From the NCBI GenBank assembly GCA_023301025.1, contig JALZUR010000009.1, forward strand, positions 1 to 60,630: a DNA stretch of 60,630 nt, read 5' to 3'. The DNA is from Bdellovibrionales bacterium (GTDB taxonomy: Bacteria; Bdellovibrionota; Bdellovibrionia; Bdellovibrionales; UBA1609). A program made the position numbers and the translations under genes. The notes below the pieces were generated by a model. The model did not search any database. It was not told where the DNA came from and worked only from the letters and a program-made list of their open reading frames with translations. Shown here in pieces: positions 1-60,630 of the stretch (position 1 is the first letter of the stretch; the number at the start of each line of letters is the position of its first letter).

Positions 1-207
1 CATAGAGCAAATAGCACTTCGTTCAGCACAGATCGTAGCACCAAAACTTGCATTTTCAACATTACAGCCAAAGAAAGATTCCTCGCTTAATTTTTCAACA
101 ATCTGTGCTGAAACTCTGAATTTTGAATAAGGAGAGTGTGATTTGGTTAGAACCTCTAAAAGCTTATCTTTGTTCAATTGAGTCTTTAAATAAACATGGT
201 CTTCCAT
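1..207 (-). CDS. cdd: Cytidine deaminase, N-terminal part (cut by window edge)
   Basis: The reverse strand reads 69 codons from an ATG at 207 down to base 1 without a stop, so only the N-terminal half is in the window. The product would hydrolyse cytidine or deoxycytidine to uridine for pyrimidine salvage in the cytoplasm. The signature is clear: PYSKFRV near residues 27-33, then CNVENASFGATICAERSAI, which holds the N-x-E-N substrate loop and the C-A-E-R zinc/proton-shuttle motif. An AGGAAG ribosome site lies just upstream of the ATG. The gene diverges from cysS with 48 bases between the two starts, so both promoters must share this short gap. The C-terminal zinc ligand region is outside the window. 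Confidence 0.9.
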   Translation of the reverse strand, partial: MEDHVYLKTQLNKDKLLEVLTKSHSPYSKFRVSAQIVEKLSEESFFGCNVENASFGATICAERSAICSM

Positions 208-255
208 AATGATCTTCCTTTTGATAGGCTTGGGCACAATGGAAATAGGATAAAC

Positions 256-1755
256 ATGGCATTTAAATTATTCAACACATTAAACAAAACCTTGGAAGAC
301 TTCAAACCTCTAAAAGCTCCACTGGTAAAAATGTACTGTTGTGGACCTACTGTGTATGATCTACTTCATGTCGGAAACTTTAGAGGTGCTGTATTTTACA
401 ACCTGTTACGAAATCATTTAGAGGACTTAGGTTATGAGGTTCAATTTGTTTACAACTTCACAGATATTGATGACAAAATAATTAAAAAAGCAAAAACACT
501 TAACACAACTCCTAGTGAAATATCTGAAAAATACATCAAAGAATTTTTTAAGGACTTTAACACTTTAAAACTAAAACCCCACTCTATAAATCCGAAAGTT
601 ACAGAGAGCTTAGATGAAGTGATACGAGTGATTCAAATATTGATTGATAATAAAAAAGCATATTGCGTAGATGGTGAGGTGTTTTTCTCAATTGAGAGTT
701 TTGAAACTTACGGAAAATTGAGTGGTAGAAAAACCGATGAACTTTTAAATGGAGTTAGAAAGTCTGTAGATACAAAGAAAAAAAATCCTCTAGATTTTAG
801 CTTATGGAAGCCAGCAAAGACAGATGAGCAGTCTTTTGACTCCCCTTGGGGCAAGGGCCGTCCAGGGTGGCACATTGAATGCACCGCCATGATTCATAAA
901 CACCTTGGAGAGCAAATAGACATTCACGGCGGTGGCTTAGATTTACTTTTTCCTCACCATGAAAATGAGATTGCGCAAGCTGAAGCCTCTTGTCCGGGAA
1001 AACAACATGTAAAGTATTGGGTTCATAACAATATGTTTACTTTTTCAGGATCAAAAATGTCGAAATCCTTAGGCAACACACGAACAATGAGAGCTTTTTT
1101 AGACGAGTATCCTGGTGAAATTTTCAAGTTCATGGTTCTAAGTGCGCACTACAGATCAGAAATTGACTTTAGTGACCAATCAATCATAAAGGCAATGGAT
1201 GGGCTTTCACGTGTGTACTCTGCACTTTCTAAAGCAAGCGAACACGCTCATAATCAAAAAATAGACGCCACACTTACTGGAGATGCCTTAAAATTTGAAG
1301 AGTATATTAAAGAAAAAACAGTAAGTGTTCTTGATCACTACAACAACGACCTTGCAACACCAAAAGTTTTTGCTGATTTTTTTGACGTTGTAAGGCATTT
1401 TAACAGCCTTGTTCCAAACAACACAAAACTCACACCTGAGAAAAAAGAGATTTCTTGCATTATTTTAGAGTTTTTTGAAAATCAAAGCAAAAAGCTCTCA
1501 CTCTTTAATGAAAAGTCTTATAGGGAGTTCTTAAAAAGCATGGATCATTTACTTATAGAAAAAATGAACCTAAAAGCTGAGTGGATTGAGAAAAGAATTA
1601 ATTTTAGACTAGAAGCTAAGACAAACAAAGACTATTCACTAGCAGACACCATAAGAGATGAACTAACCTCAAAAGGCCTTTTATTAAAGGATCACAATGA
1701 GGGTACAGACTGGGAAGTGGATAGAGCTTATTTTTTTAATAAACATAAAAGCTAA
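256..1755 (+). CDS. cysS: Cysteinyl-tRNA synthetase
   Basis: This class I synthetase charges tRNA-Cys with cysteine. I take the ATG at 256 because an AGGA site precedes it and the product then begins like other CysRS proteins; an in-frame ATG at 196 lies inside the divergent cdd start. With this start the zinc ligands fall at C29, C209, H234 and E238, matching the pattern known from E. coli. The HIGH motif is HVGN (38-41) and KMSKS is at 267-271. At 499 residues it is somewhat longer than the usual ~460. The extra length lies in the C-terminal helical and anticodon-binding part. It is followed by a YceI gene after 71 bases. Confidence 0.97.
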   Translation: MAFKLFNTLNKTLEDFKPLKAPLVKMYCCGPTVYDLLHVGNFRGAVFYNLLRNHLEDLGYEVQFVYNFTDIDDKIIKKAKTLNTTPSEISEKYIKEFFKDFNTLKLKPHSINPKVTESLDEVIRVIQILIDNKKAYCVDGEVFFSIESFETYGKLSGRKTDELLNGVRKSVDTKKKNPLDFSLWKPAKTDEQSFDSPWGKGRPGWHIECTAMIHKHLGEQIDIHGGGLDLLFPHHENEIAQAEASCPGKQHVKYWVHNNMFTFSGSKMSKSLGNTRTMRAFLDEYPGEIFKFMVLSAHYRSEIDFSDQSIIKAMDGLSRVYSALSKASEHAHNQKIDATLTGDALKFEEYIKEKTVSVLDHYNNDLATPKVFADFFDVVRHFNSLVPNNTKLTPEKKEISCIILEFFENQSKKLSLFNEKSYREFLKSMDHLLIEKMNLKAEWIEKRINFRLEAKTNKDYSLADTIRDELTSKGLLLKDHNEGTDWEVDRAYFFNKHKS

Positions 1756-1826
1756 TAGACTATACTTTGTACACACAATGGATATATAAAATATATATCC
1801 AAACACATCGATATAAAGGACAATAC

Positions 1827-2453
1827 ATGAAAGCGATACTAACTCTAGGACTTATTTTTTTAACACACACAACGACTATTGCAGCATCTGAAAAGTGTAC
1901 GTATTCAATAGTTAAAGGAAGTGAAAACATAGCTTGGACTGGTTTTAAGTATACAGAAAAAGCAGGAGTTGGAGGAAGCTTTGACACTTTAACTGTAGAA
2001 TCAAAAGAATCAAAAAGTGTGGAAGAACTTTTAAAAACTATAAGTTTTAAAATTGATACGGACAGTATAAATAGTGGAAATCCAGCTCGGGATGCCACCT
2101 TAAAGAAGACAGTTTTTAAATTCTTGTCTATACCTAAGACAATAAAAGGTGAAGTTCTCTCGGTAGAGGACAAAGCCTTAAAGTTTAAAATGACTCTTAA
2201 TGAAGAGATGGAAGCCCAATTCGCCTATTCTTATAACAAAGGTGAACTATCAGCAATGGGTGCCATTGACCTTACAAAAAATGGACTTATGAAAAGTTTT
2301 AATGCAGTTCATGAAGCGTGTAAAATACTACATACTGGCAAAGATGGCGTCTCAAAAACATGGGCTGATGTTAAGATTAATCTAAAGGCTCAAGTAGAAG
2401 AAAAATGCTCAAAAGGTTTTATAGATTCTGTTAAAGACTGGTTTGCTTCATAA
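1827..2453 (+). CDS. YceI-family periplasmic protein
   Basis: A 208-residue exported protein of the YceI lipocalin-like family, whose members bind polyisoprenoid-type lipids; the physiological role is unsettled. The start is the ATG at 1827, preceded by AAAGGA. The first ~20 residues form a signal peptide ending near T-I-A-A-S. The family hallmark WTGFKYTEKAGVGGSFD follows at about residues 31-47, with the usual shape of a central DTDSINSGNPARDATLKK stretch. Its last 64 bases overlap the 3' end of the convergent thiL, so the two stop regions share coding sequence. No terminator is visible between them. Confidence 0.85.
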   Translation: MKAILTLGLIFLTHTTTIAASEKCTYSIVKGSENIAWTGFKYTEKAGVGGSFDTLTVESKESKSVEELLKTISFKIDTDSINSGNPARDATLKKTVFKFLSIPKTIKGEVLSVEDKALKFKMTLNEEMEAQFAYSYNKGELSAMGAIDLTKNGLMKSFNAVHEACKILHTGKDGVSKTWADVKINLKAQVEEKCSKGFIDSVKDWFAS

Positions 2454-3385
2454 ATAATACTTGGTGTGCTTTTTTCTAAAACTTCGCCAATAATAACAGG
2501 CAGTCTTTTAAACTTTTTTTCATAAGTTTTAAAGAAAACATCTATATCGTTTCTAGGAAGAGTCCACATAAGGCTGTACTCTTCCCCTCCTCGTAAATAG
2601 ACCTCCTCAGGATCTAACTGAAGGTCGTTACAACTTTGAACAAAATGATTATCAAGACTTGGCTTTAAAAGTTTAATTTTTAGATTAGATCTTAATGATA
2701 GATTTCTGATCTCTTTTAAAAGACCATCAGAAATATCTGTAAGACTTGAAACACTATCTTTACCTGATAACCACAAACCTAGTTCAATATTTATCTTAGG
2801 CATCAGAAACTCTTTTATGTAGCTCGTATTAAAAGTATTCTTTGTTACGTGTTGGTTGTAGCCTAAAAGCGCGTGACCTAAATTCAAAGGTGAATCAACA
2901 CAGATCACATCATTTACACAAACTCCATCTATATTTTGTCTCATTCTACTTATAGGTTGATAGCCACCCACAGTGTAAGTAAGAGAAAGATCTTTTCCTT
3001 TAGTAACATCACCACCTAAAAGCTTTACACCATAAAAAGAACTGGCCTTATAAATAGAATACAAAAGCTTTTTTAGATCACTGCTATCTTTTGAGAATAA
3101 AGACTCTGAAAAGCTTAAATTGAGCATAAAAAAAGAGGGGCACGCTCCCATGGCAACAATATCACTTGTCGCAGCAACAAAAGACTTATGCCCAATTGAA
3201 GAGTAATCAGTGTTCTCATCAAAGTGAGTGCCCTCATTAAATGTGTCAGTTGATAAAACAATATGATCTTGTGTACTAGATGAAGGAATTGACACAGCAT
3301 CATCACCAAAGCTTCCAAAACCCATATGGGTTTCGCTCATCTTAAATATATTATAAATATCTTGAATGATTTGATTCTCTGTCAT
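2390..3385 (-). CDS. thiL: Thiamine-monophosphate kinase
   Basis: ThiL phosphorylates thiamine monophosphate to thiamine diphosphate with ATP, the last step of cofactor synthesis. The 331-residue length fits the family. Visible motifs in order: GDD at 27-29 (metal binding), STDTFNEGTHFD near 45-56, a HKSFVAATSDIVAMGACP stretch near 66-83, LGGDVTKG, LTDISDGL and a C-terminal RGGEEYSL. These are the AIR-synthase-fold metal and phosphate sites. The ATG at 3385 lies on the edge of a 16-base palindrome and has only a weak ribosome site. The C-terminal 21 codons overlap the convergent yceI gene. It diverges from the EEP hydrolase gene. Confidence 0.93.
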   Translation of the reverse strand: MTENQIIQDIYNIFKMSETHMGFGSFGDDAVSIPSSSTQDHIVLSTDTFNEGTHFDENTDYSSIGHKSFVAATSDIVAMGACPSFFMLNLSFSESLFSKDSSDLKKLLYSIYKASSFYGVKLLGGDVTKGKDLSLTYTVGGYQPISRMRQNIDGVCVNDVICVDSPLNLGHALLGYNQHVTKNTFNTSYIKEFLMPKINIELGLWLSGKDSVSSLTDISDGLLKEIRNLSLRSNLKIKLLKPSLDNHFVQSCNDLQLDPEEVYLRGGEEYSLMWTLPRNDIDVFFKTYEKKFKRLPVIIGEVLEKSTPSIIYEANQSLTESIKPFEHFSST

Positions 3386-3400
3386 ACTTCATATGAAGTA
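3385..3400. promoter_or_regulatory. Perfect 16-base palindrome between divergent starts
   Basis: TACTTCATATGAAGTA is a perfect inverted repeat. It touches the thiL start codon and lies 23 bases before the EEP hydrolase start at 3423. The position suggests an operator shared by both genes, but no cognate regulator is encoded nearby. Confidence 0.4.
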
Positions 3401-3422
3401 ATAGAGTTTAATGGAGACCGCA

Positions 3423-4475
3423 ATGAAAAGCTTAAAAAAATACAGTCTTATAATTGTTATACTCATTTTTTCTTTTGATAAATGGGTTTTACCTGAACTT
3501 AAAAAAAGGTTTACAAGTGAGAAAATAGCTACAAAAGTTGATTCAGGTGAAGTTAAGATCATGACTTATAACTTAGAAAATTTCTTTGATACTGAAGATG
3601 ATCCTAAGAAAAATGATGAAACGTATCTACCAATCTCTAAAAAGAAAGACCCAAAAGTTAGAAAAAAATGCATGATGGCAAAAAAAAGACATTGGCAAAA
3701 AGAGTGTCTAACAACAAATTGGACTGAGTTAAAACTAGATAAGAAAATGTTAAGAATCTCAAAAGTTGTTAATGCTTACGCCCCAGATCTATTGTTTGTA
3801 CAAGAGGTTGAAAACATTGAAGTCTTAAAGGCACTTAATAAAAAGTATTTGAAGTTTAAAAACGTTATTTTACTGGAAAGTGAAGACTATCGAGGGATCG
3901 ATGTAGGAATTCTTACAAACCTTAATAAAACAAATCAAATTAAACTCCACTCCCTTAAATCTAATAAATTTAGAAAAAAAACACGTGGACTTTTAGAGGC
4001 AAAACTTGAACTTCCAGACAAAACGTCCTTAACAGTTTTTGCTCTTCACCTACCCTCCCAAGGAAATCCAAGATCTGCCAGAGAAAATGGCTTAGAGATT
4101 CTTAATAAAATTTCAAAGAAAAGGTCAGGCCTTAAGATTGCTGCAGGTGATTTTAATATTACGAAAAAAGAAGAAAGTATCTATAAAAAATATACTAATG
4201 ACACGTACACAGTTTCACACAATATGGGATGTAAAAGCTGCAAGGGTTCATATTATTATCACAGAAAAAGAGCCTGGTCTTTTTTTGATGTGCTCTTATT
4301 TTCAAAAGAGTTTAAGGCTTCTAATTGGCAGGTTGATCCTAAATCTATAAACGTATTTAACTCATTGAGTCTTCAAAATACTAGATACAACACCCCTGCA
4401 CGTTTTTATGATGGCGAAAATCAAACAGGTGTTTCAGATCATTGGCCAGTAGTTGCAAAAATTGTGAAAAAATAA
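3423..4475 (+). CDS. Endonuclease/exonuclease/phosphatase-family protein with N-terminal anchor
   Basis: A 350-residue member of the DNase I-like EEP fold. Residues ~8-18 are a hydrophobic signal or anchor, so the enzyme is probably exported or held at the inner membrane. The active-site series is present: TYNLENF (48-54), QEVE with E128, a HLPSQ histidine at H209, GDFN with D243 and N245, and SDHW with D339-H340. These coordinate metal and activate water for phosphodiester cleavage. The substrate (DNA, RNA, lipid or small phosphodiester) cannot be told from sequence. The ATG at 3423 is chosen for its GGAG six bases upstream. It ends 7 bases from the convergent penicillin acylase stop. Confidence 0.8.
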   Translation: MKSLKKYSLIIVILIFSFDKWVLPELKKRFTSEKIATKVDSGEVKIMTYNLENFFDTEDDPKKNDETYLPISKKKDPKVRKKCMMAKKRHWQKECLTTNWTELKLDKKMLRISKVVNAYAPDLLFVQEVENIEVLKALNKKYLKFKNVILLESEDYRGIDVGILTNLNKTNQIKLHSLKSNKFRKKTRGLLEAKLELPDKTSLTVFALHLPSQGNPRSARENGLEILNKISKKRSGLKIAAGDFNITKKEESIYKKYTNDTYTVSHNMGCKSCKGSYYYHRKRAWSFFDVLLFSKEFKASNWQVDPKSINVFNSLSLQNTRYNTPARFYDGENQTGVSDHWPVVAKIVKK

Positions 4476-4482
4476 ACCCGTA

Positions 4483-6741
4483 CTAGTTAGCTTTAAGAGT
4501 GTTCTCAAATACACTCTCTTTTTTAATAGCTTCTTGCGTGAATGGAATTTTGTAGTACTCATTTTTAATCCATTTGGGAATCTGATCTGAAAAACTTTTA
4601 GAACCAAGATAGCCATCTTGCCCACCCAACAACACTGCATAATTTTCGTCTTCATCACTCATATCGAAAATAACTCTTAAGTTTGCACCAAATGTTACGT
4701 TATAGTCACCTTTATAACCGTGCGCAGCTTTAAATACTGTATTAGATGTTCCGGGATATCCTGCCTCATAGTAGTTGTAAGACCTACCTATTAAAGGAAT
4801 ATCTGCTAAGGGATGAGCCACTTTAATCTTATGAACATGTCCCCATTTTTTTGCTTTTAGCCTATTAAAAGACTTAAACGTTTTTTTAAACACTGATCTC
4901 TTTTGAACTTCAGTCATTTTTTTGTAGTTTTGAACAATTGCTCTTTTCCAAACTAAATTTTCAGATAGAGGATCTGTGTCTGAAGCTTTAAGACCTAAGA
5001 TCTTGTATATATTTTTTGAGAACCTACTGATAAGTTCCTCATATAAATAGGGTGCTTTATCTTCTATACTATATCTGAAGTCCCATTCTTGAAGAATTTT
5101 ATAGTTTTTACTTTCCAAAAAGTTAAATCTCTTCCACTCGTACATTAAAAACTTTGTTAGCTCTTTTGCCTCTTCTGAGTAAATATCAATTTGAATCTTT
5201 TTAACGTCATCAATGTCTATAACATCATCTTCTAGGAGTTTAGAGATCCTATTGGCTCTGTCAGGTGTTGAACAAAACCAACATAAACTGTATTTAGCAG
5301 CATCATTAAACTCATTTGCTGAGACTACATAGCCCGTTTTAGGATTTAACATTTCTGGAAGCTTCATAACATCTTGATACTCTATAATCGTGTTAGAAGG
5401 CTCTTGCACGAAAGATTTTTTATGATTTTTTAACACAGGCAAATGAGCTGCATGAACTTTTGAAATATTACCTTTTTTATCTGCTACAACATAATTTATC
5501 GCAACAACACTAAATTGTTTTAAAGCCCTCTTAAATTCAAAAACATCTTTTGCTTGAGCTGCTTGTAACAAAGCTTCAAGCTCTATTGAAGGCCTATGCC
5601 CTGCCCATTTTAGTGCCAATGGCATCTTTGATTTTAAAAACTTAGTATTAGAAACAAGAGGACCGTACTCTGTATCTGTGACAATCACTTCTTTTTTACT
5701 TGAGGTAAACCTTGATTTAAAGACTTCTGTTCTAGTTGTAGAGTTTTCTAAATCTTTATCTTCTAACTTGTATAGAAATGAGCTTACTCCCCACATGTTA
5801 GTCCCTGTCCAAGCAATATTTGGAGTTCTACCCATAACAGGGGTTGGAAAACTAGGAATGTTTATTCCAAAAATTTTAAAGGAAGGAGATTCTAGACCCA
5901 TAAATAGCCAGTAACTTGGAAGATTTATACCTAAATGAGGGTCCCCTGCAACAATTGGCTTGCCCGAGTATGATTTTTTACCATCAACAACAAAGGCATT
6001 GCTACCTGCTTCAGTAATTCCATTTATCAAACCTAAAGAATCTAAAGAAAGTTTTTTTGGAATCATGCTCGAATTAAAAAACTTTTCAACCCAAGTTTTC
6101 CAAAAAAAGTTAAAATCTTGATAATTCTTTTCTCTATAGACTTTCATAAATTCAGACCAAACCTGCCAATTAATATCTAAGCCCATAAGTCTATGAACAT
6201 AGACAAGGTCTTTAATAGTCCATGGTTCTATCTTTTTTATACCCATTAGTTTTATATCTAAAGGAAGACGATCTAAGTTTTTGTTATAGTCATTAATACC
6301 TCTTATAAAAGCTTTAGCATAAAGCTTAGTATCAGATGACCAATTAGAAATAATCTGGTCACTGGCTTTACCAATATTAATTGTTCTTAAAAAAATATCC
6401 ATTGGAAGAGCACTTTCCCCAACAGCCTCAGAGAAACGGCCTCTTGATAAAAACCTAAACATTTCTAATTGAGTGCCTCTGAGATGAGCTTGAACAAGCC
6501 CTGATCCGTAAAATAGATCTTCATCAGTTTCGGCTTTTATGTAGGGTATAGACTCCTTAGTCCAGTATATTTTAAGATCTTTAGAATTGCTCCACTCTTT
6601 ATCTCTATCAAAAATTTCAATTCTATCTTTTAAACTTACTCTGGCTTTACCACCACGATTTATTTTATAAACTGTAGTGCATGAGCTGAGTAAAAAACTA
6701 AAAGTAAATAAAAGGGCTTTTATATTAATTTGCTTAGGCAT
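4483..6741 (-). CDS. Penicillin acylase-family lipoprotein (Ntn hydrolase)
   Basis: A 752-residue precursor of the penicillin amidase (S45) family, which cuts amide bonds in beta-lactam side chains, acyl-homoserine lactones or other N-acyl compounds. The N-terminus is a lipoprotein signal ending LLSSC, with the lipidated Cys at 21, so it should sit in the envelope. The autoprocessing point is visible as EAGSNAF with Ser247 as predicted nucleophile after cleavage; the beta chain then continues with GDPHLG and a typical P-T-P-V-M-G-R-T-P-N-I-A-W-T segment. Length and layout are complete for the family. The natural substrate is unknown; quorum-signal or prey peptide hydrolysis are guesses. The 116 bases to the DUF429 stop hold no clear promoter or terminator. 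Confidence 0.9.
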   Translation of the reverse strand: MPKQINIKALLFTFSFLLSSCTTVYKINRGGKARVSLKDRIEIFDRDKEWSNSKDLKIYWTKESIPYIKAETDEDLFYGSGLVQAHLRGTQLEMFRFLSRGRFSEAVGESALPMDIFLRTINIGKASDQIISNWSSDTKLYAKAFIRGINDYNKNLDRLPLDIKLMGIKKIEPWTIKDLVYVHRLMGLDINWQVWSEFMKVYREKNYQDFNFFWKTWVEKFFNSSMIPKKLSLDSLGLINGITEAGSNAFVVDGKKSYSGKPIVAGDPHLGINLPSYWLFMGLESPSFKIFGINIPSFPTPVMGRTPNIAWTGTNMWGVSSFLYKLEDKDLENSTTRTEVFKSRFTSSKKEVIVTDTEYGPLVSNTKFLKSKMPLALKWAGHRPSIELEALLQAAQAKDVFEFKRALKQFSVVAINYVVADKKGNISKVHAAHLPVLKNHKKSFVQEPSNTIIEYQDVMKLPEMLNPKTGYVVSANEFNDAAKYSLCWFCSTPDRANRISKLLEDDVIDIDDVKKIQIDIYSEEAKELTKFLMYEWKRFNFLESKNYKILQEWDFRYSIEDKAPYLYEELISRFSKNIYKILGLKASDTDPLSENLVWKRAIVQNYKKMTEVQKRSVFKKTFKSFNRLKAKKWGHVHKIKVAHPLADIPLIGRSYNYYEAGYPGTSNTVFKAAHGYKGDYNVTFGANLRVIFDMSDEDENYAVLLGGQDGYLGSKSFSDQIPKWIKNEYYKIPFTQEAIKKESVFENTLKAN

Positions 6742-6857
6742 AGACTTGTAAAATATAGCTTAAAATACGTTTACGATTGATCTTTAATCTCTCTAAATAA
6801 AATAAAAACAACTTAGGTCTGGTTATGTAGGCAACGCACGGCTTTATAGTGTATAAA

Positions 6858-7700
6858 TTAATCAAAATTAGGAAGGCTAAAATGTTGACTTTTAGGAAGA
6901 AAGGAAACTGGAATTTTTTCTGATTTTTTAGCTTTATAATAAAAAGCTGAAAGTGCACATATCAACGCTTCAAAAGAACTTTTATCTTCAATGAACATTT
7001 CTTTGTCCTCTTCATAAATAAAGAAATCTTTTTCAAGTTTTTTTAAAAATAATTCTAAATGATCTTTTGAAGGGCTTTTATAAAAGTTTCTTAAGACACC
7101 TTTTCCAATTTTATACGATCTACCGATTCTCCATAGAGAGGCTTTTGTAGAACATTCTATATAATCAATACTTTTAAATGACTTTTTTAAAAATTGTCCT
7201 CTTGCTAAAAGAGTCGCTCTGTTTGTAGAAAAAGCAGGTTCAAATGGAAAACTCTCTTCAAGTAAATAGGCAACATAATAGTCAATTCCTCTTTCAATAT
7301 AGGGCGAAGGGAAAGGCTGGATTTTTTTAGATTTAGCAGTAAGCTTTGTTCTTTTTTTATACTCTCTAAAAAGTGTTTTTATCTCTAAATTATTACAGTC
7401 TCTAAGACTTTTACATGAACTTTTACAGTACCAAGCAGGCGGCATATAAGTTGGAAAATTAACTCCAATACAAACAGGCTTATTATAAGATTTAATCTCT
7501 TCAATTAATAATTCATCAGGTAAAGCGTTTAAATCAGAGTCACTTTTCCCTAATTTAGTAGCGGCACCACCTTTAAACGATGATGTGATTTTAGAAATCA
7601 CTAATCTTTTTTGTCCTTTATAGTTTTCTAAAACAATCAAACTTGATTTATCTTTTTTTAAACCAGAAAGGTAGAGACCTAAATATAAATTTTTATCCAT
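6858..7700 (-). CDS. DUF429-like protein (RNase H-like fold)
   Basis: A 280-residue protein that resembles the DUF429 family, predicted from its fold to be a nuclease or phosphotransferase. It opens with YLGLYLSGLKKDKSSLIVL, the first strand of an RNase H-like core. It then has CIGVNFPTYMPPA, and near the C-terminus SFEALICALSAFYY, the place where the family carries D-A-x-x-A. Here the acidic residue is a Glu and the first strand lacks the usual Asp, so catalysis is doubtful. A Cys cluster (WYCKSSCKSLRDC) lies in the middle and could bind a metal. It is the last gene of the exporter operon, 11 bases after the GHMP kinase. Confidence 0.6.
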   Translation of the reverse strand: MDKNLYLGLYLSGLKKDKSSLIVLENYKGQKRLVISKITSSFKGGAATKLGKSDSDLNALPDELLIEEIKSYNKPVCIGVNFPTYMPPAWYCKSSCKSLRDCNNLEIKTLFREYKKRTKLTAKSKKIQPFPSPYIERGIDYYVAYLLEESFPFEPAFSTNRATLLARGQFLKKSFKSIDYIECSTKASLWRIGRSYKIGKGVLRNFYKSPSKDHLELFLKKLEKDFFIYEEDKEMFIEDKSSFEALICALSAFYYKAKKSEKIPVSFLPKSQHFSLPNFD

Positions 7701-7711
7701 AAAACATCACT

Positions 7712-8755
7712 TTAAAGACTAAGTCCAAAGGGTAAAACCTTAAGACCACGCTTATCGAGATCTAATTTAAGTTCTTGTTTAACATTTTTTTCACATAATA
7801 GTAAGAGACAACCACCACCACCTGCACCGCATATTTTAAAGGCAAGAATTGAATCTAGCTCCTCAAAGATTTCACAGTAATTTTCTAAATCTGTGTTAAA
7901 ATAAGAATCTGACACTGCTTTTCTTGCATTAAGCTCTCGCTTAAAAAGGTTTTTTACATCACTTAAATTTTTTTCTTTAAGGGCTTGTTCAAATGCGCAA
8001 GAAATTAAAGAAAGTTCATTGAGAGCTTCGGTAACTTTTTTTTCACCATCTACTGTATTTTTAAAAATATCCCAATTGTTCATGCCTGAGTGGTGTTTGA
8101 TTTGGCTATCAATTAGAATTACATGTTCATTTAAAAATTCCAAAGAATCCACGTCTAAAAAATCTCTTTGAGTACCATTGGTTTTAAAAGAAATTACACT
8201 TAAACCAGGTTTAACAGCTGGATAATAGTCTTGTACACCTGCTGGTTTTTTTAAAACTCTGGTTTCTATATTTTTAGCCCATGAAACTAAATCAGATTCG
8301 TCTAAGTTTAAGTCTTCAAACTCATTGAAAACCTTAAGAATACTTATTAAAAGACTAGAGCTTCCACCAAGACCAGACCCTGCAGGTGATTCTGATTTCA
8401 AACACCACTCACCACTCAAAGGTGAAGATTCACTAGTATTAAAATTATCAGAATTTTTAATGTCTTTGAAAGCATTTAAAGCCTCTTTGATTAGACTCAA
8501 TTTTGAATCATTTGATTGGTATAAAGATTCAAAATTCTTAAAAGAAAACTCTTCTTTAAAATCAGGGCTCTCAACCTTAATAATATAGCCGCTATTCTTT
8601 GAGGTAAATGACGCTTCAGTTAGGCAATTAATAGATGCATTAATTGTTTTAGAATCTTTAATAAGAACTGATAAAGGCCAAAGATCAAGAGTCCCACCAC
8701 ATATATCAACTCGTGTGTTTGAAGTCTTAGTGATTTTTTTTAATATATTTTTCAA
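7712..8755 (-). CDS. GHMP-family sugar kinase (HddA/fucokinase-like)
   Basis: A 347-residue small-molecule kinase. The ATP loop SPAGSGLGGSSS is at 123-134, an N-terminal GGTLDLWP at about 20-27 matches the substrate-binding start of heptose-7-phosphate and fucose kinases, and the C-terminal motif is KICGAGGGGCLLLL. The substrate is probably a sugar or sugar phosphate for envelope glycans, but I cannot name it. The start is a TTG at 8755, right after the TAA of the DUF4340 gene (TAAATTG), so translation is likely coupled. It is embedded in the gliding-type exporter operon, an unusual neighbour for such a kinase. Confidence 0.8.
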   Translation of the reverse strand: MKNILKKITKTSNTRVDICGGTLDLWPLSVLIKDSKTINASINCLTEASFTSKNSGYIIKVESPDFKEEFSFKNFESLYQSNDSKLSLIKEALNAFKDIKNSDNFNTSESSPLSGEWCLKSESPAGSGLGGSSSLLISILKVFNEFEDLNLDESDLVSWAKNIETRVLKKPAGVQDYYPAVKPGLSVISFKTNGTQRDFLDVDSLEFLNEHVILIDSQIKHHSGMNNWDIFKNTVDGEKKVTEALNELSLISCAFEQALKEKNLSDVKNLFKRELNARKAVSDSYFNTDLENYCEIFEELDSILAFKICGAGGGGCLLLLCEKNVKQELKLDLDKRGLKVLPFGLSL

Positions 8756-8756
8756 T

Positions 8757-10223
8757 TTAATTCTCTTTTGTTTCAGGCTCAGATAAAGAAGGTGATGTCG
8801 TCTTATTTAAAAAAACGCTATCAGCTTCACCTATATCTTTTTTAATATTTTCAACTTTAGAAAAGAAATTTAGTTTAAATATCTCTTTTGAAAGTTCTTT
8901 TTTAAAAGCATAATAACTGCCCTTAGAGTATAAGATATAACACTCTTTTTTAGCGCCCGAAGTTTCAACACGTACACAAGATAAATCAGTTGAATAGATT
9001 TCAAAATTTTCTCTTTTTTGACCGAGGGTTTTATAAGAAACAATAAGAACAGGTTTTGGAAGAGTGTTAGGTTTTTCTAAAACTCTCTCAACTTTTGAGT
9101 TGCTCATAAGTGAGAAAAGTTTTGAAACAGCTCCACCATTAACTCTCTTAACTTCTTTATCACCATCGTTTTTCAACCCTGAACTGATCCATTCCCCATC
9201 TTTGAGTTTTTCAAAATTCTCATCTTTACCTTTATATTTGAACAAAAACGACTGAATATTATCTTGGTTGAAAGATAAAATCCCACTTAAAGACCTTAAG
9301 TCTCTAATATCAGGAAAAAAGGTATCTATATTATCAGATCCAAGATCAAAGTATATATTAGGTCTAGAGCTGTTAGAGGCATAGTAAGTTTTTAAATGCT
9401 TGTAAACTTTAAGTGAATACCTTTTGTCAGGTGATACAACAACTAAGACTTCACCGTATTCTACATTATTTCTAGGAAGTTCATCTAAAAAACTCTTAGC
9501 TCTAAAATTTTTGATATCTTCAAGTAAACTGTTAATTTTTGCATCATCAAAAATCCATTTTTTGTATTTAGACTCCTTTGTACTCCAAGTCTTGTCTAAA
9601 TTAAGAGTGTAGGATTTATCTCTTTTTGAAAATGTGATCTGGATCCCAGGACTTTTGTCTTTAATGCTTTTAGTAACAGGCCAGTTAAACACTTTTGGAT
9701 CTCTTAAATTAAGAGCATTTTGATTAAAGATATCAAACCATTCAGGTCCTGACGAAACTAAGACCTCTGAATTTTTTTGACCAGAAACTTTTAAATAGGA
9801 ACTTCCATCAAATGATTTATTATTTGATAAAATCACAGTTGTTTTTTTTGATTTAGAAGAAAAAACCAAAGATTTAGAACTTTTAACAAAACCAAACTCA
9901 GGCCAATTGACTGTCTCACCAGGGTCACTTAAAACTCGGCCATTTAATTTAAGAACTTCATTGATAAAATCTGTAACCTTATCAGCATCAAGGGTATCTA
10001 TTAAAGGAGCTTTTATACTTCTCCAGCCTGTAAATTTTTTTTCAAACTGATATTCACCAAAAATAATTTCAATGATTTTACCAGCTTCAAGTTTTACAAC
10101 TTTTTCTTTTATCTCTTTAACATCTTCTTCCTCTTTGAATTTTTTTATCTCAAAGATTACAAAGATCAAAACAAGACCTACTAACAAAGAAAATAAGCCT
10201 GTCTTTTTTAAGTCTTTGATCAC
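8757..10223 (-). CDS. DUF4340 domain protein, membrane anchored
   Basis: A 488-residue protein with one N-terminal membrane segment (about residues 10-26) followed by a charged linker and a large periplasmic region. The KLEAGKIIEIIFG start and repeated beta-rich units with D-x-x-K-V-x-x-F-I-N-E spacing fit DUF4340, which is habitually encoded with GldG-like proteins. Its role is probably the accessory exported part of the ABC system. The start is GTG at 10223, two bases after the gldG-like stop, with AAGGAG inside the upstream gene. The C-terminal tail is rich in Ser, Thr and Pro. The translocated substrate is unknown. Confidence 0.75.
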   Translation of the reverse strand: MIKDLKKTGLFSLLVGLVLIFVIFEIKKFKEEEDVKEIKEKVVKLEAGKIIEIIFGEYQFEKKFTGWRSIKAPLIDTLDADKVTDFINEVLKLNGRVLSDPGETVNWPEFGFVKSSKSLVFSSKSKKTTVILSNNKSFDGSSYLKVSGQKNSEVLVSSGPEWFDIFNQNALNLRDPKVFNWPVTKSIKDKSPGIQITFSKRDKSYTLNLDKTWSTKESKYKKWIFDDAKINSLLEDIKNFRAKSFLDELPRNNVEYGEVLVVVSPDKRYSLKVYKHLKTYYASNSSRPNIYFDLGSDNIDTFFPDIRDLRSLSGILSFNQDNIQSFLFKYKGKDENFEKLKDGEWISSGLKNDGDKEVKRVNGGAVSKLFSLMSNSKVERVLEKPNTLPKPVLIVSYKTLGQKRENFEIYSTDLSCVRVETSGAKKECYILYSKGSYYAFKKELSKEIFKLNFFSKVENIKKDIGEADSVFLNKTTSPSLSEPETKEN

Positions 10224-10225
10224 TT

Positions 10226-11812
10226 TTAAGCACTCCTTTTTCTAAACCAAAGAATAGATGAAATTAGCAAGGTAACCAATGGAATAAAAATTGGAAATAT
10301 TATTATAAACGCTGAGTAGACTGATGTTAATATAAGTTCTGTTTTTTTAGAAACTTTTGGCTGTATAGATATTAAACTCTCAACATTTGAAAGATAAGCA
10401 AAGCTATTAAGTGCTAAATCTTTATTAAAAACTGTTGTGATGTACAAATCAGTTAAAAAATCACTATCACCAAAAACAATGATTTTACTCTTCTTTTCTA
10501 AATCTGTATTTTTTAAATCTATGTTTTCATCAGAGTGATCATGCCCTTCGTGATTATCTTTTAACTCACTTTGAAGAGCTAAGACGACAGATTTAGGCTT
10601 AACACCTTTTACCTCTTCTTGATAAGATTTTAGACTTGTTACAGGAATCATTGTAGGTAGAGATGAAATTAGCTTTTCAACCTCATACTCTTGGCTATCT
10701 AAAGCAGTAAGTTCAGATGCTTCATAAAAAAGTGCTAATGAGTTTTTTTCTAACTTATTTGTTATTTTAGAATTTTGATTAAAATCTTGAGCAGCAACGG
10801 CTAACGCATCTCCACCTGCTATTGGCTCTGTTGTTAAAACAAATGTTTTATCAACTTTCACACCTACACGAGAAAGCAAAGAACTAAAATCAGCTTCAGA
10901 CGTTGGATCAACAGCAAAAAGTAAGCGAGCCGAACCTTTTTTTAAATAGTCATTTAGTATATTTAACTCAAATTCTAAAAAAGATTTTCTAGCGCCTACT
11001 ACGGCAATCATTGCAGCATCCTCAGGCACACTCTCGATTCCCAAAAAATTAAGCTCTTTAACCTTAAAACCTTTGCTTTTAAGAGTTGCTGCCAATTGCG
11101 AAAGACTAGCACCTTCTTGTGCAGATTTTTTCAAAGACCTTTCACCATGACCAGTTGAGAAATATACAACTTTATTAACCTTAGATTCTAATCTAAAGAG
11201 TGCAGATGTTATTGTATCTTCATCAAAAGGGGCGACGGCTCGTTCAGTTTTTTCTCCATCTTTTAAAATGACTACAACTTTTCCTTTATCATTTTCAGTT
11301 AAAAACTGAACTGAATTTGGATCTTTGTGAGCGTCAATAAAATTAGTTGAAATCTTATCAGACTCTCTTTGATATTTTTTGAAAAGAAGTTTAAGTGCGA
11401 TATTTTGACTTTTGTGAATATCACCTTGGTAATACACCAAAAATTCTACTTTACTGTCTAGAGCTTTCACAATATCCATGCTTTGAAGTGAAAGAGAATT
11501 TAACTTATCAAGAGTTATATCTTTAGAAACCTCGTATCTCGTACCTAAAAAATTTAAACCTAAAAACAATAGAAGACCTAAGAATATGAGTGTTCCCATA
11601 TTCATCCCATACTTAGTGGTCTTCATAGTGAAAAAATCAGCAATAATTTTGTAGTTAAAAAGAGTCCAAGAGAAAACTAAAATCAAACTTAAATAAAATA
11701 AGTAGTTTGAAAATGGGAGCCACGTGTTTAAAACTAATCTTGGAACACCTACTAAAATTAAAATAAGACCACTTATAAGTAGTAAAACCCAAGATGCTTT
11801 TTTAAAATTCAT
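10226..11812 (-). CDS. GldG-like ABC exporter component
   Basis: A 528-residue protein with membrane segments near 7-27, 33-51 and 74-92 and one at the very C-terminus (about 499-522). Between them lies a large periplasmic domain of the GldG or ABC_transp_aux type: it begins RYEVSKDITLDKLNSLS and contains a VVYFSTGHGERSL segment, both typical. A His/Asp-rich patch (NHEGHDHSDEN) lies late in the domain. GldG works with GldA and GldF in Bacteroidetes gliding, while in other phyla such sets are exporters of unknown cargo. GGGAG precedes the ATG by 5 bases. It follows the permease gene after 37 bases. Confidence 0.85.
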   Translation of the reverse strand: MNFKKASWVLLLISGLILILVGVPRLVLNTWLPFSNYLFYLSLILVFSWTLFNYKIIADFFTMKTTKYGMNMGTLIFLGLLLFLGLNFLGTRYEVSKDITLDKLNSLSLQSMDIVKALDSKVEFLVYYQGDIHKSQNIALKLLFKKYQRESDKISTNFIDAHKDPNSVQFLTENDKGKVVVILKDGEKTERAVAPFDEDTITSALFRLESKVNKVVYFSTGHGERSLKKSAQEGASLSQLAATLKSKGFKVKELNFLGIESVPEDAAMIAVVGARKSFLEFELNILNDYLKKGSARLLFAVDPTSEADFSSLLSRVGVKVDKTFVLTTEPIAGGDALAVAAQDFNQNSKITNKLEKNSLALFYEASELTALDSQEYEVEKLISSLPTMIPVTSLKSYQEEVKGVKPKSVVLALQSELKDNHEGHDHSDENIDLKNTDLEKKSKIIVFGDSDFLTDLYITTVFNKDLALNSFAYLSNVESLISIQPKVSKKTELILTSVYSAFIIIFPIFIPLVTLLISSILWFRKRSA

Positions 11813-11849
11813 TAAGACTCCCTATTAAATAAAAGTAATACGTCAAAAT

Positions 11850-12611
11850 TTATCTCCATCGAGAAGACTCAATAACTCTTTCAGTTAAAAAACAAAAAAG
11901 AAATAAAGTCGTAAACATAAACACAAAGGCGCTGCTTTCTAAAACACCGTTAAAAAAATCTTGAACATGAAGCACAAGAGATAACTGCTCAACAAGCTTT
12001 GACCAAAAGGGGTGATTAATAGACCCTGAGAGTGAACCTGAAAGCATCACTCCAAGAGTCATAAGCAGTCCTATAAAAGCAGCCATCAAAGAAGAGCTTG
12101 TTAGGCTAGAGGCAAATAAGCCAATAGAAGTGTTTAAACCAAGCATCAAAAACATTCCTAAATAACTACCCACAAGTGGCCCAAAATCATAATCTGCTAC
12201 AAGAGCTAAACAGAGTGGGTATAAGAGGGCTAATACAAGCAAGAGACTAACAACAAACCAAGCCGCAAAAAACTTACCCATAGTAATAGACCATGAAGAT
12301 ACTGGGCTTGTTAAAAGCAAATCAATAGTTTTTTCTTTTTTCTCTTCAGCTATAAGCTTCATCGTAATCAATGGTGTTAGAAACAAAAGGATTAAATAAA
12401 CTAAATTTAAATGAACCATAAATACGTTTTGATGAATGTTTGCCCCTCCACCCATTTGCGCAGGCATTGATGACAGTTGCGCAAACTGAAAAACTATAGG
12501 CAAAAATCTTAAACTCAAAAAAGCTGTAAACACAAAGGCTAATAAAAAATAAATAGGGCTTGTTAAATAAGACTTAAGTTCTTTTTTGAAAATTAAAACA
12601 GTTTTCATCAT
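11850..12611 (-). CDS. ABC-2 type permease (GldF-like)
   Basis: A 253-residue integral membrane protein with about six hydrophobic helices and the ABC-2 hallmark LITMKLIAEEKKEKTIDLLLTS in the cytoplasmic loop, which couples to the ATPase. The N-terminus (KKELKSYLTSPIYF) is typical of GldF/NosY permeases. Two ATGs are in tandem at 12611 and 12608. The first overlaps the ATPase stop by one base (TAATGATG) and AAGGGG lies just upstream, so translation is coupled. Together with the ATPase upstream and the GldG-like subunit downstream it should form the inner-membrane channel. Confidence 0.88.
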   Translation of the reverse strand: MMKTVLIFKKELKSYLTSPIYFLLAFVFTAFLSLRFLPIVFQFAQLSSMPAQMGGGANIHQNVFMVHLNLVYLILLFLTPLITMKLIAEEKKEKTIDLLLTSPVSSWSITMGKFFAAWFVVSLLLVLALLYPLCLALVADYDFGPLVGSYLGMFLMLGLNTSIGLFASSLTSSSLMAAFIGLLMTLGVMLSGSLSGSINHPFWSKLVEQLSLVLHVQDFFNGVLESSAFVFMFTTLFLFCFLTERVIESSRWR

Positions 12612-13567
12612 TAAACCCCTTGGTTTGTAATATTTTTTAGCTCATTAGTCTTACTCTTAGTAAGATCTATAAACACATCTTCCAAGCGCTCTGATGCAAC
12701 ATTCATTGATAACAGACCCATACCACTTTCAACAATTCTTGATGATAAACTTTCTAAAGATTCTTCACCACCACTTAAGTCAAAATGAATACTGTTTCCA
12801 GCAAGTGTAGACATTTTAATATACTCTAGAGTGTCAAAATCTTTGATGTAACTTTCTTTTACTCGCCGGACTTTAACCTCTACTCGTCTAATTCCACTAG
12901 AAGTTTTATTAGATAGATTTTTAAGCGTATCTTGCGCAACAATTTGTCCTTGATTGATTATAATCACCTTTTCGCAAGAGGCCTGTACTTCGGGAAGAAT
13001 ATGCGTCGACAGAATAATTGTGTGGTTGCCTTTAAGTTCTTTAATTAGCTCTCTAAAGTGTGCAACTTGTGTGGGATCTAAACCTACAGTTGGCTCATCA
13101 AAAATTAAAACTTTAGGCTGAGATACAATAGCTTGTGCAACACCAACTCTTTGCTTAAAACCTTTTGATAAATGACCTATCACTCTGCCTTTAACAGATT
13201 TCAAGTCTAATGAGTCTAGGGCTTTATTAATATAAGAGGTTTCATTATCTTTGGACACCCCTCTTAAACGTGCAACAAATCTTAAATAGTCAAAAACCTT
13301 CATATCGTGATAAAGAGGTGGGTGTTCGGGTAGGTAACCAATATTAGATTTGGCTTCCATTGGATTTTCAAAAATATCAATACCGCATATTTTAACCTGT
13401 CCTTCAGATGGCGACATAAAGCCCGTTAAAATTTTCATGGTTGTTGTTTTACCAGCACCATTTGGACCCAAAAAACCAACAAGCTGACCTTGATCAACTT
13501 TAAAAGAAAGCTTTTTGATTGCAGCACGATCACCATAAAATTTGCTTAAATTCTCGACTTCAATCAT
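12611..13567 (-). CDS. ABC transporter ATPase (GldA-like)
   Basis: A 318-residue ATP-binding subunit. Walker A is GPNGAGKT at 34-41, the signature is LSKGFKQRVG, Walker B is LIFDEP followed by the D-loop, and the switch His lies in STHILPE. The C-terminal ~90 residues beyond the core fit the DUF4162-type tail of the GldA/NatA group. It is the first gene of a six-gene leftward operon and has a consensus promoter upstream. An AAGGAT ribosome site precedes the ATG. Confidence 0.92.
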   Translation of the reverse strand: MIEVENLSKFYGDRAAIKKLSFKVDQGQLVGFLGPNGAGKTTTMKILTGFMSPSEGQVKICGIDIFENPMEAKSNIGYLPEHPPLYHDMKVFDYLRFVARLRGVSKDNETSYINKALDSLDLKSVKGRVIGHLSKGFKQRVGVAQAIVSQPKVLIFDEPTVGLDPTQVAHFRELIKELKGNHTIILSTHILPEVQASCEKVIIINQGQIVAQDTLKNLSNKTSSGIRRVEVKVRRVKESYIKDFDTLEYIKMSTLAGNSIHFDLSGGEESLESLSSRIVESGMGLLSMNVASERLEDVFIDLTKSKTNELKNITNQGV

Positions 13568-13635
13568 CTTTAATCCTTTTTATTTTAAAACTGGTGACGT
13601 GTAAACTACTGATACTGAACAACTAAGAACATTGA

Positions 13636-13663
13636 ATTTTATAACTTATATAAAAGCTGTCAA
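13636..13663 (-). promoter_or_regulatory. Sigma70-type promoter for the gldA-like operon
   Basis: On the reverse strand TTGACA (13658-13663) is followed after 16 bases by TAAAAT (13636-13641). This is close to consensus and lies about 70 bases upstream of the ATPase start. Confidence 0.6.
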
Positions 13664-13711
13664 GCCTTTGCTAACAGCTGTCTTCGAGAAAGCAGAATGG
13701 ATTGCTGTAGA

Positions 13712-15040
13712 TTAAAAAATGTGCATAAATTCACTTTCCCATTTTAAACTTAAACTCTGTTGTTTAGTGAATGTTACTAAACCTTTTTTACCTTTTTGAG
13801 TCTTAACAAATCTACACTCTGTGAAGACAACTACAAAACTTTGACCAGTGCTTTGTATAAGCTTTTTAGGAGCTCCTTTTAAAAACAAAAAATAGGCAGC
13901 TTTTTCTAAAACTGACGTTGTTAAATTTAAGTTTTTAGGTCTTTCGACAATCAAGTGACCGGAAGAGTAATCACTTAAATGCATCCACATATGCCAAGGT
14001 TTCGCAGATCTTAACAATGTAAGATTCTCGTCAGCATTTTTTCCACACCTGAAAACAATTTCACTGTTAAATCTGTAAAAGTGTGTTTTTTTAAGTTGGA
14101 TGTTTTTCTTTGCACTACTAGCTTTGACTAAGTTGCTTTTTGTATTACCTAAACTATCAACTTTATCTTTTTCTTGAAGTTCGAGAGTATTTAATCTTTC
14201 TGTTAACCTTTGTCTCTTAGCAGAAGCGACCTTTACTTGAGCGTATGCCCATTCAATATTTTCTCTATGTGTTAGCTTTGGTCTGTATAAACCCTTAAAA
14301 ACGTCTTCACTCCTCTTAGCGAGAGTAGTTGTAATACATTGCTCTTCCGTTATAGATTCTAAAAATTTTGCAAAATCCATATACACGTTATCATCTATTA
14401 AACTCAGAGCTTTCTTAATCTTTTTTTGTGCTAAACTGTTCTTATCTTTTTTTGCATTTTGATCTAATATTTTAGCTTCTAGCTTTTCTAAAACTAAAAA
14501 AGACCCTTCATCAAAAATAACTTGAGGACTCCTTATTACATCATCGGTATGATTTAGAGCTTCCTCTTTTAATAGTTTTTGCGGTTTCCTTAAGAAAACT
14601 TTTTTATCACCATTAAAAGCACCTAAATTGCCACCGCCACTAAAAAGTCTGACCTGTAGGAGCTTATTGTTTGGCTCTTTTTCAGTAGAGTCTACACACT
14701 TACTGAGTGAACTAAAAGTAAGTTCTAATACTCTTGCATGATCCTTACAAACTCTAATATCTGTAATAGACTCTTTTAAGAAATGTGCTTTTAAAAATAA
14801 AATTAGGGGCTTTTCTTCTATGCGTGTATTTAAAGAAGCTTTAAGAAAAGACTTATCAGAGGATAATATAAGTAGTGGAGTTTTATCTCTCAGAGACAAA
14901 ACCAAATAAAAAGGCCCCTTCTTCCAAAAATGCAAACACAAACATGAAAGACTTCCTGTAATCTTTTGCAGTTCAGCCCCTTTAAGACTCAAGAGTTCAT
15001 TTGACAGAGCTTTTAGCTCAATAGAATTTATTGATTTCAC
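13712..15040 (-). CDS. RqcH-like NFACT protein (ribosome quality control)
   Basis: A 442-residue protein related to RqcH/FbpA and eukaryotic Rqc2. These bind 50S subunits with stalled nascent chains and direct untemplated alanine tailing. The C-terminal NFACT-R domain is clear: FRCGKNADENLTLLRSA, then WMHLSDYSSGHLIV, matching the usual V-G-R-N-x-x-Q-N-D and W-L-H-x-x-x-x-x-G-S-H pattern. The N-terminal half is a diverged NFACT-N, and a basic coiled-coil-like stretch (about 265-310) joins them. It is clearly shorter than the ~570 residues of Bacillus RqcH. The start is a GTG at 15040, with AAGGTAAG some 12 bases upstream. It diverges from the thioesterase gene. Confidence 0.8.
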   Translation of the reverse strand: MKSINSIELKALSNELLSLKGAELQKITGSLSCLCLHFWKKGPFYLVLSLRDKTPLLILSSDKSFLKASLNTRIEEKPLILFLKAHFLKESITDIRVCKDHARVLELTFSSLSKCVDSTEKEPNNKLLQVRLFSGGGNLGAFNGDKKVFLRKPQKLLKEEALNHTDDVIRSPQVIFDEGSFLVLEKLEAKILDQNAKKDKNSLAQKKIKKALSLIDDNVYMDFAKFLESITEEQCITTTLAKRSEDVFKGLYRPKLTHRENIEWAYAQVKVASAKRQRLTERLNTLELQEKDKVDSLGNTKSNLVKASSAKKNIQLKKTHFYRFNSEIVFRCGKNADENLTLLRSAKPWHMWMHLSDYSSGHLIVERPKNLNLTTSVLEKAAYFLFLKGAPKKLIQSTGQSFVVVFTECRFVKTQKGKKGLVTFTKQQSLSLKWESEFMHIF

Positions 15041-15126
15041 TTTAGAACAACTTACCTTAGCATTCTAACTAAGACCAGTGCCTTTTATTACGTGCAGTAA
15101 ACCTTCACCTATGACAGAATTCTCTT

Positions 15127-15654
15127 ATGAATAAAATTTTTAGACTCATACATCTACTTCTTTTTTCTTCTAAATCAAAAAAGATGGGTTTTCATGAAAC
15201 ATCTTCTACTTTTTTAAGAGTTTGGTTTAATGATTTAGACCCTCTTATGCATGTGAATAATGGGGTGTACCTTTCTTTATTGGATTTGGGGCGTATTGAT
15301 TTTATGATTAAAACTGGGATGTATGAAAAGATTAAAAAAAACAACCTCTACCCTGTTATAGCTTCTGAAGGCATAAAATTTAAAAGATCTCTTAAACTTT
15401 TTCAAAAGTTTGAAATAAAAACCAAATTTTCAGGTTTTGATGAAAAGTACGTCTACCTTGAACAAAGCTTTTGGTCTAAAGACAAAATTTATGCGAAAGC
15501 CATAATAAAAAGTATCTTTTTAAGAAAAGAAGGTGGAAAGGTAAGCTCTCAAGAGTTAAAAGATATTATTGGGTACTCAAACTCTTTTTGCCTTGAAATT
15601 TATATAAAAGAATTTTCAAATTCTTTAGAAACAGCCTTTGAGAAAGAATCTTAA
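15127..15654 (+). CDS. Acyl-CoA thioesterase, hotdog fold (THEM6/FadM-like)
   Basis: A 175-residue single hotdog-domain protein. The diagnostic stretch is WFNDLDPLMHVNNGVYLSL, where the Asp and N-N are the usual active-site region of the 4HBT group, followed by DLGRIDFM. The N-terminal ~15 residues are hydrophobic (IFRLIHLLLF), as in THEM6-type proteins, and could attach it to the membrane. The reaction would be acyl-CoA or acyl-ACP hydrolysis; chain length is unknown. No strong ribosome site precedes the ATG at 15127. A later ATG at 15184 would drop the hydrophobic part. Confidence 0.75.
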   Translation: MNKIFRLIHLLLFSSKSKKMGFHETSSTFLRVWFNDLDPLMHVNNGVYLSLLDLGRIDFMIKTGMYEKIKKNNLYPVIASEGIKFKRSLKLFQKFEIKTKFSGFDEKYVYLEQSFWSKDKIYAKAIIKSIFLRKEGGKVSSQELKDIIGYSNSFCLEIYIKEFSNSLETAFEKES

Positions 15655-15696
15655 AGCTAGACTTTATCTTTTTGAGACACTTTCCGATAAAACACT

Positions 15697-15963
15697 ATGA
15701 ATTTTATCGAAATAATTGACAATACCATTATTGAATCGATTTTTGAGCATGTAAGCCATGACCAAAGTCCAAAAGACTTTGTCAATCAATGTAAGATGTT
15801 TTTGAGAAATGAACATGAAGAGATTGCTAATTTTTTTACAATATCTGAAATTGAAGACATGATTATGACTAGACTAATGATTTATCTTGATGAAGAGTAT
15901 GATCTTAACTTATTTAGACTAAAGCATTTTCCGGCTCATAAAATTCAAGAGTATGATATTTGA
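15697..15963 (+). CDS. Conserved-looking small acidic protein, unknown function
   Basis: An 88-residue, Glu/Asp/Ile-rich protein that I do not recognise. It has no signal peptide or membrane segment and looks largely helical. It overlaps the next gene by 11 bases (its TGA lies within the GreA-like gene's ATGATATTTGATAA), which points to co-translation and a possible partnership with that factor. Coding is supported by the tight overlap and by codon use like its neighbours. Confidence 0.55.
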   Translation: MNFIEIIDNTIIESIFEHVSHDQSPKDFVNQCKMFLRNEHEEIANFFTISEIEDMIMTRLMIYLDEEYDLNLFRLKHFPAHKIQEYDI

Positions 15964-16423
15964 TAAAAAAGAGATTTTAAAAAAAATTAAAAACACACTC
16001 GTTGGTAAAATTAAACAACTTACTGATGAGGCTCTTTCTCTTAAAGATGCAGCTACTAATGAAGAATCGAAGGCTGAAAATAAATACGATACAAGAGGTT
16101 TAGAAGCCTCTTACATCGCTCAAGCTCACGCTAAACGCATTGAAAAAATGAAAGAGTCTTTATACTTTATTGATAAAACTCAAATAAACCCCTTTAAGAA
16201 TAAAATTAAAGTCGGAGACTTAATTGTTCTTTTAGACACTTCAAATGAAGTTAAAAGCCTTTTCTTTTTACTTTCTGAAGGCGGTATAAAAGTTGAGTAC
16301 AAATCAAAACCTATCACAAGCCTTTCTATAACTTCGCCTCTTGGTTCAAAACTTCTAGGCGCATCCCTAGATGATGAGGTTTCTATAAATAAAAAAACTT
16401 ATGAAATTTTAGGTGTTTACTAA
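15953..16423 (+). CDS. GreA/GreB C-terminal-domain protein
   Basis: A 156-residue protein whose last third is the FKBP-like GreA/GreB C-terminal domain (ITSPLGSKLLGASLDDEVSI), which docks on RNA polymerase. Instead of the canonical GreA coiled coil the N-terminal half has a helical region with NKYDTRGLEASYIAQAHAKR. This fits the Gre-like family in which transcript-cleavage activity is uncertain because the acidic finger-tip is not obvious. It may modulate polymerase in another way. It is the second gene of a pair with the 88-residue protein. Confidence 0.7.
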   Translation: MIFDKKEILKKIKNTLVGKIKQLTDEALSLKDAATNEESKAENKYDTRGLEASYIAQAHAKRIEKMKESLYFIDKTQINPFKNKIKVGDLIVLLDTSNEVKSLFFLLSEGGIKVEYKSKPITSLSITSPLGSKLLGASLDDEVSINKKTYEILGVY

Positions 16424-16444
16424 ACTGATCTTTGGAACATACCT

Positions 16445-17113
16445 CTAAAAAATTACAACCCCTGTAATGGCATGACGAACAAAATCCGGACCGATTCTAA
16501 AGTCATAATCATAAACATATGAAAAAGACAGGTCATAGTTTTCATAAGACTTTACAAAACCAAGTATAAGTCTATGCGAAGACAAACCCTTTTCTTGTGT
16601 ATCAAAGTCTGCAAAATCATTAATATAAAAATTAAACTCGCTATAGATGTAAGGATAAAAACCTTTGATGTTATATCTTTTAATCAAAGCTCCATTTAAA
16701 AGTCTAAACCTCTGAGCAACCACACTTGAAAAAGAGAAGTCTCTCAATTCATGCCTAAATCGAACTTTGTACTCTATTTTAGAGCTATTATAGGCTTCAA
16801 AATTATACTCCAGTGCGTATCTGAACTCTTTTTGAAGACTAAGGCTATCCAAAACTCCATATGTAAATATAAAACCTACCGACCCATTTTCTAGAGCCTT
16901 TTGATAAGACAAATTAAATTGTGACTCATTAAGTTTTTTTTCTAGAGAGCTGTACCTCATCTGAACTTGAGCCTTTAGAGTAGAACTTTTTAGATATGTT
17001 GATGTAAACTCATAGCCTGAAATAGACCAAATCTGTGTATCTGACTGAAAAGATGCCTCTGCACTAATACCAAAAAAAATCAAAACAGAACTAAGAATAA
17101 GAAAGTGATTCAT
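16445..17113 (-). CDS. DUF2490-like outer-membrane beta-barrel protein
   Basis: About 222 residues from the ATG at 17113. The N-terminus (MNHFLILSSVLIFFGISAEA) is a signal peptide, followed by alternating beta strands rich in aromatics and ending in a phenylalanine (GVVIF), typical of barrels recognised by BAM. The pattern TQIWSISGYEFTSTYL and a central LRDFSFSSVVAQRFRLLNG fit DUF2490. The reading frame extends upstream to a TTG at 17149, but that adds no signal-peptide-like residues. TTGACA at 17144-17149 with a poor -10 would put the transcript start near the ATG, so a leaderless message is possible. Function is unknown. Confidence 0.6.
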   Translation of the reverse strand: MNHFLILSSVLIFFGISAEASFQSDTQIWSISGYEFTSTYLKSSTLKAQVQMRYSSLEKKLNESQFNLSYQKALENGSVGFIFTYGVLDSLSLQKEFRYALEYNFEAYNSSKIEYKVRFRHELRDFSFSSVVAQRFRLLNGALIKRYNIKGFYPYIYSEFNFYINDFADFDTQEKGLSSHRLILGFVKSYENYDLSFSYVYDYDFRIGPDFVRHAITGVVIF

Positions 17114-17160
17114 TAGGCACATACAATGAGCAAAGTCATTAAGTGTCAAGAAGGATAAAA

Positions 17161-17191
17161 AACAAAAAAAAGCCGGTCTTACGACACGGCT
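17161..17191 (-). terminator. Intrinsic terminator after the GH10 gene
   Basis: On the reverse strand a stem AGCCG/CGGCT with inner GTC/GAC and a GTAA tetraloop is followed by a T-rich run (eight T, then G, then more T). It lies about 250 bases downstream of the xylanase stop and points away from it. No other leftward gene lies between. Confidence 0.7.
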
Positions 17192-17240
17192 AAAAAAAAG
17201 GGGGGGGGTTTTTTATGTCTGCCGAATCAAAGGGGGGGAG
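17192..17240. repeat. Homopolymer block A8-G9-T6 and G7
   Basis: Eight A (17192-17199), nine G (17200-17208) and six T (17209-17214) run together, and a second G7 tract (17232-17238) follows, flanked by GAATC/GATTC. Long G runs are out of character for this AT-rich sequence. They lie between the DUF2490 promoter region and the terminator of the GH10 gene. Confidence 0.7.
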
Positions 17241-17332
17241 ATTCAACAGACTCTTTATATAAAGCAAAGAGTTTGCCAAGATCAGCACTTTGTAATTTTG
17301 ATTTGAAGTTCTTTTTGAATTCAAAGAGACTA

Positions 17333-17358
17333 AAATTGTCTTTTTAAAAAGACAATTT
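17333..17358. repeat. Perfect 26-base palindrome
   Basis: A gapless inverted repeat with 13-base arms (AAATTGTCTTTTT and its complement) lies 85 bases downstream of the xylanase stop. It could form a long stem or be a protein site. It is not followed by a clean T run on either strand. The rest of 17241-17442 shows no open reading frame of note. Confidence 0.6.
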
Positions 17359-17442
17359 AGGCGCATACCATTTAAAAGATGTACCTAATAAGAAAAGGAC
17401 TTCTGAATTAAATCCAAAAATACATTTTTGATGTATAAAGGC

Positions 17443-19010
17443 TTATTTAGTAGCCATGAAATCAAACATAGCATCTTGCAAACCATAATAAGCAGGTTTT
17501 CTTTCAAAAACCCAGTCCCCAAGAGGGTCTTGAACTGCATGACCTTTAAAAATTAAAGGCTGCTGACCACTCACCCAAGAGCTAGCATCAGTAACTCCCC
17601 AAAGTTGAAAAACATTACAAGCAGGTTCTGCCAAACAGTATGAAAATACTGTTTTATAAACATTGTATTGGTCATTGTTCTGAGAAACTGATAACGGGAA
17701 CTCCGTAGTTCTTCCCGCAAATGGAGATCTAGATTCAAAATCGCGAATCCTCACATCCATTTCTGTGATATAGACATCTAAACCTAAATCAGCAAAACGT
17801 TTTAAGTTTTCAGGAACTGTTTGATGAGCTAATAAAGTTGTATTTGCACTCGTATGCTTAAGCTCTTTTGTAGCAGAGCCAATAACACCATTTCTTAAAA
17901 AGTCAGACCACAAATGAGATTGAAAGCCTACAGCGTCTACAAGCTTTTCTTCAGAGTTGAGGTATTTTATAAGTTCATAAACAGCATCAGATTTAACACT
18001 CTTCCAAAGTATATCATAATCATTATAAACAAGCTTAGGTCGCTCGTTTATTGGCCATGTATTTAACTCATCTCTGGTAATCTTAAAGGCCATACGAACA
18101 TAATCTGTTCCTAAAATTTCAATCCACTTATTGCTATCAACACGAAACATACTAGTGTCACTCTTATCTTGAATGAAACTATTTATATGGTTAACTGTTA
18201 CAGGTGAGTCACCAAAGCCTGCACCTTCATCTTCTCTGATCGCTTCATTTACAACATCCCAGAGCTCTAGATTCCGCCCACGGTATTGTCTAAAAGTGTG
18301 AGTATGCGATCACGCATTATTGCAGTTATTTCCTCTGTTGAATTGACTTGATTAAACCACCCTGGATTGGCTGTATACCAAATCAACGTGTGTCCGTGTA
18401 AACTTATATCACCTTCTTCAACACCCATTGAATCTATCATATTTTCAACATCACTTAGGTTATATCGAAAATTTAAGTTATTCACACCTAGACCAACCCC
18501 AGGATTTAGGGGTTGAGTGATATCCATTTTTTGAGAACCTTCAGGAGTGAATATATTAAACTCTTTAACAGCAAAGTCTAAATGAGCCGTCACATCTCCC
18601 GCCTGACCATTAAAGCAGGGTCCAAAGTTTGCTACGTTAATAGGGTTAGCAGCAGTTGAGAAACAATTTGTTAAAACATCATTTCCAGTTCGTGAATAAA
18701 ACTGCGGATTTGCATAGCCAATTTTAAAGTTAGTTTTCTGAAAAAGTACATTTTCAACAATCTGCCTAAAAGTAGAATCTTGAAACTGAGTCGCAATTTG
18801 TTGCCTTAAAACAGGGTCTACTACGGGATTACTAACTCTCGAATCATCATTTAAACTTAAATCAATGGATCCAAGTTCACTAAGTTGAGCACTTTGAAAA
18901 CCAAGACCGCAGTTTTGGAAAAACAACAATAGTAGAGTTGTAGATACAAGTAGTAAAATAATATTTTTCTGCTTATAAATCACACTGTTGCAAGTCTGTT
19001 GCACATCCAA
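17443..19010 (-). pseudogene. GH10 endo-1,4-beta-xylanase-like lipoprotein, broken by a frameshift
   Basis: Two reading frames together encode one glycoside hydrolase family 10 protein. The upstream frame (18267-19010) starts with a lipoprotein signal (L-L-L-L-F-F-Q-N-C) and reaches the GH10 motif HGHTLIWYTANPGWF. The downstream frame (open from 18309 to 17443) carries YRGRNLELWDVVNEAI with the acid/base Glu, and later DVYITEMD with the nucleophile Glu. One extra base in the A4 run at 18292-18295 joins them as LTLFRQYRGRN. So this is a recent frameshift, a sequencing error or, less likely, programmed slippage. Both catalytic residues are intact. The first codon could be TTG at 19010 or GTG at 18983. 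The enzyme would cut xylan-like glucans at the cell surface. Confidence 0.85.
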
Positions 19011-19051
19011 TAGATTTATCTACTAGGTTAAGATTAAAAAAAAGAGGTGCT

Positions 19052-20347
19052 ATGATCATTGAACGGTTTTTTAGCTTCATTGGAATCTTTGTATTTATAA
19101 CTATTTTGTATGTTTATTCTGAAAACAAAAAAAGAATCAATTGGAAGCTAGTTTTATCAGGCTTATTTCTACAGTTTTTTTTAGCACTCTTGATTTTAGG
19201 AGTTCCATTTCTTGGCATAAGAGGTCTTGGAAGCAATTTTTTTATTTATGTAAATAACGCTTTTTTAAAAATTTTAGACTTCTCATTTGAGGGCAGTCAG
19301 TTTATCTTTGGCCCACTTGTTGAACAAGCTCCTTTTGCCTTTTCTATTCTTCCTACCATAGTTTTCTTTTCTTGCCTTATGGCACTCCTTTATCACATAA
19401 AAATACTATCTTATGTGGTTTATATGTTTTCATATGTATTTTCTAAACTGAGTAAGATCAGTGGAGCTGAATCAGTTTCTGTGAGTGCTAATATTTTTCT
19501 AGGTCAAACTGAATCCCCTTTAATCATCAAACCTTTTTTAAGAAACATGACAAGATCTGAAACTCTCTGTTTGATGGTTGGTGGCATGGCCACTGTTGCC
19601 GGAGGAGTAATGGCTCTTTATGTCTTAATGCTTAAAGACTTTATTCCAAATATTGGGGGTCATCTTTTTACAGCAAGTTTACTCTCAGCACCTGCAGCTT
19701 ATGTGTGTTCTAAAATTTTAATTCCTGAGACAGACACACCAGAAACTTTAGGTCACGTTCCTAAAACTTTTTTTAAATCTCCTTATGATAATGCCATAGA
19801 CGCTTGTACTCAAGGTACGATAGATGGTCTAAAGCTTGCTGTTAATGTAGGAGCGATGCTGATTGCTTTTATCTCTTTAGTTGCTCTTTTTGATTACATG
19901 GCAGGAGAGATTTCATTATTTTTTGGATTTGACCGTTGGGGTGAAATCTTAGTTCATGAAAGCCTATACACAGATGGAAAAGCAAAATTGAATCTATCTG
20001 TCCTTTTTTCTTGGATCTTCTACCCTTTTGGACTTTTATTAGGCGTAAGTTTTGAAGATAGTTTTTTAGCTTCAGCTATTCTTTCAAAAAAACTCTTTTT
20101 AAATGAACTCATAGCCTATGCTGATTTAAAAAACTATCACCACTTACTTTCTGAAAGATCAAAAATCATTTTATCTTACGCCCTATGTGGCTTTGCGAAT
20201 TTTAGCTCTATTGGAATTCAGGTGGGTGGAATTGGTACTTTAGAACCAAATAAGAAAAAACTACTCTCTGAGTTAGGCTTTAAAGCCTTACTCGGAGGAA
20301 CAGTTTCAGCTTATCTGACAGCTTGTATTGCAGGGCTACTGATTTAA
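19052..20347 (+). CDS. Concentrative nucleoside transporter (CNT/NupC family)
   Basis: A 431-residue inner-membrane protein with many hydrophobic segments. The CNT signature is present as ANIFLGQTESPLIIKPF (about 145-165), then GGMATVAGGVMALYV, and near the end YALCGFANFSSIGIQVGGIG, which matches the second half of the substrate site. It imports nucleosides using a cation gradient. GAGG precedes the ATG. The substrate range is unknown. It fits with the salvage enzymes cdd, tdk and hpt elsewhere in the window. It diverges from the GH10 gene with 41 bases between the starts. Confidence 0.9.
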   Translation: MIIERFFSFIGIFVFITILYVYSENKKRINWKLVLSGLFLQFFLALLILGVPFLGIRGLGSNFFIYVNNAFLKILDFSFEGSQFIFGPLVEQAPFAFSILPTIVFFSCLMALLYHIKILSYVVYMFSYVFSKLSKISGAESVSVSANIFLGQTESPLIIKPFLRNMTRSETLCLMVGGMATVAGGVMALYVLMLKDFIPNIGGHLFTASLLSAPAAYVCSKILIPETDTPETLGHVPKTFFKSPYDNAIDACTQGTIDGLKLAVNVGAMLIAFISLVALFDYMAGEISLFFGFDRWGEILVHESLYTDGKAKLNLSVLFSWIFYPFGLLLGVSFEDSFLASAILSKKLFLNELIAYADLKNYHHLLSERSKIILSYALCGFANFSSIGIQVGGIGTLEPNKKKLLSELGFKALLGGTVSAYLTACIAGLLI

Positions 20348-20403
20348 CCAATTAAGCCAAATAGCAGACGATAAAAGATCAAAAATGGCATTATTGTTGC
20401 ACT

Positions 20404-20425
20404 CTTAGTTTCATCAAAAACTAAG
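20404..20425 (+). promoter_or_regulatory. Hairpin covering a ribosome site
   Basis: CTTAGTTT (20404-20411) pairs with AAACTAAG (20418-20425) around a six-base loop. The 3' arm includes the first bases of the AAGGA ribosome site of the next gene, so folding would hide it. It may instead be a weak end signal for the transporter message, but no T run follows. Confidence 0.4.
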
Positions 20426-20435
20426 GAACATACTA

Positions 20436-20840
20436 ATGAAAATAATCAAAAATTTACTATGCCTTACTCTGCTAGTTTGCGTCTCTGCGTGTGAAAATGC
20501 ACCTAACACAAGTAAAATAGATCAACTCAAAGACAGCCCAAGAGAACTAAACTGCAGCTACTCTGAACTAAAAAAATGTATTGAATCCTACTTAGTTGCG
20601 AAAATAACTACTAAAAAAGAAAACGAAGTGCGTAAACTTATTCTTAAGCTCAATAACAACATTACAGACAAAACTCTTACATTTGATGAAGCTATTATTC
20701 TTGGGCATTCAGAACTTAATGAAAAGCTCTTTGCAATTAAGTGGATAAGCAATGACTTTAAAAATCCCAATCTTAAAAAAGCCTCAAGAATGGCTGAATT
20801 AAGAAATCTTTTAAAAGATCTTTTAAAAAGTATTAAATAA
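20436..20840 (+). CDS. Small lipoprotein, unknown function
   Basis: A 134-residue protein with a lipoprotein signal (LLVCVSAC, lipidated Cys near 19) and a Lys/Glu-rich helical body. It is not recognised. AAGGA lies 8 bases before the ATG and is partly covered by a hairpin. It stands alone between the nucleoside transporter and a convergent permease. The C-terminus is basic (DLLKSIK). Confidence 0.6.
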   Translation: MKIIKNLLCLTLLVCVSACENAPNTSKIDQLKDSPRELNCSYSELKKCIESYLVAKITTKKENEVRKLILKLNNNITDKTLTFDEAIILGHSELNEKLFAIKWISNDFKNPNLKKASRMAELRNLLKDLLKSIK

Positions 20841-20893
20841 AAATATAATAATTAAAGATACTGTGTAAAAAATTATTAAAACTTTGAGTTATG

Positions 20894-21925
20894 TCAGGAC
20901 AAGTCCCCTGCCATAACTTTAGAAATATAAGCACCACCTTCAATTTTATTTAAGATAATTTTTAAAACAACTGTAATAGGGACAGCTAAAAATGCACCCA
21001 CTACACCCCAAATCAAAGACCAAAACATCAAAGCCAAAAGAACAGTGACAGGATGTATATCTAATTTTTTACCCATTATATTAGGTTCAATAAAATTACC
21101 TAAAGTTATTTGTATAAATCCAGGCAAAACTAAAACCAATAAAATAGGCATAAAAGAATCATACTGAAAAAATGCAACAGGAAAAGGTAAAAATATTGCC
21201 ACAATTGAGCCTATGGTTGGTATAAAGTTTAAAACAAAGGCTAAAAACCCAAATAGAAAAGCTAAGTCTAAACCAAGAAAAGACAATATAATGTAAGTCA
21301 AAAAACCTGTTGTAAGAGATGTAAAAACTTTAACAGCTAAGTACTTTCTGATTTGTTTATTCACCTCTGGATAGATTGAGTCTTTTTTACTGCCCAAGTT
21401 TTTCTTTTTTTTGCCTTCTCCTGTGAAGATAAAAATAAGAAAGATAAAAACTAAAACTGTTTTAGAAAATAAATTGAAAAATCCAAGCCCTGCACCTTTT
21501 GCAATGTTGGTAAAAGGTATTTTACTGACAAGATTTGAAAAACTCACTTCACTAAGCGGTAAACCATTTGCAACAAGCCAAGACTGCGCAGATTCGGCAA
21601 AACTAACAGCCTTTTCTTGATAATCCTCATAGTTATTAGCAAACTCTTGGATGGTTAAAATAAGCGTGTAAAACGTGACGAATAAAATCAATGTGACTAT
21701 TGAAAATGTGATAATAAGTGCTACCAGATTTGGAAACTTTAGCTTTTGAACAAAGTAAGATCTAAGTGGAGCCAATATGAAGTATAAAAATAAACTTAAA
21801 ACAAATGGAATAAGGATACCTTTTGTTAAAGACAGTGCAAAAGCTAATGCAACCGATGCTAAAATAGCCAAACTAAGAGTTTGAACTCCACCTTGATTTA
21901 ACCAATACTTTTGGGTCTCTGACAT
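20894..21925 (-). CDS. AI-2E family transporter (PerM/TqsA-like)
   Basis: A 343-residue polytopic membrane protein of the AI-2E/UPF0118 family. Pairs of N-terminal helices are followed by a periplasmic loop (about 85-150) and the conserved C-terminal block PTIGSIVAIFLPFPVAF, then PNIMGKKLDIHPVTVLLAL. Members export autoinducer-2 or act as sodium/proton antiporters; the role cannot be fixed from sequence. No partner gene is adjacent. The 22 bases before the ATG carry AAGGAG. Confidence 0.88.
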   Translation of the reverse strand: MSETQKYWLNQGGVQTLSLAILASVALAFALSLTKGILIPFVLSLFLYFILAPLRSYFVQKLKFPNLVALIITFSIVTLILFVTFYTLILTIQEFANNYEDYQEKAVSFAESAQSWLVANGLPLSEVSFSNLVSKIPFTNIAKGAGLGFFNLFSKTVLVFIFLIFIFTGEGKKKKNLGSKKDSIYPEVNKQIRKYLAVKVFTSLTTGFLTYIILSFLGLDLAFLFGFLAFVLNFIPTIGSIVAIFLPFPVAFFQYDSFMPILLVLVLPGFIQITLGNFIEPNIMGKKLDIHPVTVLLALMFWSLIWGVVGAFLAVPITVVLKIILNKIEGGAYISKVMAGDLS

Positions 21926-22130
21926 TTTTAAAACTCCTTACAGCACTTAAACTCTCTAATATTTATATAAATATTACATTGTTTTTAATTTATATGAAAT
22001 TAGAGTGCATGTGAACTAGTCTCGATTAAGCTAAATAAAATCAGACACTTACATATATATTTTTAAAAAAATGAATTTTTGAGCTTAAAAGTAAGGAAAT
22101 TTATTCATCTTTTTCACTTTTTGCTAACTA

Positions 22131-22221
22131 AACCTTGTAATTCTAAAAGAACAAGAGCAAAACGTAACTCCCCCTAGCGGCCTGGCACCAATCCCCCTTT
22201 TAACCAGGTCGCTTTTTTTTT
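22131..22221 (+). ncRNA. Candidate C-rich small RNA or leader ending in a strong terminator
   Basis: The 400-base gap between the permease and rph holds no convincing reading frame but does contain ordered RNA structure: CTTGT (22134-22138) can pair with ACAAG (22151-22155), then CTCCCCC lies unpaired before the terminator stem, and a second CCCCC sits in its 18-base loop. Unpaired C-rich stretches complementary to G-rich ribosome sites are typical of some regulatory RNAs. No good promoter was found just upstream, so the 5' end is not known. The rest of 21926-22130 is plain AT-rich sequence. Confidence 0.35.
22176..22221 (+). terminator. Strong intrinsic terminator upstream of rph
   Basis: AGCGGCCTGG (22176-22185) pairs with CCAGGTCGCT (22204-22213) with one G-U pair, and nine T follow (22213-22221). 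It points rightward, although no rightward gene lies directly upstream. Confidence 0.85.
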
Positions 22222-22235
22222 ATTCTTACCAAACA

Positions 22236-22264
22236 TTTACACATTCTTGCGCTAAGTTTATCTT
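22236..22264 (+). promoter_or_regulatory. Promoter for the rph operon
   Basis: TTTACA (22236-22241), a 17-base spacer and TATCTT (22259-22264) lie between the terminator and rph. The start of transcription would be near 22271, giving a leader of about 65 bases. Confidence 0.5.
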
Positions 22265-22336
22265 ATATTTAACAGATTATTTGGTGTCTAAAGATTGCTC
22301 TCGACATCTCAAACTATAAGTGTAAGACCTACTTGT

Positions 22337-23065
22337 ATGCTAAGAAAAAACAATAGAAAAGACACACAAATTCGCGATATCAACTTTGAAATGGATCCCA
22401 ACGACTATGCTGAAGGCAGCTGCCTAGTGAGTTACGGAAAAACCAAAGTCTTATGCACTGCTAGTTTAGAAGAAAAAGTTCCAAGATGGCTTCAAAACAC
22501 GGACAAAGGCTGGGTTACTGCAGAATACTCTATGCTTCCAAGATCGACTCATACAAGAATAAGAAGAGACAAAGCTATGTCTGGAGGACGAAGCCAAGAG
22601 ATCTCTCGGCTTATTGGTAGAGCACTTAGGTCTTGTGTAGATCTTAAAGCCATTCCCGAAAAATCTATTGTTGTAGACTGTGATGTAATTCAAGCGGATG
22701 GAGGCACTCGAACAGCCTCTATCACTGGTGGTTTTGTTGCTCTTGCTAGATGTTTTGACTTTTTGACTCAGCAAGGCCTCCTTAAAAAAAATCCACTCTA
22801 TTTTCAAGTGGCAGCCCTTTCATCAGGCTTTGTTGATAACAAAATCTTTATTGATTTAGATTATGATGAAGACTCAAATTGTGACTCTGACTTAAATTTT
22901 GTTTTTACTGATAAAAATGAAATCATCGAAGTTCAAGGAACTGCTGAAGGCAAAGCCTTTAGCGCAGATGGTTTTAACAGCATATTAAATTCAACTCTAG
23001 AAGCTTCACAGCTTATTTTTGAAAAACAAAGACAAGCTCTTGGTTGGGAGACATTACTTGCCTAA
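22337..23065 (+). CDS. rph: Ribonuclease PH
   Basis: A 243-residue phosphorolytic 3' exonuclease that trims tRNA and rRNA ends. Family motifs: SLEEKVPRWL, TAEYSMLPRSTHTR, SGGRSQEISRLIGRALR, DCDVIQADGGTRTASITGG and VQGTAEG. I take the ATG at 22337 because the product then starts like other RNase PH proteins; a TTG at 22295 would add 14 residues without similarity. No strong ribosome site is seen at either. The end overlaps rdgB by 8 bases. It heads the block rph-rdgB-prs-rplY-pth-ychF. Confidence 0.95.
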   Translation: MLRKNNRKDTQIRDINFEMDPNDYAEGSCLVSYGKTKVLCTASLEEKVPRWLQNTDKGWVTAEYSMLPRSTHTRIRRDKAMSGGRSQEISRLIGRALRSCVDLKAIPEKSIVVDCDVIQADGGTRTASITGGFVALARCFDFLTQQGLLKKNPLYFQVAALSSGFVDNKIFIDLDYDEDSNCDSDLNFVFTDKNEIIEVQGTAEGKAFSADGFNSILNSTLEASQLIFEKQRQALGWETLLA

Positions 23066-23657
23066 CATATGGATCGCAACTTTTAACAATCATAAGATAA
23101 AAGAACTCAAAAGCATGGTTCCAAAAGAGATGACAGATATCATGCTATTCTCTGCCAAAGATTTAAGTTTTTACTCTGCCCCTCAAGAAGACGGTACAAG
23201 TTTTTTAGAAAATGCTTGGATAAAGGCTAAGGCTATGAAGCCTTTAACGCCACCAACGGATTGGCTAATTGCCGAAGACTCTGGCATTGAGGTTGAAGCT
23301 TTAGACGGCCTCCCTGGAATTCACTCTGCTCGCTACGCTGGTAACAGTTCATCCGATATGATGAACAATGATAAACTTTTAAAAATGCTAAACTTTAAAA
23401 GTAATGGATCAAGAAAAGCCCGCTACTTTTGCCAAATTGTAGCTCTAGGGCCTAAGGGACAAAGTTTTGAAGCTTCAGGAGAGTGCACAGGTTCAATTGC
23501 AAATGGCTTTTCTGGCTCCGGAGGCTTTGGCTATGATCCCATTTTTATACCTAATGGTTTTGAATGCAGTATGGCTGAGATCTCTCTTAAAGAAAAAAAT
23601 AAAATCTCTCACCGCAAAAAAGCCTTTACAAAATTTTTATCGCAACTGGACAGTTAG
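23058..23657 (+). CDS. rdgB: XTP/dITP diphosphatase (RdgB/HAM1)
   Basis: A 199-residue pyrophosphatase that removes deaminated purine nucleotides such as dITP and XTP from the pool. The start is a TTG at 23058 with GGGAG seven bases upstream; it gives MPNIWIATFNNHKIKEL, matching the family's (I/V)-x-x-A-T-x-N-x-x-K. Further motifs are AEDSGIEVEALDGLPGIHSARYAG, FSGSGGFGYDPIF and the closing KNKISHRKKA. It overlaps the rph stop by 8 bases, which suggests translational coupling. Confidence 0.95.
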   Translation: MPNIWIATFNNHKIKELKSMVPKEMTDIMLFSAKDLSFYSAPQEDGTSFLENAWIKAKAMKPLTPPTDWLIAEDSGIEVEALDGLPGIHSARYAGNSSSDMMNNDKLLKMLNFKSNGSRKARYFCQIVALGPKGQSFEASGECTGSIANGFSGSGGFGYDPIFIPNGFECSMAEISLKEKNKISHRKKAFTKFLSQLDS

Positions 23658-23682
23658 AGCCTCGTAAGGTAGCTAATGTTTT

Positions 23683-24630
23683 ATGAAAGAACTTAAACTA
23701 ATTGCCGGAAACTCATCAATAGACTTTGCTAAGCGTGTAACTGAATCTGCAGGTTTAGAGCTTGGAAGTTGCATGATAAAAAGGTTTTCTGATGGTGAAG
23801 TTCAAGTTGAAATTCATGAAAGCGTTAGAGGTGCAGATGTTTTTGTTATCCAAAGCACCTGCCCCCCAGTTAATGAAAATTATATGGAACTTTTTATAAT
23901 ACTTGATGCTTTAAAAAGAGCCTCTGTAAATTCGATCACAGCAGTGATTCCTTATTTTGGTTACGCCAGACAAGATCGTAAAGTCAGACCTAGAGTTCCA
24001 ATCTCTGCAAGATGTGTGTCTGACCTTCTTTTAACGGCAGGAGCAGATAGGATTTTATCAGTAGATCTGCATAGCACTCAGATACAAGGTTTTGTGAACT
24101 GTCCGTTTGATCATCTTTACGCCATTCCCAGCATGGCTCAAAAGTTTATTGAAACTCATGGCCAAGGTGATGAGTTTGTTGTGGTGAGCCCCGATGCCGG
24201 TGGTGTTGAGCGCGCTAGAGCTTTTGCAAAACGACTAAAATGCTCTATTGCAATTGTTGATAAACGGAGGCTTGGCCCCAATGAAGCTAAAGCTTACAAC
24301 CTTATTGGTGATGTTAAAAACAAAAAAGCAGTTGTTGTTGATGATATTATAGATACAGCTGGAACTTTAGTAGAAGGTTGTGGCTTGATCAGAGATATGG
24401 GCGCTAAAGAGATATTTGCTGTAATCACCCACCCTCTTCTTTCAGGTGAGGCTGTTTCTAGAATAAAAGAAAGTCCCATAAAAGAGCTGTGGGTCACTGA
24501 TACCATCCCCCTTCGCCCAGAAGCACAAAACTTAGATAAGATTCATGTAGCGAGTGTTGCCCCACTGGTTGCTGAGGCTATTAGGCGTATTTATGGAAAC
24601 GCCTCTGTAAGCACTCTATTTGACCAGTAG
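23683..24630 (+). CDS. prs: Ribose-phosphate pyrophosphokinase (PRPP synthetase)
   Basis: A 315-residue enzyme making PRPP from ribose 5-phosphate and ATP, the entry to purine, pyrimidine, His and Trp synthesis and to salvage by Hpt. Motifs: FSDGEVQVEI, PYFGYARQDRK, SVDLHSTQIQGF, SPDAGGVERARAFAKR, the catalytic VDKRR and the PRPP loop VVVDDIIDTAGT. Full length and in the classical order before rplY and pth. A weak hairpin (AAGAC/GTCTT, 24648-24667) after it may be a partial end signal. Confidence 0.97.
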   Translation: MKELKLIAGNSSIDFAKRVTESAGLELGSCMIKRFSDGEVQVEIHESVRGADVFVIQSTCPPVNENYMELFIILDALKRASVNSITAVIPYFGYARQDRKVRPRVPISARCVSDLLLTAGADRILSVDLHSTQIQGFVNCPFDHLYAIPSMAQKFIETHGQGDEFVVVSPDAGGVERARAFAKRLKCSIAIVDKRRLGPNEAKAYNLIGDVKNKKAVVVDDIIDTAGTLVEGCGLIRDMGAKEIFAVITHPLLSGEAVSRIKESPIKELWVTDTIPLRPEAQNLDKIHVASVAPLVAEAIRRIYGNASVSTLFDQ

Positions 24631-24789
24631 GTTTAAGCTTCAATTAAAAGACAGACGAATAAGTCTTGTTTATTTCTAAAAAATAAGCTAAATAATGCCT
24701 TTAAATAGTTGTACCTTTGTCTGCCAATTCTTACTGCAGATTTAGACAACAGACATTTTATACGTAATACGATTATGGAGAAGACAACA

Positions 24790-25467
24790 ATGGCTCAAAA
24801 AGATCAAATTTTTCTTGAAACACAAACAAGAACTGCAAAAAGAACTACAAACATTGAAGGTCGTAAGAGAAATCTAATCCCTGCCATAATTTATGGACCA
24901 AACGTTGAATCTACTACAGCTTTTTTAAACAACAGCTTTTTTGTCACTTCCAAAGCTATTGCCGGTAGTACCATCTACACTCTTCAAGGTGATGTACTTG
25001 ACGGAAAGCCCGCAATGATAAAAGAGATCAAAAGAAGCCCCGTTGAAAATAAAATTTTACACGTTGATCTCTACTCTCCAGATATGACAGGTACAATGGT
25101 TGTTGAAGTTCCCTTTGATTTTCAAGGTGAACCTGAAGGTGTTAAAGAAGGTGGCTTAATTCAAGAAGTTAGAAGAAGTATTGAGCTTGAATGTCCAGTT
25201 TCAAACATACCAAAATCTATTAAAGTAGACATCTCAGCCTTAAAAATTGGCGAGACTCTTTCTATGGCTGATATCACTGTACCATCTGAATTTAAAGTGA
25301 TGTCTGCTCCAGAGTATGCAGTACTTAACATTACAGAAATTAAATCAGTTGCGGCACTTGATGAAGATGTTGCAGCTTCTGGTACCGCTGCTGAAGGTAC
25401 AGGGGCAGCGACCGGCACAGCTGCCGAAGGCACAGCTGCTGCAAAAACAAATGCTGAGAAATCTTAA
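24790..25467 (+). CDS. rplY: Ribosomal protein L25, CTC-type
   Basis: A 225-residue L25 of the long TL5/CTC form, which binds 5S rRNA. The N-terminal 5S-binding domain carries RTAKRTTNIEGRKRNLIPAIIYGP and the second domain VPFDFQGEPEGVKEGGLIQEVRR. The last ~30 residues are low-complexity, with GTAAEGT-like repeats and a Lys-rich end. The ATG at 24790 has GGAG nine bases before; an in-frame ATG at 24775 and earlier ones lack a ribosome site. The 160-base leader region before it holds no other gene. Confidence 0.93.
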   Translation: MAQKDQIFLETQTRTAKRTTNIEGRKRNLIPAIIYGPNVESTTAFLNNSFFVTSKAIAGSTIYTLQGDVLDGKPAMIKEIKRSPVENKILHVDLYSPDMTGTMVVEVPFDFQGEPEGVKEGGLIQEVRRSIELECPVSNIPKSIKVDISALKIGETLSMADITVPSEFKVMSAPEYAVLNITEIKSVAALDEDVAASGTAAEGTGAATGTAAEGTAAAKTNAEKS

Positions 25468-25492
25468 ATAGTTTAAATTCTTTTAAAGCAAA

Positions 25493-26065
25493 ATGAAATT
25501 CATTGTTGGTCTTGGAAATCCAGGATCAAAATATTATTTAACAAGACATAATATTGGCTTTTTAGCTATCGATGCTATTTGCAATCAGCTTGGTTCTAAT
25601 TTCAAAAACAAATGGAACAGTGATTTTACTAAAATAAAAATTAATGGTGAAGATGTTATACTTCAAAAGCCTTTAACTTTTATGAACCTCTCAGGTGAAT
25701 CAGTAAGGCCTTGTCTGGATTTTTTTAAAGGCCAGACAGATGATCTTTTAGTTCTTCAAGATGATATTTCTATGCCTTTTGGGGCTTTAAGACTTCAACA
25801 AAACAGAAGTGCCGGAGGCCATAACGGCATAAAAGACATCAATCAAAAGCTAGGAACCCAAGACTACGCTCGCTTAAAAATAGGTGTAGGTGGGCCCGAC
25901 GGAAAACAAGAAGTTATCAACTTTGTTCTTTCTAACTTTTCTAAAATGGAACAAGAGAAAATTCCTGATCTTTTGATTGATTGCCAGAATGCTGTTGAAA
26001 GTTTTATTATTGAGGGCTTAGATAAAGCTGCGAACAAACACAACAGAAAAATTTGGAACGTTTAA
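25493..26065 (+). CDS. pth: Peptidyl-tRNA hydrolase
   Basis: A 190-residue enzyme that frees tRNA from peptidyl-tRNA dropped by ribosomes. Active-site features are all present: GLGNPG with the Asn at 8, RHNIGF with the catalytic His at about 20, FMNLSG, the Asp in LQDDISMPFG and RSAGGHNGIKDI. It lies 25 bases after rplY and 13 before ychF, a linkage seen in many bacteria. The region before the ATG has only a poor ribosome site (AAAGCAAA). Confidence 0.96.
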   Translation: MKFIVGLGNPGSKYYLTRHNIGFLAIDAICNQLGSNFKNKWNSDFTKIKINGEDVILQKPLTFMNLSGESVRPCLDFFKGQTDDLLVLQDDISMPFGALRLQQNRSAGGHNGIKDINQKLGTQDYARLKIGVGGPDGKQEVINFVLSNFSKMEQEKIPDLLIDCQNAVESFIIEGLDKAANKHNRKIWNV

Positions 26066-26078
26066 AGGAGTAAGTGAT

Positions 26079-27176
26079 ATGAGTCTAAAAGTAGGTATTG
26101 TTGGACTGCCCAACGTTGGAAAAAGCACACTCTTCAATGCTCTTACGCCAGGAGGTGCAGAATCAGCCAACTACCCTTTTTGCACGATCGATCCAAACAT
26201 TGGTATTGTTGAAGTTCCTGATCCAAGGTTAGAACAGATTGCTCAATTGGTAGAGCCTGAAAAAAAAGTACCTACAACGATTGAGTTTGTTGATATTGCT
26301 GGGCTTGTTGAAGGAGCTAGTAAAGGTGAAGGCCTAGGCAATCAATTTTTAGCAAATATTAGAGAAACAGACGCTATTGTACATGTGGTTCGCTGTTTTG
26401 AAGATCCAAACATTGTGCACGTTTCTGGAAGCATTGACCCCATTAGAGATATTGAAATTATTGATACAGAACTTGCACTTGCAGATTTAGAATCTGTAGA
26501 TAAGAGAGTACAAAAGATGGAGAAGATGGTTAAAGCCTCAAAGGATAAAGACCAACTTGTTCAATTTGAGCTTTTAAAAAAGATAAAAGCTACTCTTGAT
26601 GAGGGGCACCCTGTAAGATCCATCGATTTTACATCTGAAGAGTATTTAATAGTAGTTGGTTTTCAACTCTTAACATCTAAACCTGTTTTATTTTTATGTA
26701 ATGTTGACGAAGATTCCAGTTTATCTGGAAATGACTTTTCTAAAAAAGTAGCTGACCACGCATCAAAACAAGATCAGAAGTCTTTAATTTTAAGCAGTAA
26801 AATTGAATCAGAAATTGCAGAGCTTTCAAGAAGTGAAAAAATAGAATTTTTGAAAGACTATGGTTTAGAAGCTCCAGGCCTTGATCGTCTCATTTTAGAA
26901 GCCTACAGGCTTTTAGATCTAGAGACCTATTTTACTGCTGGTAAAAAAGAAGTTCGTGCCTGGACCATAAATAAAGGAACCCGAGCCCCTCAAGCAGCTG
27001 GAAAGATACATACAGACTTTGAAAGAGGCTTTATTCGCGCAGAAACCTATCACTGTGAAGATCTTTTTGAACACAGTTCTGAAGGCAAGATAAAAGAAAA
27101 AGGACGGCTTAGGTCAGAGGGTAAAGACTACGTTGTTAAAGATGGGGATGTTATGAACTTCAGGTTTAACGTCTAA
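26079..27176 (+). CDS. ychF: Ribosome-associated ATPase YchF/EngD
   Basis: A 365-residue Obg-related protein of the YchF group, which prefers ATP over GTP and binds the ribosome. G1 is GLPNVGKST (about 8-16), G3 is VDIAGLVEGASKGEGLGN, and the altered G4 is LCNVDE. The C-terminal TGS domain ends with the usual KDYVVKDGDVMNFRFNV. AAAGGAG precedes the ATG. Role in stress or translation control is inferred from the family. Confidence 0.96.
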   Translation: MSLKVGIVGLPNVGKSTLFNALTPGGAESANYPFCTIDPNIGIVEVPDPRLEQIAQLVEPEKKVPTTIEFVDIAGLVEGASKGEGLGNQFLANIRETDAIVHVVRCFEDPNIVHVSGSIDPIRDIEIIDTELALADLESVDKRVQKMEKMVKASKDKDQLVQFELLKKIKATLDEGHPVRSIDFTSEEYLIVVGFQLLTSKPVLFLCNVDEDSSLSGNDFSKKVADHASKQDQKSLILSSKIESEIAELSRSEKIEFLKDYGLEAPGLDRLILEAYRLLDLETYFTAGKKEVRAWTINKGTRAPQAAGKIHTDFERGFIRAETYHCEDLFEHSSEGKIKEKGRLRSEGKDYVVKDGDVMNFRFNV

Positions 27177-27234
27177 AACTGATACGAAAAGAATAATTAT
27201 TTCAGTACCATAGTCCATACCCCGAAAAAGGAGT

Positions 27235-28383
27235 ATGGTAGAAATTTTTGGACACTATCAACTCATTGAAAAAATCGCTGAAGGCGGTATGGCCGAGATA
27301 TATCTAGCTCGTGATTTGAGTATCAAAAGCAATGAAAACATAGTTGTTATCAAAAGAATCTTAAAAAAATTTGATGATTCAGAAAGACTCTCAAACTTGT
27401 TTATGAATGAAGCTAAAATAAATATGAACATGCTACATCAAAGTATTATTAGCGTTTCTGACTTTGGGCTTATAAACAATCGCTTTTTTATGACCATGAA
27501 TTTTGTTGAAGGCTTAAACTTACATCAACTCTTAAAAAAGATAAAAGACCTTTATCTTGAAAAGCCGAACTACAATGACTTTGTATATATAATTGCTGAA
27601 GCAGCAAAAGCTCTTCATTATGCCCACAACTGCAAAGACATAAACACAAATAAGAAACTTAACATTGTTCACAAAGACATAAGCCCAGACAATATAATGT
27701 TAAACCTTGATGGTAAAGTTAAGGTTATTGATTTTGGAATAGCCTCACTAAAAGAAAATGAAAAATCAAATGGTAAAGATGGAAAATTTTCTTATATGTC
27801 ACCAGAACAAGCTAAAGGTAAAAAATTAGACAACAAAACTGACATTTTTTCTTTAGGAAGCGTTTTATGGGAGTTTTTAGCTGAACGAAAGCTTTATAAA
27901 TGTAGGACAGTTGAAGAGGTAAAGGAATTTGCAAGACGTGCAAGTATTCCAGATTTAAAAAAGATCAAACCAAATCTTCCCACAAAACTTATTAGTATTG
28001 TTAACAAGTGCTTAGAAAAAAATCCAGAAAATAGATACACAGATATGAAAGAGCTTTACAAAGAATTAAGCTCTTTCTTACAAAAAAGTAGTCCAGACTA
28101 CAATTTAAGAAAAATGAAGATTTTAGTTAAAACCTGCTATTACGAACAAAATATTTATTACTCAAGTCTAATTGAACAAACAAAAAACCTTGATGAATCA
28201 AACATCATTGATTTTAACAAAAGAAGACAAGAACAACTAGGCTTAGAAAAAAGCTATGGGTTAACAAATGTAAAGACTCAAATTGTAACAAACACCATAG
28301 ACTTAGAAGAAAGAAAAAAACTCGTTAATCGTATCACTGAGTTTAAAGACTTAAATAAGAAAAAAGATCCCAAAGAAGCTTAA
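27235..28383 (+). CDS. Hanks-type Ser/Thr protein kinase
   Basis: A 382-residue soluble kinase. Glycine loop IAEGGMAEIYLA (14-25), ATP Lys40, helix-C Glu59, catalytic loop VHKDISPDN with H146-K147-D148 and N153, DFG at 166-168 and SYMSPEQAKG as the P+1 region. The catalytic loop has HKD rather than HRD, so it is probably active but less dependent on activation-loop phosphorylation. After about residue 285 comes a ~100-residue tail, rich in Lys/Glu and without membrane segment or PASTA domains. Its stop shares three bases with the convergent ftsI stop. The target is unknown. Confidence 0.9.
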   Translation: MVEIFGHYQLIEKIAEGGMAEIYLARDLSIKSNENIVVIKRILKKFDDSERLSNLFMNEAKINMNMLHQSIISVSDFGLINNRFFMTMNFVEGLNLHQLLKKIKDLYLEKPNYNDFVYIIAEAAKALHYAHNCKDINTNKKLNIVHKDISPDNIMLNLDGKVKVIDFGIASLKENEKSNGKDGKFSYMSPEQAKGKKLDNKTDIFSLGSVLWEFLAERKLYKCRTVEEVKEFARRASIPDLKKIKPNLPTKLISIVNKCLEKNPENRYTDMKELYKELSSFLQKSSPDYNLRKMKILVKTCYYEQNIYYSSLIEQTKNLDESNIIDFNKRRQEQLGLEKSYGLTNVKTQIVTNTIDLEERKKLVNRITEFKDLNKKKDPKEA

Positions 28384-30233
28384 GGCTTAAAAGCCAAATA
28401 CACCTTTCTATCAACTGGAAGACTCTCTCCAGGACGTGGGACACTTTCAAAGACTTTACCACTTCCTTCATAATCCATTTTAATATTATGCTTTTTTAAA
28501 AGACTTATAGTCTCTCTTAAAGATAATCCTTTTAGGTCAGGAACCGTGCCTTTAACATAAAGATTCTTTTTTTTATCTGATTTAGAAGATAAGAGATTTT
28601 TAAATTTATTTATATTTTTTGGACTTAGCTTATCGGGAACCACTTGCTTGCTACGCAAGAGAAAGCCAGCATACTCTGAAAAAACTGGGGCCGATACTGC
28701 TCCACCACTCCTAAGTTTCTGAGGTTCATCAAAACTAACAAGTGTGATGTAGCGTGGTTTAACAAGAGGGTAAACTCCAATAAAAGTTGATAAAACCTCT
28801 TTTGAATAACCACCATTAATAAGGTCTGGTTTTTGTGCTGTCCCTGTTTTTCCACCAACAAGATAGTAATCCACATTTGCAAGAGGTGCTGTACCACTTT
28901 CAGAAACAACTGAAGATAGTAAACCTTTAGTTAAATAGTTATCTTTAATATTCGTAATTTTTTTTAGACTAAGAGCTTTGTATCTTGGTTTAAAATTCTT
29001 ATCTTCATTAAAAAGCTTAGCATAAGCCTTCATAACTTGAACTGAACTTAAAGCCAAACCGTGACCAAAAGACAACGAAGCAAGCTGATGAGGGCCTGAA
29101 AGCTTTTTCTGAAATAGAGGCGCCGCTTCACCTGGAAAATCAACATTTGTTTTTGAGCCAAAACCCAAAAATCTATAGTATTTAAGCAGTTCATCTTCAC
29201 CAACTTTGAGAGCTAAATCCGCCGAAACTGTATTTAAAGATTTAGAGAAAGACTGAACAAGACTCATCTTTTCACAGTCATACTCATGAGAGTTTTTTAT
29301 AGTTCGTCTTCCAATCTTAAACCCATCATCATAACAAAGCACTTCATCAGAAGGCTTCATTTTTAAATCTTTCATAGCTTTTAAAAAACTAAAAGTTTTA
29401 ATAATAGATCCCTGCTCATAGACTTCAGAAGTTAGAATATTTCTATTGGAAATTTTAGAGTCTTTAGAATGAACCTGTGACTGAGCAATAATTTCACCAG
29501 TGTGTAGATCCATAGTGGCGGCCCAAGCACGTTTTGCATCTACTTTTTTTAACTGCTTTTTTAAAGACTCAGTTAAAAACACCTGGGACTCAATTTCAAG
29601 AGAAAGAGTTACATCTTTTCCTTTTAAGTCATCATAAAGTTCATAGTCTGAAAACAAAAGCCATCTACCCTTACCATCTCTTAAAGCTTTTTTTCTTATA
29701 TTTTTACCGGCTAAAATCTGATCATACTCAAGCTCTAAGCCACTAATACCTTTTCCATCAATATCAACATTTCCAACTAAAAACTTAAGTGATTTTTTGT
29801 ATGGATAAATTCTTTTGTACTCATCAATAAAACCAAGACCCTTAAGATCAAGAGCTTTTAAATTTTCATATGTATTTTTTTTAAGCTTTCTTTTGAGCCA
29901 AACAAATCTAGTTTTTCTTTTTAGTCTTTTAGAAAGCTTTTCATAATCTAGACCAACAATTTTAGATATTTTTTTAATTTTATAGGGACTGAGTTTTTCA
30001 ATTTCAGGATCTATAAAAGCTGAACGTGAAAGCACACTTGTCGCAATAAGGTGTCCTTTTTTATCTAGAATATCTCCTCTTCTTGCTTTAATTATAACTC
30101 GTGTTGCAAATTGAGAGGCAATTTTATCATCTAACCTATCACTACCTATAACTTGAACAAACAAAAGCCTTGTACCTAATACTAAGCCACATAAAAAAAC
30201 TAAAAAATGAACAACACTAAATTTAAAATTCAT
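28380..30233 (-). CDS. ftsI: Septal transpeptidase FtsI/PBP3 with PASTA domain
   Basis: A 617-residue class B penicillin-binding protein that cross-links septal peptidoglycan. Membrane segment ~8-27, the non-catalytic domain begins ARRGDILDKKG, and the transpeptidase motifs are S276-I-I-K279, S332-L-N334 and K462-T-G464. A single PASTA domain closes the protein (about 564-617, VPDLKGLSLRETISLLKKHN). PASTA is absent in E. coli FtsI but common in other phyla. The ATG overlaps the ftsL-like stop by one base. The next gene is not murE as in most division clusters but a convergent kinase. Confidence 0.93.
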   Translation of the reverse strand: MNFKFSVVHFLVFLCGLVLGTRLLFVQVIGSDRLDDKIASQFATRVIIKARRGDILDKKGHLIATSVLSRSAFIDPEIEKLSPYKIKKISKIVGLDYEKLSKRLKRKTRFVWLKRKLKKNTYENLKALDLKGLGFIDEYKRIYPYKKSLKFLVGNVDIDGKGISGLELEYDQILAGKNIRKKALRDGKGRWLLFSDYELYDDLKGKDVTLSLEIESQVFLTESLKKQLKKVDAKRAWAATMDLHTGEIIAQSQVHSKDSKISNRNILTSEVYEQGSIIKTFSFLKAMKDLKMKPSDEVLCYDDGFKIGRRTIKNSHEYDCEKMSLVQSFSKSLNTVSADLALKVGEDELLKYYRFLGFGSKTNVDFPGEAAPLFQKKLSGPHQLASLSFGHGLALSSVQVMKAYAKLFNEDKNFKPRYKALSLKKITNIKDNYLTKGLLSSVVSESGTAPLANVDYYLVGGKTGTAQKPDLINGGYSKEVLSTFIGVYPLVKPRYITLVSFDEPQKLRSGGAVSAPVFSEYAGFLLRSKQVVPDKLSPKNINKFKNLLSSKSDKKKNLYVKGTVPDLKGLSLRETISLLKKHNIKMDYEGSGKVFESVPRPGESLPVDRKVYLAFKP

Positions 30234-30511
30234 TACTCAGAAACCATCATTTCACCGTCAATCATAACAAGCTGCTCACTCTTTATCGATTTAAAAGCAA
30301 TCATCTTCTCTTTGTTTTCATAAAGATTTTCACCAGTTTTAGACTTATACGTAGCAATTGATCTTCTGTAGGTGCTTCTTTTTTCTTTTAAAGTTTTGTA
30401 CTTTTTTTGAACTATGTAAGACGTTTTACGAGATTCCATTCTAAAGAAGAAAACAATTCCAATACTAAAGAGTATGATAAATAGATTTATAAATAGTTTT
30501 TTTTCTTTCAT
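30233..30511 (-). CDS. ftsL: FtsL-like division protein
   Basis: A 92-residue protein from the ATG at 30511 (AAGGA eight bases upstream). It has a short basic N-terminus, one membrane helix (about 5-24) and a Lys-rich periplasmic helix, the topology of FtsL, which assembles with FtsB and FtsQ at the septum. Sequence similarity in FtsL is always weak, so the call rests on size, topology and its place between rsmH and ftsI. Its TAA overlaps the ftsI ATG (TAATG). Confidence 0.7.
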   Translation of the reverse strand: MKEKKLFINLFIILFSIGIVFFFRMESRKTSYIVQKKYKTLKEKRSTYRRSIATYKSKTGENLYENKEKMIAFKSIKSEQLVMIDGEMMVSE

Positions 30512-30522
30512 GTTGCACATCC

Positions 30523-31440
30523 TTAATCTGTCGTGTTTTCGCTATTTTTCTTAAAAAACCTAAGCTTCGCACTTCTAGACCTTTTATTTTCACTAATCTC
30601 TTGATCTGTTGCTTTGATAACTTTTTTGTTTATGGGTTTACCATAGGTGCTATTTCTAAATGAATGCTTTACTTTTCTGTCCTCCAAACTGTGAAAGGAT
30701 ATTACACAAAAAAGGCCACCTGATTTTAGTAACTTTTGATAGTTGATCAGAGCATCATCCAAACTCTCTAATTCTTTGTTTACAAATAGTCTTAACGCCT
30801 GAAAATACTGAGTGGCAGGGTGACTTCCCTTTTTCCTCCATCCACAAACCTTTTCTATTAAATTTGATAATTCTAAGGTTTCACTAAAGGCTTTTTCTTT
30901 TCGCTTTTCATCAATTGCAGTTAAAAGTCTATTTGGTGCATAGATCTCACCATAAGTTAAAAAAATATCTCTTAAATCCTCTAAGCTTTCAGTGTTTAAA
31001 ACATCTGATGCCTTAACTTCTAAATTCTGATTCATTCTCATATCTAAGGGACCGTTTTGATAAAACGAAAAACCTCTTTTAGCATTATCTAATTGAGGAG
31101 AGCTTACTCCTATATCTAAAAATACTGCATTTAGTTCCCTACCATCTACAATCTTTTCCACCTCTTCTAAATTAGAAAAATTAGCATGAAGAATCTGAAG
31201 CTTATTAGTGCTGATCTCTTTTGAAAAAGTTCTCTTGGCAAAAGACACTGCATCTAAATCTTGATCAAGACCAATGTAGCTAAGTCTGTCTTTGAAGAGT
31301 TCAAGAAATTTTTTATAATGTCCTCCCCTACCAAACGTTCCATCTAAAATAAGTAAAGGTTCGTTATCACTAAAAAAATTCTCAAAACCAGTTAAGACTT
31401 CTTGAAACATTACGGGTTTATGCAGCTGACTTGAGTCCAT
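30523..31440 (-). CDS. rsmH: 16S rRNA m4C1402 methyltransferase RsmH (MraW)
   Basis: A 305-residue SAM-dependent enzyme that methylates the P-site base C1402. Motifs: HKPVMFQEVL at the start, LDGTFGRGGHYKKFLE for SAM binding, GLDQDLDAV, FLDIGVSSPQLDNAKRGFSF, then ISFHSLEDRKVKHSF near the C-terminus. It overlaps mraZ by 23 bases, with GGGGG before the ATG. Second gene of the division cluster. Confidence 0.96.
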   Translation of the reverse strand: MDSSQLHKPVMFQEVLTGFENFFSDNEPLLILDGTFGRGGHYKKFLELFKDRLSYIGLDQDLDAVSFAKRTFSKEISTNKLQILHANFSNLEEVEKIVDGRELNAVFLDIGVSSPQLDNAKRGFSFYQNGPLDMRMNQNLEVKASDVLNTESLEDLRDIFLTYGEIYAPNRLLTAIDEKRKEKAFSETLELSNLIEKVCGWRKKGSHPATQYFQALRLFVNKELESLDDALINYQKLLKSGGLFCVISFHSLEDRKVKHSFRNSTYGKPINKKVIKATDQEISENKRSRSAKLRFFKKNSENTTD

Positions 31441-31945
31441 TTCGGCCCCCTAAATCAATTTGCGCGTCACTTGTATCTGTTTTTGTAATTTCAATATCTG
31501 TGCCTTCAATACTTAGAAGTGTAGATTCTTCTATAGCCTCAATCTCATCTACCAATTCTAAAAAGGTTTGGTTCCAATTCGTTTCAGACCATATTTCAAC
31601 TCTATTCCCAACAGCAATAACAAAAGCTTCTTTTTTTAAATTTAGAGCCTTTCTTTGATAGCTGGGTATTCGTATTCTATTTTGTTTATCAACACCTACT
31701 TCTGTTGAACTGCTTAAAACAAATCTCTTCAATGCCTTAGCTTTTAAATGTGTTAATTTATTAATGCGCTCCATTTTTTTACTCCAATCTGTAGAAGAAA
31801 GAAGCTCTAGATACACTTTTTTATTGTAAACTGAAAGTGTTAAAATAAGACTGTCGTTTTCTATAAGTTCATAGGCTTGAACAGGTAGAGTGAGTCTACC
31901 TTTGTCATCAACCTTAATCTGAAACTGTCCCATCAAACGATCCAC
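31418..31945 (-). CDS. mraZ: Transcriptional regulator MraZ
   Basis: A 175-residue AbrB-like protein with two tandem swapped-hairpin halves: DDKGRLTLP (about 13-21) and DKQNRIRIP. MraZ binds repeats before its own gene and represses the division cluster. The start is GTG at 31945, with AAGGTGG six to seven bases upstream; an ATG at 31933 is the alternative. The C-terminal ~30 residues (EGTDIEITKTDTSDAQ) are an extra acidic tail beyond the usual ~145-residue length. Confidence 0.93.
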   Translation of the reverse strand: MDRLMGQFQIKVDDKGRLTLPVQAYELIENDSLILTLSVYNKKVYLELLSSTDWSKKMERINKLTHLKAKALKRFVLSSSTEVGVDKQNRIRIPSYQRKALNLKKEAFVIAVGNRVEIWSETNWNQTFLELVDEIEAIEESTLLSIEGTDIEITKTDTSDAQIDLGGRNGLKSAA

Positions 31946-31974
31946 AATTTTCCACCTTTTTCCTTAATAACCCA
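31941..31974 (-). promoter_or_regulatory. MraZ-box array (four repeats, 10-base period)
   Basis: On the reverse strand TGGG, AGGA, TGGA and TGGA begin exactly ten bases apart (31971-31974, 31961-31964, 31951-31954, 31941-31944). This is the spacing of known MraZ operators (TGGGN repeats). The array covers the ribosome site and reaches the GTG start, so binding could block translation initiation signals as well as transcription. Confidence 0.65.
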
Positions 31975-31983
31975 TCGGCTTCC

Positions 31984-32008
31984 AAAAAAAAGCCTTTTAA
32001 TTAGGCTT
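31984..32008 (-). terminator. Terminator-like hairpin in the mraZ leader
   Basis: Reading leftward, AAGCCT pairs with AGGCTT around seven bases and a run of eight T follows. It ends 39 bases before the mraZ start. No leftward gene lies upstream, so an attenuator or antisense end signal is more likely than an ordinary gene end. Confidence 0.6.
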
Positions 32009-32105
32009 AAAAATGTTCCACACTGATACGCTAGACCTTTGGTCAGGGCTTTGCTTTTCTAAAACTCTCTTTATGTCTAAAATATAGTTATGGAGTTTTT
32101 TAGTT

Positions 32106-33077
32106 TTGATTGTTACCTGTCCTAGCTGTAACTTTGAGCAACCATTAGAATCTGAGTATTGTCCTTCTTGTGGAGGGAATCTAAAGTCTTTACTAAAAGA
32201 AGAAAAAAAAGAAAAAAAAACCCAACACATTCGAACTAGAGCAATACTTTTAAGCCTAGGTCTAGTACTTATTTTAGGTTATTTGCTTATTTTTGTTTTA
32301 AAAGAGAGTAAAGAAAAACAAATAGTGGCATCTGAAGATCAATCAAAAACCAAGAGTATTGAGTCCATAAAACTAAAGCCTGGAAAAATCATCGGTAGTG
32401 CGAAGGCAAAACTAGGTTCTAGAAAATCTATTAACAAAGATTCAAGCAGCCCAACTAATGAGGGCTCGACTAAAAGCTTAAAAGCATCTGCTACTGCCTT
32501 TGAAAATAGCCAAGCAATTAAACAAGCCTCTTATTCAAAAGAACCTATAACTACTATAAAAAATAATTTAAAAGAAAATCTAACTAGTAAAAATGCTAGT
32601 AAAACATCAAATGTAAACGATACTAAAAAAAAATCTATTGTAAAAATTGAACTCAGAGATTCACTAAACTGTTCAGGACTAAGACAAATTGCACAAACTG
32701 CCTTAAATCAAGATGAATCCTCTTCTTTTCTAAACTGCAGCCAACTCATTCTAACTGATATAGAAAATGACAGGAATTATGTTCTAGAAGAAAATGATCA
32801 AATACTTGTTTCATTTAAACTAGATATTGATGAAAATGAAATCGTCTATACCCTTAGTACACTTTTAGATGAAGAAGAGTTTATTTCTAAAAAAGCTGTA
32901 AATATACCGAATGTAAGTGATGGAGCTGTTTCTTTTGTGGTCTTGATAGAGCCCAAAAATACTCCCGAAAACTTTGAAGATTCTGTTGAAAAAAGTGAAC
33001 TGCTTCCATTGATTTTTCTTTCGCAAGGTGCTGAAGACCAGCCTTTAATGGCACTTCACATAAGCTATGCACCTTAA
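32106..33077 (+). CDS. Zinc-ribbon membrane protein, unknown function
   Basis: A 323-residue protein with an N-terminal zinc ribbon (CPSC at 5-8, CPSC near 19-22), a Lys/Glu-rich stretch, one membrane helix (about 46-66) and a long Ser/Lys-rich linker (about 70-175). A folded C-terminal part begins near LRDSLNCSGLRQ. The ribbon would face the cytoplasm and the C-terminal domain the periplasm. I do not recognise the C-terminal domain. The start is a TTG at 32106 with GGAG ten bases upstream; an ATG at 32090 is in another frame and stops at once. It diverges from mraZ. Confidence 0.6.
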   Translation: MIVTCPSCNFEQPLESEYCPSCGGNLKSLLKEEKKEKKTQHIRTRAILLSLGLVLILGYLLIFVLKESKEKQIVASEDQSKTKSIESIKLKPGKIIGSAKAKLGSRKSINKDSSSPTNEGSTKSLKASATAFENSQAIKQASYSKEPITTIKNNLKENLTSKNASKTSNVNDTKKKSIVKIELRDSLNCSGLRQIAQTALNQDESSSFLNCSQLILTDIENDRNYVLEENDQILVSFKLDIDENEIVYTLSTLLDEEEFISKKAVNIPNVSDGAVSFVVLIEPKNTPENFEDSVEKSELLPLIFLSQGAEDQPLMALHISYAP

Positions 33078-33145
33078 CCGTATTAACGCAGCGCTAGTAA
33101 TTTATAAGCTTGAACTCTTCATGAACTTAAGAATATTCTTTTACG

Positions 33146-33748
33146 ATGGATATGTTTTTCAATTCTACAAATTCTGGTTTAGTTGAGTTAATTTGTGGCT
33201 GCATGTTTAGTGGCAAAACAGAAGAAATGATAAAGCTTATTAAGCGTGCTCAATTTGCAAAGAAAAAAATCCAAATCTTTAAACCTTACTTAGACAATCG
33301 CTATAAAATTGACTTTATTGTCTCACACAGCAATCTAAAACTCCCCTGCCATGTGGTTGAAGACTCTTCTGAGATCAGAAGCCAGATTCTTAAACAAACT
33401 GAAGTTGTTGCTATTGATGAAGTTCAGTTTTTTGATGAAGGCATTGTAGGACTAATACAAGAACTTGCAAACAAAGGTTTGCATGTTATATGTGCAGGCT
33501 TAGATACAGATTGGAGAGGAGAGCCTTTTCACCCAATACCTTTAATTATGGCCACTGCTGACATAATAAGAAAACAATACGCAGTTTGCACTGTATGTGG
33601 CTCTCCTGCAGTTAGAAGCCAAAGAACAGTGCCTTCCAAAGAAAATATTCTTGTAGGCTCTGGTGAAATATATCAGGCAAGGTGCAGAATGCACTTTAAT
33701 CCTAATGAGGTTAAAGTTCAGAAAATAAATACTGATATGGAGGTTTAA
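33146..33748 (+). CDS. tdk: Thymidine kinase, type II
   Basis: A 200-residue zinc-containing kinase that phosphorylates thymidine (and deoxyuridine) in salvage. Walker A is GCMFSGKTEE, Walker B lies in VAIDEVQFFDEG, the lasso region is IRKQYAVCTVCGSPAVRSQR with the first zinc Cys pair, and C-R-M-H near the end supplies the other ligands. One base separates its stop from hpt, whose ribosome site (GGAGG) is inside tdk. Confidence 0.96.
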   Translation: MDMFFNSTNSGLVELICGCMFSGKTEEMIKLIKRAQFAKKKIQIFKPYLDNRYKIDFIVSHSNLKLPCHVVEDSSEIRSQILKQTEVVAIDEVQFFDEGIVGLIQELANKGLHVICAGLDTDWRGEPFHPIPLIMATADIIRKQYAVCTVCGSPAVRSQRTVPSKENILVGSGEIYQARCRMHFNPNEVKVQKINTDMEV

Positions 33749-33749
33749 A

Positions 33750-34289
33750 ATGCAAGGTGACCTACTAACACCCTACCTTAAAGAAGAAGAGATCCAGGGC
33801 GAAGTCTTAAAACTTTCGCAAAAACTTGGGAGTGAACTCAAGTTTGATAAACCGCCTATATTTATTTGTGTTTTGAAAGGAGCCTCATTTTTCTTTTCAG
33901 ACCTTGTAAGATACTACCCCCACGACTGTAAGATTGATTTTATAAATTGCTCAAGCTACGGAAGTTCTAAAGAATCGAGTGGAGAGGTAAAGCTAGATTA
34001 TGACTTATCCATGTCTATTAAAGGTGAAGATATTATTATTGTTGAAGACATTGTTGATACGGGACACACATTAGAGTTTGTCACTCAACTTCTTAAAGTC
34101 AGAAAACCAAAATCTTTAACAACTGTAAGTCTTTTAGAAAAACCCGAAGCTTTAAAAGCTGATGTGAAAGTGGACTACTCTTGTTTCAAAATTAAAAATG
34201 AATTTGTAGTTGGTTATGGTCTTGATTTTAACGACCAACATCGTCAAAAAAGAGATATTTCTATTTTAACAAACACCCAGATCAACTAA
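33750..34289 (+). CDS. hpt: Hypoxanthine phosphoribosyltransferase
   Basis: A 179-residue purine salvage enzyme converting hypoxanthine or guanine plus PRPP to IMP or GMP. VLKGASFFFSDLVR gives the pyrophosphate loop, the flexible loop is SSYGSSKESSGEV, the PRPP motif is IIIVEDIVDTGHTL and the purine site follows with FVVGYGLDFND. It forms a two-gene salvage unit with tdk. The 67 bases to the convergent dacB hold only weak hairpins. Confidence 0.95.
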   Translation: MQGDLLTPYLKEEEIQGEVLKLSQKLGSELKFDKPPIFICVLKGASFFFSDLVRYYPHDCKIDFINCSSYGSSKESSGEVKLDYDLSMSIKGEDIIIVEDIVDTGHTLEFVTQLLKVRKPKSLTTVSLLEKPEALKADVKVDYSCFKIKNEFVVGYGLDFNDQHRQKRDISILTNTQIN

Positions 34290-34356
34290 AGCATCACAGG
34301 CTTTAAAAAAATACCTGCTTTTCTTATTAAACAAGCTCTATATTTAAAAAAAAGAG

Positions 34357-35745
34357 CTATAGCCTTTCTAAAAACCTATCAAATGTTTGTCGCGCACCAA
34401 ACTGATCTCCATTTCTACCATTATAGATAAAAGTAAAAATATAATCTTCTCCTCCAGCACCTTTTGCATAGCCTGCAAGAGAGGACACTCCAGCTAGAAG
34501 CCCTGTCTTTGCTCTAACAGTTCCTTTAATTTTATTGCAAATACGATCTTTTAAAGTTCCGTCTGTACAAGAAATAGGTAAAGAGACTAAAAACTCTGGG
34601 TAATAAGGCTTCAACATAAGCTCTTTTAAAAGATTTGCTAAGTCCTGTGCTGAGATTTTATTTTCAGTACTCAATCCAGAAGCACTTACAAAATTCCAAG
34701 GGTTTTTAAAGCTGTAGGCTTTACCCACTCCTTTAATAATAGTCTTAATGCCTTGGTCATAGACTCCGCTTGCACCTCTTATTCTATTGTCCGCATACTT
34801 CACCATAGAGTCAGCTATAAAGTTGTTAGAGTACTTCATCATAAGCTTTACAATTTCAGACATAGGAGGGCTTTCAACTTTACCTAATTCTACAGCTGTT
34901 TTTGGTGTTTTTGACCAGATGATTTTTCCTGAAATTTTAATGCCACGGTCTCTAAACATTTTTAAAACTTGAGACTGAAAACTTTTTCTAGGACTTACAA
35001 CTCTTCTGTACACAGATTTTTCTTTGTCTTGTACATCTTTTCCGTAATTTATAGTCACAAGCTCTTTTTCTGGAAACCCCCTTAAATCAACAGAAGCACT
35101 TCGTCTCAAATTTGATTTAATTTTTAAATCAAAGTAAGGGTTTACAGGGTCAGTTACAGCTCTTTTTGTAGAAGCATCCAAAAACCTTACGCGAACTGAA
35201 TTCCAATTGACAGGAAGACCAGAAATTGAGGCATTGTAAGCTCTTTGATTCCATTTTTTTCTACCAGCTTCTAAAAAGTTTTGATCAAAAACAGTGTCGT
35301 CTAAAACAAGGTTACCTGTGATCTTTTTTACACCCCAAAGATCAAGTTCATTTAATAGTAGCCATAGCTTTTCAGTTACAAAAGTAGGGTCACCGTGACC
35401 TTTGATGTATAAGTTTCCCAAAACTTCAGATTTTTTAGGCTTTTGATCTACATACAAATAAGTAGGCACTTTTTCATGAATGCCATAAGACTCTAGTAAA
35501 GCTACACCCGTGATGATTTTAGATAAAGATGCCGGAACCATAGGCTCTTTTTCTTTTGAACTTAAAACCTTTACCCACTCCCCTTTTAAATTTTTCTTAA
35601 GGAGCACTAATCCAAATTTATTATAAGCTAGCCGCTTTGAAGCAATTGATTTTTTAAAAAGAGCCTCATAGTCTGGCGTGACAGCGTAAGATAGGTTTCC
35701 TAAACTTAAAACAAATATGAAAATAAACAGCTTAATCTTAATCAT
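34357..35745 (-). CDS. dacB: D-alanyl-D-alanine carboxypeptidase/endopeptidase, PBP4 type
   Basis: A 462-residue exported S13-family enzyme that trims or cuts peptidoglycan peptides. The signal peptide runs to LSYA (residue ~21). Catalytic motifs are S73-L-S-K76, YSNNFIAD (S-x-N) and RAKTGLLAG (K-T-G). The ATG at 35745 is chosen because a signal peptide follows and GAGAG lies upstream; an earlier start at 35784 would add 13 polar residues. Its first 29 bases overlap the divergent peptide-binding lipoprotein gene. In Bdellovibrio, PBP4 homologues remodel prey walls, so a predatory role is possible here. Confidence 0.92.
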   Translation of the reverse strand: MIKIKLFIFIFVLSLGNLSYAVTPDYEALFKKSIASKRLAYNKFGLVLLKKNLKGEWVKVLSSKEKEPMVPASLSKIITGVALLESYGIHEKVPTYLYVDQKPKKSEVLGNLYIKGHGDPTFVTEKLWLLLNELDLWGVKKITGNLVLDDTVFDQNFLEAGRKKWNQRAYNASISGLPVNWNSVRVRFLDASTKRAVTDPVNPYFDLKIKSNLRRSASVDLRGFPEKELVTINYGKDVQDKEKSVYRRVVSPRKSFQSQVLKMFRDRGIKISGKIIWSKTPKTAVELGKVESPPMSEIVKLMMKYSNNFIADSMVKYADNRIRGASGVYDQGIKTIIKGVGKAYSFKNPWNFVSASGLSTENKISAQDLANLLKELMLKPYYPEFLVSLPISCTDGTLKDRICNKIKGTVRAKTGLLAGVSSLAGYAKGAGGEDYIFTFIYNGRNGDQFGARQTFDRFLERL

Positions 35746-37189
35746 TATACTCTCAAGTTTAGGGTCTCTTACTACAGCATGCAAGAGTCAAAAAACTAGA
35801 CCAACTGACACTGTTAATGTGGCTCTTGGAGCGCCCCCTTTTTCGATTGATCCCCTTTTAGCTACAGACGCAACCGGTATGCGCTTTGTATCTTTAACCC
35901 ATCAGTCCTTGGTGAAAATTGGTACTGATCTTAAGGCTGCACCAGATCTAGCACACAAGTGGACAGTTTTAGGGGATAGCTATACTTTTTATATAAAAAA
36001 AGACACCAAATTTTCTGATGGAAGTGCAATTGAGTGTACTGATTTAATCAGAAGCATAAAAAGCTATAAAGATCCTAAATGCCCTTTTAACAGAGCCTTT
36101 ACTCCCATAGTTAAAGAGAGCTGCAGTGAAGACAAGGATAATAACTTAATTCTTTCTTTAAAATTAAAAGAAGCTTCAGCTAAGTTTTTACTCTCAGACC
36201 TCCCGGTATTAAAAATTATCAGTAAATCTCAAAAAGGCTCAGGTGCTTTTGTTTTAGTGGATAAAAAACCAACGCAATACACTTTAGAACCTAACACCCA
36301 CTCAATTAAAAAGCTTAACTATAAACTTGTTTTTTATTTTCTTAAAGATGACTTTTCTAGATTTTTAAAAACCTATAAAGGTGAAATTGATATAGCTCCA
36401 AACTCTATACCTTTTGAAAAAGTTAACTCTTTTAAAGATACTAAGTTTAAAATACTAGAACGCCCCTCTCTTTCGACCTCTTATCTTTTAATAAATTTTA
36501 AAAACAAAGATCTATCAAGACTCGCAACAAGAAAGCTCATTTATTCTGATATAGATATTCCCGACCTTGTAACAAATAGGTTTGATAATCACGTGACCTT
36601 AGCAAAATCACTTTTAAGCCCTGAGCACCCCTACTTCTCAAAAGAACTGCATTCAAAAAATCACAAAACTGCAATCAACACTAAAGCACAATCATCTCCT
36701 GGTATTATTCGTCTAAAAACCTCTAATTCACGGCAGAGCATTGAAACAGGTAAAATAATTGCACAAAAACTAAGAGATAAAGGCATGCCTATTCAAGTTC
36801 AAAGTTTTGAATGGGGAACCTTTTATCGTGATATTAAAATGGGCCAATATGATATGGCTTTAATGAAGTGGGTGGGAGTGATTGATCCTGATCAATACAA
36901 TGTTGCTTTTCATTCAGATGAATTTCCACCTGGAAGAAATCGCGGCTATTATAAAAACCTTAAGTTAGACAGAATATTAGATGAAGCACGTGTTGAGTTA
37001 GATTTAAGAAAACGACAAAAATTTTATAATATGGTACAAAACACTGTGTTTGAAGACTTAGCCATTATACCTCTGTGGCATGAAAATCAAATTCATGTTG
37101 TTCACCCAAGGGTTAAAAACTATAAAGTAAACCCAATGGGAGACTTCACATCTTTAGAGGCTTTAAGAATCACTGAGGAAAAATTATGA
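35717..37189 (+). CDS. Peptide-type ABC substrate-binding lipoprotein (SBP family 5)
   Basis: A 490-residue solute-binding protein with a lipoprotein signal ending L-T-T-A-C (Cys near 22) and the SBP_bac_5 start NVALGAPPFSIDPLLATD, then LAHKWTVLGDSYTFYIKKDTKFSDGS. The C-terminal lobe has WGTFYRDIKMGQYDMALMKWVG. It would bind peptides, but no permease or ATPase genes are adjacent, so it is an orphan here. The ATG at 35717 is the only start that keeps the signal peptide. There is no clear ribosome site. The start region overlaps the divergent dacB. The stop overlaps the next ATG by four bases. Confidence 0.88.
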   Translation: MKINSLILIIILSSLGSLTTACKSQKTRPTDTVNVALGAPPFSIDPLLATDATGMRFVSLTHQSLVKIGTDLKAAPDLAHKWTVLGDSYTFYIKKDTKFSDGSAIECTDLIRSIKSYKDPKCPFNRAFTPIVKESCSEDKDNNLILSLKLKEASAKFLLSDLPVLKIISKSQKGSGAFVLVDKKPTQYTLEPNTHSIKKLNYKLVFYFLKDDFSRFLKTYKGEIDIAPNSIPFEKVNSFKDTKFKILERPSLSTSYLLINFKNKDLSRLATRKLIYSDIDIPDLVTNRFDNHVTLAKSLLSPEHPYFSKELHSKNHKTAINTKAQSSPGIIRLKTSNSRQSIETGKIIAQKLRDKGMPIQVQSFEWGTFYRDIKMGQYDMALMKWVGVIDPDQYNVAFHSDEFPPGRNRGYYKNLKLDRILDEARVELDLRKRQKFYNMVQNTVFEDLAIIPLWHENQIHVVHPRVKNYKVNPMGDFTSLEALRITEEKL

Positions 37190-37836
37190 TTGATTTGAAA
37201 ACAGATATTTTTTTTAAAAATTTACCTGATGAAATAAAGCACCTCTTTGATTCGGAAAAACCTTGGTCACCACTTAATGGTAAGCTTAAAAGCTACTTTT
37301 CAGATAATAAAGAAAATGTTTTATTAGGGGATATTTCGCCTCAAGCATTTATTGAAGGCACAGGTATTGTCATTGAAGAAGGTGCAAAGGTTGAAGCCTT
37401 TGCGTTTATAAAAGGCCCTTGTTTTATTGGGTCAGGGTCAGAGATAAGACATGGAGCATACATTAGAGGTAATGTTTTTATTGGTAAAGATTGCGTGGTT
37501 GGACACAGCACAGAAGTAAAACACTCTATCTTTTGTGACAATGCAAAGGCGGGGCATTTTAACTACATAGGGGATAGTATTTTAGGAAACAGTGTAAACT
37601 TAGGTGCAGGTACAAAAATAGCAAACCTTAAAATTACACCAGGTACTGTTAAATTAAAAATTAATGATAACTTTTACGATTCAGGTCTTAAAAAGTTCGG
37701 TGCTCTCTTAGGCGATAAAACAGAAACAGGCTGTAACTCTGTTCTAAACCCTGGAACACTCTTAGCTACAGGCAGTAAAGTTTACCCTTTAAGTTCAGTA
37801 TCAGGCGTTTATTTAAAAAAGAGAATTTTTAAATAA
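37186..37836 (+). CDS. Left-handed beta-helix acyltransferase-like protein
   Basis: A 216-residue protein built mainly of hexapeptide repeats (about residues 48-150, with units such as VKAFAFI/IGSGSEI/IRGNVFIGKDCVVG) as in the C-terminal part of GlmU and related sugar-nucleotide acetyltransferases. NLGAGTKIANLKI resembles the GlmU acetyl-CoA site region. There is no nucleotidyltransferase domain. It might acetylate a sugar or amino-sugar, or be a structural relative. It is translated with the upstream binding protein (ATGA overlap), though a functional link is not evident. Confidence 0.7.
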   Translation: MIDLKTDIFFKNLPDEIKHLFDSEKPWSPLNGKLKSYFSDNKENVLLGDISPQAFIEGTGIVIEEGAKVEAFAFIKGPCFIGSGSEIRHGAYIRGNVFIGKDCVVGHSTEVKHSIFCDNAKAGHFNYIGDSILGNSVNLGAGTKIANLKITPGTVKLKINDNFYDSGLKKFGALLGDKTETGCNSVLNPGTLLATGSKVYPLSSVSGVYLKKRIFK

Positions 37837-37903
37837 CACTAGTTCTAAAAATCGAAGCCTGTATATAAACGGCTGTCATACAATGTTCCATCAAATCTAA
37901 GAG

Positions 37904-37950
37904 ATATCTCTTTTGTTGTCGGATCCTATCGTACTAAGAGATATTTTTTA
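37904..37950 (+). terminator. Terminator between convergent genes
   Basis: ATATCTCTT (37904-37912) pairs with AAGAGATAT (37936-37944) and TTTTTT follows. The left arm can also pair with the AAGAGAT just before it, a competing 14-base palindrome (37899-37912). It should end the beta-helix gene message before the convergent lspA. Confidence 0.6.
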
Positions 37951-37960
37951 TTTAGAAACT

Positions 37961-38908
37961 CTAAGAGGCTATAACGTCAGTGTTGTTCTTATTCTCTACA
38001 TCTTTTGATTCAAATGCATTTACTTTTTCATGTAACCCTCTAAACTCAGCAGCTATTTCTTCCAGCTGTTTAAACTCATCATAGTTTCTAAGTTTAAATT
38101 CATAAGTCTTACCTGCTTTTAGATCTTTTATATATCTTTTAAAACCATAAATTGGGCCTGCTGATCTATGAGATAAAAAGCGCCCCACTAAAAACAAAGT
38201 TACACTAAACATAATAGATAAAAGAACTAAAATTGCTAAAAAAGGTGTAAGATACTTTGAAGGACTTACTGTACCATTTCTCATAAAATCTAAAATCATA
38301 ACTCTCATAAAAGTGTAAGAGTACACACCAAAAATCAAAGAGAACCAAAGGTTAACTGAAGCAAGCATAATTGAGTATTTGATTTGATACTTAGGATCAA
38401 TCCACACTTTATTTCTTTTATTGTCTTCATGCCAAATCAAATGACCTTTAAATAAAATCATATAAACAATAAGCGCGTAGCCCACCCATTGAACAGCATC
38501 AGCTATATTAAAAGCAGGTGATAAAGTCGTATCATAACGTAGAACTATAAAATCAACTACAGCCCCATGGACCACTCTGTCAGTAACATTACCTAAAATA
38601 CCACCTAATAGGATACTTAAACCAACTCTTAACTTCATTACATTTTCTGGTAAGAAAAACTGAATAACAGCATATACAAAAACTAGACAAGCACCACTTG
38701 TAGTTAAAGATACAATTCTTAAAAGTGGTGGTAGATCAGAAAACATTCCAAGCATAGCGCCATGATTGTAATGCATTACAATTCCAAAGTATTCAGTCCA
38801 AGTAGGCCCACCTTCAGTAAAGCCTAAAGCCCAAAATTTTGTGATTTGATCCAAACCAAGTGCAACGAAAAGTGGTAAAATTGTAAGAATCCAGCCTTTT
38901 TTATTCAT
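37961..38908 (-). CDS. lspA: Signal peptidase II fused to a HAMP-like domain
   Basis: A 315-residue protein, twice the usual LspA length of ~160. The first half is a complete prolipoprotein signal peptidase: four membrane helices, GNVTDR with Asp110 and FNIADA with Asp137, the catalytic pair. It processes the many lipoproteins of this window. The second half adds two more membrane helices (about 178-200 and 222-245) and then SHRSAGPIYGFKRYIKDLKAGKTYE, with a following NYDEFKQLEEI, resembling the HAMP-like domain of sensory proteins. The tail is acidic and polar. No ribosome site is strong. It may sense or regulate envelope state. Confidence 0.9.
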   Translation of the reverse strand: MNKKGWILTILPLFVALGLDQITKFWALGFTEGGPTWTEYFGIVMHYNHGAMLGMFSDLPPLLRIVSLTTSGACLVFVYAVIQFFLPENVMKLRVGLSILLGGILGNVTDRVVHGAVVDFIVLRYDTTLSPAFNIADAVQWVGYALIVYMILFKGHLIWHEDNKRNKVWIDPKYQIKYSIMLASVNLWFSLIFGVYSYTFMRVMILDFMRNGTVSPSKYLTPFLAILVLLSIMFSVTLFLVGRFLSHRSAGPIYGFKRYIKDLKAGKTYEFKLRNYDEFKQLEEIAAEFRGLHEKVNAFESKDVENKNNTDVIAS

Positions 38909-39006
38909 AGAAATCTATCGGTTCATCAAAGTCTCAAATACACTGAACTATGGTCGAGAAGCTGTAAATAAAAAATGTTATATTTAATATATTCAACTCA
39001 GATAAA

Positions 39007-39846
39007 CTACAGTCTCTTATTGGGAATCCTAGCCTCTAAGATCTTTGAAAGCATAAATCTTTTAGTCTGCTGATCCCCTGGGTCAGTAGCTACAAAAAAA
39101 CCAAGTTCATTTTCTTTTAGAACAAGGCCTTTTGGATTTAAAGTGCGCCATTGATTTTTTTTTGAACCTTTAGAGTACTTAATTTCAACTTCTTTTAAGT
39201 TTTCACATGAAGTAGCTAATTCTAAGATAAATTTTTTACTTTTTGATAATTCTGAAATGCTAAAGTATTTATAATTAAGATCCACCTTTTGCGCCTCTAG
39301 AAGCTCTTCTAAACTGTTGAAGTTTTTTATAAGCTCTAAAAAAACCAACATGCAAACTTCAGCATCTTGCATAGCCCTATGATTAGGTTTTAAATTAAGC
39401 TCTATATGCTGAGCTAAGTGAATAAGTCTATGAGATCTAAGCTTTGGCCAAAGACTTAAAGACAGATAACTTGTACACAGGTGTGATCTTTTGAGTGAAC
39501 TAAAGTCAGTTTTTATCAAACGCTCAAACTCATAAGCTAGAAAACCTAAATCAAAAGTTATATTATGTCCAACTAGAGGGGCATCCCCAATAAACTCAAG
39601 CATATCTTTTAAAACATCTTTTATATCAGGTGCATTTTTTAAAGACTCTAAACTTAGTCCATGAACTTTTTCAGACTCTTTTGTCATCCCCTTTAAAGGA
39701 CGCACATAAGACTCAAACCTATCTAACACTTGATCACCTTTAAATTTAATCAAAGCCACTTCACAGATTTCAGAGGTAAGCGGATACTTACCAGTCGTCT
39801 CAAAATCAAGTGCTACAATGGTCTGATCAGATAAAGAAGAACTCAT
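39007..39846 (-). CDS. DnaQ-like DEDDh exonuclease with C-terminal WYL-type domain
   Basis: A 279-residue protein. The N-terminal 3'-5' exonuclease has all five DEDDh residues: D14, E16, D99, H156 and D161. After a linker (about 170-210) the last ~65 residues (EIKYSKGSKKNQWRTLNP, then GFFVATDPG and KRFMLSKI) have the pattern of a WYL domain, a ligand or nucleic-acid binding module usually found in regulators. It lacks polymerase or clamp-binding features, so it is not simply DNA polymerase III epsilon. It diverges from dsbD. Confidence 0.8.
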   Translation of the reverse strand: MSSSLSDQTIVALDFETTGKYPLTSEICEVALIKFKGDQVLDRFESYVRPLKGMTKESEKVHGLSLESLKNAPDIKDVLKDMLEFIGDAPLVGHNITFDLGFLAYEFERLIKTDFSSLKRSHLCTSYLSLSLWPKLRSHRLIHLAQHIELNLKPNHRAMQDAEVCMLVFLELIKNFNSLEELLEAQKVDLNYKYFSISELSKSKKFILELATSCENLKEVEIKYSKGSKKNQWRTLNPKGLVLKENELGFFVATDPGDQQTKRFMLSKILEARIPNKRL

Positions 39847-39961
39847 AAAATCACACTACTAAATAATAAAGGGTATGAACACTTTTAAAGTGATGACTTT
39901 TAAAATCCTTCTCTATAAAATTTTATAAGATTGGTTTTAAAATAAAGGACACTCATATATT

Positions 39962-41521
39962 ATGTTACGTTTATTAACACTCTCTGTTTTACTTCTCACA
40001 GGTTTTCAAAGTTTTGCTAAATCAAAAATTAATAAAAACCCGCTTAGCATTGAGGCTATTCAGCACGAGTGGCTGGATAAAAACAACAAACATTTAATTC
40101 TTACTTTAAAGCTAAAGCTTGCAAAAGAGCACAAAGCCTACGGAGATATCTTTAAAGTTGAAACAGAGAATTCCTCAGCTACAGTTAACCCACCAGAGGT
40201 CTCACCTTTGTTTTTTTCAGAAGACAAATACAATAAAGGAAAACAAAAACTTTTTTTTAAAGATGAGGGTTTTCTAAAAGTAAGCATTAAATCAAGTGTT
40301 GCTTTTGATTCCAATCTTGCAGCAAAACTTGTCTATCAAGCCTGCACTGAAAACTACTGCCTACTACCTAAAAAAATTGACTTTGAAGTTGAATTAGAAC
40401 CATCACTTAATAAATCAAACAGACAACTAGATTCTGAAAAAATAGCAGATAAAACTGATAAAGATTCAAAAAAGAGTTTCTCACTTTTTTTCATCTTTCT
40501 ATTCGGAATTCTAACAGCATTTAGCCCTTGTGTATTTCCAATGGTGCCCATCACCATGGGTGTTTTGGGTTTTACTAATACATCTAACAGATTAAAAGGC
40601 TTCATCATCGGTCTTTTTTATAGTTTAGGCTTAGCTTTAACCTACTCTTTAATTGGCTTAGCAGCAGCTCTTTCTGGTGGTTTTATTGGTCAATCTTTGG
40701 CAAACCCCTATATTGTTTGGGGAATATTTATATTCTATATTTTAATGGGTTTGGCTCTACTAGATATCTTCTCTTTTAAAACACCTGATAAGTTTTCTCA
40801 CATTTTATCTAAGATTAAAATTAAGGGTGTGTTTGGTGCTTTTTTAGCAGGAGCCATTGGTGGAGTGATTGCAAGTCCTTGTGTTGGCCCAGCTGTAGCC
40901 TCAATCCTTGCCCACGTAGCTCATAAAAATGATCCTGTGTATGGCTTTATAGCTCTTTTTACATATGGCATGGGCCTTGGGTCATTATTTGTAGCCATGG
41001 GTGTTTTTTATGGAGAGCTCTCAAGAATTTTAAAGCCAGGAAAATGGATGCTTTATACTAAATACCTTCTTGCAGGGCTTATATTCTTAGGGGCTGCTGT
41101 ATTTATTAAACCGCACGTCTCAAACCTCATAGGATCTAAAAAATCGGATAAATATGGTATCTGGGCACCATTTACTGAAGAAACTTATAAGAGTGCTTTA
41201 TTGCAAAATAAGCCCATAATCATTGATTTCTACGCCGATTGGTGTTCTGCATGCAAAACTCTGGACGAAAAGATTTTCACAAAAGATTTTTTCATTGAAT
41301 CTTCACAAGGTATAGTGCTACTCAAGTTTGATGCCACTCGCCCCACTTCAGATGAAGAAGAGCAATTAGCTCAGTTTGAAGTTTATGGACTGCCAACGAT
41401 TTTATTTATAAATGACAAAGGCTTGGTTCAAGAGGATCTAACACTGACAGGATATGAACCATGGGAAGACTTCAAAGTAAGACTAGAAGAAATCAAAAAA
41501 AGACAAGCGAAGGACCTTTAA
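39962..41521 (+). CDS. dsbD: Thiol:disulfide interchange protein DsbD
   Basis: A 519-residue three-part protein that carries electrons from cytoplasmic thioredoxin to the periplasm. Signal peptide (to about residue 19), periplasmic alpha domain with the CTENYC pair (C-x4-C), an eight-helix core with SPCVFPMVP and SPCVGP cysteines, and a C-terminal thioredoxin-like gamma domain with WCSACK near 428-433. It overlaps the pseudouridine synthase gene by 61 bases. The nearest purine-rich ribosome site (AAGGA) is 15 bases before the ATG, rather far. Confidence 0.93.
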   Translation: MLRLLTLSVLLLTGFQSFAKSKINKNPLSIEAIQHEWLDKNNKHLILTLKLKLAKEHKAYGDIFKVETENSSATVNPPEVSPLFFSEDKYNKGKQKLFFKDEGFLKVSIKSSVAFDSNLAAKLVYQACTENYCLLPKKIDFEVELEPSLNKSNRQLDSEKIADKTDKDSKKSFSLFFIFLFGILTAFSPCVFPMVPITMGVLGFTNTSNRLKGFIIGLFYSLGLALTYSLIGLAAALSGGFIGQSLANPYIVWGIFIFYILMGLALLDIFSFKTPDKFSHILSKIKIKGVFGAFLAGAIGGVIASPCVGPAVASILAHVAHKNDPVYGFIALFTYGMGLGSLFVAMGVFYGELSRILKPGKWMLYTKYLLAGLIFLGAAVFIKPHVSNLIGSKKSDKYGIWAPFTEETYKSALLQNKPIIIDFYADWCSACKTLDEKIFTKDFFIESSQGIVLLKFDATRPTSDEEEQLAQFEVYGLPTILFINDKGLVQEDLTLTGYEPWEDFKVRLEEIKKRQAKDL

Positions 41522-42405
41522 AGAAAAAAGCTTCCAGCACTAAAAATGCTGGTGGTCCAAAAAACACTAAAAGTGCAGGTTCAAATAGAACGAACAACAC
41601 TCTTAAAAAGAAAAAAACATCTTTAAAAAAGAAAAATACTGTGCGCTCCAAAAATGTAAGCGAGAGCACCGAAGTAAGGCTTAATAAATTTTTATCTCTT
41701 TCAGGGGTTTGTAGCAGGCGAAAAGCTGATGAACATATTCAGTTAGGAGATGTAAGGGTAAATGGTAATGTTGTAACTGAAATGGGTTTTAAAGTTAACC
41801 CAAAGTCAGACAGTGTTTTATTTAAAAGAAAAAAAATAAAGCCTACTGAAGACTTCACCTATGTGATTTTATTCAAACCTAGAAACTTTATAACCACCTT
41901 AAATGATCCCCACGGCCGCCCAACTGTTCTAGATTTGGTTCCAAAAAAATTAAGCAGAATGCATATTTTTCCAGTAGGGAGATTAGATTGGGGAAGTGAA
42001 GGCTTACTCGTCTTAACAAATGATGGTGCTTACGCTCAAAAAGTTCTACATCCAAAACAAGAGATCCCAAAAAGCTATGAGGTGAAAGTTGAAGGAGAAG
42101 TCCCTGAAAAGCTTATTCAAAAACTGCTTAGAGGTGTTTCTTTAGATGATGGAAAAGCAAAAGCTATTGATGTTAAGCCTTTTAGAAAATCTACTACAGG
42201 AACTCACACGTGGCTTAGAATTACTGTTACAGAGGGTAGAAACAGACTTATTAGAAGAATGCTTGAGCGCTTAGGCCTATCTGTAATGCGATTAAGACGT
42301 GTTAGCATAGGACGCCTCAAAATAGGACACTTAAAAGCCGGAGACTGGGCGTATTTAAATGAAAGCCAAAAAGATTTAGCTTTAAAAAGCTTTTCTAAAG
42401 ATTAA
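41461..42405 (+). CDS. rluB: Pseudouridine synthase, RsuA/RluB family
   Basis: A 314-residue rRNA pseudouridine synthase. A Lys/Ser-rich basic tail (residues 1-65) precedes an S4 RNA-binding domain (VRLNKFLSLSGVCSRRKADEHI), then the catalytic domain with GRLDWGSEGLLVLTND (catalytic Asp), and TEGRNRLIRRMLERLG. RluB would modify 23S U2605, though RluE/RsuA-type targets cannot be excluded. The ATG lies within dsbD, with AGGA eight bases upstream; 61 bases are read in two frames. Confidence 0.85.
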   Translation: MGRLQSKTRRNQKKTSEGPLKKKASSTKNAGGPKNTKSAGSNRTNNTLKKKKTSLKKKNTVRSKNVSESTEVRLNKFLSLSGVCSRRKADEHIQLGDVRVNGNVVTEMGFKVNPKSDSVLFKRKKIKPTEDFTYVILFKPRNFITTLNDPHGRPTVLDLVPKKLSRMHIFPVGRLDWGSEGLLVLTNDGAYAQKVLHPKQEIPKSYEVKVEGEVPEKLIQKLLRGVSLDDGKAKAIDVKPFRKSTTGTHTWLRITVTEGRNRLIRRMLERLGLSVMRLRRVSIGRLKIGHLKAGDWAYLNESQKDLALKSFSKD

Positions 42406-42468
42406 GTACTACCTACTGATTTTTTTAAAAAAAGATTGAAATAGTGACTTAGAACTAGAATCACTACC

Positions 42469-42482
42469 AGTGTTGCAACACT
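42469..42482. repeat. Perfect 14-base palindrome
   Basis: AGTGTTGCAACACT lies in the gap after rluB, next to an inverted repeat TAGTGA/TCACTA (about 42442-42466). It may be an operator for the small secreted protein gene 130 bases on. The remaining gap sequence is AT-rich with no clear promoter. Confidence 0.4.
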
Positions 42483-42612
42483 TTTATATCAGATTGATGC
42501 AATATTTAGAGTTTTTTAGACAGTTTATATGAATATTATAGTTTCTTAAAAAAAATCAGCCAATATAGTTAAAGCCAACTCATAAGCACAATAATAATGC
42601 CGATCAATAAGT

Positions 42613-42801
42613 ATGAAGTTTAATAAAATTAGACCCTTTTTAATATTAGCTTTTTTAGTAGGTTCTTTCCCACTACAAAGCGCTGATTTTATTCCAGAAA
42701 GTCAAATGCAAAGCTACACTTACAGCAGCACTGATGCTTGTAGTTCAGAAGATCATGGCTCATCTGATGATGATGAAAGTAAAAAGACAGCTTGTTTGTA
42801 A
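42613..42801 (+). CDS. Small secreted acidic peptide, unknown function
   Basis: A 62-residue reading frame with a convincing signal peptide (KFNKIRPFLILAFLVGSFPLQSA, cleaved near 24). The mature part is ~38 residues, rich in Ser and Asp (SSEDHGSSDDDESKK) with two Cys that could pair. There is no ribosome site of note, so the evidence is the signal peptide and isolated position. The family is not recognised. Confidence 0.45.
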   Translation: MKFNKIRPFLILAFLVGSFPLQSADFIPESQMQSYTYSSTDACSSEDHGSSDDDESKKTACL

Positions 42802-42867
42802 AAAACTTATTCTTAGTTTTATTCTTTTATTCATAAATCAATTCAAAGAAATCAATATACATTAAGC

Positions 42868-43320
42868 TTACATATGCTGTTTGATCTGTTTTTTATCCTC
42901 TTTTTCTCTCAAAGACTTTCTTTTATCTCCTTTATTTTTAGACTTTCCTAGCCCTAAAAGAAGTTTAATTTTTCCATTTTTTAAATATACTTTTATAGGC
43001 ACTAAAGCTTCATTTTTCTCTTTTGTAATGGCATACAATCTATCAATTTCAACTCTATTTAACAAAAGCTTTCTAACTCTTAAAGGACTATGATTGGCGT
43101 AACCTCCATTAGAGTACTCCGGAATATGAGCATTTTGTAAAAATACCTCTTTATTTTTAAACACAACATAGGCTTCTAAGATTGTCCCAAGCTTCATGCG
43201 AAGAGCCTTCACTTCACTGCCCTTTAAACTGATGCCCACCTCTAAGGTTTCATCTATAACATAGTTATGCCTGGCTTTTTTATTTTCAATTAAAAAGGGA
43301 CTCTTTTTAGACTTAGACAT
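42868..43320 (-). CDS. smpB: SsrA-binding protein SmpB
   Basis: A 150-residue partner of tmRNA in rescue of stalled ribosomes. Motifs: NKKARHNYVIDETLEVGISLKGSEVKALR, the HIPEYSNGGYANHSPLR loop and a C-terminal basic tail (GKSKNKGDKRKSLREKE) that enters the empty mRNA channel. Nine bases separate it from rsmA. tmRNA itself was not found in the window. Confidence 0.95.
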   Translation of the reverse strand: MSKSKKSPFLIENKKARHNYVIDETLEVGISLKGSEVKALRMKLGTILEAYVVFKNKEVFLQNAHIPEYSNGGYANHSPLRVRKLLLNRVEIDRLYAITKEKNEALVPIKVYLKNGKIKLLLGLGKSKNKGDKRKSLREKEDKKQIKQHM

Positions 43321-43329
43321 ATTAAAGAT

Positions 43330-44100
43330 CTACAGGGTCTTTTTGAATAAATCCAAATGCTCAACTGGAGTTAATGCATCTGGACGTTTATTTAAAGTTT
43401 CTTCATCAATCACAACATCAGTCTTTATAGTGCTCTTAATCTTTTTGCGCCTAGAATTAAAAAGTCGCTTTAGATGTGCAACAAAGTCCTTTCTTTCATC
43501 TAATACTTTATCTTTTTTTGAAAAGAATAGAACCTGACTCTCAATTTCTGGTCTTGGAAAAAAAGCAGATGAAGAGACATCAGTAATCACTTCCATGTCC
43601 CAATTTAATTGTGAGATGATAGAGACTAAGCCATATGTTTTTTTATCACTCAAGCTCGCCCTTAATCTTTGACCCACTTCTTTTTGAAACATCAAAATCA
43701 TCTGCTCAATTGGGGGGTCTTTGATAAAAAGATCTAACAACAAACGAGAAGAAATTTGATACGGAAGATTTGAAATAAGAACTGCTTTTTCTTTAATGTC
43801 TTGCCACTCAAACTTTAAAGCATCTTGATTGTAAACCTCATAACCTTCTTCTATCCAGTAGCTTGCAAAAGAACGGTCAAGCTCAATCAAAGCCGGCATC
43901 AAGCCTTCTTTGTTGTACAAAGCCTTTGTAAGGCTTCCAAGCCCTGGCCCGATTTCAAAAAGTTTTAAGTCATAATTAGTTTTTGGAAACTCAACTATTT
44001 TATTTATTATATTTTGATCAATCAAAAAATTTTGCCCTAAAGATTTAAGCGGCTTTGCTTTTAACTCTTCAAGCATCTTTAAAACTTCACCTTTTGTCAT
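43330..44100 (-). CDS. rsmA: 16S rRNA dimethyladenosine transferase RsmA (KsgA)
   Basis: A 256-residue methyltransferase for the two adenines in helix 45 of 16S rRNA. Motifs: KSLGQNFLID, FEIGPGLGSLTKAL (SAM loop), ALIELDR and the catalytic SNLPYQISSRLL. It overlaps tsaD by 14 bases. A second ATG at 44076 would also give a full family start. Confidence 0.95.
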   Translation of the reverse strand: MTKGEVLKMLEELKAKPLKSLGQNFLIDQNIINKIVEFPKTNYDLKLFEIGPGLGSLTKALYNKEGLMPALIELDRSFASYWIEEGYEVYNQDALKFEWQDIKEKAVLISNLPYQISSRLLLDLFIKDPPIEQMILMFQKEVGQRLRASLSDKKTYGLVSIISQLNWDMEVITDVSSSAFFPRPEIESQVLFFSKKDKVLDERKDFVAHLKRLFNSRRKKIKSTIKTDVVIDEETLNKRPDALTPVEHLDLFKKTL

Positions 44101-45139
44101 AAAAATCTCCGGCTAAAGACTTTGATGAGGGCTCAAAGTCTAATTGATCATTAATATTAGGTAATCTAAGCGCCGCAACTAGAGCAATCATTGCCCCATT
44201 GTCCGTACAAAATTTTAAAGGAGGTATAAAAAGAGGAACATCTAAATCTTTTGCCATAGATTCAAATCTTTTTCTAAGCAAACTGTTTGCACTCACACCC
44301 CCTACAACACTAAAGCCTTTAGGTTTAAACTCTATTAGGGCTTTTCTTGTTTTAACTTCTAAAACTTCAATGCAAGCCTCTAAATATGAAGCACACAAAT
44401 CACTAATTTCAGCTTCAGAAAAATCTAGCTTTCCTGAAATATAGCGACTTGCTGAGGCTTTCAGCCCAGAAAAACTAAAATCATAGTTAGGCTCTTTAAT
44501 CATAGGCCTTGGAAAGCTATGTGCTTTTGGGTCACCTGTTATAGATTTTTTATCTACTAAGGGGCCTCCAGGAAAACCAAGGCCTAAAGATTTTGAAAAT
44601 TTATCTATCGCCTCCCCAACAGCATCATCTCTGGTTGAGCCTAAAATTTCATAGTCCCCTATAGCACGCACTAAAACCAACTGTGTATGCCCACCACTTA
44701 CAATTAATGACAGGTGCGGAAAGGTCATTTCTTTTGGAGCAGCACCTTCAGATTTTTCATAAAGCCATGGGCTTAAGACATGCCCCTCTAAGTGGTTCAC
44801 AGGATAAAGAGGAGTATCAAACACTTGGTTTAAGGTTTTTGCCGCCACTGAACCCACTATAAGTGAACCTAAAAGCCCAGGTCTTGACGTATAACCAATC
44901 CCTGAAAGCTGTTTAAAATTAAGTCCAAAGCTTTGATTTAAGTCTGTTTCAATCTCTTTTAAAAGAGACACAACGGATTTTAAATGATTTCTAGAAGCCC
45001 GTTCAGGCACAATGCCACCAAAAGGCCTATGATCCTCATCTTTTGTATACTTATAAAGCTTTAAAACTTCACCATCACCAGCAACTAAAGCAACTGAGGT
45101 ATCATCGCAACTGGTCTCTAGACCTAAAAATAAAGACAT
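44087..45139 (-). CDS. tsaD: tRNA t6A synthesis protein TsaD
   Basis: A 350-residue ASKHA-fold protein that transfers the threonylcarbamoyl group to A37 of ANN-decoding tRNAs with TsaB and TsaE. Motifs: GLETSCDDTSVAL, GGIVPERASRNHL, the metal site HLEGH, SGGHTQLVLV, and VVGGVSANSLLRKR. Partner genes are not in the window. It is the middle gene of the leftward run from the pal block to smpB. Confidence 0.96.
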   Translation of the reverse strand: MSLFLGLETSCDDTSVALVAGDGEVLKLYKYTKDEDHRPFGGIVPERASRNHLKSVVSLLKEIETDLNQSFGLNFKQLSGIGYTSRPGLLGSLIVGSVAAKTLNQVFDTPLYPVNHLEGHVLSPWLYEKSEGAAPKEMTFPHLSLIVSGGHTQLVLVRAIGDYEILGSTRDDAVGEAIDKFSKSLGLGFPGGPLVDKKSITGDPKAHSFPRPMIKEPNYDFSFSGLKASASRYISGKLDFSEAEISDLCASYLEACIEVLEVKTRKALIEFKPKGFSVVGGVSANSLLRKRFESMAKDLDVPLFIPPLKFCTDNGAMIALVAALRLPNINDQLDFEPSSKSLAGDFYDKR

Positions 45140-45148
45140 AAGTGAACA

Positions 45149-45838
45149 TTACTGAGAAAGTGTAGAAAGTCTATAAGAAGCAAACTCATAGGCTTTATAT
45201 TTTTTATCAAAACCTTCAACTACAGATTTGTAGAAGGTCTCAGCCTCTTTGCCAAGCCCAAGCTCTTGAAAGCAGACCCCGATTTTATAAGTTACTAAGG
45301 CGTAAGTTGCTGACTTCTTATTTGTCGATTTTTCGCGATAATTTTGAAAAGCAGTTACTGCATCAGACCACTTCTGTTGATCAAAAAGTGTGTTTCCATT
45401 TTTTAGAACTTTATCAAGAGGTGTGCTTGCCCATTTAAGCTTCTCTTTTGTCTCAGATTGCTCTTCTTTAGACTTTGCAAGATCTTCTAAGAGAGATGCT
45501 TTTTCTTTATTGATGGCTTGTAAAGACTCTTTATAAGAGTCTTTTTCTTCAGTGATCGTTTTAATCTCATCTTCGTGGGTCTTTTGAAGGCGCTCAATAT
45601 AAACTTCAAGCTCTTCTATTCGACCGTCTTTCATTCTTAGGTCATCTTCATAATTCACAAGTTTTTGCGATAAATCTGCATTTTTAATTCTAACATCAGA
45701 GATCTTAGGAGCTTTGGACTTAGAACCACGACGTGCACCATCCACCCGTGTTTGTATTCCAGTACTGCTGCAAGATGTCATAAAAAGAAGGCCAACACTT
45801 AAAAGTTTAACTAAAAATAATATCCTAAGTGTTTTCAT
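45149..45838 (-). CDS. Coiled-coil/TPR lipoprotein (CpoB-like position)
   Basis: A 229-residue lipoprotein (signal ending FMTSC, Cys near 23). Residues ~50-135 form a long Glu/Lys-rich coiled coil; the rest (about 140-229) holds TPR-like helices (GNTLFDQQKWSDAVTAFQNYREK). The order pal then lipoprotein then coiled-coil/TPR protein echoes the pal-cpoB end of tol-pal clusters, though tolQRAB are absent here. It may link the envelope to wall synthesis. Confidence 0.7.
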   Translation of the reverse strand: MKTLRILFLVKLLSVGLLFMTSCSSTGIQTRVDGARRGSKSKAPKISDVRIKNADLSQKLVNYEDDLRMKDGRIEELEVYIERLQKTHEDEIKTITEEKDSYKESLQAINKEKASLLEDLAKSKEEQSETKEKLKWASTPLDKVLKNGNTLFDQQKWSDAVTAFQNYREKSTNKKSATYALVTYKIGVCFQELGLGKEAETFYKSVVEGFDKKYKAYEFASYRLSTLSQ

Positions 45839-46170
45839 TAGAGTCCCTCACCTTTTGCATTTGAAAGTCTAGCCTTAAGTTCAGCCTTTTCAAAATACTT
45901 TATTGCACTGATATAAGCTTTTTCTGCTTTTTTATAAAGTCTATTTTCAAAATATCTATCAGCTTTTTTTAAAGTTAAAAAACCAGCTCTATACCTTTTC
46001 GGTGAAACCTTTAAAGCCCCGTTTTCTTTTGCATAGACTTTGGCAACGTGAGCCCTGGACTGTTCCTTAAGAGGCCTTGTTCCAGCACAAGAGATTAGAA
46101 AAATTAAAGCACTAGAAATAAAAAAAGAGGCTTTAAAAAGCCTCTTTACTCTTGAAATGCGTAAGATCAA
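45838..46170 (-). CDS. Small lipoprotein between pal and the CpoB-like gene
   Basis: A 110-residue reading frame with a basic N-terminus, a hydrophobic segment and LIFLISC as lipobox. The mature part is Lys/Ala-rich and helical (KKADRYFENRLYKKAEKAYISAI), like DUF4398 or TPR-type envelope helpers. The start is a TTG at 46170, right after the pal stop (TAATTTG). A strong intrinsic terminator lies inside its first codons, and there is no usable start beyond it. Stop and next ATG overlap by one base. Confidence 0.6.
   Translation of the reverse strand: MILRISRVKRLFKASFFISSALIFLISCAGTRPLKEQSRAHVAKVYAKENGALKVSPKRYRAGFLTLKKADRYFENRLYKKAEKAYISAIKYFEKAELKARLSNAKGEGL
46121..46147 (-). terminator. Terminator inside the coding start after pal
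   Basis: A perfect 11-base stem (AAAGAGGCTTT with AAAGCCTCTTT) and a T-rich run follow pal on the reverse strand. The hairpin codes for residues ~8-15 of the next lipoprotein, so readthrough or ribosome movement is needed to express the downstream genes. Confidence 0.8.
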
Positions 46171-46171
46171 A

Positions 46172-46723
46172 TTACTGCTCTATAGGAACGAAGTTAACTC
46201 TACGGTTCTTAGAATGAGCTGACTCAGTTCCAGAAGCATCAACAAGTTTTTCTTTACCATAGCTGATTACAACAAGATTGTTGCCATCAATTCCTAAAGA
46301 TACAAGATAGTCTTTAACAGCTCTTGCACGTCTGTCACCTAAAGCAAGGTTATACTCTGTTGAACCACGCTCATCACAATGACCTTCAAGTTGTACGATT
46401 TTGCCAGAGTTAGACTTAATCCACTCAACATTACTTGCAAGTAAAGCACGAGCTTCATCAGTTAAACGAGCCTTGTCATACTCAAAATTTACTGTGTATA
46501 GACCTTGATACTGACCTGTATCACTGCCTGAAGTTGCAAGACTTAATCCAGTATCCTGACTATTAGTTGCATCAAAAGGTGTTCCATCTTTTGAAACGCC
46601 ATCAGCACCCTGATCTGGTTGAAGAATTGAAACGCCACCATCTCTATTTTTTTTCTTACTAGCACAATTAGCAAGTGAAAAAACTAAAAACAAACTCAAC
46701 GCTACTCTAAATAGTTTACTCAT
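46172..46723 (-). CDS. pal: Peptidoglycan-associated lipoprotein Pal
   Basis: A 183-residue outer-membrane lipoprotein (signal ending SLANC, Cys ~20) with a variable linker and a C-terminal OmpA-like peptidoglycan-binding domain: VNFEYDKARL, then GHCDERGSTEYNLALGDRRA, where Asp and Arg contact diaminopimelate. It anchors the outer membrane to the wall and works with Tol proteins. A consensus promoter lies just upstream and GAGGAG serves as ribosome site. Confidence 0.95.
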   Translation of the reverse strand: MSKLFRVALSLFLVFSLANCASKKKNRDGGVSILQPDQGADGVSKDGTPFDATNSQDTGLSLATSGSDTGQYQGLYTVNFEYDKARLTDEARALLASNVEWIKSNSGKIVQLEGHCDERGSTEYNLALGDRRARAVKDYLVSLGIDGNNLVVISYGKEKLVDASGTESAHSKNRRVNFVPIEQ

Positions 46724-46752
46724 AAAATTTACTCCTCTATTCTATAACTCTA

Positions 46753-46780
46753 ATTCTATGATGAACTTATCGTATGTCAA
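46753..46780 (-). promoter_or_regulatory. Sigma70-type promoter of pal
   Basis: On the reverse strand TTGACA (46775-46780), a 16-base spacer and TAGAAT (46753-46758). It lies within the 74-base gap to the divergent fusion gene, whose ribosome site is next to the -35 box. Confidence 0.65.
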
Positions 46781-46797
46781 CACAGGGAACACATGTT

Positions 46798-49641
46798 ATG
46801 AAAAACAGCATTATCCTTTTTATTGGTTTTTTTCTCTGGGCACAAAATGTGTTCGCACTTCTTCCTTTCAAGTATGACTGGATAAAAATTAAAAGTGAGC
46901 ACTTTACGGTACTCATTGATAAAGATTATAAAGACTATGGTTTACTTGTTTCTAAAAAAGCTGAAGAGGCTTTTATTTCTTTATCTCTTTTAAGCAGTAA
47001 GCATCCTAAAAATACATTTATTATTATCGATCACACAAAAAACTTTTCAAATGGATCTGCAACTAACTTTCCCTATCCTATCATCCGGCTTCAACCCATC
47101 ACCCCGCCTCCGTCTCAATCAATTGGACAATATGAAGATTGGCTTTATGAACTTTTAGTTCACGAGTACACACACATCTTAAGTTTTCACAATGTTAAAG
47201 GAATTTACAGACCCTTAAGGTTTATTTTAGGCAATAGTATTTCACCTGGAAACTTCATGCCTCTTTGGTATCTGGAAGGTCTTGCTGTAAATACTGAAAG
47301 CTTTTTATCAACAGGCGGAAGACTTAGAAGTTCACGCTATCAAAGCCTTTCAAAGACTTTACAAGAAAGTAATATTGCTTATGCCAATGAACAAGACACA
47401 GGTGTTTTTCCTTTTGGATCAGCTCCTTACGTTTATGGTGGCTGGATTCATCAAAATGCTGCTACAAAGTCACCTTTAAAAAAATCTGCAATTAAAAATT
47501 TAAAATCAATTCACTCTACCTTTTCACAAAGAGTTCCCTATTTAGTGAACTCTGGTTTTAAGGTCACAAATAAGATATCTGCCTCAAAAAGCTTCAAAAA
47601 CGTCTTCTCAAAAAATAGACCTAAGTCTTTAGACAAAGGTTTTGCTGTTGGGGAGTTTCCGCAGTGGAACAACTATCATAAAGCCTTATTTTTTATGCAA
47701 GAAGATGAGTGGTCGAGAAACCAAATCTTTAAATTCAAAGATAACAAGAAGAGTCTTCTATTTGAGTTTATTGAAATTGTGTATTTTAAAGTCTCAAAAA
47801 ATAAAATCTATTTCATAACCTCTGATCAAGAGAATCAAGACAGAAGAATATACAATTTAAGAACTTATGACTTAAAAACTAAAAAAATAAACAAAATTTC
47901 AAGCGGTCTAAACATTCACAACTTTGATATCTTAGGTGATAAGATTTTATTTGTCAGAAAATCTATCGACACTCAAGAGATAGTGCTGTCCTCTTTAACG
48001 AGTATTGAAAAACTAAATAAAATCTCAGACCCTTTATCTAAAAACAAAGACGAACAAGTTCTGTTTAAATCTAACGGACAAGAACGACTTGATCTTCCTA
48101 ACTTTAAAAATAGCAAAGAGGTTGTTTTTACATATAAAAAACCAAAACAAAAAGAAGAGATTCTTTTATTAAACTTAAAAACCCAAGAAAAAAGAGTGGT
48201 TTCATCTTACCAGCACATTAACTTTATCGATATATTTAAAAATACGGTTTACTTTACCTATGAAGACGAGGGCAATAAGTACTTGAGTCGTCTAAACCTC
48301 ACAGGTAAAGAGGCAAATGCTAGCCTAGCCGTTAAGCAAGGGCTTTTATCTTTTGATATTAAATCAAAAAATCAATTTTACGCCTCACTCATAGGAGTAA
48401 AAGGACCTGAAATAAAAGAGCTAAGTCTTTCCAAACTTAAAACAAAATCTAAAGCTTTATCCATTAAAAACTACGCCCCTGATCTTACTGCTGTTCAAGA
48501 AAATAAATCCTTAGAGGTTAAAGACTACAGCTCTTTTGTTAAGCTTAAACCACATTACATTGTTCCAAGTTTAACTTTTGCACCCTACGGCTTTACTGGA
48601 AATCTACTTTACGGTCTTCAAATAGGCAGCCAAGACCCACTAGACTTTAACAGCTACAGCGCAACTGTTTTTACTGACACCATTACAAACGCCCCATCGG
48701 CCTCTTTTTCCTACACTTCAAAGCACTCAAGACGTCCATTAAGTCTTTCTGTAAGTCACTTAAACACACCACTTAGCTTAAACCTCATTCGAACAACAAA
48801 TAATTTAAGTTTAGGCTCAAGCTACACCTTTAATACAAATCTGGGACAAAGCTTTACCTTCAGTGGTGGGCTTAGTTATAGCCAAGTTTTAAATAATTCT
48901 GAATCTTCAGATTCGCCTGAAGACGAAGACCAACCTGAAATTGATTTTTCTGACACACTCTTAAGAGCCGGAGCTTACTTAAATTTAGACATTAGAAACT
49001 TTCAAGTTAAAAACCGCGAGCTTGCACCTCAAAAAGGATACAAACTTAGATTAAGCACAGCCTACTTTACAGCTCTAGATCAAGATTTTTTTGGCTATCA
49101 AAATGTAAAATTTGGAGCAAGAAAGTACTTTAAATCCCCACTCTTTTCGAGTCACAGACTAATATTTGGGATTGATGGTCAATGGAATAACAAACCTTTA
49201 CTCGGGGGCTTAAGAACACTCTTAGCATCAAACTCTGTTAACCAACTCTACAGAAGTTCAAGCTTAGGGGGCTTTACTTTAAGGGGTTTACCCACTGGAG
49301 CTTTTCTATCAACAGAGTGGTACTCAGTTGCTCACTTAGAGTATCGCTTTCCACTTTTTAAGGTGAACTGGGGCCCAGGGCTCATTCCAGCATTCTTCAA
49401 TCGCGTAACTGCAGCTTTTACAGCAGACTACGGAGTACAAAAAGGTTTCGATTTTATCAGCCGTGACTTTATTGATGAAAATACGCGGCTTTACTCTGCA
49501 GGAGGGGAGATTGTTTTTGACGGTAAGGCCTTATATCACGTTCCCGTTTCTTTTCATCTAGGGCTTTATAAGTTTTTAAACACTGAAGTGCATGACCTTC
49601 CACCTGAGCTTTTTATAAACTTTGTGTTTACTGGTTTATGA
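46798..49641 (+). CDS. Zinc-metalloprotease/beta-propeller/Omp85-type barrel fusion
   Basis: A 947-residue exported protein. After a signal peptide (to FA, about 20) comes a peptidase-MA-like domain with H122-E123-Y-T-H126 and a third ligand E160 in WYLEGLAVN. Residues ~270-560 are repeated beta-strands of the TolB/WD40 kind (units such as NKIYFITSD and ILFVRKS). The last ~350 residues are a barrel related to BamA/TamA: GFTLRGLPTGAF, LEYRFPLF and a closing FVFTGL. So it probably sits in the outer membrane with the protease in the periplasm or at the surface. AGGGA precedes the ATG at 46798. Confidence 0.8.
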   Translation: MKNSIILFIGFFLWAQNVFALLPFKYDWIKIKSEHFTVLIDKDYKDYGLLVSKKAEEAFISLSLLSSKHPKNTFIIIDHTKNFSNGSATNFPYPIIRLQPITPPPSQSIGQYEDWLYELLVHEYTHILSFHNVKGIYRPLRFILGNSISPGNFMPLWYLEGLAVNTESFLSTGGRLRSSRYQSLSKTLQESNIAYANEQDTGVFPFGSAPYVYGGWIHQNAATKSPLKKSAIKNLKSIHSTFSQRVPYLVNSGFKVTNKISASKSFKNVFSKNRPKSLDKGFAVGEFPQWNNYHKALFFMQEDEWSRNQIFKFKDNKKSLLFEFIEIVYFKVSKNKIYFITSDQENQDRRIYNLRTYDLKTKKINKISSGLNIHNFDILGDKILFVRKSIDTQEIVLSSLTSIEKLNKISDPLSKNKDEQVLFKSNGQERLDLPNFKNSKEVVFTYKKPKQKEEILLLNLKTQEKRVVSSYQHINFIDIFKNTVYFTYEDEGNKYLSRLNLTGKEANASLAVKQGLLSFDIKSKNQFYASLIGVKGPEIKELSLSKLKTKSKALSIKNYAPDLTAVQENKSLEVKDYSSFVKLKPHYIVPSLTFAPYGFTGNLLYGLQIGSQDPLDFNSYSATVFTDTITNAPSASFSYTSKHSRRPLSLSVSHLNTPLSLNLIRTTNNLSLGSSYTFNTNLGQSFTFSGGLSYSQVLNNSESSDSPEDEDQPEIDFSDTLLRAGAYLNLDIRNFQVKNRELAPQKGYKLRLSTAYFTALDQDFFGYQNVKFGARKYFKSPLFSSHRLIFGIDGQWNNKPLLGGLRTLLASNSVNQLYRSSSLGGFTLRGLPTGAFLSTEWYSVAHLEYRFPLFKVNWGPGLIPAFFNRVTAAFTADYGVQKGFDFISRDFIDENTRLYSAGGEIVFDGKALYHVPVSFHLGLYKFLNTEVHDLPPELFINFVFTGL

Positions 49642-49778
49642 AGCTGGCCTATTCTATGAATCTAGCTTATGAGCCCACTTATCTTTGATAACAGAGAATC
49701 TGCCTTGACAAGAAATCAGAAAAGCTAAATCATTTATTATGGTCTATTTTGACCAAAAAAGTAGCACAAGGGGCTTTA

Positions 49779-50288
49779 ATGACAGAGAATAATGAATGGA
49801 TCAAAGAACTTGTTCGATCAGAAGAGCAGATGGAAAAAGCAGGACTTGTTGATTTTAGCCCTGTAGCAGACACACAAAACATTATTCTATCGGCTTCCAT
49901 TGAATACTTAAAAACCCTTAAAAGCCTATTTATAAAAAATGCTAATATTTTTAATCAACTTAAAGGAAAATCCGACGGAGCTATAAGAATCTATGGTATT
50001 GCAAAAACTCACGCAGATTTTATGCTTTTTAGAAATGGCTACAAACTTGTCTTTAATATGATTCAACCTGGCAAGATTCAAATTGTTTTTCACCGTACCT
50101 CTACTCCATTTGTTTCGTCTGACGCTTCAAAAAATACTGATGGCAAAAGCCCTTTGAATGATGGAGTTTTAGAAGCCGCTTGGGGAGCCTTTCATGAGGT
50201 AAGATGGGTCTGTGATTCAAAGCCCATAAATAATGAGCACTTGATTAAATTTTATTTAAAGAATTTTGTTCAAAATAGCACGAATTAA
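49779..50288 (+). CDS. Conserved-looking protein of unknown function
   Basis: A 169-residue cytoplasmic protein with no signal or membrane part. A mixed alpha/beta body contains IRIYGIAKTHADFMLFRNGYKL and QIVFHRTSTPF. I do not recognise the family. The ATG at 49779 has AAGGGG eight bases before it; an in-frame start at 49749 adds ten residues. The 137 bases upstream contain a lone TTGACA but no matching -10 box. Confidence 0.6.
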   Translation: MTENNEWIKELVRSEEQMEKAGLVDFSPVADTQNIILSASIEYLKTLKSLFIKNANIFNQLKGKSDGAIRIYGIAKTHADFMLFRNGYKLVFNMIQPGKIQIVFHRTSTPFVSSDASKNTDGKSPLNDGVLEAAWGAFHEVRWVCDSKPINNEHLIKFYLKNFVQNSTN

Positions 50289-50333
50289 ACCCTACTTATT
50301 GATATTCACCTAAAAACTCTACTATAAGACACT

Positions 50334-50666
50334 ATGATCAAAATAAGCGAAAATGCTTTAAAGCAAATTAAATACATCAAGTCATCTGAAGAAAGATCTT
50401 CAGATGAGTTTCTAAGAATATTTGTAAAACGTGGAGGCTGCTCAGGCTTTTCCTACAAATTGGACTTTGATAGCTCTTTAAACTCTAAAAAAGACAAGAT
50501 GTATGATCAGGTAGATAATATAAAAGTAGTCATAGACAATCAAAGTCTATTGTATGTTATGGGCATGACTCTTGATTTCGAAGGTGGATTAAACGGACAG
50601 GGCTTTGTGTTTTCAAACCCCAATGCCAAAGACACTTGCAGTTGCGGCTCTTCTTTTGCTGTTTAA
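50334..50666 (+). CDS. IscA/ErpA-type iron-sulfur carrier
   Basis: A 110-residue A-type carrier that binds and passes Fe-S clusters. The three cysteines are in place: GGCSGFSYKL and C-S-C-G near the end, with GGLNGQGFVFSNPNA between. The length and pattern fit ErpA/IscA/SufA; which of these it is cannot be decided. It stands apart from isc or suf genes. GATC-rich, AT-rich sequence before galU holds no terminator. Confidence 0.85.
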   Translation: MIKISENALKQIKYIKSSEERSSDEFLRIFVKRGGCSGFSYKLDFDSSLNSKKDKMYDQVDNIKVVIDNQSLLYVMGMTLDFEGGLNGQGFVFSNPNAKDTCSCGSSFAV

Positions 50667-50793
50667 GATCACAATCAGACTTTAAAATTAAACTTTAAAA
50701 GTAATCCGAGTTCTAAAAAAACAACTACAAAAAAAGAAACACACCCTTTAAAGTAAACTTAAATAATAAATACTATAAGAAAGTGGTTTTCAT

Positions 50794-51690
50794 ATGTCTA
50801 ATTTTATCTCTCCTGAAGTAGCCGTAATCCCAGCAGCTGGAAAAGGAACACGGTTTTTACCCTCAACCAAAGCCACTCCAAAAGAGCTTCACCCACTTTT
50901 AAACACCCCCTTGCTTCACCACTCGCTTAAAGAGTTAAAAGAGGCTGGTGTAAAAGAAGTTATAATTGTAAATCACCCAGATAAAAAAGGTCTTAACAGG
51001 TACTTTGAGTCACACTCAGAATTAAAAAAACATGTTTCAAAAAATTCTGATTTGGTTAAAGCTCTAGACTCAATTGATGATTTACCAAAAGTCATATTTG
51101 TTTATCAAACAGAGCAAAAAGGTTTAGCACATGCCATAAGCTGTGCTGAAAGTGTTTTAAACGGCAGAGATTTTTTTGTTTTACTGCCTGATGAAATATT
51201 TTTTAAAGACGCAAAAGGTAAAAATCCATCAGAAGCACTACTTGAATCTTTTAGAGATTCAAGAAACTCATGTGTTAGCCTACTAGAAGTACCTAAAGAT
51301 AAAGTCTCTTCCTATGGTGTGGTTAAATTTAATAAAAAAAGCTCTACGAACGAATCAGATAGTCTTAGTAAAGTCGAAATCACAGATATAATAGAAAAAC
51401 CAAAAGTGTCTGAAGCCCCTTCAAATTTGATTTTACCTGGGCGTTATCTTTTTAAAAATAAAATTTTAGAGTGCATAAGAAAAACACCCGTAGATAAAAA
51501 TGGTGAAGTAAAACTTACTGACTCAATGGTACTTCTTTCTAAAGAAGAACCTCTAATTGGAATTGTAACAGACTGTCCACGCTTTGATGGTGGCTCAGTC
51601 CTTGGTTTTTTAAAAGCAAACGTATACGCCGCTCTTAAAGACCCGAAGCTCTCTAAAGATTTTGAAAGCTACTTAAAAAGCCTCTTATGA
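50794..51690 (+). CDS. galU: UTP-glucose-1-phosphate uridylyltransferase
   Basis: A 298-residue enzyme forming UDP-glucose, precursor of LPS and other glycans. Motifs: VIPAAGKGTRFLPSTKATPKE (nucleotide site), then EVIIVNHPDKK, QKGLAHAI, VLLPDE and the sugar site in GRYLF, with FDGGSVLGFLKANV at the end. It overlaps the zincin lipoprotein gene by four bases (ATGA). Confidence 0.95.
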   Translation: MSNFISPEVAVIPAAGKGTRFLPSTKATPKELHPLLNTPLLHHSLKELKEAGVKEVIIVNHPDKKGLNRYFESHSELKKHVSKNSDLVKALDSIDDLPKVIFVYQTEQKGLAHAISCAESVLNGRDFFVLLPDEIFFKDAKGKNPSEALLESFRDSRNSCVSLLEVPKDKVSSYGVVKFNKKSSTNESDSLSKVEITDIIEKPKVSEAPSNLILPGRYLFKNKILECIRKTPVDKNGEVKLTDSMVLLSKEEPLIGIVTDCPRFDGGSVLGFLKANVYAALKDPKLSKDFESYLKSLL

Positions 51691-52538
51691 AATCTACTGT
51701 TTGTATTTTTTTTATTTTCACACTCTTAGCACAAAGCAGTTGTAACACTTCAGTTAAAAAAATAAACATCTTCTCAAGAAAACCAAGTAATTCAATGCAT
51801 GAACCAGGTAAAGCTACTACTTTGTTGTTTTATAAAAAGCATTTTGAAGTAGATCTAGATGAAATGAGTAATCTTTTAGATAAACTAATTTCTTTAAAAA
51901 AATTTCCTGATTTTTTGAGGGCTTTAACACTTAACGATCTAGATCCAAACTGGAAGACAAAGTGTACAGAAGTAAAAAACACTGAAATACAAAATATTTT
52001 TTCAACACTCAAAAAAAAATTTTTTAGAGATATTGAAATACCCTTGTACTCATGCAATTGGAAGTATGAAACAGGAACCTTATTAGAAAATGGGATTTTT
52101 ATATCGAATGCAAATCAAATTGATTTAAGTAATGAACTTGAATTGACTAACTTTAAATTTACTATTGCACATGAAATAGCACACTACGTTCATGAAATTT
52201 CGACTATGCTACCTTATAGTCAAGAAGAAGGCTTTTCAATAAATGGCTATACCTCTTATAGACTAGATAAAACCAAATCGTGTCAAGATTTGAGCAGAAT
52301 AGATAGGCGAGATGAATGTGAAATAAAACTTTGGGAAAATGGCCACTCAGAAGTAGATATTTATGCTGCTTTAGTCTTAGATAGAATAGGGTTAAACAAT
52401 TGGGAGCTTCTAGAAAAAAGCCTTATCAAAAGTGTTAACGAATATATAAGAGTCAACTCTCTACAAAATGAGAAAGATTATTATATTGATCAAATTAGAA
52501 GGCGAATTTCTCGTATTAAATACTATTTTCCTCAATAG
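51687..52538 (+). CDS. Zincin-type metalloprotease lipoprotein
   Basis: A 283-residue lipoprotein (signal ending AQSSC, Cys19). The zinc motif H162-E163-I-A-H166 and a downstream H-S-E222-V-D-I-Y-A-A fit a gluzincin active site, with Glu222 as likely third ligand. The rest does not match a family I know. It shares its start with the galU stop, so the two are co-translated, though the link in function is not clear. Four extra Cys in the mature part may pair. Confidence 0.7.
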   Translation: MKSTVCIFFIFTLLAQSSCNTSVKKINIFSRKPSNSMHEPGKATTLLFYKKHFEVDLDEMSNLLDKLISLKKFPDFLRALTLNDLDPNWKTKCTEVKNTEIQNIFSTLKKKFFRDIEIPLYSCNWKYETGTLLENGIFISNANQIDLSNELELTNFKFTIAHEIAHYVHEISTMLPYSQEEGFSINGYTSYRLDKTKSCQDLSRIDRRDECEIKLWENGHSEVDIYAALVLDRIGLNNWELLEKSLIKSVNEYIRVNSLQNEKDYYIDQIRRRISRIKYYFPQ

Positions 52539-52558
52539 CACATTTAGAAAAAGAAAAA

Positions 52559-53425
52559 TCAATAGACCTCTACTGACCCCATATCAACTTCAATATAAAC
52601 ACGTCCTGATCCATCACCAAAAATATATTCATCTCCAGACTTTTTGTAACCCTCTACAACATCTAACTCACCAACAGTCACATTAGAGTATAAAGTAAAG
52701 TTTTTCTCTAAACCTTCAATTGAACCATATCTTAATGCACCCGCTTGAACATGAGCTTCAAAATTTGTACTTTGAACAGCCGAATTAAAGTGAGCTGAAC
52801 CACCTGAAACCTCCATTCGCACTTCAGGAGCCGCAACTGATAGAAATTCAGCCTCACCTGCAGACAGGTTTACTTCACCTTTTTTAAAACTTAAAGATTC
52901 AGACTTAAAACTACCAGCAGAGACATCTAGAACAAAAGTGTTAAAAGAAAGCTCGGGCTTAAGAGTCAGGCTACCTGCTTGAAGGTTGATTTTTACATCA
53001 GGGTAAGGTTTTTTAATTTTAGGCAAATACAAATCCAACTTAACAGTTTGGACAAATGAAAGGCTTCCTTTTTTCTGAGTTAGGTTCATAAAAAGAGTGT
53101 TTTTATTTTTAGAAATCTCTAAAGGCATTTTATCACCCGTGTAGCTAATATCATAGCTTACATCTGTTACTCCATCCTTTTGATAATGCAGCACAACTTC
53201 AGCAGCGGAAAATTCTAGAACATACTCTTTAACACCTTTTACTGAAATTGTTTGAGACTCTTTATTTTCCTTTTCATTATTAAAGACTTTATAAACATTT
53301 AAACCAAAAGAGCTAACATCTTTTGCACCAGCTAAAGCCGGTTTAAACTTTGATTTACTTAATAATGTAAAACCTAAAACTAAGGACAACAACGATACAA
53401 GAAATACTATAAACGTTTTTTTCAT
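52559..53425 (-). CDS. DUF4097 beta-helix-like exported protein
   Basis: A 288-residue protein with one N-terminal membrane helix or signal (about 4-23) and a body of short repeated strands (DVSAGSFKSES, NLSAGEAEF, EVSGGSAHF, VQAGALRYG) typical of DUF4097 and the LiaG/adhesin-like beta-helix. The preceding DUF1700 gene overlaps it by four bases. This pair is widespread and often linked to envelope stress control, usually with a PadR regulator, which is missing here. Confidence 0.8.
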   Translation of the reverse strand: MKKTFIVFLVSLLSLVLGFTLLSKSKFKPALAGAKDVSSFGLNVYKVFNNEKENKESQTISVKGVKEYVLEFSAAEVVLHYQKDGVTDVSYDISYTGDKMPLEISKNKNTLFMNLTQKKGSLSFVQTVKLDLYLPKIKKPYPDVKINLQAGSLTLKPELSFNTFVLDVSAGSFKSESLSFKKGEVNLSAGEAEFLSVAAPEVRMEVSGGSAHFNSAVQSTNFEAHVQAGALRYGSIEGLEKNFTLYSNVTVGELDVVEGYKKSGDEYIFGDGSGRVYIEVDMGSVEVY

Positions 53426-54024
53426 TTTAGCTCCTTTTTTAAAAACCTAAGGTTCCATTTTAAATACTGCAATATTTTTGATACGAACCAATTAAAAGAA
53501 TAATAATTAGCAAGTATTGAAGTGATCAAGAATCCAATAAGTCCGAGAACTATAAAAAAAACAGCTAAGAACTCTAACCACCCACAATCAAAAAGAAAAA
53601 CTGTAAAGGGTGAAAAAGCTAAGAGAGCAAATGGAAATAGAAGTCCAAAATTTATCGTAAACCAACCAAACATGAAAGGTAGAATAACAAACAATGGAAT
53701 TAACAGTATAATTATGTTTAAAGGCACAAAGCCAAAAAGAAGAGCTGTAACTTTTAAAGACTCTTTAAAAGAAGACCACACTCTGTCGTTACCTTGAGCC
53801 TTATCAACTCTCTTTTGTACACTTTCAACTTTTTGATTGAATTTAATTTTTTTAGCAATAATTTTTGGATGCCCTATAGCCTTTATAGCCTCTTCTTGTG
53901 TTAGACCTTTTTTGACTTCTTCTGAAAATTTTTCTTTATATTCTTTTAAAATAACTCTTCTAACACTTTCAGAAAGGTAACTTAATTCTGTTTCTAAGAT
54001 CTTAAAAAATTCATTTTCATTCAC
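53422..54024 (-). CDS. DUF1700 membrane protein
   Basis: A 200-residue protein: a cytoplasmic helical N-terminus with LTQEEAIKAIGHPKIIAKKI, the DUF1700 hallmark, then three to four membrane helices (about 88-180). GTG start at 54024 with GGAG five bases upstream. It likely partners the DUF4097 protein in the membrane. No upstream PadR-type regulator gene is present. Confidence 0.8.
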   Translation of the reverse strand: MNENEFFKILETELSYLSESVRRVILKEYKEKFSEEVKKGLTQEEAIKAIGHPKIIAKKIKFNQKVESVQKRVDKAQGNDRVWSSFKESLKVTALLFGFVPLNIIILLIPLFVILPFMFGWFTINFGLLFPFALLAFSPFTVFLFDCGWLEFLAVFFIVLGLIGFLITSILANYYSFNWFVSKILQYLKWNLRFLKKELK

Positions 54025-54117
54025 ATCAGCTCCAAGTCTTTTATTATCTATACTTAGCCCACAGACTCAATATTTAGAGTTCAAGCCTACATCATTGACA
54101 AGCTCCTGCAAGCTTTG

Positions 54118-54146
54118 TAATCAGGTTACTTTATGAATACTATAAT
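54118..54146 (+). promoter_or_regulatory. Promoter for the FixH-like/OMP/His-rich operon
   Basis: A perfect TATAAT lies at 54141-54146 with a poor -35 (TAATCA) 17 bases before it. A hairpin GCTTA/TAAGC (about 54147-54174) follows in the leader. Confidence 0.45.
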
Positions 54147-54211
54147 GCTTAATTTTTTAAAAAACTCATAAGCTTTTAAGAAGTCTCTAAACAATGCTTA
54201 TACCCAAAGAT

Positions 54212-54673
54212 ATGTTTCTTTTTAAAACTAATAGCTTTAACTGTCTTAAAAAAACATTGTTACTCTTATCATTTTTTTTAAATCTAACGGCTTGTCCTCT
54301 TAATCATATGAAAGTCCTTAGGACAGAAACATGCCCTTCTGTTGTTGAGCTCAACGAAAAAACAAACATTCAACTTAAATGGCTTAAAGGTCCTTTTGGA
54401 GATCCACAAACTGATTCAATACTTTTTCTAAAGGTCTTAGACAAAGATAAAGCCGCAAAATCTTTACCTCTTGGCTACCATTTTTTTATCCAAGCTAGTA
54501 TGGGGATGGGTCATGGGCTTTCTGATACTGGTGAATTTAAAACTACAAACCAAAACGAATGGATAAATGATGAAATATCATTTTATATGCCTGGTCCCTA
54601 CGATATCAAGATTTATCTCACTGATGAAAACTATAATGAGCTAGGAGAAGCCACATGGTGCTCCGTTTTTTAA
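54212..54673 (+). CDS. FixH/YtkA-like lipoprotein
   Basis: A ~153-residue lipoprotein from the ATG at 54212 (an ATG at 54194 adds six residues). The signal ends N-L-T-A-C. The mature domain has an immunoglobulin-like strand pattern with MGMGHGLSDTG followed by SFYMPGPYDIKIYLTDE, which resembles FixH/YtkA proteins linked to copper handling. The Met and His residues of MGMGHG could bind copper. First of three tightly packed genes; its end overlaps the next start by 19 bases. Confidence 0.5.
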   Translation: MFLFKTNSFNCLKKTLLLLSFFLNLTACPLNHMKVLRTETCPSVVELNEKTNIQLKWLKGPFGDPQTDSILFLKVLDKDKAAKSLPLGYHFFIQASMGMGHGLSDTGEFKTTNQNEWINDEISFYMPGPYDIKIYLTDENYNELGEATWCSVF

Positions 54674-55608
54674 AATTTTTATCTATTTTTTTTCTATTTA
54701 TTTTGAGCTTTTACAGCACTAAGGCTTTTTCACTAAGCTGCTGTGGTAGCTCTCCAGTAAACTATTACATACCAGAGGACCATCAAGATTTAAACTTTAC
54801 TCTGGGCTACTCAAATGTTCATGCCGTTGGAAGAGTGTTCCAAGATACGAAAAATTTTATAAAATGGACGGATAAAGAAAGACTATTAAACATCATACAT
54901 TTTTCAGCATCTTATAAAGTAAAAGAAAAGTTGAGCTTAAGCCTTCAAAATGCCTACTACTATTCTACGTATAAAGATTCTTCACTGGATCAAGTTGATG
55001 AAAATTTTGGAGACACTCTTTTATCTATCAATTATGAGCCAAACATCTATAAAATAAAATCGTCTCCATTTAAAAACTCTAGAGTATACACTTCGGCTTT
55101 AGTTAACCTCCCCACTGGAAGATCTATTTTTGAAAACCGTATTCTTCCTGAGGCAGCAAACGTTACAGGTCATGATTTATGGGGCTTAGGGGCTGGATTA
55201 ACTGTTTTAAAAAGAATAAAAAATTATAATTTAGATCTTCAAACCAAGATTTTAAATATATTTTCAGATCGAATCAACAACCAGTTTATTTCAAGCTACT
55301 ATGACATTTCAATATCTTTAATGCTGTCTAAGTCTTTTTCATTTTTTTCTACTCAATCTCCCACATGGCAGATCAGTACAGGTCTTAACTGGTCTTATGT
55401 TTCAAAAAGAAAACGCCGTGGATTTGAAGTAGTCGGAGAAAACTTAAGTGCTCTTTCTAATCAAAAAACAGCTACTTTTTTTAAACTTAGAAAATCTTTT
55501 GACGATTTTAACATCATTCTTTCTTATAGCGACGAAACGCTCCTAGGTAGACCAAGAAATACAATCATTAATCGAACATTTTTAATAAATTTATCAAAAA
55601 ATATTTAA
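54655..55608 (+). CDS. Outer-membrane beta-barrel protein of the three-gene operon
   Basis: A 317-residue exported protein. After the signal peptide the mature N-terminus is SLSCCGSS, two adjacent cysteines that could bind metal, then alternating strands such as LNFTLGYSNVHAVGRVF and SLSLQNAYYYST. It ends IINRTFLINLSKNI. The layout fits a small porin or transporter barrel. AGGAG lies seven bases before the ATG, inside the upstream gene. The family is not recognised with certainty. Confidence 0.55.
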   Translation: MVLRFLKFLSIFFLFILSFYSTKAFSLSCCGSSPVNYYIPEDHQDLNFTLGYSNVHAVGRVFQDTKNFIKWTDKERLLNIIHFSASYKVKEKLSLSLQNAYYYSTYKDSSLDQVDENFGDTLLSINYEPNIYKIKSSPFKNSRVYTSALVNLPTGRSIFENRILPEAANVTGHDLWGLGAGLTVLKRIKNYNLDLQTKILNIFSDRINNQFISSYYDISISLMLSKSFSFFSTQSPTWQISTGLNWSYVSKRKRRGFEVVGENLSALSNQKTATFFKLRKSFDDFNIILSYSDETLLGRPRNTIINRTFLINLSKNI

Positions 55609-55621
55609 GGAAAGTTTAACT

Positions 55622-56206
55622 ATGCTTCTCATAAATTTTATTCACTTTTTAATGACAGCAATCACAACGCCCTCTTTTGCACACTGTCCAAATTCATTTA
55701 CCTTTAATGATCAAACTTTTTGCGCAGATTTTGAGTGGGAAAAAACTGATATTCTAAAAGGTAAATCTTTAATGAGTCCTGTGCTCAATTCTAGTGCTCA
55801 AAAGCCTTTTGAGCAGCACTTGTCAAAGTTTTGGCTAAACATATGGGCTAGTGGTGATACCAATCATAAAGTGCTTTTTTTTGAAGATTTAGAAATAGAC
55901 CCTTTTATGCTGATGTCACACATACCTCATCACGGCGGCGAACTAAAGGGAGATATTAAATTTGTAAAAGATAGGGGTTACTTTATTTCAGGTGTTAATT
56001 TTGTAAAAATGCAAGGCTGTTGGTCTATAGCTATTGAAAACGATCAATTTTTTCATTTAATCCTTATAGCTCATTTCAAAAATTTAGATGAGAAACAAAA
56101 CTTTGAACAAAACAAACTGTGCACTTTGCTACATGAAGAGTTTTTAGCTGAAGATCTTATAAAATCTCACAATCATTTGAATGATTCAGATCACTCTAAA
56201 CACTAA
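55622..56206 (+). CDS. Histidine-rich exported protein with FixH-like core
   Basis: A 194-residue protein with a signal peptide (to SFA, ~20) and four cysteines. The core has HIPHHGGELKG and then NFVKMQGCWSIAIEND, in the same order as the GHG and MPGPYDI elements of the first operon gene, so the two may share a fold. The end is His-rich (SHNHLNDSDHSKH). Metal binding is likely, copper or zinc being guesses. AAGGAAAG precedes the ATG. Confidence 0.55.
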   Translation: MLLINFIHFLMTAITTPSFAHCPNSFTFNDQTFCADFEWEKTDILKGKSLMSPVLNSSAQKPFEQHLSKFWLNIWASGDTNHKVLFFEDLEIDPFMLMSHIPHHGGELKGDIKFVKDRGYFISGVNFVKMQGCWSIAIENDQFFHLILIAHFKNLDEKQNFEQNKLCTLLHEEFLAEDLIKSHNHLNDSDHSKH

Positions 56207-56223
56207 TAGTGTCTCTTAAACAA

Positions 56224-56253
56224 AAAAAACTAAGCAAATATGCTTAGTTTTTT
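56224..56253. terminator. Bidirectional intrinsic terminator
   Basis: A 13-base stem (AAAAAACTAAGCA with TGCTTAGTTTTTT, four-base loop) with A and T runs on its two sides. It ends both the three-gene operon and the convergent rpsN. Confidence 0.8.
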
Positions 56254-56325
56254 CTTTAAGATTGATTTATAATCGTAAAATTATAAATACATTCAAAGAG
56301 ATTCTTTAGATTTTTAAGTCAAAAT

Positions 56326-56631
56326 TCACCAGCTAGACTTAACAACACCAGGGATCAGACCGCGGCTAGCCATATCTCTAAAAGCTATACGCGAAACTCC
56401 AAACTTTCTTAGATGTCCTCTTGGACGGCCAGTAATAGCACAACGATTTGTAACTCTAACGCCTATAGAACGACTAGGTAGACGAGCAAAAGCTCTTTGA
56501 GCTTCCATTTTTTCATCTAAACCAGCCGCAGGGTCTTTCATAATTTTTCTGAGAGCATCTCTTTTTTCTTTAAATCGCTCAACCACTACTTTTTTTTGAT
56601 TGTTTTTTTGAATCATAGAAATTTTAGCCAC
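56326..56631 (-). CDS. rpsN: Ribosomal protein S14 (zinc-free long form)
   Basis: A 101-residue S14. [26 protein letters not shown] is the family core, and the CxxC pairs of the zinc form are absent. It starts with GTG at 56631, AGG eight bases before. It stands alone and not inside a ribosomal operon, so it could be the sole S14 gene moved, or a zinc-independent paralogue used when zinc is low. Confidence 0.92.
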
Positions 56632-56669
56632 GCTTGAAACCTACCTTCATTTTGACGTACAAGCTTTGG

Positions 56670-56698
56670 AATATGCTTATTTTTATATTCTTTGTCAA
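56670..56698 (-). promoter_or_regulatory. Promoter region of rpsN with inverted repeat
   Basis: Reverse strand TTGACA (56693-56698) and CATATT (56670-56675) with 17 bases between. The inverted repeat GAATAT/ATATTC (10-base gap) overlaps the spacer and -10 box and could be an operator. Confidence 0.45.
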
Positions 56699-56765
56699 CT
56701 TTTGCTTTGACCTTTAACCTCAGCTCTTCTCATAATTACATGAACCAAAAAAAGTGAGGCACTAT

Positions 56766-57698
56766 ATGACTAAATCCATAGTATTTTTTGTTTTAACACT
56801 CGGCTTAACAGCTTGCGGTGGATGGACAAAGAAAAAATGTCAACGCACTGATTTTTCAAGTGTGGGATACTCAAGAGGATCTAAAGGTAAAATTGGACAA
56901 AGTGATCAAATAAACTCAGCATGCCTCAAAAAAGGTGTAACCATAAACGTTTCAAGCTATCAAGATGGCTATAACAATGGTTTAGAAACCTACTGTTCGG
57001 ACAACAAGGCGCGTAGAGATGGAAGCGACGGCTACGAAGCTATAAACATTTGTAAAAACAATCCCTCTTATATGAGAGCCTACGATAAAGGGTTAAAAAC
57101 GTACTGCACTGTTGATAAAGGCATTAAGGATGGGTACGCCCTTTCGGAAAAGAAAACAGTCTGTTTGAGTATAAAAGCTTACCTAACAGGTCATAAAAAT
57201 GGCGTAAAAACATTTTGTTCTTTTGAAAAAGGCCAAGAAGATGGCTTTTTAGGCTCTAAAATGAACTCAAAGTGCATCAGCCAGAGTGGCTATAAAGATG
57301 GGCACAAAAGTGGGCTTCTTAACTTTTGTAAACCTGAAAACGGTAGACGCCTTGGTGAAAAGGGTGAAGAGCGACCTAAGAGGTGTTCAAAGTCAGAGTT
57401 TAGAGCCTCATATGACAAAGGAAGAACTTTATTTCTTACAAAAAAAGTTAATGATTTGAGCTCTAAACTTGAAGTTGAAAATCGCAATTATCAAAACCTT
57501 CGAGACGAACTTCAAGATGCCCAATTTTCGTATCAAGAGCTCTCTCAAAGAAGCCCAACACCACGAACAGATGAGCGAAAAAGAACACTGTCAGAAGACA
57601 TAAGAAAGTTAAAAAAAGACCGAAATAATCAGCGTGAAACGGTCACAGAATTAGAAAGCGAGTTGAGTGATCTAAAAGCTGAACTTAAAGACCTCTAA
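56766..57698 (+). CDS. Repeat lipoprotein (DUF2799-like units) with C-terminal coiled coil
   Basis: A 310-residue lipoprotein (signal ending L-T-A-C). Four tandem units begin at residues 65, 102, 139 and 176, exactly 37 apart, with a partial unit at 212. Each has the form Y-x-x-x-x-x-x-G, then (Y/F)C, two spaced G and a closing C, like DUF2799. After about 225 a Glu/Lys/Gln-rich coiled coil runs to the end. GAGG lies six bases before the ATG at 56766. The paired Cys of each unit probably form disulfides. The function is unknown. Confidence 0.75.
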   Translation: MTKSIVFFVLTLGLTACGGWTKKKCQRTDFSSVGYSRGSKGKIGQSDQINSACLKKGVTINVSSYQDGYNNGLETYCSDNKARRDGSDGYEAINICKNNPSYMRAYDKGLKTYCTVDKGIKDGYALSEKKTVCLSIKAYLTGHKNGVKTFCSFEKGQEDGFLGSKMNSKCISQSGYKDGHKSGLLNFCKPENGRRLGEKGEERPKRCSKSEFRASYDKGRTLFLTKKVNDLSSKLEVENRNYQNLRDELQDAQFSYQELSQRSPTPRTDERKRTLSEDIRKLKKDRNNQRETVTELESELSDLKAELKDL

Positions 57699-57734
57699 AA
57701 AAATCTAAAACATAGAAATTTTATTTCTTAAAAC

Positions 57735-57775
57735 AGCCTCTTTTAGCTATTAAGATAGCCAAGAGGCTTTTTTTT
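57735..57775 (+). terminator. Strong terminator just before sucA
   Basis: AGCCTCTT (57735-57742) pairs with AAGAGGCT (57761-57768), with an inner GCTAT/ATAGC stem, followed by eight T. It ends the repeat lipoprotein message only 37 bases before the sucA ATG. Confidence 0.85.
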
Positions 57776-57812
57776 AGTTATTTTAGCAAAAAATTATAAA
57801 GGAACTGCACGT

Positions 57813-60569
57813 ATGAAGTCTAATCAACCCGCAAGTTATTTGACTCGCTCTAACCTAGAGTATTTAGAACAGATTTATGAAGATTTTAAAAATAAACCTG
57901 ATGATCTGGATCAGGAATGGAAACGCTTTTTTGAGGGCGTTGAGTTTGCAAAAGAAAAAGGACTAAGAACGGAGTCATCAGACACTGTAAGTTATGGTGG
58001 TGTAGAAGCTTTAGCTCAAAAACTTATAAAAATTTACAGAGATTACGGTCACCTTAAAGCTGATTTAGATCCCTTAAGGTTAAACAAATTAGCACAAAAA
58101 TCTGACGGTGAAAAAGAATTTGAAAGCTTTAATGATCTTGGCTTAGACAATACTGACATGAATGAAAAATTTGACATTCAATCTTTAAACTTAAAGTCTA
58201 CAAGTCTCTCTAAACTTATAGACTTTTTAGAAGAGACCTATTGTCAAAAAATTGCTCTTCAGGCAGCAAACTGTTCTCCAAAAGCAAGAGCTTGGTTTTG
58301 TAAAGAGTTTGAAAACAAAACTTTTAAGTTAACTGACCTTGAAAAAATAAATATTTTAAAGCAACTTGCGCGAACTGAATCTTTAGAAAAGTTTATCCAC
58401 ACACGCTATGTTGGTGTTAAACGCTTTTCAATTGAAGGATGCGACTCTTTGATTCCTATGCTTGAGCACTTAAGTGAAGTAGGACCTGAAAAACACAGTG
58501 TAGAAGAGATAACTATTGGCATGGCTCATAGAGGGCGTGTAAATGTTTTAGCCAACTACATGAACAAAGCACTTAAATCTATTTTTGCTGAATTTAATGG
58601 TCATATGGGAGCCCATGAGCATTTCGATGCCGATGTAAAGTATCATATGGGTTTTTCATCCGATAAAGAAACTACAAAAGGAAAATCATGTCATGTCTCT
58701 TTAGCCTTTAACCCGTCTCACCTAGAAGCTGTAAACCCTGTTGTTTGCGGAATGACTAGAGCTAAGCAAAGACAAAAGCAAGACACTGTAGATAGAAAAA
58801 AAGTTATTCCTGTTCTTATTCACGGTGATGCCGCAGTTATTGGACAAGGTGTTGTAGCAGAAACCTTTCAGCTTTCGAAACTCAAAGGCTACACGGTGGG
58901 TGGCTCTATTCATATCATCATGAACAATCAAGTTGGTTTTACAACAAACCCAACAGACTCTAGAAGCACCAGGTACGCTTCTGATATTGCTCTATCTGTA
59001 AAAGCTCCAGTGATTTTAGTTAATGCTGATAATCCTGAAGAGTGTGTTCGCGCCATGGACATGGCCCTAAGATACAGACAAGAATTTAACGAAGATGTTG
59101 TTATTGATCTTATTGGTTATAGAAGGTTTGGACACAATGAGGGTGATGAACCAGCCTTTACTCAGCCATTAATGTATCAAACAATTAAAAAGCATCCGAC
59201 AACGTACAAGGCCTATTCTGAAGTACTTGATAAAAGCTCTGTTTTTAACTCATCCGAAAGCCAAAAGTTTTTTGATTCAAAAATAGAGAACCTGCAAACG
59301 GTTTTTGATGAAGTTAAAAAAGATCCTCCAGCCAATAAGCCAAAGGCTTTTGATGGTTTATGGAAAGGGTTTAAAAAAGGTGAAGCTGAGGATTTTGACA
59401 AAGAGGTGACAACAAAAACATCTCTTAAAAATTTAAAAACAGTTCTTTTAAAAATGTCTGAACCTCCAAAAGACTTTAAAGTTCATAAAAAGATTCAAAA
59501 ACTTATCGATCAAAGAAAAAAGAACTTTGATCAAGACACTATGGACTGGGGACTCGTTGAACTCCTAACCTATGGATCTTTAATTCTAGAAGACACTTCT
59601 GTGAGACTTTCTGGTCAGGACTGCATCAGAGGGACTTTTACACACAGACACAGTCAGTATTTTGATACAGAAACTTCTCAAACCTACTCCCCTCTTTCAG
59701 AACTAAAAAAAGATAAAGAGTTTTGTGTTTACAACAGCTCTTTATCAGAAATGGCTGTTCTAGGCTTTGAATACGGAAACTCTATATCTGATCCAACATT
59801 TTTAACATTGTGGGAAGCTCAATTTGGTGACTTTGCAAATGGAGCTCAAATAATAATTGATCAGTTCATCACCAGTGGAGAAGCTAAATGGTACCGCTCA
59901 AATGGACTAGTTTTACTTCTTCCTCACGGTTACGAAGGGCAAGGTCCTGAGCATTCGTCAGCCAGGCTTGAGCGCTTCTTGCAACTTTGTGCACAACACA
60001 ATATTCAAGTTTGTAACTTTACAACCCCTGCACAGCTTTTTCATGGTTTAAGACGACAGATCAAAAGAGATTTTAGAAAACCACTTGTGGTTATGTCTCC
60101 TAAGTCTTTACTTAGACATCCTAAAGTTATCTCTACTAAAAAAGATCTCACCAATGGGAAATTTGAAGAGGTTTTATTTGAACCTGATTCAAAGGCCAAT
60201 CGTGTAGTTTTTTGCTCTGGTAAAGTCTACTTTGACCTTTTAGATGAAAAAGAAAAAACCAATGATAAAAGTGTTGCTCTAGTAAGAGTTGAGCAGCTCT
60301 ACCCTTACCCGGATAAACAGATTGTTGAAGCTTTAAACAGTTTTAAGAAAGCTACATCTTTTGTTTGGGCCCAAGAAGAGCCGCAAAATATGGGAGCTTA
60401 CTGGTATATCGCCCCAAAACTTAAATCTAGTTTACAAAAGTGTGGAAGAACTGAGCCATTGTATTATGCTGGACGCCCTGAAAAATCATCCCCTGCAACA
60501 GGAGCACCACATGTACACAAAGAGGAACAAGACAATATAATAAAAGCATGCTTTACCTTTAATAAATAG
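57813..60569 (+). CDS. sucA: 2-oxoglutarate dehydrogenase E1 component
   Basis: A 918-residue thiamine-diphosphate enzyme that decarboxylates 2-oxoglutarate and passes the succinyl group to SucB in the TCA cycle. N-terminal lipoyl-complex binding region SYLTRSNLEYLEQIYEDF, TPP site around IHGDAAVIGQGVVAET and NQVGFTTNP, then GHNEGDEPAFTQP, TFTHRHSQY and LLPHGYEGQGPEHSSARLERFLQ. It ends GRPEKSSPATG and so is complete. AAAGGA lies nine bases before the ATG. The last 61 bases of the window hold no feature; sucB would be expected next. Confidence 0.97.
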   Translation: MKSNQPASYLTRSNLEYLEQIYEDFKNKPDDLDQEWKRFFEGVEFAKEKGLRTESSDTVSYGGVEALAQKLIKIYRDYGHLKADLDPLRLNKLAQKSDGEKEFESFNDLGLDNTDMNEKFDIQSLNLKSTSLSKLIDFLEETYCQKIALQAANCSPKARAWFCKEFENKTFKLTDLEKINILKQLARTESLEKFIHTRYVGVKRFSIEGCDSLIPMLEHLSEVGPEKHSVEEITIGMAHRGRVNVLANYMNKALKSIFAEFNGHMGAHEHFDADVKYHMGFSSDKETTKGKSCHVSLAFNPSHLEAVNPVVCGMTRAKQRQKQDTVDRKKVIPVLIHGDAAVIGQGVVAETFQLSKLKGYTVGGSIHIIMNNQVGFTTNPTDSRSTRYASDIALSVKAPVILVNADNPEECVRAMDMALRYRQEFNEDVVIDLIGYRRFGHNEGDEPAFTQPLMYQTIKKHPTTYKAYSEVLDKSSVFNSSESQKFFDSKIENLQTVFDEVKKDPPANKPKAFDGLWKGFKKGEAEDFDKEVTTKTSLKNLKTVLLKMSEPPKDFKVHKKIQKLIDQRKKNFDQDTMDWGLVELLTYGSLILEDTSVRLSGQDCIRGTFTHRHSQYFDTETSQTYSPLSELKKDKEFCVYNSSLSEMAVLGFEYGNSISDPTFLTLWEAQFGDFANGAQIIIDQFITSGEAKWYRSNGLVLLLPHGYEGQGPEHSSARLERFLQLCAQHNIQVCNFTTPAQLFHGLRRQIKRDFRKPLVVMSPKSLLRHPKVISTKKDLTNGKFEEVLFEPDSKANRVVFCSGKVYFDLLDEKEKTNDKSVALVRVEQLYPYPDKQIVEALNSFKKATSFVWAQEEPQNMGAYWYIAPKLKSSLQKCGRTEPLYYAGRPEKSSPATGAPHVHKEEQDNIIKACFTFNK

Positions 60570-60630
60570 AGCGTAAAGTAGAATTAAAAAGCTTAACTAT
60601 TTAAGCACAATTTTAACAAAAGACCGCATC

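Follow-up and report, generated by a model that had tools for sequence, protein, structure and literature searches.

A three-gene operon for exported proteins, designated P1, P2 and P3, was recognized in the genome of a Bdellovibrionales bacterium, and sequence and model evidence indicates that it is probably a copper-trafficking module of the cell envelope, in which chaperones with Met/His sites would serve an outer-membrane pore. The operon lies in a stretch of 60,630 nt (positions 1 to 60,630 of contig JALZUR010000009.1), here called the window. By gene order it appears as a reduced copy of a cassette found across the phylum, whose full form comprises a redoxin/Trx-like protein, a YtkA-like lipoprotein, a barrel headed by two cysteines (CC-barrel) and a second YtkA-like protein. 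The parts are known (YtkA/CrdA-type chaperones, a FapF-type barrel and a redoxin), and what is new is the layout. No description of this layout, or of a copper operon in Bdellovibrio, was found in the literature searched.

Operon layout and its three products

The tight coupling of the three genes described in the initial annotation is borne out by the ORF coordinates, with a 19-nt overlap between P1 and P2 and a 13-nt gap between P2 and P3 (Table 1). A shared bidirectional terminator was likewise found between P3 and the convergent gene at 56326-56631, with stem arms at 56224-56236 and 56241-56253 flanked by A- and T-runs and an energy of about -17 kcal/mol on either strand; the automated terminator scan missed this 13-nt repeat because its T-run belongs to the stem. 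The operon's supposed own promoter was not supported, as the sigma-70 promoter scan returned 17 promoter-like sites against 15.2 expected by chance, with no excess. The operon stands above chance level because its gene order and key residues are kept across dozens of genomes. All three products carry the export signals ascribed to them, P1 a lipobox and P2 and P3 N-terminal hydrophobic signal sequences.

Table 1 Features of the operon in the window
Feature	Coordinates	Strand	Description	Evidence
P1	54194..54673	+	YtkA/CrdA-like lipoprotein, 159 aa	ORF, invariant residues, model, CrdA match
P2	54655..55608	+	Outer-membrane barrel, FapF/COG4313 type, 12-strand, 317 aa	
P2 Cys29-Cys30 codons	54739..54744	+	Conserved CC head	
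P3	55622..56206	+	Second YtkA-like protein, His-rich, exported, 194 aa	
Bidirectional intrinsic terminator	56224..56253	.	Perfect 13-nt stem, 4-nt loop	

Several other genes surround the operon. A lipoprotein with a weak SprT/M78-like match and a metalloprotease-type motif, HEIAHYVHE, is encoded at 51687-52538. Two overlapping genes at 52559-54024 on the minus strand, divergent from the operon and recognized by eye only, encode a membrane protein whose N-terminal helical segment is similar to a DUF1700/HAAS regulator domain and a DUF4097-like exported protein, respectively. The product of 56754-57698 is a lipoprotein that has DUF2799 repeats in several copies (Pfam 1.5e-30) and a coiled coil at its C-terminus.

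Pfam, NCBIfam and PHROGs gave nothing useful for P1-P3 of the window, and the proteins were classified through profiles, homologues and structure models. The lipobox of P1, LTAC, ends at the lipid cysteine Cys34, and the strict lipobox pattern is present in 16 of 33 P1 proteins. The mature protein carries the motif M103-G-M105-G-H107-G followed by F-Y-M132-P-G-P-Y-D-I, in which M103, H107, M132 and G134 are invariant in the alignment and M105 nearly so; M103, M105, H107 and M132 are proposed from this pattern as Cu(I) ligands. The structure closest to the P1 model (mean pLDDT 86) in Foldseek is Helicobacter pylori CrdA, a copper-binding protein crystallized with silver, which VIA-align superimposes on 100 residues with a Z score of 11.9 and an rmsd of 2.5, ahead of the FetP/Tp34/P19 group (Z about 9.5). 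CrdA is also the only sequence match of the P1 profile in the PDB below E 0.1 (E 0.0036). The MGMGH segment falls on the Met-rich segment of CrdA and M132 on the later Met of LSMNGTW, so that the invariant Met/His residues of P1 align with the CrdA methionine cluster and would occupy the position of its copper site, giving P1 a CrdA-like fold with a conserved Met cluster. In CrdA, the sulfur cluster consists of Met69, 72, 75, 78 and 99, where tight Cu(I) binding has been proposed (PMC9182242). The two proteins differ in that CrdA has no His, no CC-barrel and no Trx partner, and they share 13% identity over the aligned part.

The initial annotation had placed P1 in a FixH/YtkA-like class, of which the YtkA(/CrdA) half is retained. 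The Pfam YtkA-like family (PF13115) was matched by 29 of the 33 P1 homologues in the same operon slot (best 6.2e-10, some above the curated cut-off), and P1 and P3 of the window gave no match up to E 5. The FixH class was rejected, because PF05751 was matched by only two of the 33 homologues (best 0.0061) and not by the window protein. In the P1 homologues of L117, L123 and L136, RMTCCG replaces the MPSMGH site and the second motif Met is missing, possibly representing a ligand swap from Met/His to Cys/Cys, again soft-metal ligands.

P3 contains M96-L-M98, then H103-H104-G-G and M130-Q-G-C-W-S-I, and ends in a His-rich tail; M96, M98, M130 and W134 are invariant in the alignment, and its cysteines are C22, C34, C133 and C167. 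The element order that P1 and P3 had been said to share is present, with MGMGHG before FYMPGPYDI in the former and HHGG before MQGCWSI in the latter. The two proteins are related by profile (hhalign E 9.8e-10), a kinship on which the initial annotation had made its reading depend, and P3 is accordingly classed as a paralogue of P1. P3 is also grouped by profile with the second YtkA-like proteins of relatives, at E 6.8e-19 in an hhalign alignment that took in intermediate L118 and L119 proteins matching both profiles. Searched against the PDB, the P3 profile gave chance matches only.

The model of P2 (mean pLDDT 88) has 12 long strands, and among solved structures it comes closest to FapF and the COG4313 channel (4rl8), both with Z 24.2; FapF is also found by sequence with the P2 profile (E 3.7e-11). 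P2 is predicted on these grounds, 12 strands plus sequence similarity, to be a 12-strand barrel of the FapF/COG4313 superfamily. P2 might export polypeptides as FapF does, or pass small hydrophobic molecules in the manner of the COG4313 channel, and the YtkA proteins would then be accessories. Despite the fold and profile matches this is highly improbable: the cassettes hold no amyloid-type substrate gene, their constant partners are YtkA and Trx/NosL proteins, and only about 20 residues separate the signal sequence from the first strand. The amyloid exporter role was rejected on the same partners and on the short N-terminus, which has no long periplasmic domain. P2 thus resembles FapF and the COG4313 channel in barrel fold and sequence, and differs from them in its CC head, operon context and proposed cargo.

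PcoB/CopB offers another comparison: it too is a barrel of the outer membrane, belongs to a copper operon whose other products include periplasmic copper-binding proteins, and has an N-terminal copper-ligand segment. The fold match of P2 to PcoB is weaker (Z 13.1) than that to FapF, none of 35 barrels matches CopB/PcoB (PF05275) at E up to 1, and the His/Met-rich disordered N-terminal domain of the CopB/PcoB type is absent from P2, which has instead the short segment between signal sequence and first strand with its two-residue CC head. Moreover, the partners here are YtkA proteins, not PcoC, and there is no PcoA.

As the initial annotation had stated, the mature part of P2 opens with CC, C29-C30 directly following the signal sequence. 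Both cysteines are invariant in the 35-sequence alignment, and a CC head is seen in 69 of 73 distinct barrels and a CH head in three, while 68 lack any Cys beyond the head. Conservation of the CC and Met/His residues in homologues, on which the annotation had made its reading depend, was thus observed, the head being CC or CH in 72 of 73 barrels, and M103, H107 and M132 of P1 and M96, M98 and M130 of P3 being invariant. In outer-membrane barrels with an even number of strands, both termini lie on the periplasmic side. Two assignments of P2 were discarded, namely as a lipoprotein (strict lipobox pattern in none of 35 P2) and as Pox_E8 (one weak match, attributed to chance).

The cassette across Bdellovibrionota

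Of the 291 genomes that were sampled from the phylum, 140, about half, contain the barrel. When 99 related genomes, one of them the window's own, were searched with single sequences, 48 proved to have a P2 relative, 14 a P1 relative and 11 a P3 relative, and in these genomes P1, P2 and P3 are adjacent in the same order at ten places outside the window. The loci of the 73 distinct barrels were chosen for holding the barrel and include some close relatives, and the linkage counts are plain tallies over them. A YtkA-like gene directly precedes the barrel at 66 of these loci, a redoxin/Trx-like gene occurs no more than three genes upstream at 60, and 41 have two or more YtkA-like genes in the vicinity. 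The second YtkA-like gene either precedes the barrel in divergent orientation or follows it. The gene order is therefore kept in other Bdellovibrionota, as the reading in the initial annotation requires, and the window operon itself has a YtkA-type lipoprotein gene directly upstream of a CC-barrel gene. A scan of genome contigs with a profile of the close barrel alignment returned 36 loci, nearly all named as Bdellovibrionota-type MAGs and a few bearing broad or probably wrong labels; the barrel was not found on plasmids.

In the nearest relatives of the window, the cassette is headed by a single-helix membrane protein of 125-145 aa ending in SGLSPP or SGLAPP (L046:7401-7799, L047:9985-10398, L049:1892-2296, L050, L051 and L053-L055). 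It has no Pfam match and is absent from the window.

The redoxin/Trx-like protein is characterized by an invariant CPCSxSH and an invariant late GC-I. No such gene is present in the window operon, and the window genome, which returned only a TlpA/ResA-like protein to this query (match 4e-5), appears to have lost it. In four distant relatives (L120, L121, L128 and L133), NosL-like proteins occupy the Trx slot, with weak Pfam matches of 0.0015 to 0.036 that lie below the curated cut-off. Three of the four have a CH-headed barrel, L133 having kept CC, so that CH-headed barrels coincide with the loss of Trx. This bears on an alternative in which P2, through its CC, and the Trx-like protein, through its CPC, form a disulfide exchange pair for the folding or repair of outer-membrane proteins, metal being secondary. 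The frequent upstream Trx-like gene and its invariant motifs agree with such thiol-redox maintenance, but the three CH barrels cannot form a disulfide, the window operon does without the Trx-like gene, and the YtkA proteins are the constant partners, making the alternative very improbable. The CC head is probably a metal site rather than a disulfide switch, because CH keeps two soft-metal ligands and does away with any disulfide.

Cargo and direction of transport

The metal relay from periplasm to outer membrane suggested in the initial annotation is largely supported and narrowed to copper by genomic linkage, with metal binding, the relay step and its direction as proposals. Copper is preferred because the cassette is linked to copper genes in relatives. 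Genes for PCuAC and Sco1 adjoin it in L059, L082, L088 and L099, and the genes of L128 continue into CopC and CopD. CusA (TIGR00914) is encoded near it in L128 and L133; L133 also has a CusB-type adaptor nearby, and L120 a CsoR/RicR-type repressor. Sco1, PCuAC, NosL, CopC/CopD and CusA/CusB are separate families, encoded beside cassette versions in relatives but not beside the window copy, where no known copper gene was found. In Bacillus, roles of YtkA proteins with copper have been tested, and CtaK supports CuA assembly (PMC13344008; PMC9145763), and NosL is a Cu(I) chaperone (PMC6530538). In L088 and L059, a single compact divergent operon beside the cassette encodes PCuAC, Sco1 and the second YtkA-like protein.

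Several observations run against copper. ZrgA, of a zinc uptake family, adjoins the cassette in L086, L087 and L095; a Fur-family regulator, a His-rich protein and a TonB-dependent receptor are neighbours in L049, and such a receptor is encoded near L105, L106 and L130. These genes, together with the His-rich tails of second YtkA proteins, would fit zinc or another metal as the cargo, which is nevertheless unlikely: the invariant Met ligands and the resemblance to CrdA speak for Cu(I)/Ag(I), and the copper genes are the more varied and more specific neighbours. The lack of any Pfam family for P1 and P3 of the window, the weakness of the NosL matches, the lack of an adjoining copper gene at the window copy and the absence of the barrel from many COX2-bearing relatives also count against copper. 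CuA oxidase was rejected as an obligatory client, since, of 99 relatives, 91 encode COX2 and 59 the barrel. In L086 (2932-4895), L087 and L095, the ZrgA-family gene stands with a YtkA-like gene and a DUF5074-like, probably propeller, gene, all divergent from the cassette, and the propeller gene also occurs in L082.

For copper trafficking, supply to periplasmic cuproenzymes is the direction slightly favoured, at somewhat less than an even chance, because of the Sco, PCuAC, CopC and CopD neighbours. In the window genome, Sco is encoded about 1 kb from the COX2 (CuA oxidase) gene on contig C21 and PCuAC was not found; since the same combination of Sco without PCuAC occurs in Bacillus, P1 and P3 may play the part of CtaK here. 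The B. subtilis CtaK/YcnJ YtkA domain, which acts with Sco in CuA assembly, shares with the operon a YtkA-like lipoprotein, Met/His residues and a His-rich tail (here on P3), and differs in belonging to a Gram-positive organism with no outer membrane; the cassette is not tied to CuA oxidase in this order.

Export or detoxification is a serious though lesser possibility, in which P1 and P3 would collect excess periplasmic Cu(I) and P2 would release it, as has been proposed for CrdA with CrdB-CzcBA in H. pylori and in one reading of PcoB in Caulobacter. It draws on the CusA, CusB and CsoR neighbours in distant relatives, including an HME-RND pump near the cassette as in the crdAB-czcBA copper resistance system, and on CrdA being a resistance determinant (PMC9182242). 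The neighbours that point to supply weigh against it, and no copper pump gene adjoins the window copy. PcoB serves both sides, its direction being disputed between efflux (PMC12509749) and import (PMC9210255).

In either direction of copper trafficking, P2 would be the pore for copper, and the CC or CH at its periplasmic mouth would take up or pass on Cu(I). P1, membrane-anchored, and P3, soluble and His-tailed, would carry copper to or from the CC through their Met/His sites, and in the full cassette the redoxin/Trx-like protein would keep the CC pair or the copper reduced. We tentatively suggest, as a speculative model, that copper crosses the outer membrane through P2 and that a vicinal Cys (or Cys-His) pair at the periplasmic mouth gates or loads this channel; a dedicated Trx-like protein would keep the pair reduced, or a NosL-like protein would serve it, together with two YtkA-type chaperones. 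Predatory-type bacteria would then have a route for copper entry or exit that lies outside the PcoB/CopB family.

Even for PcoB, the way in which copper passes the outer membrane and arrives at cuproenzymes of the periplasm is a matter of dispute. The phylum-wide cassette links one barrel family to YtkA, Sco, PCuAC, NosL, CopCD and CusAB, and it provides a clean genetic system in which supply and export would be separable by removal of single genes. Moreover, the change from CC to CH, coinciding with the change from Trx to NosL, points to a specific mechanism that is testable.
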